From assembly GCA_025055015.1 (NCBI GenBank), contig JANWYQ010000057.1:1-36524 (forward strand): a stretch of DNA of 36,524 nt, in the 5' to 3' direction. The notes beneath the pieces were generated by a model, which worked only from the letters and a program-made list of their open reading frames with translations, did not search any database and had not been told where the DNA came from. This stretch comes from Caldilineales bacterium. Its GTDB lineage: Bacteria; Chloroflexota; Anaerolineae; JAAEKA01. This document shows, in pieces, positions 1 through 36,524 of this stretch (the first letter of the stretch is position 1; every line of letters begins with the position of its first letter). A program made the position numbers and the translations under genes.

Positions 1-11
1 TGGGGCGTAGG

Positions 12-300
12 GATGGCCGGCTGAAGTCTCGAGTCCGGGATGGGAGGAAGGATGATGATGGATGGCCGGCTGAAGCCTCCAGTCCGTGGAGGGGAGGAGA
101 CGGGAGGGGTGGGGTGTAGGGATGGCCGGCTGAAGCCTCCAGTCCGTGGAGGGGAGGAGACGGGAGGGGTGGGGCGTAGGGATGGCCGGCTGAAGTCTCG
201 AGTCCGGGATGGGAGGAAGGATGATGATGGATGGCCGGCTGAAGCGTCGAGTCTGGGAGGGGAGGAGGGAGGATGAGGGGTGGCCGGCTGCGGGTCCGGC
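12..300. repeat. Degenerate tandem repeat array, higher-order 49/60/60/49 bp spacing
   Basis: The core ATGGCCGGCTGAAG begins at 13, 62, 122, 182 and 231, with a decayed copy near 279. The 60-bp units at 61-120 and 121-180 differ at one base. The 49-bp unit at 12-60 recurs at 181-230, so units of two lengths form an A-B-B-A order. Each core is followed by a CTCCAGTCC or CTCGAGTCC box. The array runs off the left window edge. There are no unique spacers, so it is not CRISPR. The ORF track reads straight through it, but the translation is low-complexity and probably meaningless. Confidence 0.9.
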
Positions 301-310
301 GGCTGGCTCG

Positions 311-390
311 GCTGGAGCCTCCAATCCCAAGGCCGCGTGGGGTGTTTCTGGCAGAAGCCTCCATTCCTGGCGGCGCGTGGGGTTTTTGGG
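311..390. repeat. Two diverged copies of a ~40-bp unit flanking the main array
   Basis: The segment starting GCCTCCAATCC at 317 and the one starting GCCTCCATTCC at 357 align over about 34 bp, both ending in CGCGTGGGGT followed by T-rich sequence. They share the AGCCTCCA box with the upstream array and look like older, decayed members of the same family. Confidence 0.7.
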
Positions 391-397
391 CGAGTGC

Positions 398-426
398 TTG
401 ACGGTTGAACTCGACGGTGGTACGAT
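398..426 (+). promoter_or_regulatory. Promoter TTGACG-17-TACGAT upstream of the VanZ-like gene
   Basis: The -35 box TTGACG is at 398-403 and the -10 box TACGAT at 421-426, with a 17-nt spacer and an extended TGG just before the -10. Transcription should start near 433, only a few bases before an ATG at 437. A hairpin follows at 458-489: a 6-bp TCGGCC/GGCCGA stem stacked on CGGCG/CGCCG with a one-sided 5-nt bulge. Confidence 0.7.
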
Positions 427-436
427 AGCAGCGAAC

Positions 437-547
437 ATGTCGTCAACGATGGAACGGCGGCGACTCATCGGCCATACCGGCCGACGCCGACTGAGATGGT
501 CGCCCAATGAGGCGGCAGCGCGCCAGACAGACCGCCGCTCATCGTGA
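437..547 (+). CDS. Possible 36-aa arginine-rich leader peptide
   Basis: This short ORF starts about 4 nt after the predicted transcription start, so it would be nearly leaderless. Its TGA overlaps the GTG of the VanZ-like gene in the arrangement GTGA. It is rich in arginine (MERRR, GRRRLR) and contains the 458-489 hairpin. It is the tail of a longer frame that reads through the upstream repeats, so it may be fortuitous. The case for it is positional only: a start at the 5' end of the transcript and a stop placed for translational coupling. I do not recognise the peptide. Confidence 0.25.
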   Translation: MSSTMERRRLIGHTGRRRLRWSPNEAAARQTDRRSS

Positions 548-1062
548 GGAGTGTTAACTCGTCCTTGTCTAAACGGATCATCGCGGCCGCTTGGACGCCG
601 GCCATCGCCTGGATGGCCGTCATCTTCTGGCTCTCTAGCTTCCCCAGGTTCGAGTTCGTGCCCGACCGCTGGCAGATCGAGCCCGTGTCGCTCACGGTGC
701 ACGCCCTGGAGTACGGACTGCTGGCTGCGCTGCTGTGGCGGGCCGCGCAGCGTACCCCCGCTCTGAGCTGCTGGTCCTGGCAGGCCAGCCTGCTGATCAC
801 CCTCCTCTACGCGGCCTCCGACGAAGTGCACCAGGCCTTCGTGCCGGGCCGGTACGCCGACGTGCGCGACTGGCTGGCCGACGCGGCCGGCGCGGCTGTT
901 GCCGTTTGGCTCCTGCAACGCCGTGCGCAGGTGAGCCCCGCCAGGGGAGCCGCTCGCAGTTTCCGGCAAACTAACACGTGTGGTACAATGCCGCCCGACC
1001 CAGAGACCCCAAGGACCGGTCGAAAAGCCCACCGGTCCCTGAGGAAGGGAGACGCAGCATGA
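544..1062 (+). CDS. VanZ-like family membrane protein
   Basis: A small integral membrane protein of 172 aa as drawn. Hydrophobic segments lie at roughly residues 11-30, 48-68, 78-95 and 112-126. The segment DEVHQAFVPGR followed by a conserved Asp is the VanZ-family signature. VanZ is named for teicoplanin resistance, but most members have no known function, so no resistance role is inferred. The start is uncertain: the GTG at 544 has no ribosome binding site but overlaps the stop of an upstream short ORF, while a TTG at 565 lies 13 nt after a GAGGAG. The hydrophilic C-terminal ~40 residues run over the ppk promoter and leader hairpin. The TGA overlaps the ppk ATG (ATGA), so the two genes may be translationally coupled. 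Confidence 0.75.
   Translation: MRSVNSSLSKRIIAAAWTPAIAWMAVIFWLSSFPRFEFVPDRWQIEPVSLTVHALEYGLLAALLWRAAQRTPALSCWSWQASLLITLLYAASDEVHQAFVPGRYADVRDWLADAAGAAVAVWLLQRRAQVSPARGAARSFRQTNTCGTMPPDPETPRTGRKAHRSLRKGDAA
981..1038 (+). promoter_or_regulatory. ppk promoter (extended -10) and leader hairpin
   Basis: TGGTACAATG at 981-990 is an extended -10 box matching the other promoters in the window, with no good -35. It lies inside the 3' end of the VanZ-like gene, giving ppk its own promoter and a leader of about 60 nt. A perfect 8-bp inverted repeat, GGACCGGT (1013-1020) and ACCGGTCC (1031-1038) with a 10-nt loop, ends just before the AGGAAGGGA ribosome binding site. Confidence 0.6.
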
Positions 1063-3281
1063 AGAAACGATCGGGTTCCGCAGAAAAACGAGCACGAGAG
1101 GCGCCGCTTGCGCCGTTGGCCGCTCCGTCGCCTGTGCCGCAGGCCGTGGTGACCGGCAAGGGCCCAGCCATCCGGCCGCTGGACCTAGACGACCCCTACC
1201 TGTACATCAACCGCGAGCTGAGCTGGCTGGAGTTCAACCGCCGCGTCCTGGAGGAGGCAGTCCGTCCCGATCTGCATCCGCTGCTGGAGCGCGTCAAGTT
1301 TCTCGCCATCTTCTTCTCCAACCTGGACGAGTTCTTCATGATCCGCGTCTCCGGCCTGAAGCAGCAGATCTCGGCCGGCGTGCTCAAGCTTCCGCCCGAT
1401 GGCATGACCCCCTCTGAGCAGCTGACTGCGCTTCGAGAGCGCTTGTTGCCCATGCTGCGCCAGGCCATGGAGTGCTGGTGCAACGACCTCAAGCCCAAGC
1501 TGTGGGCTGCCGGCATTCGCATTCGCTCCTACGCCGACCTCTCCAGGGAGCACAAGGAGTGGCTGGCCGACTACTTCATGCGCGAGGTGTTCCCCGTCCT
1601 GACGCCCCTGATCGTAGATCCCGGCCATCCCTTCCCCCACATCTCTAACCTCAGTCTGAACCTAGCCGTGGCCCTGCGCGACCCCGACAACGGCTTGCGC
1701 TTCGGCCGTGTGAAAGTCCCTCTCATCCTGCCTCGGCTGATCCATCTCCCGCCGCTGAAGCCCACGGCCGGCAACGGCGGCGATCCGGCCGGCTTCGCAG
1801 GCGGCGGCCACAGCGCCATGGACTTCGTCTGGCTGGAGGACGTGGTGGCCGCCAACCTCTCGCACCTCTACCCCGGCGTGGAGATCGTGGAGGCCCACCC
1901 CTTCCGTATCACCCGCAACGCCGACATGGAGATCCAGGAGGACGAGGCCGATGACCTGCTGCAGAGCATCGAGCGCAGCCTGCGGCGTCGCCACTTCGGG
2001 CCCGTGGTGCGGTTGGAGATCGCCTCGGCCATGCCGGCCTACATGCGCAACCTGCTGATCGAGAACCTGGAGATCACCCCCGACGACGTCTACGAGGCCG
2101 AGGAAGTGCTGGGCATGAGCAGCCTCATGCGGCTGTGGGAGATTGATCGCCGCGATCTCAAGGACAAGCCCTTTGCGCCGGCCGAGCCTGCGGCCTTGAG
2201 CCACCGCGAGGACATCTTCTCCGCCATCCGTGAAGGGGATATCCTGCTGCATCACCCCTACGACTCCTTTGCGCCGGTGATCGAGTTCATCAAGCAGGCC
2301 GCCGAGGACCCCAACGTGCTGGCCATCAAGCAGACCCTCTACCGGGTGGGCAGCAGGTCGCCCATCGTGGAGGCCCTGATGCGGGCGCGCGAGAACCAGA
2401 AACAGGTCGCGGTGCTGGTGGAGCTCAAGGCCCGCTTCGACGAGGAGAACAACATCGGCTGGGCCAGGGCGCTGGAGCGGGAGGGGGTGCACGTGGTCTA
2501 CGGCTTGCTCGGGCTGAAGACCCATGCCAAGGTGGCGTTGGTGGTGCGTCGCGAGCACGACGGCCTGCGCCGCTACGTCCACCTCAGCACCGGCAACTAC
2601 AACGCCACCACCGCGCGCATCTACACCGACCTGGGCCTCTTCACCTGCGACCCCGACATCGCAGCCGACGCCACCGACCTCTTTAACTTCCTCACCGGCT
2701 ACTCCAAGCAGAACCGCTACCGCCGGCTGGCCGTGGCGCCCGTCAGCCTGCACTCGGAGATGATGCGCATGATCCGCCGCGAGATCGAACACCAGCGGGC
2801 GGGCCGTCCGGCGCGGCTGATCTTCAAGATCAACGCCCTCACCGACCCAAAGATGATCCGCCTGCTGTACGAGGCGTCGCAGGCCGGCGTCCAGGTTGAT
2901 CTGTTGGTGCGAGGCATCTGCTGCCTGCGGCCGGAGGTGCCGGGGATCAGCGACAACATCCGTGTCACCAGCATCGTCGGTCGCTTTCTGGAGCACACTC
3001 GCATCTTCTACTTCGCCAACGGCGGCGAGGAGGAGATCTACCTGAGCAGCGCCGACTTGATGGAGCGCAACCTCTACCGCCGGGTGGAGACCATGTTCCC
3101 CATCTTGGACCCCCGCCTGCGCGCCCACATCCGGGACGACATCCTGGCCGTGTACCTGGCCGACAACGTCAAGGCGCGGCGGCTGCGCGCCGACGGCACC
3201 TACGAGTGGCTGACGCCCGGCGACGGGCCCGCGGTCAACAGCCAGCAGTACCTGTTGGAGCGACACACCGGTCGTCTCTGA
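1059..3281 (+). CDS. ppk: Polyphosphate kinase 1
   Basis: Reversibly polymerises the gamma-phosphate of ATP into inorganic polyphosphate. At 740 aa it is the normal length for PPK1. The N-terminal domain is plain (YINRELSWLEFNRRVLEEA). The two phospholipase-D-like C-terminal domains carry LKTHAKVAL, whose His489 matches the phosphorylated histidine of the family, LSTGNYN, and EHTRIFYF with the second conserved histidine, His646. The start at 1059 is preceded by AGGAAGGGA at good spacing, while the ORF-track start at 978 lies upstream of or inside the promoter. The gene overlaps the VanZ-like frame by 4 nt. A GC hairpin follows at 3292-3310, then the AlaX gene. No exopolyphosphatase or phosphate-regulation gene is nearby. 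Confidence 0.97.
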   Translation: MKKRSGSAEKRAREAPLAPLAAPSPVPQAVVTGKGPAIRPLDLDDPYLYINRELSWLEFNRRVLEEAVRPDLHPLLERVKFLAIFFSNLDEFFMIRVSGLKQQISAGVLKLPPDGMTPSEQLTALRERLLPMLRQAMECWCNDLKPKLWAAGIRIRSYADLSREHKEWLADYFMREVFPVLTPLIVDPGHPFPHISNLSLNLAVALRDPDNGLRFGRVKVPLILPRLIHLPPLKPTAGNGGDPAGFAGGGHSAMDFVWLEDVVAANLSHLYPGVEIVEAHPFRITRNADMEIQEDEADDLLQSIERSLRRRHFGPVVRLEIASAMPAYMRNLLIENLEITPDDVYEAEEVLGMSSLMRLWEIDRRDLKDKPFAPAEPAALSHREDIFSAIREGDILLHHPYDSFAPVIEFIKQAAEDPNVLAIKQTLYRVGSRSPIVEALMRARENQKQVAVLVELKARFDEENNIGWARALEREGVHVVYGLLGLKTHAKVALVVRREHDGLRRYVHLSTGNYNATTARIYTDLGLFTCDPDIAADATDLFNFLTGYSKQNRYRRLAVAPVSLHSEMMRMIRREIEHQRAGRPARLIFKINALTDPKMIRLLYEASQAGVQVDLLVRGICCLRPEVPGISDNIRVTSIVGRFLEHTRIFYFANGGEEEIYLSSADLMERNLYRRVETMFPILDPRLRAHIRDDILAVYLADNVKARRLRADGTYEWLTPGDGPAVNSQQYLLERHTGRL

Positions 3282-3291
3282 ACCCTGTAGC

Positions 3292-3310
3292 GCAGCTCCG
3301 CGGGAGCTGC
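3292..3310 (+). terminator. Intergenic hairpin after ppk without a U-tract
   Basis: GCAGCTCC and GGAGCTGC form a perfect 8-bp stem with a 3-nt loop, 11 nt after the ppk stop. No run of T follows on either strand. It is more likely an mRNA-processing or 3'-end stabilising hairpin, or a dispersed palindrome, than a true intrinsic terminator. Confidence 0.45.
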
Positions 3311-3353
3311 ACTACCACCGCCATACCCGCTGCGGAGGCCTTCCCACTGGTTT

Positions 3354-4073
3354 ATGACCCTGGCGCTCTACCAAACCGACAGCTACTTGCGCGAGTTCAC
3401 GGCGGCCGTGGCCGCAGTGGATGAGCCGCAGCACGCAGTAGCCCTGGACCGCACCGCGTTCTACCCCGGCGGAGGGGGACAGCCCTGTGACACCGGCTGG
3501 CTGCTGGCCGACGGCCGGGCCCTGCCGGTGACCAACGTCCGCCGCGTGGGCGACCACATCTGGCACACCCTGCCTGCCGATGCCGCCTTGCCCGCCGTGG
3601 GCGCGGCGGTGGTGGGCCGGCTGGACTGGGAGCGCCGCTACGCGCTCATGCGCACCCACACCGCCCTCCACATCCTGTGCGGCGTGGTGTGGCGGGACTA
3701 CGGCGCCCTGGTCACAGGCGGAAACATGGAGCCCCTGCAGGGCCGCATGGATTTCGAGTTCGCCACCCTGCGCGGGGAGTTGGTGGGCGAGATCGAGGCT
3801 CGCTGCAACGCCGAGGTGGCCGCAGCTCGTGAGGTGCGGGTACGCATCCTGCCGCGCGCCGAGGCCTTTCAGATCCCCGACTTAATCCGCACCAAGATCA
3901 ACCTGCTCCCGGAGGGGATCACCGAGGTGCGCACCGTGGAGATCGTCGGGCTGGACCTGCAGGCCGACGGCGGCACCCACGTGGCCAACACGCGCGAGGT
4001 CGGCCGCATCCGCGTGGTGGACTACAAGTCCAAGGGCGCCATCAACAAGCGCATCTACATCGCCTTGGAGTGA
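3354..4073 (+). CDS. Alanyl-tRNA editing protein (AlaX family)
   Basis: A free-standing 239-aa relative of the alanyl-tRNA synthetase editing domain, expected to hydrolyse mischarged Ser-tRNA(Ala) or Gly-tRNA(Ala). The zinc motifs are HTALH in the middle (RTHTALHILCG) and DGGTHVANTREVG near the C-terminus. The usual Cys before GGTH is Asp here. The N-terminal glycine-rich FYPGGGGQPCDTG segment is typical of AlaRS editing modules. The start is weakly supported, because the only GGAGG lies 15 nt upstream. The TGA is followed 3 nt later by menB, so the two are probably co-transcribed although functionally unrelated. Confidence 0.9.
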   Translation: MTLALYQTDSYLREFTAAVAAVDEPQHAVALDRTAFYPGGGGQPCDTGWLLADGRALPVTNVRRVGDHIWHTLPADAALPAVGAAVVGRLDWERRYALMRTHTALHILCGVVWRDYGALVTGGNMEPLQGRMDFEFATLRGELVGEIEARCNAEVAAAREVRVRILPRAEAFQIPDLIRTKINLLPEGITEVRTVEIVGLDLQADGGTHVANTREVGRIRVVDYKSKGAINKRIYIALE

Positions 4074-4076
4074 GGC

Positions 4077-4934
4077 ATGAGCGACGCCATCCACCCCGGT
4101 GCCGACTGGCAGGCGGTCCGGGAGTACAGCGACATCACCTACCACCAAGCCGAGGGCATTGCCCGCATCGCCTTCAACCGGCCGGAGGTGCGCAACGCCT
4201 TCCGGCCCCAGACCATTGACCAGATGATCGAGGCCTTTCGCCACGCCTGGATGGACACCGGCGTTGGCACCGTGCTGCTCACCGGCAACGGGCCGTCGCC
4301 CAAGGACGGCGTGTGGGCCTTCTGCGCTGGCGGCGACCAGCGGGTGCGCGGCAAGGGGGGATACGAGGGCGGCTACGAGCTGCCGCGTCTGCACGTGCTG
4401 GAGCTGCAGCGCATCATCCGCTTCATGCCCAAGGTGGTGATTGCCGTGGTGCCGGGCTGGGCCGTGGGGGGCGGCCATAGCCTGCACGTAGTGTGCGACC
4501 TGACCCTGGCCAGCCGCGAGCACGCCCGCTTCCAGCAGGCCGACGCGCGCGTGGCCAGCTTCGACGGCGGCTACGGCTCCGCCTACCTGGCCCAGATGAT
4601 CGGCCAGAAGCGGGCGCGCGAGCTCTTCTTCCTGGAAAAGGTCTACACCGCCGAGGAGGCCGAGCGCATGGGCATGGTCAACAAGGCCGTGCCCCACGCC
4701 GAGCTGGAACGGGAAGCCGTGGAGTGGGCGCGCATCATCAACAGCAAGAGCCCGACTTCCATCCGCATGCTCAAGTACGCCTTCAACCTGATTGACGACG
4801 GCCTGGTGGGCCAGCAGCTCTTCGCCGGCGAGGCCACCCGCCTGGCCTACCTGACCGACGAGGCCCAGGAGGGCCGCGACGCCTTCCTAGAGAAGCGGCC
4901 TCCGCGGTTTGACCGGTTCCCGCGCTGGCCGTGA
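4077..4934 (+). CDS. menB: 1,4-dihydroxy-2-naphthoyl-CoA synthase
   Basis: A crotonase-fold enzyme that closes the second ring of the naphthoquinone (o-succinylbenzoyl-CoA to DHNA-CoA) in menaquinone synthesis. At 285 aa it is full length. The oxyanion-hole region FCAGGDQRVRG, the core PGWAVGGGHSLHVVCDLTLAS and the MenB-specific segment SFDGGYGSAYLA are all present, which separates it from ordinary enoyl-CoA hydratases. The C-terminus (RPPRFDRFPRWP) is also MenB-like. The ribosome binding site overlaps the end of the AlaX gene (AGTGAGG). No other men gene is in the window, so the pathway must be scattered. Confidence 0.95.
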   Translation: MSDAIHPGADWQAVREYSDITYHQAEGIARIAFNRPEVRNAFRPQTIDQMIEAFRHAWMDTGVGTVLLTGNGPSPKDGVWAFCAGGDQRVRGKGGYEGGYELPRLHVLELQRIIRFMPKVVIAVVPGWAVGGGHSLHVVCDLTLASREHARFQQADARVASFDGGYGSAYLAQMIGQKRARELFFLEKVYTAEEAERMGMVNKAVPHAELEREAVEWARIINSKSPTSIRMLKYAFNLIDDGLVGQQLFAGEATRLAYLTDEAQEGRDAFLEKRPPRFDRFPRWP

Positions 4935-4988
4935 ACTGCGGGAAGACGTTGAAGCAGTCATCTGCGCGGCAAAGGAAGGAGCACTGCC

Positions 4989-5909
4989 TTGAAAAAAGCA
5001 ATCCTCGTCGCCCTCGCTGTTCTGGCGACTATTCTACTGGTTGTCTTTCTCTGGCCCGTGCCGCGGCGGAGCTTCGAGCAGCTCTCGGACAAGGTTCCGG
5101 CTGCTGAGCGCCAGTCTCTGCTGGACTTTCGCAGCCAGCACCCGCCCCAGCGCCTGCCGGTGAACGGCCAGGAGTGGCAGTACGTGGCCTTCGGCCGGGG
5201 CGATAAGACCATCCTCTTCCTGCACGGCATGACGGGCGCGTACGACGTGTGGTGGCAGCAGATGACGCCGCTGTCCGAGCAGTATCGGGTGATCAGCATC
5301 ACCTATCCGGCGGTAGACACCCTAGAGGAGCTCAGCCAGGGGGTGCTGGCCGTGCTGGACGCCGAGAACGCGCCGCGCGTGTACGCCGTGGGCTCCTCCC
5401 TGGGCGGCTATCTGCTGCAGTACCTGATGGCCCACCACCCGGAACGGATCGAGCGGGCCGTGCTGGGCAACACCTTCCCGCCCAACGACATCCTGCGAGA
5501 GCGCAACCAGTCGCTGATCCGGGTGCTGCCCTTGCTGCCCAACTGGCTGGTGATGAACATCTTCCGCCAGAGCTTTGCCGAGAACATCTACCCCGCCGCC
5601 GGCAACTCGGAGCTGGTGCTGGCCTACATGCTGGAGCAGGCCTCCGGCCGCATGAGCAAGGCGCAGGTGGCCGGCCGGGCCAAGGCAGTCATCCAGCCCT
5701 TCCAGCCTCCTGACCCGGCGGCCCTGGGCATTCCCGTGATGATCATCGAGGCGGACAACGACCCCCTGGTGGAGCCAGCCCTGCGCGAGCTGCTGAAGCA
5801 GACCTATCCCACGGCCGAGGTGCACACACTGCACAACGCCGGCCACTTCCCCTACATCAACGAGGCCGAGACCTACACCGAGCTGCTGCGCTCGTTCTTC
5901 GGCCGCTAG
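4989..5909 (+). CDS. Membrane-anchored alpha/beta hydrolase
   Basis: A 306-aa alpha/beta-hydrolase-fold protein. Residues 3-23 are a hydrophobic anchor or uncleaved signal, placing the enzyme at the outer face of the membrane. The oxyanion segment FLHGMTG is followed by the nucleophile elbow G-S-S-L-G with Ser137, the acid is in EADNDPLV (Asp256 or Asp258), and His286 is in NAGHFPYI, so the triad looks intact. The substrate cannot be told. The TTG start at 4989 is well supported: AGGAAGGAG lies 7 nt upstream. It is probably the last gene of the ppk-menB run. Its stop is 3 nt from the stop of the convergent M23 gene, with no terminator between them. Confidence 0.85.
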   Translation: MKKAILVALAVLATILLVVFLWPVPRRSFEQLSDKVPAAERQSLLDFRSQHPPQRLPVNGQEWQYVAFGRGDKTILFLHGMTGAYDVWWQQMTPLSEQYRVISITYPAVDTLEELSQGVLAVLDAENAPRVYAVGSSLGGYLLQYLMAHHPERIERAVLGNTFPPNDILRERNQSLIRVLPLLPNWLVMNIFRQSFAENIYPAAGNSELVLAYMLEQASGRMSKAQVAGRAKAVIQPFQPPDPAALGIPVMIIEADNDPLVEPALRELLKQTYPTAEVHTLHNAGHFPYINEAETYTELLRSFFGR

Positions 5910-5912
5910 ACA

Positions 5913-7472
5913 TCACGGCCGCTCACGGCCCGGCTCGTCGGGGGCCATGCCGGGAGGAGGTTGGCCCATGGCCGCGTGGGGGCTGCGGATGTTGTCGGGG
6001 ACGATCACGTCCTTCGGATCCATGAAGGGGATGGGGTCGCAACAGCCGCCCCAGCCGTCCCCACGCGTGTAGGGCAGGATGCGGATGCCAAAGTGTAGGT
6101 GCGGACCGCTGCTGTTGCCGCTGTTGCCGCTGGGGCCCAGCACGTCCCCGCGGCGCACCTTGGCCTCCTCCTTCACCGCCACGCTCTTCATGTGCGCGTA
6201 CAGCGACTCTCCCCACTCGTGCTTCAGCTTGACGAAGTAGCCGAAGCCGCGGGCCTCGTAGCCCACCTGTACCACCTCGCCGTCGTCGGTGGCCAGCACG
6301 TCGGTGCCGATCGGGGTGCCGAAGTCCACGCCGTTGTGCCCGCGCAGGGGCACGCCGTCGTAGCTGAACTGCTTGTAGAACTCCGGGCGGTCGCCGAAGA
6401 GCTGCGTCACCCGATGGGTGCCGGCAAAGGGCTTGCCCAGGCGGATCTTGCCCCTGAGCTGCACCGGCACCATGAACCGCTCCCCCTTGGCGCCCACCTC
6501 CGCCATCCAGCCTTGCACCGTCTGTCCGGCCACCGCGCCGCGCACCTGCCACCACGTGAGCTGGTCGGCTGCCTGCGGCCCGGCCACGATGGTCATGCTC
6601 CCGTCCGGCGGCAGCTTGACCACGATGTCCGTCTCCTCCTTGCCCACGTAGCCGGGCGAGCGTCGCACGTTCACCGGCTTGGTGTAGGCGTTGAAGATGG
6701 CATCGCCCAGGCGAAAGGTCCGGGCCGGGGCTGGCGTCGGCGTCTGCGGGGGCGGCGGCGCCGTGGCCGACAAGAGCGGCTTGCCGCTGGGCGTCGTCTC
6801 GGCCGCCCAGCCCTCGACGGCCCTGGCGGCCACCGTGTAGCGCACCCGCCACCAGGTGAGGCTGTCGGCCCCCCGCGGGCCGTCCACCACCGTCAGCGAG
6901 GCGCCGTAGGGCGCCTCGTCCAGGATGTCGCCCTCGTCCTTGTTGATGTAGCCAGGGGTGGTGCGGACGTTGAGGAAGGCGGCCGCATAGATCGTCTGGC
7001 CGATGCGGAACTTGCCCGTGGGCGGCTGAGCGCCTGGCGGCGGCAGCACGTCCAGCATCAGGTCGGGCCGGATGGCGCGCAGCACGACGCCGCCGTCGGC
7101 CGCGGTCTCGGCCGCCCAGCCCTCGTACTCGCGGCCGTCGTCGTAGCGACAGCGCAGCCGCCACCAGCGGGCGCCGGTCGCCTGTTGGGGGCCATCCAGC
7201 ACCGCTACCTCCCAGCAGGGCGGGACCAGCGTCACCACGCCCGTGGAGGCGCCGTCGGACCGGCGGCCGGGGCTGCGCTGCAGCGGCACTTCGTCCAAGG
7301 TCATGATGGAGGCGCCAGGGACCACTGCGTCCCCTGCGCTCGCAGTGCTCGCAGTGCTTGCAGCGCTCGCTACCCTCGCAACGGAGGCGCCGACCACTTC
7401 TCCCAAGGCGGCGGGGTGGGGTTGAGCAGTGCTGTCCGCAGGCTCGGCGACCAGTTTGCGCTTTCGGGGCAT
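5913..7472 (-). CDS. SH3-like repeat protein with M23 metallopeptidase domain
   Basis: A 519-aa predicted peptidoglycan endopeptidase. After an Ala/Ser/Thr-rich N-terminus come three bacterial-SH3-like units, two with the pattern NVRTTPGY or NVRRSPGY, a WW pair and GWAAE. These usually bind wall or glycan. The C-terminal domain is a LytM/M23 zinc peptidase, with ligands expected in GHNGVDFG (His, Asp) and GPHLHFG (HxH), plus YAHM. I see no signal peptide or membrane segment, which is odd for a wall enzyme; it may be exported in another way or have a misjudged start. No clear ribosome binding site precedes the ATG. The promoter at 7521-7549 gives a leader of about 42 nt. Divergent from nadE. 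Confidence 0.85.
   Translation of the reverse strand: MPRKRKLVAEPADSTAQPHPAALGEVVGASVARVASAASTASTASAGDAVVPGASIMTLDEVPLQRSPGRRSDGASTGVVTLVPPCWEVAVLDGPQQATGARWWRLRCRYDDGREYEGWAAETAADGGVVLRAIRPDLMLDVLPPPGAQPPTGKFRIGQTIYAAAFLNVRTTPGYINKDEGDILDEAPYGASLTVVDGPRGADSLTWWRVRYTVAARAVEGWAAETTPSGKPLLSATAPPPPQTPTPAPARTFRLGDAIFNAYTKPVNVRRSPGYVGKEETDIVVKLPPDGSMTIVAGPQAADQLTWWQVRGAVAGQTVQGWMAEVGAKGERFMVPVQLRGKIRLGKPFAGTHRVTQLFGDRPEFYKQFSYDGVPLRGHNGVDFGTPIGTDVLATDDGEVVQVGYEARGFGYFVKLKHEWGESLYAHMKSVAVKEEAKVRRGDVLGPSGNSGNSSGPHLHFGIRILPYTRGDGWGGCCDPIPFMDPKDVIVPDNIRSPHAAMGQPPPGMAPDEPGRERP
7338..7382. repeat. 9-bp microsatellite inside the M23 gene
   Basis: GCTCGCAGT is repeated in tandem about five times with increasing divergence (starts 7338, 7347, 7356, 7365, 7374). 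The period is a multiple of three, so length changes would only alter the Ala/Ser/Thr-rich N-terminal tract of the protein. Confidence 0.7.
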
Positions 7473-7520
7473 CGGCGTGGGTCTCGACGCAGGCGATCTC
7501 GGCTCGGTTGACGGCGAGGT

Positions 7521-7549
7521 ATTCTACCACAGAGCCAACGGAGCGGCAA
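7521..7549 (-). promoter_or_regulatory. Promoter TTGCCG-17-TAGAAT for the M23 gene
   Basis: Read on the minus strand, the -35 TTGCCG is at 7544-7549 and the -10 TAGAAT at 7521-7526, with a 17-nt spacer and an extended TGG. It is back-to-back with the nadE promoter, whose -10 is 65 bp away. Confidence 0.65.
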
Positions 7550-7587
7550 CGCAGGGTCGGGCTGAGCGCTTCGCCGGCTCGGCGGTG

Positions 7588-7627
7588 TGGTATAATGCGC
7601 CAGCGACCGGCCTGTCCTGCAGGTCGC
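7588..7627 (+). promoter_or_regulatory. nadE promoter with 5'-terminal hairpin
   Basis: The extended -10 TGGTATAAT is at 7588-7596, with no good -35. The inverted repeat GCGACC (7603-7608) and GGTCGC (7622-7627) begins 7 nt after the last base of the -10, at the expected first transcribed base. The AGGAAAGG ribosome binding site follows 6 nt after the stem. Confidence 0.7.
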
Positions 7628-7649
7628 TTCTACAGGAAAGGACTTGTTC

Positions 7650-9677
7650 ATGGGTGCACCGTTGTATTTCACTGCATCGGACCTGTTCGCTCCGGAGGCC
7701 CTCGGCTTCGTGCGGGTGGCGGTGGTCTCGCCGGAGCTGCGGGTGGCCGACGTGGACTTCAACGTCGGGGCCACGGTGGAGGCTCTGGAGGGGGCGGCAG
7801 CCCAGGGCTGTCGGCTGGCCGTGTTCCCGGAGCTGGGCCTGACCGGCTACTCCTGCGCCGACCTCTTCTACCAGTCGGCCCTGCTGGAGGCTGCGCGGGC
7901 GGCTCTGGACGACGTGGCCATGGCGTCTGCCCGCGTCGGCTGTGCAGCGGTGGTGGGCCTGCCCCTAGCTGTGGACGGTCGGCTGTACAACTGCGCTGCG
8001 CTGGTGGCCAAGGGCGAGGTGCTGGGCATCGTGCCCAAGACCTACCTGCCCAACACCAACGAGTTCTACGAGGAGAGGTGGTTCACCTCCGGCCGGCTGG
8101 CCTCGACGCCGACGGTGGACATCGGGATGTGGCACCAGACGGTGCCGTTTGGCGTGGACCTGCTCTTCCAGGCCGCCAACTTTCCCGGCCTGACCTTGGG
8201 CATCGAGATCTGCGAAGACTTGTGGGCGGTGCAGCCGCCCAGCGGCGCCATGGCCGTGGCCGGCGCCACCCTGTTGGCCAACCTGTCGGCCAGCAACGAG
8301 CTGTTGGCCAAGGTGGAATACCGCCGCGAGCTGGTGCGCCAGCAGTCGGCCCGCTGTCTGGCGGCCTATCTCTACGCCGGCGCCGGGGCCAACGAGTCCT
8401 CCACCGACACGGTGTGGGCCGGCCACTCGTTGATCGCCGAGAACGGCCTGCTGCTGGCCGAGACGGAGCGGTTCCGCTTCGACACCCAGATGGCCGTGGC
8501 CGATGTAGACGTGCAGCGCCTGCTGCACGAGCGGCTGCGCAACAGCTCCTTCTCCGCCGCCCAGGCCGGGCGGACCTTTCGCACTGTGCCGTTCCACCTG
8601 CCGGGCGACACGCCGACGCATCCGTGGGAAGAGCGCCGGGCTCTGCTAGATAGCCTGGCGCTGCGGCGGCCCCTCAGCCGCTACCCCTTCGTGCCGGCCG
8701 ACCCGACCCGCCGCGCTGCCTCCTGCCGGGAGATCTTCTCCATCCAGGCTACCGGCCTGGCGCGGCGCCTGCGGCACGTGGGCGCGCAGCGGGTGACCAT
8801 CGGCGTCTCCGGCGGCCTGGACTCCACGCTGGCGCTGCTGGTAGCGGCCAAGGCCTTCGACATCCTGGGCCTGCCTCGTGAAGGCATCGTGGCCATCACC
8901 ATGCCCGGCTTCGGCACTACGGAGCGCACCCGCAACAACGCGGTGGCCCTGGCCGAGGCCCTGGGCGTCACCCTGCGCACCATCCCCATCGTGGACGCCG
9001 TGCGCCAGCACTTCCGCGACATCGGCCACGACGAGGCCGTCCACGACGTGACCTACGAGAACGCCCAGGCGCGCGAGCGCACCCAGATCTTGATGGACGT
9101 GGCCAACCAGGTGGGCGGCCTCGTGGTGGGCACGGGCGACCTGTCGGAGCTGGCCCTGGGCTGGCTCACCTACAGCGGCGACCACATGTCCATGTACCAC
9201 GTCAACGCCGGCGTGCCCAAGACCCTGGTGCGCTATCTGATCGAGTGGGTGGCGGAGGCGGAGTTCAGCGGCCAAGCGTCGGCGGTGCTACGGGACATCA
9301 TCGCCACGCCCATTACGCCCGAGCTGCTGCCCCTGGACAAGCGAGGCCAGCTGCAACAGCGCACCGAGGACGCCATCGGGCCGTACGAGCTGCACGACTT
9401 CTTCCTGTACTACGTGGTGCGTTACCAGTTCCCTCCCCGCAAGGTGTTCGTGTTGGCCCGGCAGGCCTTTGCCGGCGCCTACGACGACGCCACGATCCTG
9501 CGCTGGCTGGAGGTGTTCTACCGTCGCTTCTTCAGCCAGCAGTTCAAGCGCTCTGCCATGCCCGACGGTCCGAAGGTGGGCTCGGTGGCCCTCAGCCCGC
9601 GCGGGGACTGGCGCATGCCCAGCGACGCCACGGCAGCGGTGTGGCTGGAGGAGATCAAGCGGATGCGGGAGGAGTGA
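7650..9677 (+). CDS. nadE: Glutamine-dependent NAD+ synthetase
   Basis: Last step of NAD synthesis: deamido-NAD+ plus glutamine and ATP give NAD+. It is the two-domain form, 675 aa. The N-terminal nitrilase-type glutaminase has its Glu in FPELGLTGY (about residue 60), Lys in VPKTYLPN (about 129) and Cys in EICEDLW (about 188). The C-terminal synthetase carries the pyrophosphatase loop GVSGGLDST at about 386-394 and the [12 protein letters not shown] segment. I chose the ATG at 7650 over the TTG at 7644 because AGGAAAGG lies 8 nt before it. Monocistronic: it has its own promoter and shares a terminator with the convergent 5'-nucleotidase gene. Confidence 0.96.
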
Positions 9678-9685
9678 GCCCACGA

Positions 9686-9770
9686 CGGCGAAGAAGACCA
9701 CGAAGAAGACCACGAAGACGCGAAGAAGACCACGAAGACGCGAAGGGAACCACGAAGACACGAAGGGAGG
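9686..9770. repeat. Short purine-rich tandem repeats (CACGAAGA family)
   Basis: The motif CCACGAAGA or GAAGACCACGAA recurs about six times with periods of 12-18 bp between the nadE stop and the terminator. It is strongly purine-biased on the plus strand. There is no coding evidence, although the open frames it creates give Lys/Arg/Thr-rich translations in the ORF track. Confidence 0.8.
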
Positions 9771-9806
9771 AAAAAAATCCCGGAGACTGGAGGTCTCCGG
9801 GATTTC
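9771..9806. terminator. Bidirectional terminator between nadE and the 5'-nucleotidase gene
   Basis: ATCCCGGAGAC and GTCTCCGGGAT (9777-9787 and 9793-9803) form an 11-bp perfect stem with a 5-nt loop. On the minus strand a run of seven T follows, a strong terminator for the 5'-nucleotidase gene. On the plus strand only ATTTCTT follows, a weaker one for nadE. Confidence 0.85.
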
Positions 9807-9829
9807 TTGTGGGAGGGGGGTCGAGGGGC

Positions 9830-12115
9830 TTAGTCAGGGTAGGTGCGGTAGATCACCCGCAGGTAGCCCACCTTGCTGGGATCGCTGCCCTCGCCCGTGG
9901 CGAAGCCGTAGCGCGCGCTGGCGATGCCCTCCGGGCTGACGGCCTTGTTCAGCGCCACGTTGAAGTTGGAGGTCAACAGGAAGCCCTTGTTCTCCGCCCG
10001 GCCGAGCACCACGTCCCAGATGTAGTTCGTGATGTCGAAGCGCAACCAGGTGCCGATGCGGCCGCTGCCGATGCGCGCCGTGGCCAGAGGAGCGCCGAAG
10101 TCGCCGCCCGCAGCGGTCCACGGCGTGGTCCAGGTGGCGGTGTCCTCGCCCCACGTGGTGTTCACCGGCCGCACCGACACGTCCATAGTGGAGCCGGCCC
10201 AGTCGGCGAAGCCGCGGCCTTCCTGCACGTAGAGGTACAGGTACGCCCGGTCAATGAACGCGTTGGGCAGGATGCAGGTGTGAACGTTGTTGCACACCGG
10301 CACGTCCACCTTGAACACCGGCCGCATGGTGTTGTTCAGGCCCACCCACATGGTGGACAGGCCGCCGAAGTTCAGGCCGGGCCGGTTGCCGTCAATGAAG
10401 GTGTCCATGGCCACATCGTAGCGCCGCGCTCGGTTGACCGTGGCGGTCTTGCGGAGGATGCGGCCCTCGCCGGCCAGAGGGTAGCGGCTGGCCATCACGG
10501 TGCCGCCCAGGCCGCCCGCGGACTCCGGCGCCTGCAGGTACTCCACCACCGCGTCGGCCAGCACTGCCCAGCTGTCGTAGGGGTTGATGGCGTTGTCGCG
10601 GAAGACGAAGTAGGCGTCGCCGCCGCGGCGCATGAAGTCGTTAGAGGTGACCATGTAGACGCGGTTCGGGTCCAGTGGGCTGAAGGTGCCGTCCGGGTTC
10701 TTCACCTCCACCGAGACAATACGCCGCCCGGCGGGCCGCTGCGGATCCCAGGCATAGCGGATGCCGCCCACCTGCGGGAAGCGACCGTCCCCGAACTCCA
10801 CGCGGCTGACGCCGTTCTCCAGCGCCGCGATCACGTCCCGTCCCCTCAGGCCGAAGGTGGAGATCTGGTTGCCGAAGGGCAACACGGTGAGCACGCCGCC
10901 GATGGTGATGTTACCGGGGTTCAGGCTGGCGCGGATGCCGCCGCCGTTCTGGATGCAGATCTGGGTGCCGACGCTGGCCGTCTTCCACAGCATGGCGTCG
11001 CAGATCAGGTTGCCCAGGTTCGTCTCGCGGGAGCGCACGTTGGCGCGAGCGCCGTCCAGCAACACCTGGGTGCTGCCGACGACTGTGTTAGCCAGGGCGT
11101 CCACCGGCTGTCTGAACTCCGCCACGGCGGCGGCAATGGTCGGGTCCTCGGGGATGGCGGCGTTGATGAAGATGGGCGCGCCCTGGAAGGCCTGCACCAC
11201 GCCGTTGGCGTCGAAGGTCACGTTCAGCCGGCCCAGGTAGCGGCCCCACTCCCAGGCGCTAACGATCAGCACCGGCTCGCCGGCCGGAGACATGACCACG
11301 GTGGGGTAGGGGCCCTGGGCGCCGGGCATCGGGCCAAGCGGCGTGTGGCTGTGGCCGCCCACGATCACGTCAACACCGCTCACAGCCGCGGCCAACGCTT
11401 GGTCCAGAAGGTAGCCCAGATGGGTCAGCGCCACGATCTTGTTGACGCCCAAGGCCTGCAAGGCAGCTACCGTGGACTGAGCGGCCGCCACGGGATCGGT
11501 GAACTGCACGTTGGGGCCGGGGCTGGAGATGAAGGCCGTGTCCGGCGTGGTGAGGCCGAAGACGCCGATCTGCTGGCCGCCCACCTCGATCACGGTGTAG
11601 GGCTGGATCTTGCCGGTGAGCGAGATCTCGGCTGAGGCGTCAATGTTGGCGCTGAGCACAGGGAAGTTAGCTGCATCAATGAAACGGGCCAGGGCCGGCG
11701 GGCCGGAGTCGAACTCGTGGTTGCCGATGGCCATGGCCTGGTAGCCCAGCGCGTTCATGAAGTAGGCCGCTTCCTGGCCCTGCCAGTAGTTGAAGAACAA
11801 CGTGCCCTGGAAGGCGTCGCCGGCGTCCACCAAGAGCACGTTGCCACCCTCGGCCTTGACCTGCTGAATGGCGGTGTAACGCCGGGCTACGCCGCCCTGC
11901 AGCACGCCGCCCTCGGTGAAGGACTCGATGCGGGCATGGGTGTCGTTGGTGTGCAGGATGGTCAGGGTAAAGGGCCCATCGGCCGAGGCAGCCGACATGG
12001 ACAGCAGCGCCACGGCCACCAAGGCGACGAGGGTTAGGGCCAGGCTAAACACCAGGCGTGGCCCAAGAGACGAGACCGACGGACCTCCGTTGGGGGAGCG
12101 CAAACCTCGCAACAT
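9830..12115 (-). CDS. Exported 5'-nucleotidase/phosphoesterase with C-terminal DNRLRE domain
   Basis: A 761-aa exported phosphoesterase. Residues 1-46 include a hydrophobic signal segment ending around SAASA. The metallophosphoesterase domain follows, with metal ligands in HTNDTHA, DAGDAFQG, GNHEFD, THLG and GGHSHT, then the 5'-nucleotidase C-terminal domain (GGGIRASLNPG, TSNDFMRRGGD). It should release phosphate from nucleotides or cyclic nucleotides outside the cell. Beyond residue ~555 lies an extra domain (DTFIDGNRPGLNFGG, TTWGEDTATW, FDITNYIWDVV) that matches my memory of the DNRLRE adhesive or beta-sandwich family. It has its own strong promoter and terminator. Confidence 0.9.
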   Translation of the reverse strand: MLRGLRSPNGGPSVSSLGPRLVFSLALTLVALVAVALLSMSAASADGPFTLTILHTNDTHARIESFTEGGVLQGGVARRYTAIQQVKAEGGNVLLVDAGDAFQGTLFFNYWQGQEAAYFMNALGYQAMAIGNHEFDSGPPALARFIDAANFPVLSANIDASAEISLTGKIQPYTVIEVGGQQIGVFGLTTPDTAFISSPGPNVQFTDPVAAAQSTVAALQALGVNKIVALTHLGYLLDQALAAAVSGVDVIVGGHSHTPLGPMPGAQGPYPTVVMSPAGEPVLIVSAWEWGRYLGRLNVTFDANGVVQAFQGAPIFINAAIPEDPTIAAAVAEFRQPVDALANTVVGSTQVLLDGARANVRSRETNLGNLICDAMLWKTASVGTQICIQNGGGIRASLNPGNITIGGVLTVLPFGNQISTFGLRGRDVIAALENGVSRVEFGDGRFPQVGGIRYAWDPQRPAGRRIVSVEVKNPDGTFSPLDPNRVYMVTSNDFMRRGGDAYFVFRDNAINPYDSWAVLADAVVEYLQAPESAGGLGGTVMASRYPLAGEGRILRKTATVNRARRYDVAMDTFIDGNRPGLNFGGLSTMWVGLNNTMRPVFKVDVPVCNNVHTCILPNAFIDRAYLYLYVQEGRGFADWAGSTMDVSVRPVNTTWGEDTATWTTPWTAAGGDFGAPLATARIGSGRIGTWLRFDITNYIWDVVLGRAENKGFLLTSNFNVALNKAVSPEGIASARYGFATGEGSDPSKVGYLRVIYRTYPD

Positions 12116-12221
12116 CGCTGTCTCCTTGTTTGCGTTTCAAGAAAGCGGCGATTAAATAGACGTTTGCCGAAGCCGCGGCATCGGCAACAGCGGCGGAGAA
12201 GGGACCACCCGAGGAAGACGT

Positions 12222-12281
12222 TGCCCTTTGAGGCACAGAAAGGGCATCCCGATTATACGAGCGACAGCGGAGATGAGTCAA
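12222..12281 (-). promoter_or_regulatory. 5'-nucleotidase promoter TTGACT-18-TATAAT with 5'-terminal hairpin
   Basis: Minus strand: TTGACT at 12276-12281 and TATAAT at 12252-12257, with an 18-nt spacer. The perfect 8-bp inverted repeat TGCCCTTT (12239-12246) and AAAGGGCA (12222-12229), with a 9-nt loop, begins 6 nt after the last base of the -10, at the expected transcript start. About 110 nt of leader follow before the ATG. Confidence 0.85.
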
Positions 12282-12340
12282 ACTCGCCTGCGCTTCAGTT
12301 CTGTGGCCATCGGTGACGGCCGAAGCGTGACCAACTTACT

Positions 12341-12408
12341 TTGTCGTTCCGGGCTCATGCGCTATACTGCAAAGGCTTGAAGAGCCATGCGGAGGGACCT
12401 TCCCTCCG
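12341..12408 (+). promoter_or_regulatory. Ferritin-like gene promoter and leader hairpins
   Basis: TTGTCG at 12341-12346, a 16-nt spacer and TATACT at 12363-12368. A small GGCT/AGCC stem begins 6 nt after the -10 (12374-12386), followed by a perfect 8-bp stem CGGAGGGA/TCCCTCCG (12390-12408) with a 3-nt loop. The GAAAGGAG ribosome binding site follows. Confidence 0.65.
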
Positions 12409-12434
12409 TCCCAGAGCGTAGAAAGGAGCTTGCC

Positions 12435-12860
12435 ATGGACAAACAGACGTTGATTGATCACTTGAACGAGGACTTGGCGGGCGAGCTGGGTGCGATCATC
12501 CAGTATCTCACCTACGCCGCCAAGGCCACCGGCCCCTATCGCCCACAGCTCTCCCAGTTCTTCCTGGCCGAGATCGCCGACGAGCAGCTTCACGCCCAGT
12601 TCCTGGCCAACAAGATCGTGGCTCTGGGCGGCGAGCCCACCACTACCCCGCGGCCTGTGCCGCCTGCTCGCACCAACCGCGAGATGCTGGAGGCGGTGCT
12701 GGCCGCTGAGCGCAAGGCCACCCGGGACTACACTCAGCGCGCCCGCGAGGCTGAGGCGTACGGCGACAAAGGCCTGGTGGTCCAGCTCGAGGAGATGGTG
12801 CGCGACGAGAGCGGCCACTCTGAGGAGACGGAGCGCATCCTGCGCGACTGGCCGCTGTAG
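12435..12860 (+). CDS. Ferritin-like di-iron protein
   Basis: A 141-aa four-helix ferritin-like protein. A complete di-iron ligand set can be read: Glu17 in helix 1, Glu50 and His53 (EQLH) in helix 2, Glu92 in helix 3, and Glu125 and His128 (ESGH) in helix 4. This is the bacterioferritin/rubrerythrin pattern, but it is shorter than bacterioferritin and has no rubredoxin domain. A role in iron storage or peroxide detoxification is likely but not proven. It is monocistronic, with its own promoter and a strong terminator. Its neighbour across that terminator is the oxygen-sensitive PFOR cluster. Confidence 0.85.
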   Translation: MDKQTLIDHLNEDLAGELGAIIQYLTYAAKATGPYRPQLSQFFLAEIADEQLHAQFLANKIVALGGEPTTTPRPVPPARTNREMLEAVLAAERKATRDYTQRAREAEAYGDKGLVVQLEEMVRDESGHSEETERILRDWPL

Positions 12861-12897
12861 GACCTGATCGTCATCCGTTAGGCCCCGGAAAAGGTGA

Positions 12898-12934
12898 GGG
12901 CTCCCAGCGCTGCAGCCTGGGAGCCCCGCTTTTT
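12898..12934 (+). terminator. Intrinsic terminator after the ferritin-like gene
   Basis: GGGCTCCCAG and CTGGGAGCCC form a perfect 10-bp stem with a 9-nt loop, followed by CGCTTTTT. The opposite strand has TCACCTTTT after the stem, so it can also stop transcription from the convergent DHOD-like gene. Confidence 0.9.
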
Positions 12935-12973
12935 GGTCTCAGCTCCGCTGATTAAAAGCCGCCTGTGGTGGTG

Positions 12974-13963
12974 TCAGCGGTAGCTGTGCAGCGTCTTCAT
13001 GTAGTTCGCTCGCTCAAACGCGGTCGGTTCGGCCACGTTGCGCTGGCTGAGGCTGCCCTTCATCTCGTCAATGGACTCGTATTCGTGCTCCTCCATCCAG
13101 CGGGTGATGCCGTCCAGGAGGGAGGTGATGTGGCCGATGCCGTTCTTGAGCAGCGCCGAGCACACCTGAGCCACGTCGGCGCCCGCCATCACCGCCTTTA
13201 ACACGTCCTCCGGCGTGTGGATGCCGGTGGTGTGGGCCAGCGAACAGCCCACCCGCCCGTAGAGGATGGCGATCCAGCGCAGCGGCAGGCGCATCTCGTT
13301 CGAGTTGCTGAGCACCAAGTGCGGCCCTACCGTCAGCTCCTCGATGTCCAGGTCGGGTTGGTAGAAGCGATTGAACAGCACCAGCGCATCCGCGCCCGCC
13401 CGGTCCAGCAGGTAAGCCGTGTGGGGAAAGGCGCTGAAGTAGGGGCTCAGCTTCATGGCCACGGGAATGGAGACATGGCGCTTGACGTTGGCCAGCACGT
13501 CCAGATACACGTGCTCCACCTGGCCGCACGTGACGTCGGGGCTGGTGGGCAGGAAGTAGAGGTTGATCTCCAACCCGTCGGCCCCGGCCTGCTGGATCAA
13601 GGTGGAATAGTCAATCCAGCCACCGTCGCTGACGCCGTTCAGGCTGGCAATGATGGGGATGTCTACCGCCTCCTTGGCCTTGCGGATGTGCTCCAGGTAC
13701 TCCTCCGGCCCGAGGCGAAACTCGGAGGGCTTGGGGAAGTAGCTGAGCGCCTCCGCGTAGCTCTCGGCGCCGTACTCCATGTAGTGGCTGATGTAGGCCG
13801 CCTCCTGCTCGATCTGCTCCTCGAACAGCGAGTACAGCACGACGGCGGCCGCGCCAGCGTCCTCCATTTGGCGAATGGTGCTGATCTTCTCGGACAGCGG
13901 GGAGGCGGAGGGAACGATGGGGTTCTTGAGCCGCATGCCCATGTAGGTAGTGGAAAGGTCCAT
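12974..13963 (-). CDS. Dihydroorotate dehydrogenase-like FMN protein paired with PFOR
   Basis: A 329-aa TIM-barrel protein of the class 1 dihydroorotate dehydrogenase/PreA superfamily. It has the N-terminal TTYMGMRLKNPIVPSASP segment, a central SLNGVSDGGWIDY, GADGLEINLYFLP, and a C-terminal flavin-phosphate region (GAD.AQVCSALLKNG). Proteins of this type are usually annotated DHOD-like and often sit beside pyruvate:ferredoxin oxidoreductase. A redox role coupled to ferredoxin fits the context better than pyrimidine synthesis, but that is inference. The start is supported by AGGGAGA shortly before the ATG. It lies 87 bp downstream of PFOR on the same strand, across a GC-rich hairpin. Confidence 0.82.
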   Translation of the reverse strand: MDLSTTYMGMRLKNPIVPSASPLSEKISTIRQMEDAGAAAVVLYSLFEEQIEQEAAYISHYMEYGAESYAEALSYFPKPSEFRLGPEEYLEHIRKAKEAVDIPIIASLNGVSDGGWIDYSTLIQQAGADGLEINLYFLPTSPDVTCGQVEHVYLDVLANVKRHVSIPVAMKLSPYFSAFPHTAYLLDRAGADALVLFNRFYQPDLDIEELTVGPHLVLSNSNEMRLPLRWIAILYGRVGCSLAHTTGIHTPEDVLKAVMAGADVAQVCSALLKNGIGHITSLLDGITRWMEEHEYESIDEMKGSLSQRNVAEPTAFERANYMKTLHSYR

Positions 13964-14000
13964 AAGTGTGTCTCCCTAGGGCGCTGGTGAAGTCGAGCTA

Positions 14001-14041
14001 GGGGGCGGCCGCGGCCGCCAAGGGCAGAGCCGGCCGCCCCC
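14001..14041 (-). other. Long GC hairpin between PFOR and the DHOD-like gene
   Basis: GGGGGCGGCCG (14001-14011) and CGGCCGCCCCC (14031-14041) form an 11-bp perfect stem in an operon-internal gap, with no U-tract on either strand. It could be an RNA-processing or 3'-protection element that sets different levels of the two messages. Confidence 0.6.
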
Positions 14042-14050
14042 GGTAGCGCT

Positions 14051-17000
14051 TTATCGGCCGCTGTAGTCCAAGCTGGCAAGCTGCTCGTAGAGGTGCCAGC
14101 GGCTCTTCACGTCCTCCTGCGCCTGGGCCAGCAGGTGGGCGGCATCCTCAGGCTTGGCCTTGACCAGCATGGTGTAGCGGGTCTCGTTGTAGACGTAGTC
14201 CTTCAGCGGGATCTTGGGCGCCTTGGAGTCCAGCTGCAGCGGGTTCTTGCCCTCGGCCGCCAGCCGCGGGTCGTAGCGCATCAGGATCCAGTAGCCGCTG
14301 TCCACGGCGCGGCGCTGCTGCTCGTTGCCGTAGGCCATGTCGATGCCGTGGGCGATGCAGTGGCTGTAGGCGATGATCAGGCTGGGCCCGTCGTACGACT
14401 CCGCCTCCAGGAACGCCCGCAGCGTCTGCTGGTCGTTGGCGCCCATGGCCACCCGGGCTACGTAGACGTTGCCATAGCTCATGGCCATCATGGCCAGGTC
14501 CTTCTTGGGCGCCGGCTTGCCGCCGGCCGCGAACTTGGCCACGGCCCCGCGCGGGGTGGCCTTGGACATCTGGCCGCCGGTGTTGGAGTACACCTCGGTG
14601 TCCAGCACCAGGATGTTCACGTTGCGGCCCGAAGCCAGTACATGGTCCAGCCCGCCGTAGCCGATGTCGTAGGCCCAGCCGTCGCCGCCCACGATCCAGA
14701 TGCTCTTCTTGACGAAGACGTCGGCCAGGTTGCGCAGCTGGCGCAGCGACTCGGCCCCGTTCAGGCTGTCCAGCCGCTTCTTCAGCTCCGCCACCCGCGC
14801 CCGCTGGGCGATGATGCCCGCCTCGTCCGACTGGTCGGCGTGCAGGATGGCCTCCGCCAAGTCGCGGCCCACCAGGTCGGCGTGTGCGGTCAGCAGCTCC
14901 CGCGCGAACTCGATCTGCTTGTCCAAGGTGAGGCGCATGCCCAGGCCGAACTCGGCGTTGTCCTCGAACAGGCTGTTGGACCAAGCCGGCCCGCGGCCCT
15001 CCTTGTTGAAGGTGTAGGGCGTGGTGGGCAGGTTGCCGCCGTAGATGGAGGAGCAGCCGGTGGCGTTGGCGATGATGGTGCGGTCGCCGAAGAGCTGGGT
15101 GAGCAGCTTGATGTAGGGGGTCTCGCCGCAGCCGGCGCAGGCGCCGGAGTACTCGAAGAGCGGCTGTAGGAGCTGCGCCGTCTTCACCTGGCGCACGTTG
15201 ACCTGGCTGCGGTCCACCTCCGGGATGTCCAGGAAGAAGGCGTAGTTCTCGCGCTCAGTGGCCCGCAGGGGCGGCTGCGGCGCCATGTTGATGGCCTTGA
15301 GCCGCGGCTCGCGACGGTTCTTGGCCGGGCAGATCTGGACGCAGGCCGTGCAGCCGGTGCAATCCTCAGGCGCGACCTGGACGGTGTACATCCAGCCGGG
15401 GAACTCCTTGCCCTTCCACGGCGTGGACTTGAAGGTGGCCGGTGCGCCGGCCAGAGCCTCCGGCGGGTAGACCTTGACGCGGATGGCGGCATGCGGGCAT
15501 ACCATGGCACACTTGCCACACTGGATGCAGACGTCCGGGTCCCACACCGGGATCTCCAGGGCGATGTTGCGCTTCTCCCACTGGGCGGTGCCGCTGGGCC
15601 AGGTGCCGTCCACCGGAATGGCGGAGACAGGCAGCTCGTCCCCGCGGCCGGCGATGATCTCCGCCGTCACCTTCTGCACGAACTCCGGCGCTTCCGGCGG
15701 CACCACCGGCGGCAGGTCGAAGGTGCTGGTGATCTGGTCCGGCACTTTCACCTCGTACAGGTGCTCCAAAGTCAGGTCAATCGCGTCCCAGTTCTGCTGC
15801 ACCACGTGCATGCCCCGCTTGCCGTAGGTCTTCTCCACGGCCTTTTTGATCTCGTTAATGGCCTCGTCCCGCGGTAGGACGCCGGAGATGGCGAAGAAGC
15901 AGGTCTGCATGATGGTGTTGATGCGGCCGCCCATGCCCGTCTTCTTGGCCACGTCGTAGGCGTCAATCACATAGAACTTGAGCTTCTTCTCGAGGATGTG
16001 GCGCTGATAGGTGCGCGGCAGATGATCCCACACCTCGTCCGGCCCCCACGGGCAGTTCAGCAGGAAGACCGCGCCTGGCTCGGCCTTGGCCAGCACGTCG
16101 TAGCGCTCCAGGAACACCGTCTGGTGCACGGCGATGAAGTTGGCCCGGTCAATCAGGTAGGGCTGCTGGATGGGCGCGGGCCCGAAGCGCAGGTGGGACA
16201 CGGTGGTGGCGCCGGACTTCTTCGAGTCGTAGACGAAGTAGCCCTGGGCGTAGAAGGGGGTCTCCTCGCCGATGATCTTGATGGAGTTCTTGTTGGCCCC
16301 TACCGTGCCGTCGGCGCCCAGCCCGTAGAAGAGGGCGCGCACCGTGCCCGGCATCTCGAGGTTGAAGCCCTTGTCGTAGGCCAGGCTGGTGTGGCTTACG
16401 TCATCGTTGATGCCAACCGTGAAGTGGTTCTTGGGCTGCGGCTTGGCCAGCTCCTCGAAGATGGCCTTCACCATGCCGGGGGTAAATTCCTTGCTGGACA
16501 GGCCATAGCGGCCGCCGATGATGCGGATGTCGGGCCGGCCGCCCTCCATCACGGCGGTGACGCAGTCCAGGTAGAGAGGCTCGCCGGCGGCGCCGGGCTC
16601 CTTGCAGCGGTCCATGGCGGCAATCGCCTTCACCGTGGGCGGAAGCGCAGCCATGAAGTGCTCGACGCTCCACGGCCGGAAGAGCCGCACCTTCACCATG
16701 CCCACCTTCTCCCCGCGCGCCGTCAGGTAGTTCACCGTGTGGTGCACGGTCTCGGCGCCGGAGCCCATGATCACGATCACCCGCTCGGCGTCGGGCGCGC
16801 CCACGTAGTCGAACAGGTGGTACTGGCGGCCCACCAGGCCGGCGAACTTGTCCATGGTCTTCTGGACGATCCCCGGCGTGGCGGCGTAGAAGGGGTTCAC
16901 CGTCTCCCGGCCCTGGAAGTAGACATCGGGGTTTTGGGCCGTGCCGCGGATAAAGGGCCGGTCCGGCGAAAGCGCGCGAGCGCGATGGGCCAGGATCAGC

Positions 17001-17596
17001 TCGTAGGGCAACATGGCCCGCATGTCGTCGTCGGTGAGCTGCTCGATCTTGGCCACCTCGTGGCTGGTGCGGAAGCCGTCGAAGAAGTGCAGGAAGGGGA
17101 CGCGCGCCTGAAGGGTGCTGGCCTGGGCGATCAGGGCGAAGTCCATCACCTCCTGCACGGAGCTGCTGCACAGGAGTGCCCACCCGGTGCTGCGTGTCGC
17201 CATGACATCGCTGTGGTCGCCGAAGATCGAGAGAGCCTGAGCGGCCAGGCTGCGGGCTGCCACGTGGAAGACGGTGCTGGTCAGCTCCCCGGCGATCTTG
17301 TACATGTTGGGGATCATAAGCAGCAGCCCCTGCGAGGCCGTGAAGGTGGTGGTGAGCGATCCGGTCTGCAGCGCGCCGTGGACCGCGCCGGCTGCGCCGC
17401 CCTCCGACTGCATCTCCACCACCAGCGGCACAGTCCCCCACAGGTTGGTCTTCCCCTCGGCGGACCACTGATCGGCCCACTCGCCCATCGGGCTGGACGG
17501 AGTGATAGGATAGATGGCGATCACTTCGTTGGTTTTGTGGGCAACGTAGGCCGCGGCCTCGTTGCCGTCAATCGTAACAATGGGGCGTTCACTCAT
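14051..17596 (-). CDS. nifJ: Pyruvate:ferredoxin (flavodoxin) oxidoreductase, single-chain
   Basis: Oxidises pyruvate and CoA to acetyl-CoA and CO2, reducing ferredoxin. At 1181 aa all domains are fused in one chain. The N-terminal substrate domain has YPITPSSPMGEWAD. The two-cluster ferredoxin domain (about 685-745) carries CIQCGKCAMVCP and CTGCTACVQICP. The C-terminal TPP domain has GACAGCGETPY and GGDGWAYDIGYGGLDH. The ATG at 17596 (MSERP) is chosen because AAGGA lies 8 nt upstream; the track ORF runs to 17809 through the leader and promoter. The enzyme class is oxygen-sensitive. The promoter bears a CRP/FNR-type palindrome, and tandem terminators shield it from tRNA-Asp. Confidence 0.96.
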   Translation of the reverse strand: MSERPIVTIDGNEAAAYVAHKTNEVIAIYPITPSSPMGEWADQWSAEGKTNLWGTVPLVVEMQSEGGAAGAVHGALQTGSLTTTFTASQGLLLMIPNMYKIAGELTSTVFHVAARSLAAQALSIFGDHSDVMATRSTGWALLCSSSVQEVMDFALIAQASTLQARVPFLHFFDGFRTSHEVAKIEQLTDDDMRAMLPYELILAHRARALSPDRPFIRGTAQNPDVYFQGRETVNPFYAATPGIVQKTMDKFAGLVGRQYHLFDYVGAPDAERVIVIMGSGAETVHHTVNYLTARGEKVGMVKVRLFRPWSVEHFMAALPPTVKAIAAMDRCKEPGAAGEPLYLDCVTAVMEGGRPDIRIIGGRYGLSSKEFTPGMVKAIFEELAKPQPKNHFTVGINDDVSHTSLAYDKGFNLEMPGTVRALFYGLGADGTVGANKNSIKIIGEETPFYAQGYFVYDSKKSGATTVSHLRFGPAPIQQPYLIDRANFIAVHQTVFLERYDVLAKAEPGAVFLLNCPWGPDEVWDHLPRTYQRHILEKKLKFYVIDAYDVAKKTGMGGRINTIMQTCFFAISGVLPRDEAINEIKKAVEKTYGKRGMHVVQQNWDAIDLTLEHLYEVKVPDQITSTFDLPPVVPPEAPEFVQKVTAEIIAGRGDELPVSAIPVDGTWPSGTAQWEKRNIALEIPVWDPDVCIQCGKCAMVCPHAAIRVKVYPPEALAGAPATFKSTPWKGKEFPGWMYTVQVAPEDCTGCTACVQICPAKNRREPRLKAINMAPQPPLRATERENYAFFLDIPEVDRSQVNVRQVKTAQLLQPLFEYSGACAGCGETPYIKLLTQLFGDRTIIANATGCSSIYGGNLPTTPYTFNKEGRGPAWSNSLFEDNAEFGLGMRLTLDKQIEFARELLTAHADLVGRDLAEAILHADQSDEAGIIAQRARVAELKKRLDSLNGAESLRQLRNLADVFVKKSIWIVGGDGWAYDIGYGGLDHVLASGRNVNILVLDTEVYSNTGGQMSKATPRGAVAKFAAGGKPAPKKDLAMMAMSYGNVYVARVAMGANDQQTLRAFLEAESYDGPSLIIAYSHCIAHGIDMAYGNEQQRRAVDSGYWILMRYDPRLAAEGKNPLQLDSKAPKIPLKDYVYNETRYTMLVKAKPEDAAHLLAQAQEDVKSRWHLYEQLASLDYSGR

Positions 17597-17774
17597 CGCT
17601 GCCATCCTTGTGTGAGTTGCTGGCGGGCGGCGTTCGCTCTGCCCGCTGCGCTCAGAACACCCATGCCCCGCTGCGGAACATCGGTGAGCGTCTGAATCTC
17701 GGTTGTAGTGCGGAGGCCAGACCGGCCCGTCACGGATTTGACAAGCCTGTGGCCTTGCGCCAAACGTCGGTCTC

Positions 17775-17817
17775 ATCATACTGCGCCCCCCCGCATGGGG
17801 GTATGACATAGGTCATA
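17775..17817 (-). promoter_or_regulatory. PFOR promoter with CRP/FNR-type operator
   Basis: Minus strand: TATGAT at 17775-17780 is the best -10, with no -35 match upstream. The perfect palindrome TATGAC-N4-GTCATA at 17802-17817 has the TGA-N6-TCA geometry of the CRP/FNR family. Its centre (17809.5) is about 41.5 nt from the expected start near 17768, the class II activator position. The leader to the ATG would be about 170 nt. Confidence 0.6.
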
Positions 17818-17820
17818 AAC

Positions 17821-17855
17821 AAAGACCGTACCCGGCTTCAAGCTGGGTACGGTCT
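17821..17855 (-). terminator. Second of two tandem terminators downstream of tRNA-Asp
   Basis: AGACCGTACCC and GGGTACGGTCT (17823-17833 and 17845-17855), with four more inner pairs, make a stem of about 15 bp. Read on the minus strand it ends in TCTTTGTTT. It lies just before the PFOR operator. Confidence 0.8.
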
Positions 17856-17863
17856 CTCCACCG

Positions 17864-17898
17864 AAAAAGACTGGACCGGTCCTCAGGACCGGTCCAGT
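17864..17898 (-). terminator. First of two tandem terminators downstream of tRNA-Asp
   Basis: ACTGGACCGGTCC and GGACCGGTCCAGT form a 13-bp perfect stem with a 3-nt loop, followed on the minus strand by CTTTTT. It shares its outer arms (AGACTGG...CCAGT) with hairpins at 34539 and 34601. Confidence 0.9.
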
Positions 17899-17911
17899 TC
17901 GCTCGCTTCTT

Positions 17912-17988
17912 TGGCGGGGCCGACGGGGCTCGAACCCGCGATCTTCGGCTTGACAGGCCGATATGTTTACCGACTACACCACGGCCCC
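17912..17988 (-). tRNA. tRNA-Asp (anticodon GTC)
   Basis: Minus strand, 77 nt including an encoded CCA. Acceptor stem GGGGCCG/CGGCCCC with discriminator G; anticodon stem TCGGC/GCCGA with loop CTGTCAA, giving GTC at positions 34-36; T-arm GGGTTCGAGCCC. It is the only RNA gene found. It has its own sigma-70 promoter and two terminators. Confidence 0.97.
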
Positions 17989-18006
17989 TTGCTACGGACA
18001 GTGCAA

Positions 18007-18035
18007 ATTATACCTGCGCCGTGGGCTTTAGTCAA
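18007..18035 (-). promoter_or_regulatory. tRNA-Asp promoter TTGACT-17-TATAAT
   Basis: Minus strand: TTGACT at 18030-18035, an exact 17-nt spacer, and TATAAT at 18007-18012, placing the start about 12-13 nt before the mature tRNA 5' end. It is the best consensus match in the window. Confidence 0.9.
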
Positions 18036-18078
18036 ATTGCCGCGGCGATTTCTCCTGGGCGGAAGGATGGCAATGGTG

Positions 18079-18121
18079 TATAATCCCCCTATCGAGCGGC
18101 CTGCACGGGCAAGGCCCTCGA
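18079..18121 (+). promoter_or_regulatory. Amidase-gene promoter with 5'-terminal hairpin
   Basis: TATAAT at 18079-18084, preceded by TG and without a recognisable -35. TCGAG(c)GGCC (18092-18101) pairs with GGCCCTCGA (18113-18121) as a 9-bp stem with one bulged C. It begins 8 nt after the -10. The GGAGG ribosome binding site is 5 nt before the ATG at 18145. Confidence 0.65.
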
Positions 18122-18144
18122 GCTAGGACGCCACGGAGGCCATC

Positions 18145-21100
18145 ATGCTTCGTCCACTGCGCGACTCCCCATACATCTTTGGCTTGCACGACCCCGGCGG
18201 GGAGTACCTCATGCTCAACGCGGGCAAGCCGGGTTGGGTCCTGTTCACCGAAGCCCTAGGCGCCGATCCCAACGACCAGGGCAGCCGGGACTACACCCTC
18301 TGGTCCAACAACGGGCTGGGCGTCATGGTGCGGCTCAACCACGGCTACGAGCCCCAGGGTACCATCCCGGTCAGCAGCCGCTACGCCGACTTCGCCCAGC
18401 GCTGCGCCAACTTCGTTCGCAACAGCCGGGGCGCGCACATCTGGATCATCGGCAACGAGATGAACTTCGTGGTGGAGCGCCCCGCCCGCAACCTGCGAGC
18501 CGCACAGAGCGCGCCTAAGCCGCCGGCTGAACCCTCGGACGAGCCGCCTCCTTCCCCCCGCGAGCGCGCGGACCGCTTCAACGCCCTGCATCCCGACGCA
18601 CCGCCCGTCAAGGCCGCCCGCAGCACGGCCAACCGTGAGGTGATCACACCGCAGCTGTACGCGACCTGTTTTCGCCTGTGCCGCGAGGCCATCCGCCGCC
18701 AGCCTGGCCACGAGCAGGACCAGGTGCTGGTGGGCGCCGTGGCGCCGTGGAACAACCAGACGCAGTACGAGGGTAACCCGCTGGGCGACTGGGTGCAGTA
18801 CTTCGTGGACATCCTGACCCTCTTGGGGCCGGACGGGTGTGACGGCTTCACCCTGCACACCTACACCCACGGCGACAACCCGAACCTGATCACCGACCCG
18901 GCCAAGATGAACCCGCCCTTTGCCCACCGGCACTATCACTTCCTGGCCTATCGCGACTTCATGGAGGCGGTGCCGGCCAACATGCGCCACCTGCCCGCCT
19001 ACATCACCGAGACCGACCAGGACGTGGAGTGGCGCAACGAGAACACCGGCTGGGTGCAGCGGGCCTACGCCGAGATCAACTGGTGGAACAGCCAGCCGGG
19101 CAACCAGCAGATCCGCGCCCTGATCCTCTACCGCTGGCCCAAGCTGGACAAGTGGTACATTGACGGCAAGCAAGGGGTGATCGAGGACTTTCGCCAGGCC
19201 CTGAGGAACGACTACCGCTGGCGACCCGAGCCGGTGAAGCCGGCCTACCGCGTGGCCTGGCTGGAGGGCGGCGGCCTGAGAACCGCCGTCACCGGCGAGG
19301 TGGTCACCACGCGCTTCGTCCTGCGCAACGACGGCACTAAGACGTGGGCCAAAGGGGGACCGAACCCGGTGCGGATCGGCTTCCGCTGGGAGAGCGGCTC
19401 CGGGCAGCCGGTGTTGGTGCCCCCCGATCGCGACTTCCGCACACCGCTGCCCCAGGACGTCAAGCCCGGGGAGACGGTTACGGTGGAGAACGTGCGGGTG
19501 GCCGTGCCGGACCAGGCCGGCGCCCTGCGCCTGCGCTGGGACCTGGTGGAGGAGGGGATCACCTGGTTCCGAGACCGGGGCAGCCCGGAGCGGGTGGAGA
19601 CCGTGACCGTGCGGGCCGGGACGCCGCCGGAGGGCCTCCTGGTGCCGGAGACGGGAAAGCGGGTGAAGGGCCCCTTCCTGGAGTGGTATCAGCGCTACGG
19701 CGTGGAGGTGGCCGGCTATCCCATCACCGACCAGTACCGAGACCCGGCCACGGGGCTCAACACCCAGGTCTTCCAGCGGGTGATGCTGGAGGAGCACGAG
19801 CCGGGCAAGATCCGCCTGCGGCTGGCCGGCCAGGACCTGGTGCAGGCCCAGCAACGCCTGCAGGAGGCGGAGAAGGCCGCGGCCAGCCTGCGGGCCCAGA
19901 TCGCAGACCTGGAGGAGCGGCTGCGCCGGGCCGGGCAGGGCGGCGAGCCGACGCTGCGCATCCCGCGGCCGGCCATGGAGGACATCACGGCGAGCCTGCC
20001 GCGCGACCCGGCTGGGTTTAAGCAACGCACCCCCAACGCCATCCGCTACCTGGTGATCAACCACACCGGCGGCTCGCCCACCGTGCCGGTGGAGAAGATC
20101 GCCGAGTTCCACCGCCAGCGCGGCTACCCCGGCATCGCCTACCACTTCCTGGTGGACGGCCAGGGCGCCATCTTCCAGGTCAACCCCATCACCGAGACGG
20201 TCAGCGACCAGGGCTACCTGGGCGAGGGAGTGAACATCGCCATCGCCGGCAAGTTCGACGACGCGGTGCCCACCGACGCCCAGCTGGACGCGGCGGCGCG
20301 GCTGAGCGCCTGGCTGCTGCAGGAGCTGCGGCTGCCGCCGGAGGCCATCAAGGGGGTGTCGGAGTTCGTGGCCACCGGGTCGCCCGGCTGGCAGTGGCTG
20401 CGCGGCCAGCGCTACAAGGACCGCCTGCTCAAGAAGGTGGCCGAGGTGCAGCCGGCTCCGGTGGAGCCGGCCCCGACGCCGCCCGCGGACAGCGCCGAGC
20501 TGGCTCGCCTGCAGGCCGAGGTGGCCTCCCTGCGCAGCCAGCTGGCCGAGCGAGAGGCGCAGCTGAGCCAGCTGCGAGCCGAAGCGACGCGGCTGCAGGG
20601 CGAGGTCCAAACGCGCGACCAGCGCATTGCGGCGCTGACGTCGCAGGTGACCCGCATCCAGGGGGAGGTGGCGCGACTGCAGCGCGACGTGCAGGCGCGC
20701 GACCAGCGCATCGCTGACCTCACCGAGCAGGCCGGCCGCCTGAGCCAACAGGCCGCGGCGCAGCAAGCGGAGATCGTCCGCCTCCAGGAGGCCTTGGCGC
20801 GGCAAGGGGCCGGCTCGGGCCGGACTGTCGTCCAGCCTGCCATCTTCGACGTGGTTGATGCGCTGCCCAAGCACCCCACCTTGCGCTACAGCCAGCGCCA
20901 GCGCAGCCAGATCACCCACATTGCCATCCACCACAGCGCCACGCCGGCTAACATCGCCATCGAGCGGGTGGCGCAGTATCACATCAGCGCGGACCCCAGC
21001 CGCAACAAGGAGCCGTGGCCCGGCATCGGCTACCACTTCTACGTCAAGCCCGACGGCGCCATCTACCTGACCAACCGGCTGGAGACCGTGGCCTACCACG

Positions 21101-21705
21101 TCTACGCCAACAACGAGAGGGCCATCGGCATCTGCGTCAGCGGCGATTTCACCCGCGCCGCGCCTACGGTGGAGCAGATCAACAGCACGGCGCACCTGGT
21201 GGCCTGGCTGATGCAGGAGCTCAACATCCCGGAGCAGAACGTGCTGGGCCACCGGGAGTTCCCGCAGAACGACACCACCTGCCCCGGCGCGCAGTGGCTG
21301 GAGGGCCGCCAGTGGCGCACCACGCTGCTGGAGACCGTGCGCGCGTTTCGCAGCGGCCGAGGGCCCGGCGTCTGGCCCAAGACCATCACCCACTACGTTC
21401 TCTTCTGGCAGCGGCCCGACGCCTGGGCCCGTGAGGACTGGCTGTCGGCCGAGAAGTACATCGGGCGCTTCCGGCCTACCGCCGGCTTTTCCCTGGACGA
21501 CGCGCGCAACGCCGAGTTCGTCACCATCGTCGGCGGAGAGGCCGGCGTCTCGCGCGAGGCCGAGCAGATGCTGCGAGCGGCCGGCTGCAAGGTGGAGCGC
21601 TTGGCCGGGGTGGACTACGCCGACACCAAGCGCATGCTGGACACCTTGGCCGACACGGGGCGTCGCTTCCAGAGCTTTGCCGTGGGGGAGGGCCTCGATG
21701 TTTGA
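18145..21705 (+). CDS. Multidomain N-acetylmuramoyl-L-alanine amidase with GH-like and NBR1-Ig-like domains
   Basis: An 1186-aa modular protein. Residues 1-345 resemble a clan-A glycoside hydrolase barrel, with candidate catalytic Glu105 (IIGNEMN) and Glu289 (YITETDQ). About 368-490 is an NBR1-Ig-like domain (FVLRNDGTKTWAKGG). About 495-575 is an LGFP-like segment (GPFLEWYQRYGVEVAGYPI). A coiled coil follows, then amidase domain 1 (about 615-775), a longer coiled coil (783-890), amidase domain 2 (about 905-1070) and an unrecognised C-terminal module (1075-1186). Domain 2 has the zinc set His929 (HHSAT), His1036 (GHREF) and Cys1046 (TCPG). Domain 1 has Asn639, Val738 and Ser746 at those places and should be inactive. 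No signal peptide is visible. It overlaps scpA by 8 nt. Confidence 0.85.
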   Translation: MLRPLRDSPYIFGLHDPGGEYLMLNAGKPGWVLFTEALGADPNDQGSRDYTLWSNNGLGVMVRLNHGYEPQGTIPVSSRYADFAQRCANFVRNSRGAHIWIIGNEMNFVVERPARNLRAAQSAPKPPAEPSDEPPPSPRERADRFNALHPDAPPVKAARSTANREVITPQLYATCFRLCREAIRRQPGHEQDQVLVGAVAPWNNQTQYEGNPLGDWVQYFVDILTLLGPDGCDGFTLHTYTHGDNPNLITDPAKMNPPFAHRHYHFLAYRDFMEAVPANMRHLPAYITETDQDVEWRNENTGWVQRAYAEINWWNSQPGNQQIRALILYRWPKLDKWYIDGKQGVIEDFRQALRNDYRWRPEPVKPAYRVAWLEGGGLRTAVTGEVVTTRFVLRNDGTKTWAKGGPNPVRIGFRWESGSGQPVLVPPDRDFRTPLPQDVKPGETVTVENVRVAVPDQAGALRLRWDLVEEGITWFRDRGSPERVETVTVRAGTPPEGLLVPETGKRVKGPFLEWYQRYGVEVAGYPITDQYRDPATGLNTQVFQRVMLEEHEPGKIRLRLAGQDLVQAQQRLQEAEKAAASLRAQIADLEERLRRAGQGGEPTLRIPRPAMEDITASLPRDPAGFKQRTPNAIRYLVINHTGGSPTVPVEKIAEFHRQRGYPGIAYHFLVDGQGAIFQVNPITETVSDQGYLGEGVNIAIAGKFDDAVPTDAQLDAAARLSAWLLQELRLPPEAIKGVSEFVATGSPGWQWLRGQRYKDRLLKKVAEVQPAPVEPAPTPPADSAELARLQAEVASLRSQLAEREAQLSQLRAEATRLQGEVQTRDQRIAALTSQVTRIQGEVARLQRDVQARDQRIADLTEQAGRLSQQAAAQQAEIVRLQEALARQGAGSGRTVVQPAIFDVVDALPKHPTLRYSQRQRSQITHIAIHHSATPANIAIERVAQYHISADPSRNKEPWPGIGYHFYVKPDGAIYLTNRLETVAYHVYANNERAIGICVSGDFTRAAPTVEQINSTAHLVAWLMQELNIPEQNVLGHREFPQNDTTCPGAQWLEGRQWRTTLLETVRAFRSGRGPGVWPKTITHYVLFWQRPDAWAREDWLSAEKYIGRFRPTAGFSLDDARNAEFVTIVGGEAGVSREAEQMLRAAGCKVERLAGVDYADTKRMLDTLADTGRRFQSFAVGEGLDV

Positions 21706-22483
21706 TCAGCCGGCCGACCGGGCGTACCAGGTGCGGCTGCCGCTGTTCGAGGGGCCGCTGGACCTGCTGTTGCACTTGATCGAACGCCGAGAACTCGACA
21801 TAACTGCAATCTCTCTGGCCAGCGTGGCCGACCAGTTCGTGGCCTACCTGGAGACCATGCGCGAGCGCGGGGTGCAGGCGCGGGTCATTGCGGACTTCCT
21901 GGTGGTGGCGGCGCGCCTGTTGGTGATCAAGAGCCGCTTGTTGTTGCCGCAGCCGCCGCCTCTGGAGGAGGGGGAGGAGGACCCCGGGGAGGCGTTGGTA
22001 AGACGTCTGCAGGAGTACAAGCGCTTCAAGCGGGCGGCCGAGTGGCTGAAGGCGCGGCAGGAGGCAGGGCTGCGCAGCTATGTGCGGGTGGCGCCGCCTG
22101 TGGTGGGCGAGCCCAAGCTGGACCCCACCGGCCTGTCGGTGGACGCGCTGATCGCTGCCCTGCGCCAGCTCACCCTGGAGGAGCCAGACCTCCCGTCGGC
22201 CGATCCGCTGGTGCCTCCCCGCAAGATCACCGTCCAGGAGAAGATCGAGCGCATCGAGGCCTTGTTGAGCGACGGCCGGCCGGTCCCCTTTGCGGAGGTA
22301 GTCAACGGCGGCGGCTCGCGGCTGGAGGTGGTGGTGAGCCTGTGGGCTGTTCTGGAGATGATCAAGCGAGGGCGTCTGCAGGCCATACAACGGGAGCTCT
22401 TCGGCGAGATCACCCTGCTGCCCGTGCCGGGCGCCGAGGCGTCGAAGCCTGCCGTGGCGGTCGGCGAGCAAGAGATCGTCTGA
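21698..22483 (+). CDS. scpA: Segregation and condensation protein A
   Basis: Kleisin subunit of the bacterial SMC-ScpAB condensin, acting in chromosome organisation and segregation. At 261 aa it is typical. The N-terminal SMC-binding helices ([39 protein letters not shown]) and the C-terminal winged-helix region ([23 protein letters not shown]) are clear. The ATG at 21698 lies inside the 3' end of the amidase gene, with GGGAGGG upstream, so translation is probably coupled. The usual partner scpB is not next to it; a promoter for prfA follows instead. Confidence 0.95.
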
Positions 22484-22534
22484 GGGTTGCAGGGCAGTCG
22501 TCGGCCGATCGTTTTCTTCGTTTTGGGGCAAGCA

Positions 22535-22573
22535 TGGTACAATGGCGTCGGCGGCTGTTCGCAGAGCAGCCGC
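22535..22573 (+). promoter_or_regulatory. prfA promoter with 5'-terminal hairpin
   Basis: The extended -10 TGGTACAAT is at 22535-22543. The perfect 7-bp inverted repeat GCGGCTG (22551-22557) and CAGCCGC (22567-22573) begins 8 nt after the -10. A second palindrome, GGACCGCGGTCC, lies in the leader at 22632-22643. The leader is about 148 nt. Confidence 0.65.
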
Positions 22574-22697
22574 TCGTTCATGCCCAGACGCAGAGAAAGA
22601 AGCGCAGAGCGCGCGCACGAATCCAAGAGCGGGACCGCGGTCCGCAGCGCGTAACCCGTTTCAACGGTCCGTGGCGGGCGTTCGGTCAGAGAAAGCG

Positions 22698-23783
22698 ATG
22701 TTCGAGAGCTTAGCTAACGCAGAGAGACGATACGAGGAGATCGGCGAGCTGTTGGCCGACCCTGCGGTGTTGGCCGACTACGAAAAGGTGGCCGAGCTGG
22801 CGCGCGAGCGGGCCGAGCTCCAGGATCTGGTGGACACGTACCGCGCCTACAAGGCCGCGGACCGGCAGCTGGCCGAGGCGCGCACGCTGCTGGCCGAGGA
22901 TGGCCAGGACCCGGAGCTGGCTGAGCTGGCCAAGGCCGAGGCCGCCGAGCTGGAGGAGCGCCTAGAGCAGCTCCGGCAGCGGCTGCGCACCCTGCTGCTG
23001 CCCAAGGACCCCAACGACAGCAAGAACGTGATCGTGGAGATCCGCGCCGGCGCGGGCGGCGACGAGGCTGGCCTCTTTGCGGCCGACCTGTTCCGCATGT
23101 ACACCCGCTGGGCCGAAGGGCACGGCTACAAGGTCGAGGTCCTCAGCCAGAGCGAGACGGGCATTGGCGGCTTCAAGGAGGTCATCTTCTCGGTGCGCGG
23201 GCAGGGCGTTTACTCCCGCCTGAAGCACGAGAGCGGCGTGCACCGGGTGCAGCGGGTGCCGGTCACCGAGTCCCAGGGGCGCATCCATACCTCCACTGCC
23301 ACCGTGGCGGTGCTGCCGGAGATGAGCGAGGTGGAGGTGGAGATCAACCCCAACGACATCCGCATTGACGTCTTTCGCGCGGGCGGGCCGGGCGGCCAGA
23401 GCGTCAACACCACCGACTCCGCCGTGCGCGTCACCCATCTGCCCACCGGCATTGTGGTGTCGTGCCAGGACGAGAAGTCACAGCTGCAAAACCGGGCGCG
23501 CGCGCTGCAGATCTTGCGAGCTCGCCTCTACGCCCTGGAGATGGAGCGCCAGATCGCCGAGCAGACCGAGGCGCGACGCAGCCAGGTGGGCACCGGCGAG
23601 CGCAGCGAGAAGGTGCGCACCTACAACTTCCCCCAGAACCGGGTCACCGACCACCGCATCGGCCTGACTCTCTACCGCCTGGACTCGATCCTTGAGGGCG
23701 ACATTGACGAGATCATCGAGGCGCTCATCGCCCATGAGCAGGCCGAGCGGTTGGCCAAGCTGGGAAAGGAAGACGAGGATTGA
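22698..23783 (+). CDS. prfA: Peptide chain release factor 1
   Basis: Reads UAA and UAG stop codons and triggers peptide release. At 361 aa it is standard RF1 length. The catalytic GGQ is in [10 protein letters not shown]. The codon-reading tripeptide is PVT ([14 protein letters not shown]), the RF1 P-x-T type, so this is not RF2 (SPF). The ATG at 22698 fits homologues; the track ORF start at 22542 overlaps the -10 box and cannot be used by this promoter. The ribosome binding site is weak. prmC, which methylates the GGQ glutamine, follows 135 bp later, the classical pairing. Confidence 0.97.
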
Positions 23784-23832
23784 ATTGGCCAGGGGCTGCG
23801 GCGTTGTCGAACGAGGTGGAGGACGCAGCCTG

Positions 23833-23850
23833 GCGCGCTGTGCAGCGCGC
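23833..23850. other. Hairpin between prfA and prmC
   Basis: GCGCGCT and AGCGCGC form a 7-bp stem with a 4-nt loop, inside a stretch that repeats GCGCGC four times. There is no U-tract. It may be an operon-internal mRNA structure. Confidence 0.5.
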
Positions 23851-23918
23851 TGCGCGGCGCGCCTCGAGCACAAGCGAGCACAACGGCGTCGTGTGACGCG
23901 CAAAGGAGCGCTGTAGAC

Positions 23919-24911
23919 ATGAGGAGAGACGGTCTGCGAGGCCAGGTCAGCCACTCAACGGTGGATCGGTGTGCCGTGTCCGGCGACGGCCAGGGCCCCT
24001 TGCAGGTCAACGGCATTCGCTGGCAGCTCGACCCGGAGGTGACCATCGGCCGCGCCATCGTGGCTGCCGCGCAGCGCCTAGGCGGCGCCGGAGTGGACAG
24101 CCCGCGGCTGGACGCGGAGGTGCTGCTGGGGCACGTGCTGGGCATGACCCGCGCCCAGCTCTACGCGCATGCCGACCGACGGCTGAGCGAGGAGGAGCGC
24201 CGTCGCTTCGAGGCGCTGGTGGGCCGACGCTGTTTGCACGAGCCGGTTGCCTACCTGGTCGGTCGCAAGGCCTTCTACGGCCTCGACTTGCTGGTCACGC
24301 CCCATGTGCTCATCCCGCGGCCGGAGACGGAGCTGCTGGTGGACCTGGCCCTGGACACCCTCGCCCATCGTAGCCGCTCGGCGTCGGGCAACGGCGCGCA
24401 GCCGCAGGCCACCTTGGCCGACGTGGGCACCGGCAGCGGCGCGGTGGCCCTGGCCGTGGCCGCCAACAATCCGCACGTGCAGATCCTCGCCACCGACATC
24501 TCCGCAGCGGCGCTGGAGGTGGCGCAGGAGAACGCCCGGCGGCTGGGCCTGGAGGATCGGGTGCGCTTCCTGCGGGGCCACCTGTTGGAGCCCTTGCCTC
24601 AGCCGGTGGACCTGATCGTCGCCAACCTGCCCTACGTCGCCGAGAGCGAGTGGCCCTCCCTGGCCCCGGACATCGCCAACTACGAGCCTGCTCTGGCCTT
24701 GGCCGGCGGCCCGGACGGCTTGTCGCTGATCCGGGACCTGCTGGCCCAGGCGCCTCGCTACCTGCTCCCCGGCGGCAGCCTCTTCTTGGAGATCGGCTCC
24801 GGCCAGGGGGCTGCCGTCGCTCGGTTGGCCTCGGCCGCCTTTCCCAGCGCCTACGTCGAGGTGTTGACCGATTACGCCTACCACGATCGGGTGGTGGCTG
24901 TGCGCACGTGA
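23919..24911 (+). CDS. prmC: Release factor glutamine methyltransferase
   Basis: N5-methylates the glutamine of the release-factor GGQ motif using S-adenosylmethionine. It is 330 aa, with an N-terminal helical RF-binding domain (LDAEVLLGHVLGMTRAQLYAH) and a Rossmann methyltransferase domain. The SAM loop is DVGTGSGAVALAVA, and the substrate segment LIPRPETELLVD is present. The family's NPPY motif reads NLPY here (VANLPYV). The ATG at 23919 has AAAGGAG 10 nt upstream. The first ~30 residues are not typical, and the true start could be a little downstream. Confidence 0.94.
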   Translation: MRRDGLRGQVSHSTVDRCAVSGDGQGPLQVNGIRWQLDPEVTIGRAIVAAAQRLGGAGVDSPRLDAEVLLGHVLGMTRAQLYAHADRRLSEEERRRFEALVGRRCLHEPVAYLVGRKAFYGLDLLVTPHVLIPRPETELLVDLALDTLAHRSRSASGNGAQPQATLADVGTGSGAVALAVAANNPHVQILATDISAAALEVAQENARRLGLEDRVRFLRGHLLEPLPQPVDLIVANLPYVAESEWPSLAPDIANYEPALALAGGPDGLSLIRDLLAQAPRYLLPGGSLFLEIGSGQGAAVARLASAAFPSAYVEVLTDYAYHDRVVAVRT

Positions 24912-24980
24912 GCGCAAGGGCATTCGAAGGTAGCGCGAAGGGTATTCGCGTAGCAGCTTAAGGCGAGTTTTTAAGGTTCT

Positions 24981-26315
24981 ATGGCTGACGTAACGATCGT
25001 GGGAGCCGGCCTGGCCGGCTCGGAGGCTGCGTGGCAGCTGGCGCAGCGCGGGGTGCGGGTGGCGCTCTACGAGATGCGGCCGCAGCGCATGACGCCGGCC
25101 CACGTCACCGACCGCTTCGCAGAGCTGGTGTGCAGCAACAGCCTGGGCAGCACCAGCCCGGAGAAGGCGCTGGGCCTGCTCAAGGAGGAGATGCGCCGTT
25201 TGGGCAGCCTGATCCTGCGCTGCGCCGAGGCCAGCGCGTTGCCTGCCGGCGGCGCGTTGGCCGTGGACCGCGTCGCCTTCAGCCAGGCCGTCACCGAGGC
25301 CATCGAAGGCCATCCCAACATCACCGTGCGCCGCGAGGAGGTGCTGGACATCCCCTCTGGCCCCGCCATCATCGCCACCGGTCCCCTAACCTCGCCGGCG
25401 CTGGCGGATCGCATCGCAGGGCTGACAGGCCAGGGCTACCTCTACTTCTACGACGCCCTGGCGCCCATCGTCACCCTGGAGAGCATCGCCATGCCGCCCG
25501 CCTGGCGCCAGAGCCGCTACGACCAGAACAGCGGGGACGGGGCGGGGGACTACATCAACTGCCCTCTTACCAAGGAGCAGTACGAGGCCTTCGTGGAGGC
25601 GGTGCGCACCGCGGAACGCATCGAGCTGCGCCCCTTTGAGCAGGACGCCGAGGCGGAGCGCTTCTTCGAGGGCTGCCTGCCCATCGAGGTGCTGGCCAGT
25701 CGCAGCGTGGACGCGCTGGCCTTCGGCCCCATGCGTCCCACCGGGCTGCGCGATCCCCGCACCGGCCGCCGCCCGTACGCGGTGGTGCAGCTCCGCCAGG
25801 ACAACCTAAGCGGCACGCTGTACAACATCGTGGGCTTCCAGACCAACATCAAGTGGCCGGAGCAGCGGCGCATCCTGCGCATGATCCCCGGCCTGGAGAA
25901 CGCAGAGTTCGTGCGCCTGGGGCAGATGCACCGCAACACCTTCATCAACTCGCCGGTGCTGCTGCGGCCGACGCTACAGTTCAAGGAGCGCGACGACTTG
26001 TTCTTCGCCGGGCAGATCATTGGCACCGAGGGCTACGTGGGTTCGGCCGCCGGTGGGCTGTGGGCGGGGATCAACATGGCGCGCTGGCTGGCCGGCCAGG
26101 AGCCGCTGGCCCTGCCGCGAACCACCATGATGGGCGCGCTCTTCTACTATGTCACTCACGCCGAGCCGAAGTATTTCCAGCCGATGAAGGCCAACTTCGG
26201 GCTAATGCCGCCTCTGGACGAGTCGGTGCGCAACAAGGGCGCGCGCTACGCTGCCTACGCCGAGCGCAGCCTGCATGACCTGGAGGCCTTCATGGCCGAG
26301 CATGGGCTGGGGTAA
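24981..26315 (+). CDS. trmFO: Methylenetetrahydrofolate-tRNA-(uracil-5-)-methyltransferase
   Basis: FAD- and folate-dependent enzyme that makes 5-methyluridine at tRNA position 54. It is 444 aa. The N-terminal FAD-binding [11 protein letters not shown], the family segment [10 protein letters not shown], the redox cysteine context [13 protein letters not shown], and the C-terminal [22 protein letters not shown] identify it. The gap from prmC contains a 6-bp hairpin (CGCGAA/TTCGCG) but no clear promoter, so it may be read from the prfA promoter. A strong terminator follows, making it the last gene of a translation-related run. Confidence 0.97.
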
Positions 26316-26337
26316 GCCGAAAGGGGCATGGCGCCAG

Positions 26338-26378
26338 GGGTTGCCAGCTTTGTCGAAGCCGGCAACCCTTTTTTGTTT
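26338..26378 (+). terminator. Intrinsic terminator after trmFO
   Basis: GGGTTGCC and GGCAACCC enclose a smaller GCTT/AAGC stem and are followed by TTTTTTGTTT. A textbook intrinsic terminator. Confidence 0.93.
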
Positions 26379-26588
26379 GGGGAGGAGGGGCGTTGTACGG
26401 AAATCCGCCCGTGGTTCTCGGCGCGAGCGTCTCCGGGTTGTTCGCCCGCGCGCAACCGGTGCACCTCCGTGATTTCGTATATTCCTTCGGAGATCAAGTT
26501 TTGGTGAGGATGGCAAGCTTAAACGGCTGCGAAAAATTTATCTACACGAACTTTCGGGGTGGTTTTAAGGCTACGGCCCGCCCACGCG

Positions 26589-26619
26589 TGCTACAATGCG
26601 GCCGCAGCAGTGCGCTGCG
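26589..26619 (+). promoter_or_regulatory. Promoter of the first LysM gene with 5'-terminal hairpin
   Basis: The extended -10 TGCTACAAT is at 26589-26597, with no good -35. CGCAGC (26603-26608) and GCTGCG (26614-26619) form a 6-bp stem beginning 6 nt after the -10. An AAAGGAG ribosome binding site lies further down, 10 nt before the ATG. Confidence 0.6.
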
Positions 26620-26682
26620 CAGCATCATCGTTTCAGCCGACCGGCGAGGTTGGCCATGAGCGACGAAAGGAGAACCTCTGTC

Positions 26683-28224
26683 ATGAAGCACAACAAGCTT
26701 GCCCTGGTGGTGGCCGTGTTGGCCGCCCTGCTGATGGTGGCAGTGCTGGGCGGCGTAGCGATGGCCGGCGGCGAAACTCCTCCAACGACCGACAAGCGGC
26801 CGACGGTTTGTGTTGAGGGGTATGTCATCAACCACCGCGAGCTGCCGGTGGACGGCACCCGGACCACCCCGCCCCTGCAGGTGGAAGCGGTGGACGGCGG
26901 TCCTGTGACGGTGCCGGTGGCCAGCAACGGCTACTTCAAGTTCGAGAACCTGCCGGCCGGCAACTGGAACTTCCGCCTGCAGCTGCCCGCCGACTGGGAC
27001 GGCATCGCGCCCCAGGCCGCGCGCGGTGGCGTCGCCGAGACCGGGCCGACCAACCTGGCGCCCCGCTCCAACCCCAAGGACTGCTACAAGATCGTCTTCA
27101 AGATCCGGCGCCTCTTCGACGTGACGGCGATCAAGTGGGAGGAGCTGCTGGACGGCACGGTGCGCCCCGGCGCGGACTGGGAGATCACCTTCACGCCCGT
27201 GAAGGATCCGTTCGTCAAGGCCCAGACCAAGAAGACGAACGACGCCGGCTCCGCCGTGTTCACCGTGACCCCTGGCAACTGGACGGTGTCCGAGAAGGTG
27301 AAGCCCGGCTGGACGCCCATCACCCCGGCCACGATCCATCTGACCCTGGACCAGTACGCGCCGCCCGGCGCCATGGACCCGGTGGTGTTCAAGAACCGCC
27401 AGCCTCCGTGCCACAGCACGATCGTCGTGGAGAAGACCGGCCTCGGCCGCGATGCCAACGGCGGGCTGGTGTGGCTGGGCCCTTTGGCCGGCTGGAAGGT
27501 GACGGTGGAGCGGGCTGACGGCAGCATGGCCCCCATCACCAAGGTGACCGACGCCTCCGGCAAGGCGACCTTCGACGGCCTGCGGCCCGGCGTGTACAAG
27601 GTCACCGAGCACCTGCAGGTGGGCTGGAAGAACGTCAGCGAGAACCCGCAGGTGGTGGTGCACCGCGACTGCGAGACCACCCGTGTCCTCTTCGAGAACG
27701 AGGAGATCACCGGCAAGCTGACCATCCACGGCCAGAAGCTGTTCAAGGCTTGGGAGAAGCCATACCAGGGCACGCTGGTGGGCCTGGCCGGCTGGAAGAT
27801 CACGGCCACCCTGGTCGGCACCGACATCAAGCTGGAGACCACCACCAACGCCCTGGGCGAGTACTTCTTCAGCCAGGAGGACCTGCAGGCTGCCGGCATG
27901 GGCTTCCCCGGCGCCACCATCGAGGTCTGCGAGGAGGACCGCGACAACTGGATCCACATCACGCCCAAGTGCGTGCGGGTGACCTTCCCCTACCCCGTGC
28001 CGCCTGACTACCCCGGCGCAGTGGTGAACTTCACCAACATCCAGGACCCGCCGCCCGGCGGCGGCACCAGCGGCTCCTGCCGGCTGACCCATCGGGTGGC
28101 CCCAGGCGAGACCCTATCCGGCATCGCCAAGCGCTATGGGACCACGGTGGCAGCCCTGCAGCAGGCCAACAACCTGCCGAACCCCAACTACATCCGGGCC
28201 GGACAGGTGCTGTGCATCCCGTAA
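26683..28224 (+). CDS. Secreted prealbumin/SdrD-B-like repeat protein with C-terminal LysM
   Basis: A 513-aa exported protein. Residues 1-28 are a clear signal peptide (LALVVAVLAALLMVAVLGG...AMA). The body contains several beta-sandwich repeats of the prealbumin/SdrD-B type, each with a pattern like FDGLRPGVYKVTE, LPAGNWNF or TPGNWTVSEK and a GW residue pair. These are typical of surface-protein stalks. The last ~47 residues are a LysM domain (HRVAPGETLSGIAKRYGTTV...AGQVLCIP), which should hold the protein on peptidoglycan. The ATG at 26683 is chosen because it starts the signal peptide and follows AAAGGAG. No enzymatic motif is seen; a structural or adhesive role is the best guess. Confidence 0.82.
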   Translation: MKHNKLALVVAVLAALLMVAVLGGVAMAGGETPPTTDKRPTVCVEGYVINHRELPVDGTRTTPPLQVEAVDGGPVTVPVASNGYFKFENLPAGNWNFRLQLPADWDGIAPQAARGGVAETGPTNLAPRSNPKDCYKIVFKIRRLFDVTAIKWEELLDGTVRPGADWEITFTPVKDPFVKAQTKKTNDAGSAVFTVTPGNWTVSEKVKPGWTPITPATIHLTLDQYAPPGAMDPVVFKNRQPPCHSTIVVEKTGLGRDANGGLVWLGPLAGWKVTVERADGSMAPITKVTDASGKATFDGLRPGVYKVTEHLQVGWKNVSENPQVVVHRDCETTRVLFENEEITGKLTIHGQKLFKAWEKPYQGTLVGLAGWKITATLVGTDIKLETTTNALGEYFFSQEDLQAAGMGFPGATIEVCEEDRDNWIHITPKCVRVTFPYPVPPDYPGAVVNFTNIQDPPPGGGTSGSCRLTHRVAPGETLSGIAKRYGTTVAALQQANNLPNPNYIRAGQVLCIP

Positions 28225-28547
28225 GGCAGCATCCCTTAAGGAGCGAGCCTGCCGACGCTAGATGACCTGTGACGAAGGCGGGTGGTTGCCATCTGGCGCC
28301 ACCCGCCTTGCGCCATGAAGGACGTTCGGTGGATCCGTCAGGCTCCTCAGGTGTCACATCGCTCTCGTCAACATGCACCTAGATGCACCGAGCAGGACGA
28401 GCCGTAACGCACGACGCAGCGTGGCAGTCTTGACCAAATGACAGGATGGCTCCTTCGGCGTTGGCATGCTAAGGCCGCCGGAGACCCCGAAGACTGTTCC
28501 CTGAGCTGTGCTCTTGCTAGATGTCGGATCCCAAAGGAGAATGTGCC
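28225..28547. other. Intergenic region between the two LysM genes
   Basis: This 323-bp gap has a hairpin near its start (28275-28309) and a TTGACC box at 28430-28435 without a matching -10. I see no convincing promoter, RNA or gene in the remainder. Confidence 0.5.
28275..28309 (+). terminator. Hairpin after the first LysM gene, weak U-tract
   Basis: AAGGCGGGTGG and CCACCCGCCTT form an 11-bp perfect stem, with an inner GCC/GGC, but only TTG follows. It is probably a 3'-end or attenuating structure rather than an efficient terminator. Confidence 0.55.
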
Positions 28548-30482
28548 ATGAAAACACGCAAGTCTGCTGTGCTCGCCGTTGGATTGCTGCTAGCCCTACT
28601 GCTGAGCCTGTTGCCGGCCAGCGGCGCGCCCTTAGCGTCGTCCGGCGATGTGCTCGTCAACGGCGGCTTTGAGGGTGGCTTCGTCGCCGTGCCCGGCTGC
28701 GGCATGGTCGGCGCGGGCTGGGGGTGCTTCACCAACGGCGGCGCCGCCTTTTTCGGCTTCTACGACGACATGTGGCAGCCGGTGGTGCACTCCGGCAAGC
28801 ACTCCCAGCTGATCGAGATCAACACCAAGGAGCGGGGGGGCGATCCAGACCGCAACGCCGGCATCTACCAGCGGGTGTTCGTCCACCCCGGCGCTACCTA
28901 CCAGCTCTCGCTGAAGGGCATGATCCGCGCTGACGAGCGCAACACCAGCGACCCCTGGCGCTACCGCGTCTACGTCGGGTTCGACTACAGCGGCGGCACC
29001 GACTGGACTGCCGTGCGCGACTGGCGCGAGCTGCCGTGGGACACCTACTACCCCCGCACGCGGCCGGGCAGCTTCAGCAGTTATCTCACCAACGTGGTGC
29101 CCACCTCGGGGCATTTGACGGTGTTTATCCGGGTGCAGCGCAAGTGGGGCGAGTGGTACGAGGAGACCGACTTCAACCTGGACTCCATCAGCCTCTTTGG
29201 CCCCCTGGTGAAGGTCCCGGTCGTCAAGCCGCCTGTGGCGGACGGGCCGCCGATGGGGGATCCGTCCATGCCGAAGCCGCCGGTGGTGGTGTACCCGCCG
29301 CATCCGGAGCCGCCCCAGGTACCGCCTGTGGAGCCACCTGTTGTGCCGCCCATCCTGCCGCCCATCGAGCCGCCGAAGCCGCCAGCCCTGGTGTGCGACG
29401 GCCCCAACCTGCTCTGGAACGGCAACTTCGAGCTGGGCTTCCGGCCTGACGGCGTGGGCAACTACTGGGCCAGCTTCACCAACGGCGGCCGGGCCAACTA
29501 CGGCTTCTACGACGACCGGTGGCCGCCGGTGGTCAGCGAGGGCAAGCACAGCCAGCTCATCGAGATCAACACCCTGGGCCTGAGCGCCACCGACCCCGAC
29601 CGCAAAGCTGGCATCTTCCAGCGGGTCTACCTGCAGCCCGGCGTGACCTACGAGATCAGCCTGGACGCCATGATGCGCGAGCGGGGCGTCTTCGAGGGCG
29701 AGGACTTCTACCGCTACCTGGTGGAGTGGGGCTACTCGGCCCACGGCGCCATGGATCCCAACGCCTTGACCTACCACAACATGGTCAAGCTGGACCGGAT
29801 CTACGAGCGCGAGGCGCCGGGCGCAATGCAGTCCTACAAGGAGCGCTTCGTGGCCCCCAGCCACTTGACCACCATCTGGGTATTCGCCGTGAAGAAGTGG
29901 GCCACCCTGGAGCGGGAGCTGGACGTGAACGTGGACAACATCGCGCTGCGCGCCTGCCGCTACGTCACGCCGCAGCTGCCGGAGCCGCCGATCTACCCGC
30001 CGAAGCCGCCGCACCACGGCAAGCCGCCCGTGGTGAAGCCGCCCATCGCCAAGCCGGCCTGCACCGACCCCGGCGACATCTGGTACCAGGTGCAGCGCGG
30101 GGACACCCTGTCCGCCTTGGCGGTGCGCTACAACACGTCGGTGGCCGCCATTGTGGCCAAGAACGGCCTGAGGAACCCCAACGTGATCTACGTGGGCCAG
30201 TGGCTGTGCATCCCTGATCCGCCGGCCCAGGCCGCGGCGGGAGCTTCAACCGCGGCTGCCCCGGCCGCTGCGCCGGCGGCGGCGGTCAGCCAACCCACCG
30301 CTTCGGCGCCGGCCACGGCGTCGGCTGCCACGGCCGCTCCCGGCACGTATCGGGTGCAACGGGGCGACACGCTGAGCGGCATCGCCGCCCGCTTCAACAC
30401 CACGGTGGACGCGCTGGCCCGCCTGAACGGCATTACCAACCCGAACCACATCTACGCCGGACAGCTGCTGCGGCTGCCATAG
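28548..30482 (+). CDS. Secreted protein with two homologous beta-sandwich domains and two LysM domains
   Basis: A 644-aa exported protein. The signal peptide is residues 1 to about 29. Two related domains follow (about 32-222 and 283-478). Each begins with N(G)GFE or NGNFE and contains SFTNGG or CFTNGG, GFYDD, GKHSQLIEINT, DPDR.AGI.QRV, LDSI or VDNI, resembling carbohydrate-binding modules. A proline-rich linker (PEPPQVPPVEPP) separates them. Two LysM domains close the protein, VQRGDTLSALAVRYNTSV and VQRGDTLSGIAARFNTTV, separated by an Ala/Pro/Thr linker. It looks like a wall-attached, glycan-binding surface protein. The ATG at 28548 has AAAGGAG 8 nt upstream. It may share regulation with the upstream LysM gene. 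Confidence 0.85.
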   Translation: MKTRKSAVLAVGLLLALLLSLLPASGAPLASSGDVLVNGGFEGGFVAVPGCGMVGAGWGCFTNGGAAFFGFYDDMWQPVVHSGKHSQLIEINTKERGGDPDRNAGIYQRVFVHPGATYQLSLKGMIRADERNTSDPWRYRVYVGFDYSGGTDWTAVRDWRELPWDTYYPRTRPGSFSSYLTNVVPTSGHLTVFIRVQRKWGEWYEETDFNLDSISLFGPLVKVPVVKPPVADGPPMGDPSMPKPPVVVYPPHPEPPQVPPVEPPVVPPILPPIEPPKPPALVCDGPNLLWNGNFELGFRPDGVGNYWASFTNGGRANYGFYDDRWPPVVSEGKHSQLIEINTLGLSATDPDRKAGIFQRVYLQPGVTYEISLDAMMRERGVFEGEDFYRYLVEWGYSAHGAMDPNALTYHNMVKLDRIYEREAPGAMQSYKERFVAPSHLTTIWVFAVKKWATLERELDVNVDNIALRACRYVTPQLPEPPIYPPKPPHHGKPPVVKPPIAKPACTDPGDIWYQVQRGDTLSALAVRYNTSVAAIVAKNGLRNPNVIYVGQWLCIPDPPAQAAAGASTAAAPAAAPAAAVSQPTASAPATASAATAAPGTYRVQRGDTLSGIAARFNTTVDALARLNGITNPNHIYAGQLLRLP

Positions 30483-30490
30483 GCGCTAGG

Positions 30491-30506
30491 GTTGCGCCGG
30501 CGCAAC
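30491..30506. other. 16-bp perfect palindrome after the second LysM gene
   Basis: GTTGCGCCGGCGCAAC is fully self-complementary and starts 8 nt after the stop codon. It could be a protein site or the core of a 3' hairpin. Confidence 0.6.
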
Positions 30507-30511
30507 GAAGA

Positions 30512-30553
30512 GCAGCGCCTCCGCTTCCCCCTTCGGAGAGGCGGAGGCGCTGC
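30512..30553 (+). terminator. 13-bp hairpin after the second LysM gene, no U-tract
   Basis: GCAGCGCCTCCGC and GCGGAGGCGCTGC pair perfectly over 13 bp with a 16-nt loop. No T-run follows on either strand, so termination would have to be Rho-dependent or non-canonical. Confidence 0.6.
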
Positions 30554-30606
30554 CTCCCACGTCACGGCGGAGCCCGACACCCCCAGGTGTTGGGCGAGTG
30601 CGCACA

Positions 30607-30789
30607 TGGGGGTGTGCACTCCGCCCTCGGTGGCCGTTCACCGTTCACCGTTTACTGTTCACCGTTCACCGGCACCCTCTCATCGGACAGCGCCAGGAGT
30701 GGGTGCACACCTGGGGGTGCGCACTCCGCCCTCGGTGGCCGTTCACCGTTTACCGTTCACCGGCACCCTCTCATCGGACAGCGCCAGGA
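30607..30789. repeat. Tandem duplication covering the 3' end of miaB, with GTTCACC satellite
   Basis: Copy 1 (30607-30698) and copy 2 (30712-30789) are nearly identical except that copy 1 has five GTTCACC-type heptamers where copy 2 has three. Copy 2 contains the last 14 or so codons and stop of miaB; copy 1 is a duplicate of that gene end lying downstream of it. Confidence 0.9.
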
Positions 30790-32245
30790 CGATCCGATCC
30801 ACCCCTGGCCGCTCGGAGGCCAGGCGGCCCTGCATGGAGTACGGCCCGGCCCAGGTGATGAATACCTGCGCCAGGCGTCCGCGCCAGTCGTCGGGGTGGC
30901 TGAAGAACACCAGCTTGTTCTGTCGTGTGCGGCCGCGCCACTTGCCCTTGTGCAGGTCCTCCACCAGCACCTCCACGGTTTGGCCCACGAAACGGCGGTT
31001 GATCTCCCCCTGCACCTCGGCCTGGAGCCGCTCCAGCGCCTGGTGGCGCATGATCTTCACCGCCTCCGGCACGTCGTCCACCATGCGCCGTGCGCTGACC
31101 GTGCCCGGCCGGGGGGAATAGCGGGCCAGGTGCGCCTTGTCCAGCCGCAGCTCGGCCAGGATGTCGTAGGTGCGCTGGAACTGTTCGTCGGTCTCGCCGG
31201 GGAAGCCTACGATGATGTCGGTGTGGATGGCTGCGCCGGGGATGCGCTCTCGGATAGTGTGCACCAGGCGCCGGTAGTCGTCCGCTGTGTAGCCGCGGCG
31301 CATGGCCTCTAAGATGCGGTCGTCGCCGGCCTGGATGGGCACCTCGATGTGCTCGCACACCTTGGGCAGGTCGCGCACCGCGTTGAGGATGCGATCGTCC
31401 ATGTAGTTGGGGTGCGACGTCAGGAAGCGAATGCGCCACAGTCCCTCGATCTCGTGCACCGCGTGCAGCAGGTCGGCCAGGTCGGGGCGCCGGCCGGGGA
31501 AGTCGTAGCCGTAGCGGTCCACGATCTGGCCGAGCAGGGTGACCTCGCGCACGCCCTGGGCCACCAGATCTCGCACCTCGGCCACCACCTCCTCCAGCGG
31601 ACGGCTGCGCTCCACGCCTCGGCGGAAGGGGATGATGCAGAAGGTGCAGGCATGGGAGCAGCCGTAGACCACCGGCACGTAGGCAGCCACCGGCGCCTGG
31701 CCGTCCTGGGCCAGATGGCGCACCGACTGCAGCACGGAGCCGACGCGGCCGGGCAAGCCCTTGCTGGGCGTCAGCCGGAGGGCATCGTCCGTCCGGCCGG
31801 CGGCGACCGGCGGCAGCGGCTCCTCGTCCTGCAGCGCATAGCGTCTCAGCACCTCGGCCTCCTCGATAGCGCGCGCGGCCTGCGCCAGCTCCCGCTCCAT
31901 CAGGTAGCCCACCAGGGGACCCGGCTCCGAGGGGGGCATGAACACGTCCACCCACGGGAAGCGCTCCTTGAGGGCGGGGCTCGGCTTAACGCCCACCATG
32001 CACCCCATGAGGCCGATGACGGTGTTGGGCCGGCGCCGCTTGATGGGCAGCAGGGAGCCCAGCTTGCCGATGGCCTTCTCCTCGGCGCTCTGGCGGACGA
32101 CGCAGGTGTTGATCACGATGACGTCGGCCTGCTCGGCGCGGTCCACCGGGCGGTAGCCTAGGGCCTCCAGCTGGGCGGCCACGTGGCCGCTGTCGGCCAC
32201 GTTCATCTGACAGCCAAAGGTGTGGATGTGGTAGGTCGGTGCCAA
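30743..32245 (-). CDS. miaB: tRNA-2-methylthio-N6-isopentenyladenosine synthase
   Basis: Radical-SAM methylthiotransferase that modifies A37 of tRNAs reading UNN codons. As drawn it has 500 aa. The N-terminal domain has cluster cysteines in FGCQMN, NTCVVR and LMGCMV. The radical SAM motif CSHACTFC is at about 193-200, and a TRAM RNA-binding domain is at the C-terminus. A ~65-residue linker before the SAM domain is longer than usual. The best start is a TTG at 32245 with GGAGGAG just upstream, giving MAPTYHIHTFGCQMN; the track ORF extends to 32410 through the leader. The last few codons come from a GTTCACC repeat. The promoter is at 32401-32429. Confidence 0.94.
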   Translation of the reverse strand: MAPTYHIHTFGCQMNVADSGHVAAQLEALGYRPVDRAEQADVIVINTCVVRQSAEEKAIGKLGSLLPIKRRRPNTVIGLMGCMVGVKPSPALKERFPWVDVFMPPSEPGPLVGYLMERELAQAARAIEEAEVLRRYALQDEEPLPPVAAGRTDDALRLTPSKGLPGRVGSVLQSVRHLAQDGQAPVAAYVPVVYGCSHACTFCIIPFRRGVERSRPLEEVVAEVRDLVAQGVREVTLLGQIVDRYGYDFPGRRPDLADLLHAVHEIEGLWRIRFLTSHPNYMDDRILNAVRDLPKVCEHIEVPIQAGDDRILEAMRRGYTADDYRRLVHTIRERIPGAAIHTDIIVGFPGETDEQFQRTYDILAELRLDKAHLARYSPRPGTVSARRMVDDVPEAVKIMRHQALERLQAEVQGEINRRFVGQTVEVLVEDLHKGKWRGRTRQNKLVFFSHPDDWRGRLAQVFITWAGPYSMQGRLASERPGVDRIVLALSDERVPVNGKR

Positions 32246-32429
32246 CGAGCTCCTCCGTCTCGTTGCCCCCCAAGGAGGTTGGCCGCAACGGGAAAGACAG
32301 ACAACGCGCGTTCGGCGACGCGCCGACGCGCTGTAGGCGCCGTTGTCGGTCCCTTGTACGAGGGGGCAACGGGTGATGGTATTCGACTTCGCTGGCCCGC
32401 ATTGTAGCACGGCCTGCGGGCAGCGTCAA
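32246..32429 (-). promoter_or_regulatory. miaB promoter and long structured leader
   Basis: Minus strand: TTGACG at 32424-32429, an exact 17-nt spacer, and an extended -10 TGCTACAAT (TACAAT at 32401-32406). The leader of about 150 nt contains an imperfect CGTTG...CAACG arm, a strong hairpin at 32306-32331 (GCGCGT-CGGCG, 3-nt loop, CGCCG-(one unpaired base)-ACGCGC) and a CCAACCTCCTTGG inverted repeat at 32270-32282. The last could pair with or hide an AGGAGG-like sequence. Confidence 0.7.
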
Positions 32430-32470
32430 TCCGGCGGGCGGCCGAGAGCCCCAAGGCCGGAAGGCGTTGC

Positions 32471-32507
32471 AAAACAACACAGGGCCTGGTCAGCGCCAGG
32501 CCCTGTG
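32471..32507 (-). terminator. Intrinsic terminator after the RRM gene
   Basis: CACAGGGCCTGG and CCAGGCCCTGTG form a 12-bp perfect stem with a 6-nt loop. On the minus strand TTGTTTTG follows, stopping transcription before the miaB promoter. Confidence 0.88.
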
Positions 32508-32553
32508 CGCTTTGCGAAGGTCTTCAGGGAACTTGGTATCTCCAGGTTGACTG

Positions 32554-32877
32554 CTAGTACCGGCGGCCGCCGCTGCTGCCGCCGGGGCGGCGCGGGCCGC
32601 CCTCGCGGCGGGCGCCCCCGCGCGGTCCGCCGCCCTCCTCGCGCGGCCTGGCCTCGTTGATGCGCAGGTTGCGACCGCCGAACTCGATGCCGTCCAGGGC
32701 CTCGATGGCCGCGGCGCCGCCGCGATCGTCCATGTCCACGAAGCCGAACCCGCGCGGGCGACCGCTCTCGCGGTCGTAGAGCAGGTCCACGCTGTGCACC
32801 GTGCCGTACTCCTCGAACAGGGCGCGCACGTCGTCTTCGGTGGCGCTAAAGGGAAGATTGCCGCAATAGATCCTCAT
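32554..32877 (-). CDS. RRM-type RNA-binding protein with Gly/Arg-rich tail
   Basis: A 107-aa protein. Residues 1-80 form one RNA recognition motif with RNP2 IYCGNLPF and RNP1 RGFGFVDM. The remaining ~27 residues are rich in Gly and Arg with RGG-like runs (GGPRGGARREGGPRR). Such single-RRM proteins in bacteria bind single-stranded RNA and are often cold- or stress-induced; that role is inferred here. The ATG has AGGAG 10 nt upstream. It has its own promoter at 33119-33147, a 235-nt structured leader and a strong terminator, so it is monocistronic. Confidence 0.93.
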   Translation of the reverse strand: MRIYCGNLPFSATEDDVRALFEEYGTVHSVDLLYDRESGRPRGFGFVDMDDRGGAAAIEALDGIEFGGRNLRINEARPREEGGGPRGGARREGGPRRPGGSSGGRRY

Positions 32878-32893
32878 GTTGGGCTTGCTCCTG

Positions 32894-33147
32894 CGCTCCG
32901 TCTACGGCGGAGCGACTCTGTAGGCCCCGGGCAGCTCTAGCCCGAGAGCCCTTTTCTTCACACCATCTCGCGCACAGCGGATGGTCAACGGTGTCGAAAC
33001 CCCCTGCTGCTGACAAACCACCTTTCGGAAGCCTACACAGAACGAGCGAAAAGAAAGCGCGCCGTCGAGGAAACCGCGGGGTTTGAGGCAAGCAGTGTCC
33101 AGCCGCCTGGACAACTTGATTATGAAGTAGGAAGGGCAAATTTGCAA
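32894..33147 (-). promoter_or_regulatory. RRM gene promoter TTGCAA-17-CATAAT and 235-nt structured leader
   Basis: Minus strand: -35 TTGCAA at 33142-33147, a 17-nt spacer, and -10 CATAAT at 33119-33124. TGTCCAG and CTGGACA (33096-33113, 4-nt loop) form a 7-bp hairpin beginning 6 nt after the -10. Near the start codon, CGGGC/GCCCG (32928-32944) and CGCTCCG/CGGAGCG (32894-32914) form two more stems, the last ending 1 nt before the AGGAG. Confidence 0.7.
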
Positions 33148-33163
33148 ATTCCGGCGCAAGGCC

Positions 33164-34483
33164 TCACCGAGGGCGACGGGACGCCGGGGACGCCAGCAGG
33201 AGCCCCAGGGCCAGCGGCAACAAGGGCCACAGCAGCCGCAGCAGGTCGTTCCAGGCCAGGTCGGCGCGCAGCCCTAGCCAGAGGGCCACGCCGGCCAGGA
33301 CGACGCCTGCTGCCGCTGCCCAGGCGGACCGCCACGCCGCTGCCAGAGCCAACAGCGCCGTCGCCAGCGCGGCCATCATCAGCCACTCGTTGGTCCGGCC
33401 GAGGGAGGTCAAGGCAGCCACGGCTAGGAAGCCGGCGGCCGCCAGCGCTATCCCCACGACCCGCCGCAGGGTCACGACCAGGTCGGCCAGCCGCCGACGG
33501 GGCCGGCGCCGCGGCGACGGCGGCGCCTTGGCAGCCTGGGCTGCCGGCTGGCGCAGCTCCAGGGCTACGTAGAGGTCCCCGCGCTGGTCTGGCATGTGGA
33601 GGCGGGGCAGGCCCAGCCCGCGCAGCCGGAACACCTGGCCGCTGCGGGTGCCGGGGGGCACCTTGAGCACCACCGGCTGCTCCAAGGTGGGCACCCGCAC
33701 CTCGCCGCGACGCTGCACCTCTTGAGCGTCTACCGCGAGCTTGGTGTACAGGTCATCCCCTCGGCGCTCGAACTGCGGATGGGGCTGCACGTGGACGGTT
33801 AGGTAGAGGTCCCCGCGCGCGCCGAAGAAGTCTCGGGGGCCCAGGCCGCGCAGGCGCAGGCGGGTGCCCGTGGCCACGCCGGGCGGGATCTGCACCTGGA
33901 TCTCCAGGCCGTCGCTGCCGCGCACGGTGCGCACGCCCCCGCGCAGGGCTTCTTCCAGGGTGATGTACACCGTGACCTCGGCGGAGCGGGGAGCGGTCCA
34001 GGGGCGGCTGCGGGAGGGGGTCGGACGGGCGGCAGCGGGACGGCCGCCGAACAGGAACTCGAAGAACTCGGAGAAGCTGTCGGCGTCAGCCCGTCGCGCG
34101 GTCCCCTGGCCGGCGAAGGCCGCCATGAAGGCCCGCAGGAGCTGTTCGATCTCGTCGTCGCTGAGGGTGGCGGTGTAGCCGCGAGGGCCGGCGGCTTGCT
34201 GCCGCGGGGGGGCGTATCCTGCGCCGCCGGCCGCGCTGGCGTAGCCGGGCCCGCCGTAGGCCTGGTAGCGCGCCGAGAACGCGTCGTAGCGACGGCGCTT
34301 CTCCGGGTCCGACAGCACGGCGTAGGCCTCGTTGATCTCCTTGAACTTCTCGGTGGCGGCGGCCTTGTCCGGGTTGACGTCGGGGTGGTACTGGCGAGCC
34401 AGGCGGCGGTAGGCGCTCTTGATGGTCTGTTCGTCGGCGTCCCGCGGCACGCCGAGGATAGCGTAGTAGTCCTTGTAGTCCAT
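33164..34483 (-). CDS. J-domain protein (CbpA/DnaJ class B-like) with C-terminal membrane domain
   Basis: A 439-aa Hsp40-type co-chaperone. Residues 3-70 form the J domain with HPD (RQYHPDVNP). A Gly/Ala/Pro-rich region without the zinc-finger cysteines follows, then the two beta-rich client-binding domains ([35 protein letters not shown]). This is the CbpA-like architecture. Unusually, residues from about 325 to the end hold four strongly hydrophobic segments ([33 protein letters not shown] and two more). That would anchor it in the membrane with the J domain probably cytoplasmic. The ATG at 34483 matches the family start; the ribosome binding site is poor. No dnaK or grpE is nearby. Confidence 0.9.
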
Positions 34484-34535
34484 CGCATTCACTTTACGCC
34501 CGGCGCGCCGCTTTTGTTGCGATCGAACTTCCATT

Positions 34536-34662
34536 CTCAAGACTGGCCCAATTTCTCAGATTGGGCCAGTCTTCGGGCTACACAACTCTAGCTCCTGCTC
34601 AAGACTGGCCCAATCTTTCAGATTGGGCCAGTCTCCGGGTTTACACCAACCCCAGCTCCTGC
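34536..34662 (-). repeat. Tandem hairpin duplication overlapping the 3' end of the response regulator gene
   Basis: Two copies, 62-64 bp apart, each contain AAGACTGGCCCAAT, a 7-nt loop, and ATTGGGCCAGTCT (14-bp stem at 34539-34573; 13-bp at 34602-34634), then a matching CGGG...AGCTCCTGC tail. In the second copy this tail encodes the last residues and stop of the response regulator; in the first it is a decayed duplicate. The stems lie downstream of the gene and may terminate transcription, although no U-tract is present. Confidence 0.85.
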
Positions 34663-35297
34663 GCCCGCACCACAGCATGGGTCCGATCGCGGGCGTCGAG
34701 CTTCCCCAGGATGGTGGTGACGTAGTTCTTCACCGTGCCCTCGGCCAGGAAGAGGCGCTGGGCGATCTCCCGATTGGTCAGGCCGCGCGCCATGAGGGAG
34801 AGGATCTCCCGCTCGCGCTCGGAGAGGGGCTCGGCCAGCCTGGCGGCAGGGCGGCTGGGCGCCGGTGCCAGCCGCGCCAGCTCTGCCACCACCTTGCGCG
34901 CGACCGACGGCTCGATCAACACCCCTCCGGCCATCACCCGGCGCAGCGCGTCCACCAGCTCGCCCACCGACACGTCCTTGAGCAGGTAGCCCAGCGCGCC
35001 GGCCCGAAGGGCGTCCAACACGTACTCGTCGTCGTCGAAGGTGGTGAGAATGACGACGCGCGCAGCCGGCCAGCGGGCCAGCAGCCGGCGGGTGGCCTCC
35101 ACGCCGTCCATCACCGGCATGCGCACGTCCATCAGCACCACGTCGGGCTGCAGGGCCTCGTACTGCGCCACCGCCTCTTGGCCGTCGCCTGCCTCCCCCA
35201 CCACCGTCACGCCGGGCTCCAGCTCCAGCAGCAGGCGCAGCCCCTCGCGCATCAGGCGCTGGTCGTCCACCAAGAGCACGCGGATGTCCTCAGCCAC
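34641..35297 (-). CDS. NarL/FixJ-family response regulator
   Basis: A 218-aa DNA-binding response regulator. The receiver domain has acidic residues in LLVDDQ, the phospho-acceptor Asp in VVLMDVRMPVMDG, and the conserved Lys in GYLLKD. A LuxR-type helix-turn-helix closes it (LSEREREILSLMARGLTNREIAQRLFLAEGTVKNYV). The GTG at 35297 is the best start: it gives VAEDIRVLLVDD, has AGGAGG 9 nt upstream, and overlaps the kinase stop by 8 nt. The longer track ORF adds a Cys/Arg-rich stretch with no family support. It pairs with the upstream kinase; target genes are unknown. Confidence 0.94.
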   Translation of the reverse strand: MAEDIRVLLVDDQRLMREGLRLLLELEPGVTVVGEAGDGQEAVAQYEALQPDVVLMDVRMPVMDGVEATRRLLARWPAARVVILTTFDDDEYVLDALRAGALGYLLKDVSVGELVDALRRVMAGGVLIEPSVARKVVAELARLAPAPSRPAARLAEPLSEREREILSLMARGLTNREIAQRLFLAEGTVKNYVTTILGKLDARDRTHAVVRAQELGLV

Positions 35298-36501
35298 CGA
35301 CCGCCGCCTCCTTTTGCACCTCGGGCACAGGTAGGTCGCCCGCCGCTGCGGCCGGCAAGGGCAGCCGCAGGGACAGCCGGCTTCCTCGCCCATTAGCCGG
35401 CCCGAAGGTCAGGCTGCCGCCCAGGTGTTCGGCCCGCTCCCGCAGGCCAACCAGGCCAAAGCCCACCGATGTGGGCTCGGCGGCCGTCGGTCCGACGCCG
35501 TCGTCCTCCAGCAGCAGGTGGACCTCGTCTCCCTGACAGCGCACCGCCAGCCGGGCCGTGCGCGCGTGGGCATGTTTCTGCACGTTGGTGAGCCCCTCCT
35601 GCGCTGCTCGGTACACGGTGATCTGGTGCGCCCGCGGCAAGGAGGCAATCTGAGGGTCCATCTCCAGCTGGACCTGAAGGCCGGTGGCCTCGCTGAAGCC
35701 GGTCGTCAGCCGGCGCAGCGCCGAGTCCAGGGGCAGGTCCGCCTCCACGGGCAGGCGCAGGGCCGCCACGGTCTGGCGCAGCTCGGCCAGCGCCTGGCTC
35801 ACCTGCTCGCGCGCGGTGCGCACGGTCGCCGCTGCGCGCTCAGGGTCGCTGCGCACCAGCCGCTCCGCCGCCTGGAGCTGCACTGAGGCCACGGTCAGGC
35901 GATGTCCCAGCGTGTCGTGCATCTCGCGGGCCAGGCGGTTGCGCTCCTCGGCCACGGCCAGGGCCTCGCTCTGGCGGGCGTAGTCCTGCAGCGCGCGGTT
36001 TGCCTCCTGCAGCTCCGCCAACAGGCGTTGGCTCTCGGCGCGGGCTTGCTCGGCGCGGGCTGTCTGGGTAGCGAAGGCAGCGAAGAAGAAATAGCCGGCG
36101 ATGTACAGCGGCGCGCTGAGGAGGGTGCCGGGGTTAGAGCGTTCCACAGCCAGGAAGGGCAGCACCGTCAGCGCGCTGAAGCCCGCCACCCAGGAGTAGC
36201 CCACGCTGGCCGGAAAGCGCATCATGGCCTCCGCGCTGAGCAGGAAGAAGAGCACCACGAAGTAGGGCATGCGGGGCGGCAGCAGCACCAGGCTCACCAC
36301 CAGGGCAGACATGACCACGAAGTAGAGGTGCGGGCGCTTGGCTTTGACGCCCCACAGCATCTCGTCGGGCGCCAGGTGCAAGAGCGCGAAGGCCGCCAGC
36401 AGCCCGAGGCCGAGCCACCGCTCAGGGCCCGGGCGGCTCATGAGGTCCCACACGCCGGGCACCCTGGCTGCGACGAGCACCACGTAGCCGGCGATGCGCA
36501 T
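35290..36501 (-). CDS. Membrane sensor histidine kinase (HisKA_3/NarX type), possibly 5'-truncated by the window edge
   Basis: A sensor kinase of at least 403 aa. Five or so hydrophobic segments fill the first ~150 residues (GLLAAFALLHLA, VVMSALVVSLVLL, FVVLFFLLSAEAMM and others), with no large periplasmic domain, so it probably senses within the membrane. A short coiled coil leads to the HisKA_3 dimerisation helix with the phospho-His in REMHDTLGHRL. The ATPase has NVQKHAHA (N box), LEDDGVGP and GFGLVGLRERAEHLGG. The ATG at 36501 has no ribosome binding site, and the frame stays open to the end of the window, so the true start may lie outside. Confidence 0.9.
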   Translation of the reverse strand: MRIAGYVVLVAARVPGVWDLMSRPGPERWLGLGLLAAFALLHLAPDEMLWGVKAKRPHLYFVVMSALVVSLVLLPPRMPYFVVLFFLLSAEAMMRFPASVGYSWVAGFSALTVLPFLAVERSNPGTLLSAPLYIAGYFFFAAFATQTARAEQARAESQRLLAELQEANRALQDYARQSEALAVAEERNRLAREMHDTLGHRLTVASVQLQAAERLVRSDPERAAATVRTAREQVSQALAELRQTVAALRLPVEADLPLDSALRRLTTGFSEATGLQVQLEMDPQIASLPRAHQITVYRAAQEGLTNVQKHAHARTARLAVRCQGDEVHLLLEDDGVGPTAAEPTSVGFGLVGLRERAEHLGGSLTFGPANGRGSRLSLRLPLPAAAAGDLPVPEVQKEAAVGG

Positions 36502-36524
36502 GGGGTCAACGGAGCGTGAGCGAG

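Follow-up and report, generated by a model that had tools for sequence, protein, structure and literature searches.

A predicted leaderless wall hydrolase encoded beside scpA in Anaerolineae combines a degenerate and an intact amidase domain

Non-catalytic PGRPs such as Drosophila PGRP-SA, -LC and -LF are animal immune receptors with the T7-lysozyme fold in which the zinc ligands have been lost, the Cys being replaced by Ser in PGRP-SA. The PGRP-type endolysins Ts2631, Ph2119, LysC of C. intestinale and T7 lysozyme are small, single-domain proteins with a characteristic set of His, Tyr, His, Thr/Lys and Cys residues. The CWB2 proteins of Clostridioides (Cwp6, Cwp8 and SlpA), among which Cwp6 also bears an amidase annotation, carry three CWB2 repeats. 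In the staphylococcal endolysins LysSA12 and LysSA97, an amidase domain that is inactive on the intact wall aids binding (PMC6024855), and CwlM of mycobacteria, a leaderless amidase relative of the AmiA/LytC (Amidase_3) type with altered zinc residues, acts in the cytoplasm as a regulator of MurA (PMC4946905).

Gene X, which lies in a 36,524-nucleotide stretch of DNA from a Caldilineales bacterium (the whole stretch analysed, referred to as the window), shares features with each of these systems and differs from all of them. Its degenerate amidase domain resembles the non-catalytic PGRPs but forms part of a bacterial enzyme, with a live copy next to it, and any binding to peptidoglycan is putative. 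Its live domain has the endolysin residue set, whereas the endolysins lack a dead copy, a barrel and a CWB2-like domain; LysSA12 and LysSA97 are alike in having an amidase domain that does not act on the intact wall but have other partner domains and no tandem live amidase. CwlM similarly lacks a signal peptide but has no second live domain, and gene X contains only Amidase_2 domains and no Amidase_3 fold. The CWB2 repeat is matched in gene X once and in part, by the second half of the C-terminal domain. As a bacterial counterpart of the non-catalytic PGRPs inside a predicted active enzyme, this family would provide dozens of natural sequences with a clean contrast between live and dead copies.

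Domain layout of gene X

Re-derivation of the open reading frame and its translation reproduced the coordinates and residue numbers that an earlier sequence-only reading had given for 18145-21705 (Table 1). That reading is extended here by the scpA linkage, the missing signal peptide, the CWB2-like C-terminus and the recurrence of the barrel with wall-lytic domains and in viral contigs. From the N- to the C-terminus, sequence and structural model give the order clan-A-like barrel, Ig-like domain, LGFP-like repeat, dead Amidase_2 domain, helical spacer, live Amidase_2 domain and CWB2-like C-terminus. Taken as a whole, gene X is best explained as encoding a modular peptidoglycan hydrolase of Anaerolineae, an explanation to which we give an even chance of being right.

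Table 1 Features of gene X and associated genes in the window
Feature	Residues	Position	Strand	Basis
Gene X, whole multidomain wall hydrolase, leaderless	1186 aa	18145..21705	+	ORF, domain searches
Shine-Dalgarno-like GGAGG, few nt 5' of gene X ATG		18136..18140	+	Sequence
Clan-A-like glycoside hydrolase barrel	8-366	18166..19242	+	AF2, Foldseek, conservation
Acid/base candidate, in N104-E105	E105	18457-18459	+	Model, alignment
Nucleophile candidate	E289	19009-19011	+	Model, alignment
Ig-like domain, N_BRCA1_IG type	384-472	19294..19560	+	Pfam E = 2e-4, under curated cut-off
Short LGFP-like repeat	about 499-538	19639..19758	+	Own profile; in many relatives
Degenerate Amidase_2 domain	606-765	19960..20439	+	Pfam, AF2, Foldseek, ligand table
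Zinc-ligand column, degenerate domain	N639	20059-20061	+	Ligand table
Zinc-ligand column, degenerate domain	V738	20356-20358	+	Ligand table
Zinc-ligand column, degenerate domain	S746	20380-20382	+	Ligand table
Long helical, coiled-coil-like spacer	783-887	20491..20805	+	Matches solely to coiled-coil families
Intact Amidase_2 domain (H929, Y963, H985, H1036, T1044, C1046)	897-1066	20833..21342	+	Pfam, alignments
C-terminal domain, second half like cell-wall-binding CWB2 repeat	1079-1176	21379..21672	+	PDB profile search
scpA (kleisin of SMC-ScpAB)		21698..22483	+	NCBIfam ScpA 4.8e-41, under that model's cut-off; sequence
M23 endopeptidase without obvious signal peptide, possible partner		5913..7472	-	Like C-terminal half of GH-M23 protein

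The N-terminal region had been read as a GH-like barrel with two well-placed glutamates, and the AF2 prediction bears this out with eight strands (pLDDT 91.4, pTM 0.90), in which E105, as part of an Asn-Glu pair, directly follows strand 4 and E289 belongs to strand 7, close to where that strand ends. N104, E105 and E289 are each conserved in at least 90% of 39 relatives, so that predicted structure and alignment together display the marks of clan A: a (beta/alpha)8 fold, Asn-Glu after strand 4 and Glu at the end of strand 7. The barrel looks like a catalytically competent glycoside hydrolase in the model. No named GH family emerged for the window copy from Pfam or from PDB sequence searches, and Foldseek returned GH5/26/39/44/128-type barrels at a TM of about 0.5; a TM of this order to several families supports the fold and the likely clan, not a family. 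A barrel profile run over 251 genomes of the phylum matched in six, all of the same class, and the barrel also occurs in other proteins with M23, GH25, LysM, SH3 or Amidase_2 domains, making it a glycosidase-like family without a Pfam name that recurs in wall-lytic proteins. In five IMG/VR loci (L206-L210) the barrel stands alone or is joined to M23, with a primase or a weak portal-protein match close by; these are possible endolysins, on contigs that could be prophage or host. A phage origin was sought among 50,697 annotated phage records and not adopted, the barrel having no match there.

Between the barrel and the amidases, the N_BRCA1_IG match rises above the curated cut-off in one relative, and the following repeat, which has no library match, is one that we call LGFP-like. 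The two amidase domains had been described as joined by coiled coils; the long coiled-coil-like stretch is that at 783-887, the length of which differs among relatives, and the first helical linker (about 541-600) is short. The C-terminal domain matches Cwp8 (3e-11) and SlpA-type S-layer chains (1.5e-9) over about 40 positions in a profile search of the PDB. No Pfam family, CWB included, matches it, and in place of three tandem CWB2 repeats there is a single domain of about 100 residues.

Degenerate and intact amidase domains

Both amidase domains proposed from the sequence are recognized by Pfam as Amidase_2 (whole-protein E = 4.7e-39), scoring 55.8 and 87.2 bits, respectively, against a curated cut-off of 26 in the genome-wide search. 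When both were aligned with relatives and T7 lysozyme, their ligand columns paired as N639/H929, V738/H1036 and S746/C1046, and the catalytic Tyr column held Y666/Y963 and the Lys/Thr column T744/T1044. The T7 lysozyme row, numbered one above the usual count because the first Met was included, was used as a yardstick only. It is dispensable, since the relatives and the published residues of Ts2631 and PGRP-LB lead to the same assignment. The second domain, for which intact zinc ligands had been claimed, indeed retains the complete zinc-amidase set, including the catalytic-column residues Y963 and T1044, and from its sequence is most probably an active amidase.

The first domain had been called a pseudo-enzyme with all three zinc positions replaced, and this description agrees with the alignment and the predicted structure. 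AF2 models it confidently (pLDDT 96.4) as a PGRP/T7-lysozyme fold, and the best Foldseek matches are LysC (6srt, the top match), PGRP-SA (1sxr) and Ts2631 (6fhg). It therefore has the Amidase_2/PGRP fold without the zinc ligands, and like the non-catalytic PGRPs it has lost these ligands with a Cys-to-Ser change; judged by its residues, it is almost certainly no zinc amidase. Single changes in Ts2631 leave residual activity (17% for H30N, 3% for H131N, 12% for C139S; PMC4573324), and PGRP-LB C160S, which lacks zinc, retains peptidoglycan binding while its activity is reduced rather than abolished, in a substrate-dependent manner (PMC8124813). PGRPs without the amidase residues typically have Ser at the zinc-Cys position; in PGRP-SA this residue, Ser158, is important in contacts with the ligand, namely for binding lysine-type peptidoglycan, and for L,D-carboxypeptidase activity (PMC515366). 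By analogy with these data, the triple change in the window is very likely inactivating and binding is plausible; the chances that the dead domain binds peptidoglycan seem to us evenly balanced, while a role in either peptidoglycan binding or regulation, modelled on the non-catalytic PGRPs, is probable. Several groove residues of live copies (W958, G962, H985 and N990) are altered in the dead copies, which retain the fold residues and Ser-Pro-Gly; these groove changes may mean that the ligand differs or that the role is one of protein contact.

The sequence-only reading knew of no described protein with this domain order. Literature searches likewise found no paper on it, but the architecture is common in Anaerolineae, mostly with two dead copies and one live copy, and cannot count as a novelty of this genome. 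Matches were found in 54 of 60 related genomes. Scanning genome contigs yielded 76 loci, with titles of Chloroflexota, Anaerolineae or Caldilineae type (two only 'bacterium'), and the family is carried by contigs labelled as a MAG of Litorilinea aerophila. The usual order is barrel, Ig-like, LGFP-like, one to three amidases and C-terminal domain. We assembled 76 proteins of the class Anaerolineae with at least two amidase domains after removal of near-identical terminal domains; 53 have three copies and 23 have two. The terminal copy is intact in 73 (71 with the pattern HYHTC and one each with HCHTC and HFHTC), and the three others are L040, L136 (frame break) and L152 (contig end), the last two being gene pieces. 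L040 (1285-4158, minus strand, in relative G055) has two degenerate amidases and no intact one, with Asn, Tyr and Ser at the ligand positions in both. The dead pattern recurs in all 129 non-terminal copies, and is thus not due to chance: all three ligands are missing in 104 and two in 25. At the first ligand position these copies have N (69), H (25), S (17) or C (14), at the second V (44), L (29), M (18), A (18) or I (9), and at the third Ser in 123; the Tyr is retained in 96.

The dead copies appear to be old. On a tree of 71 domains, the dead and live labels require two changes, and, with 12 viral amidases as outgroup, 34 core dead copies fall on one side of a branch with support of 89/97, a value under the starred-branch threshold of the tree tool. 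A few dead copies (in G007 and G017) are interspersed with the live copies, which suggests independent losses. The median dN/dS of close pairs was 0.09 and 0.054 for the dead copies, 0.082 for the live copy and 0.089 for the barrel, simple Nei-Gojobori values that, with much synonymous change and pairs sharing branches, indicate an order of magnitude only; the slowest-evolving dead copy is the one adjoining the live copy. By this rough estimate the core dead copies are under purifying selection like the live ones. The grouping on one branch, the low dN/dS and the wide retention together mark the dead copy as an ancient non-catalytic module, and, as far as sequences can tell, as an old lineage without a zinc site that has been preserved by selection and is no recent accident. 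In G001 and G003, of the window's own family, an X-like gene beside scpA has a live amidase and no dead copy, so the dead copy is dispensable there, with the reservation that a contig end cuts the G003 gene. The window's genome also encodes a paralog pair (L036, G000:C133:1822-6958), in which a 1033-aa protein with GH, dead and live amidase domains overlaps a 691-aa gene for a lone degenerate amidase; in this subgroup the first His is kept, Arg occupies the second ligand position and scpA is not adjacent.

Missing signal peptide and linkage to scpA

Hydropathy and inspection of the upstream frame gave no signal peptide at the N-terminus of the gene X protein. The peak 15-residue hydropathy in its first 70 residues is 0.63, versus 2.8 to 3.3 for three secreted proteins of the window (a 5'-nucleotidase and two LysM proteins). 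An alternative upstream start with a signal peptide was considered and rejected: an in-frame stop lies just 5' of the six codons preceding the ATG, so that a signal peptide cannot fit there. Without one, the protein cannot reach the wall via Sec or Tat. Among 74 GH-plus-amidase relatives, the upstream stop is at most 16 residues from the barrel in 39, and in the others the open frame is longer, often with both a start codon and a ribosome-site-like stretch near the barrel. A contractile injection system was discarded as export route, its sheath gene (PF04984) occurring in 20 of 60 relatives without tracking the gene X family. The window's own genome does have contractile sheath genes (G000:C178:19284-23190), with no link to gene X seen.

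The scpA ATG (start at 21698) overlaps the 3' end of gene X (TGA at 21703-21705) by 8 nt. Among members with 400 or more bases of downstream sequence, scpA is the next gene in the same orientation in 49 of 51 with three amidases, 5 of 14 with two and 11 of 17 with one, counts that are not independent as some loci were fetched twice and many come from close Caldilineaceae. The nine two-amidase members away from scpA include the own-genome paralog. The pairing occurs in 13 families of the class, and in class genomes without an scpA-linked gene X our own profiles found no family member in the 1.5 kb before scpA. Literature searches found no report of a wall hydrolase paired with scpA; an scpA-linked lipid-modifying family (PMC12419801) proved to be a different gene. 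A wall hydrolase gene would be stably linked to scpA in a phylum with a little-studied envelope and division. In several Caldilineae relatives, a barrel-M23 protein is encoded directly upstream of gene X, and the M23 protein of the window shares 42-51% identity over two stretches with the C-terminal half of a Caldilineae protein of this type.

Proposed function and alternatives

We propose a model whereby the barrel glycosidase would cleave the glycan strand or some other glycan of the envelope, the live terminal amidase would cut MurNAc-L-Ala, and the dead copy (two in most relatives) would cut nothing and instead hold or read wall peptides like the non-catalytic PGRPs, thereby positioning or restraining the live domain. 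Production would be in step with chromosome segregation and use would fall at cell separation or lysis, as the missing signal peptide and the scpA overlap together suggest; we put forward such a cell-cycle-linked use only tentatively. Bolder still, and in our view improbable, is a version in which the leaderless hydrolase is co-translated with ScpA, the pseudo-amidases are wall sensors, septal splitting is tied to segregation and export follows an undescribed route; if true, septal wall splitting in Anaerolineae would be coupled to chromosome segregation.

Several alternatives concern the dead domain itself. It could be mainly a regulator that docks onto the live amidase or onto a partner and holds the enzyme inactive pending a signal, with no peptidoglycan binding of its own. 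The divergent groove on a preserved fold and the slow evolution of the copy beside the live one are consistent with this, as are EnvC and CwlM, inactive relatives of wall enzymes that act as pure regulators (PMC4946905); the long spacers of variable length between the domains argue against tight packing, and we consider this reading somewhat unlikely. A different activity of the domain, for instance the L,D-carboxypeptidase reported in PGRP-SA, is very improbable, since the Ser shared by nearly all non-terminal copies would need the partner of the Ser158-His42 pair (PMC515366), and that His is gone in 104 of the 129 copies, the window copy having Asn there. Simple decay of a functionless domain, to which its absence beside scpA in some close relatives might point, can be almost discounted: dN/dS far below 1, the conserved Ser-Pro-Gly and fold residues and retention in dozens of genomes rule out a recent decay.

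Others concern the place of action. A cytoplasmic protein acting on recycled muropeptides or controlling wall synthesis, like the enzyme AmpD or the regulator CwlM, would explain the lack of a signal peptide in the window copy and the short space before the barrel in 39 relatives, and CwlM is a precedent for a leaderless cytoplasmic amidase homologue (PMC4946905). We nevertheless think it unlikely, as CWB2-like domains are known from surface proteins and the barrel recurs with M23, GH25 and LysM domains, which act on the assembled wall. Signal peptides are absent from many endolysins, and gene X could accordingly be a domesticated phage-type endolysin that accumulates without a leader and acts once the membrane is breached, a reading that fits the barrel-bearing IMG/VR contigs; the empty search of annotated phages leaves these contigs as possible prophage or host, a stable link to the housekeeping gene scpA across so many families would be odd for a lysis gene, and we hold this origin to be doubtful.

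Two side observations concern the surroundings of the gene. The segment separating gene X from pyruvate:ferredoxin oxidoreductase holds a tRNA-Asp gene (17870-17988, minus strand), which has a good terminator-like hairpin (17870-17898). Short opposite-strand ORFs, identified solely by a VanZ-like motif, lie some hundreds of bases beyond the downstream end of the gene X-scpA pair in L099, L106, L107, L111, L116, L119, L135 and L139.
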